Positions 1 through 6,961 of a stretch of DNA of 6,961 nt are shown piece after piece (positions within the stretch are counted from its first letter, which is position 1; each line of letters opens with the position of its first letter). Below the pieces are notes generated by a model. That model saw only the letters and a list, made by a program, of their open reading frames with translations, was not told the DNA's origin and did not search any database. The translations under genes were made by a program, and so were the position numbers. Source of the DNA: Anaerolineales bacterium (GTDB lineage: Bacteria > Chloroflexota > Anaerolineae > Anaerolineales > Villigracilaceae); contig JAQTWR010000144.1 of NCBI GenBank assembly GCA_028689195.1, positions 1 through 6,961 on the forward strand. Reading direction: 5' to 3'.

Positions 1-441
1 GTGCGCGTCGCCTTGACGTTGGTCACGCCAGCAATCTAAATCACATTTGGAATGATGATGACTAATACCACCGCTGCCGCAATCTCCACTTCCGCAGTAG
101 GTTTGATGACCTGTTGGGTCGGTATATTTTAAAGGATTATTTCGCACATAGGAATAGCGATCGTAATCTTGAGGGTTGTAGGGGTCTGGTACAATGCTGT
201 CAGGCTGGGTAAAGTGGTTAAGATAAGGGTCATAGAATCTTGCGCCGTAATACATGAGCCCAAAGCCTTCCGTCACTCCCGCAGTGGATGGGTCGTCCAT
301 ATAGGAATATTGCCCGGTGAACGTTTGGCGAGTCAACGCATAGGCGGAGGGGATGATCTCAGGGTCAGAACTTTTCCACGTGTAGCGGATTTCGCCCCAG
401 ATTTCAAAGACCTGACAGGTTTCACCATGCAGCGAGCCGAT
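1..441 (-). pseudogene. RHS repeat-associated core and start of a C-terminal tip (broken 5', runs off left edge)
   Basis: RHS proteins are large cell-surface or secreted proteins whose YD repeats form a shell around a variable C-terminal tip, often a toxin. Translating the minus strand from 441 gives 147 stop-free codons. These include the core motifs GEIRYTWKSSDPEIIPSAY, RQTFTGQYSYMDDPS, YYGARFYDPY, DRYSYVRNNP and the terminal DPTGH. After DPTGH comes a short Cys/His-rich stretch (YCGSGDCGSGG, then HHH) that continues past the window edge, so the tip cannot be identified. Upstream the frame meets a TAA at 442-444 inside an inverted-repeat element. The first in-frame ATG lies within the core (YSYM, at 300) and has no evident RBS, so normal translation is doubtful. 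The YD-repeat remnant at 495-608 is in another frame. I read this as a decayed, displaced RHS end; the core assignment is firm, loss of function is inferred. Confidence 0.75.
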
Positions 442-500
442 TTAGAGCCACGAATCAAAGCCGCGCTGGTTGATTAAGGCGCTGCGGAAACCTGTCAGGT
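410..500. repeat. Small inverted-repeat-bounded element, copy 1 (91 bp)
   Basis: The ends form a perfect 14-bp inverted repeat: ACCTGACAGGTTTC at 410-423 and GAAACCTGTCAGGT at 487-500. The interior is non-coding in every useful frame and introduces the TAA that interrupts the RHS reading frame. Its reverse complement aligns closely with the element at 2878-2997, sharing for example CCTTAATCAACCAGC and GGTGAAAC. The size, terminal repeats and lack of coding suggest a MITE-like or REP-like mobile repeat. No target duplication could be established by eye. Confidence 0.65.
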
Positions 501-608
501 ATGCTGCCTGTGCGCGAGAAAGTTTTGAGTTGGCAGCCCATCGACGTCATAGGCGTACGTATTGCCGCCCATGCTGGAAACAGCACAGTTGCACGCATGA
601 TGTAACAT
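495..608 (-). pseudogene. RHS YD-repeat remnant (37 codons)
   Basis: This minus-strand frame begins with ATG at 608-606, which overlaps the TAA stop of the preceding gene as TAATG, and ends at TGA 495-497 inside the inverted-repeat element. Its middle reads AVSSMGGNTYAYDVDG, a recognisable RHS YD-repeat unit. The frame differs from that of the core at 1-441, so the two pieces no longer make one protein. It is best seen as the start of the displaced RHS end, joined almost directly to the stop codon of the upstream cassette. That junction is what tip displacement by recombination would leave. Translation through the TAATG overlap is possible but would give only a short peptide. Confidence 0.55.
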
Positions 609-1048
609 TAGGGCACTTTAACTTTAAGCGAGCTTAAAACGTTTTTGCCGTCTGTCAAGTGGATTTCATAAAATCCTGTAGAAAGACGAGTATTCATATG
701 AATTACAATATTTCCATTAGTGATCCAAATTGTTTCATGATACATCGGGGGTTCAAGGAAATCTTGCTTGCCATTGTAAATATTAATCCGTATTTGTCTG
801 TGAATATCCTTAGTGGCAGAATTAACTTGTGTACATATATCAAACGGTCTATCTGCCACAATATTAGCATGGCGTATTTCATCTTTTACCTTTTCGCAAA
901 CAAAAGAGCTTTTCAGAACAAAATAAACGGGTTTCGATGCAGGCGAAAAAGAAAGAGCCCACTTTAGTAAAATGATTAGAACGATAAACACCACAAAGAT
1001 AATAAGGCTATTATCTTTAATAATTTTTGTTTTTATGTGCGTTTTCAT
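608..1048 (-). CDS. Single-pass membrane protein, candidate partner (immunity) of the preceding RHS tip
   Basis: I do not recognise the family. The 146-residue product starts MKTHIKTK, is positively charged at the N terminus, and has one hydrophobic segment at about residues 14-32 (SLIIFVVFIVLIILLKWAL). The rest is probably outside the cytoplasm and ends in a beta-rich stretch (TIWITNGNIVIHMNT, then FYEIHLTDGKNVLSSLKVKV). I chose the ATG at 1048 over a TTG at 1063 because GGTAGGT lies at a suitable distance upstream and the start then falls 8 bases after the RHS stop. The gene is strongly AT-rich compared with the plus-strand genes, which suggests horizontal origin. Its place directly behind an RHS tip matches immunity genes in RHS and polymorphic-toxin systems. 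The immunity role is inferred from position and size only. Confidence 0.6.
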   Translation of the reverse strand: MKTHIKTKIIKDNSLIIFVVFIVLIILLKWALSFSPASKPVYFVLKSSFVCEKVKDEIRHANIVADRPFDICTQVNSATKDIHRQIRINIYNGKQDFLEPPMYHETIWITNGNIVIHMNTRLSTGFYEIHLTDGKNVLSSLKVKVP

Positions 1049-1056
1049 AAATTTAC

Positions 1057-2043
1057 CTACCAAAATGAAAAAATATTTTTGGCGAACGAATAACTTAGTC
1101 CGCCTTGAAACGAAAAATCTGCGCCATTAGGAATGGCATTACCACCAAAGACAATGCTGTTTTCGCTTGTGTACATCAATCCCTCATCAAGTGTAAATAC
1201 AGGCTTGCCATTAGCCAAATCAATACTTACTGCTTTCTCTCCGCCAGCAAGCAATCCCATATCTAGATTGCCAGATACAGAGCCGTCAACTTGTGTCCCA
1301 GATAAAATACCTTCAAGGTTTTCTACATCACTTGGTATACCATGGGCGTTTGACGTGCCAAAATTGACGTTGCCCTCTATTCCAGTAGGGGATCCAGCAT
1401 AAATAAATCCCCCTACTGTTACTACTTTGTATAATTCGCCTTCTTTCCAATCCATCATGTAATCTTCCTGATAAGAAACACCACCTTCGCCACCATACCC
1501 TGCCTGTCCACTATATCCCCAATGAACACCAAAAACGGGCTTTGTTTTAGGTTGAGCCCACCCGCCTAGAATAAATTCGGCAGTTTCTCGATTTTGTTGC
1601 TGTTTCTGACCAGTCTGATCATATTCTAAACTGGCTAGTTTTTTAGCATTATCAGCTCGGATTATAGGATCATCTTCGTAACAATCATCGCTTCCCTCAC
1701 CACAGCCTGCTACGGGGACATGTCCTGACGGATCGTTAAATCTAACAGGGTTGTTATTTGCATACGCATACCGATCCAACCCCTGCGCTCCACTTGGGAC
1801 AATCGAATCCGCCTGAGCCATGCGTCCATTGTAAGGGTCGTAAAAACGTGACTGATAAAACATCAACCCAAAGCCCTCGCTCACCCCGGACGTGGAGGGA
1901 TCGTCCATGTAGGAATATTGTCCCGTGAACGTTTGGCGAGTCAACGCATAGGCGGAGGGGATGATCTCAGGGTCAGAACTTTTCCACATGTAGCGGATTT
2001 CGCCAAAGGGTTTGTCCCACAAGGGCGCTTCGCAATATCTCAT
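1057..2043 (-). CDS. Orphan RHS core with a Gly-rich, beta-rich C-terminal tip (328 aa)
   Basis: Residues 1-108 are an RHS core: KPFGEIRYMWKSSDPEI, RQTFTGQYSYMDDPS, FYQSRFYDPYNGRM, LDRYAYANNNPV and the closing DPSGH. After DPSGH comes a unique tip of about 220 residues. It is first acidic and Gln-rich (about 115-150), then rich in glycine and short beta-like strands (GVHWGYSGQAGYGGEGG, then VTVGGFIYAGS), and ends GLSYSFAKNIFSFW. I cannot match it to a known toxin fold. The YD-repeat body is missing; an in-frame TAA lies just upstream of the ATG. Residues 4-10 (CEAPLWD) are a 7-codon insertion absent from the related copy at 3819-4808. The partner gene starts 8 bases after the stop. Without the shell domain, delivery by the usual RHS route is unlikely, so the module may be a stored cassette awaiting recombination or simply decaying. 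Confidence 0.8.
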   Translation of the reverse strand: MRYCEAPLWDKPFGEIRYMWKSSDPEIIPSAYALTRQTFTGQYSYMDDPSTSGVSEGFGLMFYQSRFYDPYNGRMAQADSIVPSGAQGLDRYAYANNNPVRFNDPSGHVPVAGCGEGSDDCYEDDPIIRADNAKKLASLEYDQTGQKQQQNRETAEFILGGWAQPKTKPVFGVHWGYSGQAGYGGEGGVSYQEDYMMDWKEGELYKVVTVGGFIYAGSPTGIEGNVNFGTSNAHGIPSDVENLEGILSGTQVDGSVSGNLDMGLLAGGEKAVSIDLANGKPVFTLDEGLMYTSENSIVFGGNAIPNGADFSFQGGLSYSFAKNIFSFW

Positions 2044-2066
2044 TGCGAAAATTTTACCTTACAAGA

Positions 2067-2129
2067 CCATCTACGAATACCCAAAGATGGGTCTCGCCAT
2101 TCGATTATTCGTGAAAAATTCGTGGATGG
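2067..2129. repeat. Inverted repeat near the truncated RHS end
   Basis: CCATCTACGAAT at 2067-2078 pairs with ATTCGTGGATGG at 2118-2129 with one mismatch. The stretch is non-coding and lies just upstream of the RHS ATG at 2043. At the corresponding place ahead of the other RHS end (about 4836-4860) there is a shorter relative containing two CACGAAT motifs. This points to insertion or expansion of a small repeat in an inherited spacer. Confidence 0.45.
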
Positions 2130-2181
2130 TTTCATGACGTTGAAGTCCTACCAGTATTTCCGCGCGTGAGAAGGTTTTGAG

Positions 2182-2210
2182 TTGACGATCATCTTAAAGA
2201 TGACTGTCAA
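2182..2210. repeat. Near-perfect palindrome, REP-like copy
   Basis: The left arm TTGACGATCATCTT and right arm AAGATGACTGTCAA surround a single A. They match except for a swapped GA/AG pair. It is almost identical to the palindrome at 4898-4926 and sits at the same place, next to CTTGAGT/TTTGAGT, where homology to RHS coding sequence ends. No T-run follows on either strand, so a terminator role is uncertain. Confidence 0.6.
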
Positions 2211-2250
2211 CTGGTTTGCCCACTTACAAGACCCCATTCCCATTAATAAT

Positions 2251-2283
2251 AGATGACGGTCACTTGCCAAGTGACCGTCATCT
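2251..2283 (-). terminator. Perfect 16-bp hairpin just past the small gene
   Basis: AGATGACGGTCACTTG (2251-2266) and its exact complement CAAGTGACCGTCATCT (2268-2283) surround one base. On the minus strand the hairpin begins 2 bases after the stop codon of the gene at 2286-2642, so it is well placed to end that transcript. The following sequence is AT-rich (ATTATTAAT) but not a clean U-tract. Its arms are related to the palindromes at 2182 and 4898, so it may be a REP-like repeat used as a terminator. Confidence 0.55.
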
Positions 2284-2285
2284 TG

Positions 2286-2642
2286 TTACGCAGAAGCCTT
2301 TGCCTTGCGGACGGGGCGTTTGCGTTCGCTCTTGCGGATGCCGCCCGCCATTTCGTATTGACTGCTGTCTTTGCCATATTTCGCCGCGACGCCGGTCAAC
2401 ATGCGTTCGTTGAGGTCGCGCAGGGCTTTCTCGGCGGAGAGGACGGCGTTATAGGCTTCGTCCACTTGGGAGAGCAGGGTATTGTAGACGCCGAGTTTTG
2501 CCTGACAATCGCTGACTTCTGCCTGAAACGCGGCGACGGTCAAACCGCTGCCCAAATCCAGCGCGGGATCAATCGAAACGAGCGCGGACAGCCGCTGCTG
2601 GGCTTTCTCGACGATGGGGGACACTTTCTTTTGACGTGCCAT
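2286..2642 (-). CDS. Small conserved-looking helical protein (118 aa), function unknown
   Basis: The product begins MARQKKVSPIVEKAQQRLSAL. It is predicted mostly alpha-helical, with Leu/Ala heptad-like spacing at about residues 8-80 that could form a coiled coil. The C-terminal third carries RMLTGVAAKYGKDSSQYEMA, followed by GGIRKSERKRPVRKAKASA, a very basic tail that could bind nucleic acid. From memory, similar short proteins ending in GKDS..YE.AGG.RKSERK occur in several phyla without an assigned function; I cannot verify this here. The start is well supported by AGGAGA (2651-2656 on the other strand), 8 bases ahead of the ATG. A promoter lies at 2700-2728 and a hairpin follows the stop, so it looks like a complete single-gene transcription unit. 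It sits between RHS cassettes and shows no relation to them. Confidence 0.75.
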   Translation of the reverse strand: MARQKKVSPIVEKAQQRLSALVSIDPALDLGSGLTVAAFQAEVSDCQAKLGVYNTLLSQVDEAYNAVLSAEKALRDLNERMLTGVAAKYGKDSSQYEMAGGIRKSERKRPVRKAKASA

Positions 2643-2672
2643 GATGGAATTCTCCTTTTGGGGTTGAAATAT

Positions 2673-2861
2673 GTTCCTGTTACAAGGGAACCAGAACCTA
2701 TTATAAAGAAAACGGTTCTGGTTGTCGAGTAACTTGTTCTAATCATAAAGGAAATGGTTATATTTACAGAGTAGTGAGTTCTCGTTGCAAAGGAAGGAGT
2801 TCTAGTTACAAAGGAAATGGTTCTGTTTATCGAGTAATGTGTTCATATTGCAAAGGAACGT
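2673..2861. repeat. Nine tandem 21-bp repeats of two alternating subtypes
   Basis: Nine units of exactly 21 bp start at 2673, 2694, 2715, 2736, 2757, 2778, 2799, 2820 and 2841. Most begin GTTC. Subtype A ends in variants of ACAAAGGAAATG; subtype B ends in variants of ATCGAGTAATGT. The order is A A B A B A A B A. No frame is open through the array on either strand. The array lies upstream of the small gene at 2286-2642 and contains its probable promoter. There are no spacers between units, so it is not a CRISPR array. Confidence 0.85.
2700..2728 (-). promoter_or_regulatory. Probable sigma70-type promoter of the small gene
   Basis: On the minus strand TCGACA (2728-2723) is a 5/6 match to the -35 consensus and TATAAT (2705-2700) is a perfect -10, with a 17-bp spacer. 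Transcription would begin near 2693, leaving about 50 bases of leader before the ATG at 2642. The -35 falls in a subtype B repeat unit and the -10 in the adjacent subtype A unit. Confidence 0.6.
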
Positions 2862-2877
2862 GGACTTAATTTGAAAA

Positions 2878-2997
2878 AGACCTGACAGATTTCCATAGAG
2901 CCTTAATCAACCAGCATGACTTTGCTTTACGGAATCCGAATCGACTCGCTACACGGTGAAACGCTTCGGCAGGCTCAACGCACCGCCTGTCAGGTCT
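2878..2997. repeat. Inverted-repeat-bounded element, copy 2 (120 bp)
   Basis: AGACCTGACAG (2878-2888) and CTGTCAGGTCT (2987-2997) form an 11-bp perfect inverted repeat. The first 75 bases of the interior align with the reverse complement of the copy at 410-500. The extra length lies after GTGAAACGC and includes TTCGGCAGGCTCAACGCACC. The sequence next to its right end (GCTGCCTGCGCGTGAGAAGG) also flanks copy 1, but there it is joined to the opposite end of the interior. That implies inversion, or independent insertion in the other orientation. Confidence 0.6.
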
Positions 2998-3039
2998 GTG
3001 CTGCCTGCGCGTGAGAAGGTTGCCATGCCTTATTTTACT

Positions 3040-3822
3040 TTACCTATTTGTCCATGTTTTAATTATTTTTCCTGTATATGGGTCTATATGGATTTCAAAC
3101 AATGTTGTGGAGTGGTTTATAAGCGGGCCGTAATATATTACATCCCAATTTTCATCCAAATAAAGACCCAAAGTACATTTGTTTTGGATAGATTGACGCG
3201 CCGCCTTGCCGCCGTTTTCTTCCGCTATCCTGAGAGCGTCGTTGGCTGTGATTTTTAGATCGCTCAGATAATATTCGTTATCTCCAAAAAGAGGTCGGGG
3301 ATGTGTGGCGCCGCCACTCCCCCAAGATGCAGTACCATCTGGCAGGGATATTTCTATCACGCGTGAACTATAGCGAAACTCTTCCTGATAGATCAGTTGG
3401 TCAAAAATAATTTTGGCGTCTTCAAACCCAACGGGGTTTTCTTCACACGCTCTGTGAAAGACCATTCTATTTATGGTCCAATTTCTATGTCCTTCCTTCC
3501 ATTCAAATTCGAATAGCGCAAAAGCAACTTTCAGATATTCTGACTGTGTCCATTTTAAATTATCGCTCGTGTTTGAATTGGGAATCTGCGTAGTTTCAGG
3601 CAAGAATATCGGGGATTGCCCGCTGTCAATGGATTTAAGGATTGTGCTGGCGTCAATTTTATAACTACCTGAGTAGGGATAACCTGGAGGGGGTCTTGAG
3701 GGGTCAGGAATGCTGTCTGGGTTGAAAACAATCCCGAACAGACCGCACCAAGTTGTAATCAAAAGCGCGGATAGGATAACGATAATTGCTTTTTGTACAG
3801 TGTTTTTATTTATCATTTTCAT
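3040..3822 (-). CDS. Membrane-anchored protein with PepSY-like C terminus, candidate partner of the RHS tip
   Basis: The 260-residue product starts MKMINKNTVQK and has one hydrophobic segment at about residues 11-33, acting as anchor or signal; there is no clear lipobox. The remainder is likely extracytoplasmic. The last 70 residues resemble the PepSY pattern: ITANDALRIAEENGGK, then W-D-V-I-Y-Y, then LFEIHIDPYTGKIIKTW. PepSY domains are small extracytoplasmic domains associated with inhibiting or chaperoning partner proteins. The ATG overlaps the TGA of the upstream RHS gene (ATGA), which suggests translational coupling; there is no strong RBS. A second ATG two codons on is possible. The pairing with an RHS tip suggests an immunity or accessory role, but only position supports that. 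The PepSY call is a pattern match by eye. Confidence 0.6.
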   Translation of the reverse strand: MKMINKNTVQKAIIVILSALLITTWCGLFGIVFNPDSIPDPSRPPPGYPYSGSYKIDASTILKSIDSGQSPIFLPETTQIPNSNTSDNLKWTQSEYLKVAFALFEFEWKEGHRNWTINRMVFHRACEENPVGFEDAKIIFDQLIYQEEFRYSSRVIEISLPDGTASWGSGGATHPRPLFGDNEYYLSDLKITANDALRIAEENGGKAARQSIQNKCTLGLYLDENWDVIYYGPLINHSTTLFEIHIDPYTGKIIKTWTNR

Positions 3823-4808
3823 TTTACTATTAATCTTTCAAGATAATTCCAGTCAAACTCTGGGTGTGCGTCCCTGAAATCAGAATCAACGCCACTAAGA
3901 AAGGCGGAGAGGGTGCCGTCAGAACCGTTTAATATTTGATCCAATTGGTCACCTTCATAAAAATCACCAAGATACGCCTTCCAGTTAAACGTGCCATCTG
4001 AAGAAGTGTACTTCTTGGTTCCAATTGCATTTTTCAGGTCTTTGTAATTGTGGGCAGTGATCTCGCCGTTGGCTGCCAACACTGCGACCATCATCATATC
4101 TGTTGCGGTGCAACGACCAGCCGCGCACACATTTTGCAAGCCGAAAGAAATTTTCCTAGCCATGCCAGCCTTTGCGACACTATCATAGTGTTGGTCAAGT
4201 CCGAATAAGCCCACCGCTAGCCCCCGGTCACCATCCCAATCCCCATATCCCTTCGTTTCACAATCAGAACCAGGGTCACATACCTCAGTTCCATAAGCTG
4301 CGTTCATTTGCTCATCGCTGATTTTTGCTGATCCCTTACTGTCGTAGCTATCTCGGAATATTTCGTCTGGGTATATCCAACCAGCCCGTGTCGGGACGCC
4401 AGCGTTGAATAAAGGGGCAAACCCCCAACTTTGTTGATGAATACCAGCAGTTACCATTACAGTAAGGTAAGGATTTATTCTACATGCATAATCAGTTAGA
4501 TCGTCACAATGTCCAGTAGGATCCGTATGGTTGACTGGATTATTACTAACGTACGCATACCTATCCAACCCCTGCACTCCCCCAGGGACAATCGTATCCG
4601 CTTGAGCCATGCGTCCAGTGTAAGGATCATACCAGCGAGCGTTGTAGAACATCACCCCAAAGCCCTCCACCCCCGCAGTGGATGGGTCGTCCATGTAGGA
4701 ATATTGCCCGGTGAACGTTTGGCGAGTCAACGCATAGGCGGAGGGGATGATCTCAGGGTCAGAACTTTTCCACGTGTAGCGCACTTCGCCAAAGGGTTTA
4801 TATCTCAT
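3819..4808 (-). CDS. Orphan RHS core with an unrecognised C-terminal tip (329 aa)
   Basis: Residues 1-100 are an RHS core: MRYKPFGEVRYTWKSSDPEI, RQTFTGQYSYMDDPS, FYNARWYDPYTGRM, LDRYAYVSNNPV and DPTGH. The tip spans 101-329. It contains GYGDWDGDRGLAVGLFGLD, a central helical part with CAAGRCTATDMMMVAVLAANG, and an acidic end with DFYEGDQLDQILNGSDG and FDWNYLERLIVK. I do not recognise a catalytic fold; the GLAVGLFGLD stretch loosely recalls lysozyme-like sequences, but that is weak. The N-terminal RHS body is missing: the frame is closed by a TAA at about 4832, and the chosen ATG is the first after it. The same TAA context occurs ahead of the copy at 1057-2043, so both derive from one truncated ancestor or exchanged this segment. 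The partner gene overlaps its stop by 4 bases. Confidence 0.8.
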   Translation of the reverse strand: MRYKPFGEVRYTWKSSDPEIIPSAYALTRQTFTGQYSYMDDPSTAGVEGFGVMFYNARWYDPYTGRMAQADTIVPGGVQGLDRYAYVSNNPVNHTDPTGHCDDLTDYACRINPYLTVMVTAGIHQQSWGFAPLFNAGVPTRAGWIYPDEIFRDSYDSKGSAKISDEQMNAAYGTEVCDPGSDCETKGYGDWDGDRGLAVGLFGLDQHYDSVAKAGMARKISFGLQNVCAAGRCTATDMMMVAVLAANGEITAHNYKDLKNAIGTKKYTSSDGTFNWKAYLGDFYEGDQLDQILNGSDGTLSAFLSGVDSDFRDAHPEFDWNYLERLIVK

Positions 4809-4897
4809 CTCGGAGATTTTACCTTATAAGACCGCCCACGAATCAAAATCACGAATAAACGACTCGCCAATATTTCCGCGCGTGAGAAGGTCTTGAG

Positions 4898-4926
4898 TTG
4901 ACAGTCATCTTAAAGATGACTGTCAA
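4898..4926. repeat. Perfect palindrome between RHS remnant and ATP-grasp gene
   Basis: TTGACAGTCATCTT and its exact complement AAGATGACTGTCAA surround one A. It marks the boundary between the accessory region and the plus-strand genes and is nearly identical to the copy at 2182-2210. It might terminate minus-strand or plus-strand transcription, but no T-run follows. A dyad-binding operator is also possible. Confidence 0.65.
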
Positions 4927-4987
4927 CTACGCCCATACAAAACCATCCATCTCGATTCTTAATCTCCCAATTCCCCAATCCCTAACT

Positions 4988-4993
4988 TATAAT
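4988..4993 (+). promoter_or_regulatory. Probable -10 box for a leaderless transcript
   Basis: A perfect TATAAT lies 6 bases before the ATG at 5000. Transcription would then start at or very near the start codon. No Shine-Dalgarno sequence precedes this ATG, which agrees with a leaderless mRNA. There is no clear -35 at the right distance. Confidence 0.5.
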
Positions 4994-4999
4994 CTCCCC

Positions 5000-5881
5000 A
5001 TGCGATACGACTTATGCCTCCCGTGGTACTGGGAATACGACGACGTTTTTGCCCGAATGGTGGAACGCGCCTGCATCGAGCAGGGCGTCTCGCTTTGGCA
5101 GATTAGACCCGACAACCTGCTCGAATCAATCACCGCGCTGTACAAAGGAATCACAACCTTCAAGACCCTTCTGCATCGCGGACAGGGCGAAGCGACTTTT
5201 GATCCGATTCCGCGCTGGGCGAAAGAATTCGGCGCGCGCCGCATCAACCCCGCGGAACTCTCCCTCTGGTCGGAAGATAAAGCCACCATGCACCTCGAAC
5301 TCATCGCCAGCGGATTGCACACCCCCTACACCGTTTTGCTTGCGCCGTTTTTAGAGCAGCCCGTCATCCCGCCCATTGACCTCGCGCCGCTCGGCGAACA
5401 TTTCGTCATCAAACCGTCCAACGAAGGCGGCGGGGAAGGCGTAATCATGGGCGCGACTTCAATGGATGAAATCTTGCAAGCGCGGATGGAATTCCCCGAA
5501 CAGAAGTATTTGATTCAAGCGCACGTCGCGCCGCGCATCATCGAAGACAAGCCCGCATGGTTCAGGGTTTTTTACGCGAACGGAGAAACCTAGCCGTGCT
5601 GGTGGGACCCTGAGACGCATATCTACAAAAATATCGAGGCGGAGGAAAATCTCCGCTACGGGCTGCACAGTTTGAAGGGAGTCGCGCAGCGCGTCGCTTC
5701 CATCTGCAAATTGGATTGGTTCAGCACCGAAATCGCGCTGACCGACGAATTCATCGTGGTAGATTACGTCAACGACGAAATAGATACGCGCGTACAATCG
5801 CAGGCGTTGGACGGCGCGCCCGACGAAGTAATGAACGGTATCGCAAAACAACTTGTAAAAATAGCAAAGGAAAATTTATAA
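5000..5881 (+). pseudogene. ATP-grasp ligase-like gene interrupted by an in-frame TAG
   Basis: ATP-grasp enzymes join a carboxylate to an amine or thiol through an acyl-phosphate, using ATP and magnesium. From the ATG at 5000 the protein runs MRYDLCLPWYWEYDDVF. It has the ATP-binding lysine strand FVIKPS (135-140), a glycine-rich loop NEGGGEGV (141-148), the adenine-region YLIQAHV (170-176) and FRVFY (188-192). Codon 198 is TAG (5591-5593). The same frame then continues for 95 codons with PCWWDPETHIYKN, DWFSTEIA and VVDYVND. This last part should hold the metal-binding acid and Asn (about D255, N258), so the 197-residue product would lack a complete active site. Codon use after the TAG is unchanged, which points to a recent nonsense change, a sequencing error or readthrough. 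The earlier TTG at 4898 was rejected because it lies in the palindrome. The substrate is unknown. Confidence 0.75.
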
Positions 5882-6961
5882 ATGAAACCGCGCGCAAGAG
5901 ATTTAGGGATTCCATTTGACGGGGCGACGGGAACACAAAACGCAATCACCGACGTAGCAGGCGTCACGGTCGGATACGCCACCGTAATCGAAGGCGATTC
6001 GGCGCGGACGGGGGTCACGATTATTCATCCGCGCGGAAAGAAAGACTACATGCCCGTTTATGCGGGCGTTCATTCGTTCAACGGCAACGGCGAGATGACC
6101 GGCGCGGCGTGGGTGGAAGAAGGCGGCTTGCTGGAAGGTCCCATCGGCATTACAAACTCGCACAGCGTCGGCATTGTGCGCGACACCATCATCGCGTGGC
6201 AAATCAAGAATAACGCCATGTTCCAAAAATGGTCGCTGCCGATTGTGGCAGAAACGGCGGACGGCTGGCTGAACGACATGAATAGTTTTCACGTCAAGGA
6301 ACGCCATGTGATGAGCGCGTTGAATTCCGCGAAGAGCGGCGCAATCGAGGAAGGCAATGTCGGCGGCGGGACGGGGATGTTGTGTTACGAATTCAAAGGC
6401 GGCACGGGAACGTCTTCGCGCAAACTGCCCGATAAATTCGGCGGCTGGACGGTGGGCGTTTTGGCGCAGTGCAATTTCGGCAGGCGTTATCAACTGACCA
6501 TTGCGGGAGCGCCGATTGGCAAATATTTATTAGACGGCGCGCCGTTTACAAACGGGGAAAATCCATTCAAGCAGGATGACGGCTCGTTGATCGTCATCGT
6601 CGCCACCGACGCGCCCGTCCTTCCTTATCAATTAAAGCGGCTGGCAAAACGCGCAACGCTCGGCATGGCGCGCACGGGTTCGCTGGGCGGAAACGGTTCA
6701 GGCGATATTTTCCTCGCGTTTTCAACCGCGAATGAAAGCGCGACGCGCTGGGACGAAAAGGGATTGTCGAATATTCAGGTGTTATCCAACGACTTCCTCG
6801 ACCCGATTTTTTCCGCGACCGTTTTTGCAACGGAAGAAGCGATCATCAACGCGATGGTCGCGGCGGAAGATATGGTCGGGCATAATCAAGTGGACGCGAA
6901 AGCCCTGCCGCACGACGAAGTAAAACGTCTTTTGAAAGAATACAACAGGCAATACAACAAA
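5882..6961 (+). CDS. P1/S58 family peptidase (DmpA-like aminopeptidase), 3' end beyond window
   Basis: S58 peptidases (DmpA, BapA) are N-terminal-nucleophile enzymes that cut themselves before a serine and then remove N-terminal residues, including some D- or beta-amino acids, from peptides and amides. The 360 codons present are open and nearly full length for the family (about 375). Visible family motifs are ITDVAGVTVGY (22-32), the glycine-rich GVHSFNGNGEMTG (62-74), GPIGITNSHSVGIVRD (86-101), LAQCNFGRRYQLTIAG, and GGNGSGDIFLAFSTAN. In the last, the cleavage site is Gly272-Ser273, with Ser273 as nucleophile of the beta subunit. The ATG directly follows the TAA of the ATP-grasp gene, with AAAGGA at 5866-5871 as RBS, so the two are probably one operon. 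There is no signal peptide, so a cytoplasmic location is likely. The substrate is not determined. Confidence 0.9.
   Translation, partial: MKPRARDLGIPFDGATGTQNAITDVAGVTVGYATVIEGDSARTGVTIIHPRGKKDYMPVYAGVHSFNGNGEMTGAAWVEEGGLLEGPIGITNSHSVGIVRDTIIAWQIKNNAMFQKWSLPIVAETADGWLNDMNSFHVKERHVMSALNSAKSGAIEEGNVGGGTGMLCYEFKGGTGTSSRKLPDKFGGWTVGVLAQCNFGRRYQLTIAGAPIGKYLLDGAPFTNGENPFKQDDGSLIVIVATDAPVLPYQLKRLAKRATLGMARTGSLGGNGSGDIFLAFSTANESATRWDEKGLSNIQVLSNDFLDPIFSATVFATEEAIINAMVAAEDMVGHNQVDAKALPHDEVKRLLKEYNRQYNK

What the first reader, a model, noticed from the sequence alone, without database searches (positions are those of the whole stretch)
1..4830. Stack of three orphan RHS ends, each with its own tip and, where visible, its own membrane-anchored partner
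Three RHS cores of the same subfamily lie head to tail on one strand, each ending at DP[ST]GH and then diverging completely. Two are followed at once by a small one-pass membrane protein gene (8-base gap; 4-base overlap). No full-length RHS gene is present. Known RHS loci accumulate displaced C-terminal tip/immunity modules downstream of an active gene through recombination in the core; this looks like such an archive without the parent gene, apparently ending at the palindrome at 4898.
Basis: partly seen in the sequence, partly recalled or inferred. Interest (0 to 1): 0.7.

Follow-up and report, generated by a model that had tools for sequence, protein, structure and literature searches.

The report
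Parentless stack of envelope-toxin tips
In a draft genome of an uncultured bacterium related to Anaerolineales, three ends of RHS toxin genes lie in a row without the main gene, two of them directly followed by a gene for a predicted membrane-anchored protein that likely protects against that end, and because most such partners in related bacteria are predicted to sit in the cell envelope, this arsenal would strike the surface of rival cells rather than their interior.

Summary
Three RHS-core ends lie head to tail on the minus strand, each ending DP[ST]GH before an unrelated tip; two are followed at once by a predicted one-pass membrane protein (4-base overlap; 8-base gap). No full-length RHS gene was found in the window or its 82%-complete MAG. 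The pairs recur: 14 of 15 tip-1-family hits are followed by partner 1 (unbiased: 4 of 4), 2 of 3 tip-2 homologues by partner 2; but 12 of 26 partner-1-family genes stand without a recognised tip 1. Tip 1 also ends two non-RHS proteins. Relatives show an RHS parent followed by such ends; one 97%-complete relative has a long array and no parent found. The palindrome at 4898 is a dispersed hairpin (33 places), not a boundary. New: across 134 RHS ends, 119 partners are membrane- or lipoprotein-like against 60 of 175 neighbouring genes; HExxH tips go with one lipoprotein motif (18 of 19; other tips 1 of 115). A published survey calls nearly all immunity proteins cytosolic. Tip 1 models well and weakly resembles lysozyme-superfamily folds. 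Toxicity and immunity are inferred. Verdict: known kind (orphan RHS modules), new variant: parentless and likely envelope-directed.

The parts
4509..4808 (-). RHS core 1, ends DPTGH; in-frame stop just upstream, so only about the last 100 residues of the core remain
   Evidence: TIGR03696 52.3 bits
3819..4508 (-). tip 1 (229 aa) with stop; modelled fold weakly similar to lysozyme-superfamily enzymes
3040..3822 (-). partner 1 (260 aa): one predicted N-terminal membrane stretch, C-terminal PepSY-like domain (below cut-off); start overlaps the tip-1 stop by 4 bases
1720..2016 (-). RHS core 2, ends DPSGH; a short insertion lies just before KPFGE
   Evidence: TIGR03696 46.4 bits; sequence
1057..1719 (-). 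tip 2 (220 aa) with stop; no family found, structure prediction failed
608..1048 (-). partner 2 (146 aa): one predicted N-terminal membrane stretch; starts 8 bases after the tip-2 stop
106..405 (-). RHS core 3, ends DPTGH; its open frame begins inside a short inverted-repeat element
   Evidence: TIGR03696 47.5 bits
1..105 (-). first 35 residues of tip 3, cut by the contig end
4867..4928 (.). spacer repeat with hairpin upstream of core 1 (94% copy at 2151-2212)
   Evidence: hairpin motif dispersed in the MAG
2151..2212 (.). spacer repeat with hairpin upstream of core 2
411..500 (.). short element with ACCTGACAGGT inverted ends at the truncation point of core 3; related element at about 2880-2997

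Best explanation
Three RHS C-terminal ends, two of them directly followed by a predicted membrane-anchored partner gene, sit in a row with no full-length RHS gene found in this draft genome, and they are likely a parentless store of toxin-tip and immunity modules whose tips would act on the cell envelope. Shown: the anatomy, the recurrence of both tip-partner pairs elsewhere, the parent-plus-orphans layout in relatives, and the excess of membrane- and lipoprotein-like partners. Inferred: in the ancestral state a Sec-exported RHS parent displayed one tip on the cell surface; recombination in the core swapped tips and left the displaced ends downstream; here the parent was lost or lies outside the assembled part. 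The partners would still protect the envelope against kin that fire these tips, which could explain why their frames stay open. Tip 1 would attack the cell wall or another envelope target through a lysozyme-like fold.
For: RHS cores. Pairing: in the 152-genome tip-1 search the 4 genomes with a hit besides the window's own all show a partner-1 homologue just downstream in the partner-1 search; over the fetched loci 14 of 15 tip-1-family hits (window included) are followed by partner 1, the 15th lying at a contig end. Tip-2 homologues in G132 and G023 are followed by partner-2 homologues. Tip 1 also ends two non-RHS proteins with partner 1 next to them (L116, L117). Long RHS gene at the head of orphans: G058:C16, G058:C4, G003:C91, G056:C1, G026:C1. 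At least 11 ends and no parent found: G032. Envelope bias: 83 of 90, then 36 of 44 in a fresh set, against 60 of 175 control genes; 61 of 66 in 21 loci picked by core match alone. In E. coli EC93 an orphan CDI immunity protein is made while its orphan tip is not (PMC3150448, passages).
Against: No toxicity or immunity data. No full-length RHS gene carrying tip 1 or tip 2 was found. 12 of 26 partner-1-family hits have no recognised tip 1 upstream, most beside unrelated genes, so partner 1 may belong to a wider family with another role. In G131 the tip-2 homologue runs into further RHS sequence with no partner-2 start, and a weak partner-2 homologue in G422 has no recognisable tip in the short stretch upstream. 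Cores have diverged (dS 0.53-1.15), against easy homologous exchange now. The MAG is 82% complete. Tip 1 has Gln in 12 of 13 rows near the place where a catalytic Glu would be expected, and fold matches are weak. The hydropathy and lipobox rule is home-made. Other phyla gave 4 of 9 envelope-like partners, too few to settle specificity.
Confidence: 0.64

Rival explanations
1. The array is kept only as an immunity bank: the partners are made and protect the envelope, while the tips are silent leftovers that are never fired.
For: Partners have a Shine-Dalgarno-like site of 4 or more bases in 48 of 90 cases; for the two window tips the best is 3. Partner-1-family genes also stand without a recognised tip, 12 of 26. 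An orphan CDI immunity protein is expressed without its tip in E. coli EC93 (PMC3150448, passages). No parent found in this MAG or in G032.
Against: Both complete tips here keep open frames and tip-1 family residues are conserved; a pure bank would let the tips decay.
Confidence: 0.3
2. A graveyard: the modules are inert remains of a lost RHS locus, broken by short repeats, with no present role.
For: Cores truncated, short inverted-repeat elements and hairpins near the break points, no parent found, weak start signals.
Against: Two complete tips and two partners without a stop; coding constraint between cores (dN/dS 0.12-0.22), although that may predate the displacement; the pairs recur elsewhere.
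Confidence: 0.2
3. Each module is a free-standing small toxin gene expressed and exported without a parent.
For: Open frames of about 330 aa with a possible start; an array with open frames and no parent found in G032; tip 1 rides on non-RHS chassis as well.
Against: The two complete frames begin with core sequence, not with a hydrophobic export signal (sequence), and have no clear ribosome-binding site.
Confidence: 0.08
4. Assembly artefact: repeats shared between contigs C177 and C162 joined pieces of separate RHS genes.
For: C177 ends inside an RHS tip; 337 bp of spacer at 96% and 275 bp of core at 91% identity are shared with C162. Read coverage could not be checked.
Against: Runs of such ends in other assemblies (G032, G058, G003, G056, G026), and tip-partner adjacency recurs independently.
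Confidence: 0.06

Closest known systems
Orphan rhs-CT/rhsI modules of Enterobacteriaceae (Salmonella LT2, Dickeya dadantii)
   Same: Core fragment ending at a DPxG motif, unrelated tip, immunity-like gene directly after
   Different: Here no full-length rhs gene was found in the contig or the MAG, the partners are predicted membrane proteins, and the cores have diverged more (LT2: 522 bp at 95%, PMC3967940 passages; here 73-91% over 173-468 bp)
Orphan cdiA-CT/cdiI arrays (E. coli EC93, EC869)
   Same: Stacks of tip/immunity modules, most tips without a start, behind a delivery gene; an orphan immunity protein is expressed (PMC3150448, passages)
   Different: Different chassis and boundary motif (VENN); a delivery gene is present
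Polymorphic toxin systems with secreted or membrane immunity (L,D-peptidase immunity, Imm17, Imm65)
   Same: Immunity protein in the membrane or secreted; Imm65 a lipoprotein
   Different: There an exception (PMC3482391, passages); here 119 of 134 partners, and neither window partner reaches an immunity-family cut-off in Pfam or NCBIfam
Lysozyme superfamily (lytic transglycosylase, GH124, GH19, GH80; grouping recalled)
   Same: Weak fold similarity of the tip-1 model
   Different: No sequence match, and mostly Gln where a catalytic Glu is expected

Membership tests
RHS toxin (C-terminal end) | RHS-associated core ending in a DPxG motif | tested here: met
   TIGR03696 above cut-off for all 3; DP[ST]GH in all 3
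Orphan rhs-CT/rhsI module | Displaced fragment of the core fused to a tip unrelated to its neighbours | tested here: met
   the 90 counted tips fell in 90 clusters
Orphan rhs-CT/rhsI module | Immunity-like gene directly downstream that travels with the tip | tested here: met
   Tip 1 / partner 1: 14 of 15 (4 of 4 unbiased). Tip 2 / partner 2: 2 of 3 other genomes. Tip 3: off the contig. Against strictness: 12 of 26 partner-1-family hits lack a recognised tip 1
Orphan rhs-CT/rhsI module | Usual, not defining: a full-length rhs gene upstream | tested here: inconclusive
   None in the contig, none found in the MAG, which is 82% complete
Orphan rhs-CT/rhsI module | Toxic tip neutralised by its partner | not testable with these tools
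   needs expression tests
PepSY domain (PF03413), partner 1 | Score above the curated cut-off | tested here: inconclusive
   22.3 bits against 24; 10 of 62 listed proteins carry PF03413 precomputed
Lysozyme superfamily, tip 1 | Fold | tested here: inconclusive
Lysozyme superfamily, tip 1 | Catalytic Glu | tested here: inconclusive
   Gln in 12 of 13 rows at residue 26, Glu in 1; the equivalence of the position is inferred

The most novel reading that the evidence does not exclude
A whole bacterial order has turned its RHS weapons outward: Sec-exported RHS proteins of Anaerolineales carry tips that kill at the envelope (metallopeptidases, membrane-inserting tips, lysozyme-like tips), each matched to a lipoprotein or membrane immunity protein, and parentless stacks such as this one are kept as shields against kin.
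Probability: 0.42. Interest if true: 0.72.

Novelty: new variant of a known kind. Interest (0 to 1): 0.52.

Why it matters
Orphan RHS modules are known, but the survey of polymorphic toxins seen here says that all but few immunity proteins are cytosolic (PMC3482391, passages). A clade in which about nine in ten RHS partners look like envelope proteins, with one tight metallopeptidase-lipoprotein pairing, points to a different site of attack and gives dozens of toxin-immunity candidates to test. Parentless arrays make the question 'are orphans kept for the tip or for the immunity' directly testable.

Tried and rejected
Palindrome at 4898 as the array end: rejected, 33 places in the MAG with up to 1 mismatch, 0 for the reversed control pattern.

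Full-length RHS gene ending in tip 1 or tip 2: none found (tip 1 in 152 genomes; tip 2 in 400; among the 15 tip-1-family hits the longest RHS-type frame is 810 aa, and a 607-aa one begins at a contig edge).

Tip 2 structure: failed, pLDDT 34, not used. Pfam gave only chance-level matches for tip 1, none for tip 2, and only scattered single-member matches for the 14 tip-1 rows; sequence searches of the PDB gave nothing significant. Foldseek gave no significant match for tip 1 (none at E up to 0.001).

Start-signal test: 32 of 78 orphan ends have some start with a 4-base Shine-Dalgarno-like match, but several starts were tried per end against a background of 0.108 per start, so no conclusion.

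Control from other phyla: 8 of the 60 listed plasmid records were fetched, all environmental strains. The script (looser: E up to 1e-3, tips of 60 or more) saw 14 ends; 9 were counted, 3 dropped for a gap over 150 bases, 1 with no partner found, 1 with a tip under 60. Of the 9, 4 were envelope-like, one of these probably a false lipobox; one 'soluble' case is annotated as a transposase and one has a signal-like start. Too small to carry the claim.

Rows dropped before the partner counts. First set: 120 ends, 100 with tips of 90 or more; 5 of these had no partner in view; of 95, 2 whose 'partner' was the next RHS core and 3 with a gap over 150 were dropped, leaving 90. Second set: 129 ends to 44 (50 already counted, 28 tips under 90, 4 with no partner, 2 with a gap over 150, 1 next RHS core). 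One HExxH match at the very end of a tip (L097, 11214) was taken as chance. L156 looks like a lipoprotein but stays counted as soluble. Control genes had to be 120-450 aa and come from the loci of the first set only; over all lengths they gave 76 of 202. Related loci are not independent, so the p-values are only a guide.

Literature: the listings showed no paper whose title concerns RHS orphan arrays in Anaerolineae or Chloroflexi. Seen: passages of PMC3482391, PMC3967940 and PMC3150448.
Full report
WHAT IS THERE. The window is the whole contig C177 of a 2.85-Mb, 82%-complete draft genome. Loci with a similar RHS core in the named genome collection are almost all Chloroflexota: 66 of 69, counting Candidatus Aquidulcis as Chloroflexota from recall; the other 3 records are titled Woesearchaeota, Chromatiales and Natronospirales (the search words came from these cores, so it favours near relatives). 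On the minus strand lie core 1 + tip 1 (4808-3819), partner 1 (3822-3040), core 2 + tip 2 (2043-1057), partner 2 (1048-608) and core 3 + tip 3 (405-1, cut by the contig end). All three cores pass the Rhs_assc_core cut-off. Between modules lie short repeats, hairpins and an unrelated 118-aa ORF.

NO PARENT FOUND. A 2773-aa RHS gene from a relative finds only four places in this MAG: three here, one on C162. The first 2000 residues of that gene find nothing in G000, G032 or G011, and find something in the other 13 of 16 genomes. G032 is 97% complete in 4 contigs and has at least 11 ends with tips of 90 residues or more in one array. A more distant kind of parent could be missed by this query.

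WHERE SUCH ARRAYS COME FROM. In five loci a long RHS frame (2032 to 2576 aa) heads orphan ends on the same strand: G058:C16 with seven, G058:C4, G003:C91 and G056:C1 with two each, G026:C1 with one. Of three long genes scanned, all carry RHS repeats, and an SpvB match passes its cut-off in two and falls just below in one; L039, L106, L108 and L118 begin with a Sec-type signal (read by eye). This fits the displaced-module model for Salmonella (PMC3967940, passages).

THE PAIRS RECUR. Tip 1 has one close protein in the 5.8-billion set (45% identity, itself an RHS end); partner 1 has 61 relatives besides itself. In the 152-genome search for tip 1, four genomes besides the window's had a hit, and the partner-1 search found a homologue just downstream in all four. 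With profiles over the fetched loci, 14 of 15 tip-1-family hits (window included) are followed by partner 1, and the 15th lies at a contig end. Many of those loci were fetched because they hold partner 1, so the unbiased figure is 4 of 4. In the other direction the link is looser: of 26 partner-1-family hits, 12 have no recognised tip 1 upstream; one of these is near a contig end and most of the others stand beside unrelated genes. They may be free-standing immunity genes or show a wider PepSY-like family. Tip 1 also ends two non-RHS proteins (L116, L117), again with partner 1 next; Pfam found no RHS family there. Tip 2 has one relative in the protein set (54%) and recurs in G132, G131 and G023, with a weak fragment in G206. 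Partner-2 homologues follow in G132 and G023 (alignment score 73, shuffles 29 +/- 4.6); in G131 the tip runs into further RHS sequence with no partner-2 start, and a weak partner-2 homologue in G422 has no recognisable tip in the short stretch upstream.

PARTNERS LOOK LIKE ENVELOPE PROTEINS. With a simple rule (19-residue hydropathy of 1.6 or more, or a lipobox after a hydrophobic start), 83 of 90 partners in the fetched loci are envelope-like against 60 of 175 other genes of 120-450 aa in the same loci. In 21 loci picked by core match alone the count is 61 of 66. A second set from the named collection gave 36 of 44. Together 119 of 134: 54 lipoprotein-like, 40 with several membrane stretches, 25 with one. 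Against the control genes the odds ratio is 15, p 2e-23, a guide only, as loci are related. Tips fit their partners. Tips with HExxH have envelope-like partners in 19 of 19 cases, 18 of them with the motif Cx(1-3)[PL]C[WFL], against 1 of 115 other tips. Tips with a hydrophobic stretch are commoner beside multi-pass partners, 23 of 40 against 16 of 94. [quoted passage not shown] A small control from other phyla gave 4 of 9. The seven soluble partners of the first set include C162's, which matches Imm74 just below cut-off (25.5 against 27.1 bits).

AGE. Cores differ at synonymous sites by 0.53-1.15 (Jukes-Cantor) with dN/dS 0.12-0.22: old, constrained copies, not fresh duplicates. Core 3 matches core 1 at 88% over 173 nt and then drops out of the match, as expected of an exchange inside the core (inference).

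VERDICT. Known kind, new variant. Shown: anatomy, recurrence, no parent found in the draft, envelope bias by a simple rule. Inferred: toxicity, immunity, site of action, loss of the parent, and upkeep as a shield. The confidence went from 0.66 to 0.64 on checking, because of the tip-less partner-1 genes and G131.

Noticed in passing
window 5017-5881 (+): An ATP-grasp-like gene (weak RimK-type match) divergent to the array is interrupted by one in-frame TAG at 5591-5593.
   Followed up: no
window 2286-2642 (-) and L034 4231-4446 (-): A 118-aa ORF between partner 1 and core 2 recurs, shorter, at the 3' side of the other RHS array (94% identity); homologues occur in 8 of 60 relatives.
   Followed up: partly
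window 4896-4928, 2180-2212, 2251-2283: Family of strong hairpins, 33 places in the MAG for one shared motif; perhaps terminators or REP-like elements.
   Followed up: partly
window 411-500 and about 2880-2997: Two short elements with ACCTGACAGGT-type inverted ends; one sits exactly where core 3 is truncated.
   Followed up: partly
window 2672-2858: Diverged tandem repeat of about 63 bp (GTTCTGGTTGTCGAGTAA-like) upstream of the 118-aa ORF.
   Followed up: no
L097 (G032:C1:3936000-3955999): Several tips in one array share roughly their first 40 residues (ICVESDGDSD...) and then diverge, as if a second exchange point lies inside the tip.
   Followed up: no
L149 (JACQXV010000059.1): A record titled Woesearchaeota archaeon holds Anaerolineales-type RHS ends with lipoprotein-like and membrane partners; probably a misbinned contig.
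   Followed up: no
L034 6839-7312 and 6094-6789 (-): The other RHS contig of this MAG (C162) holds an HExxH tip, cut by the contig end, followed by a lipoprotein-like partner with the CKLPCW motif.
   Followed up: partly
L123, L125, L127, L129, L133 and others: Partner-1-family genes standing without a recognised tip 1, beside unrelated genes: possible free-standing immunity genes.
   Followed up: partly
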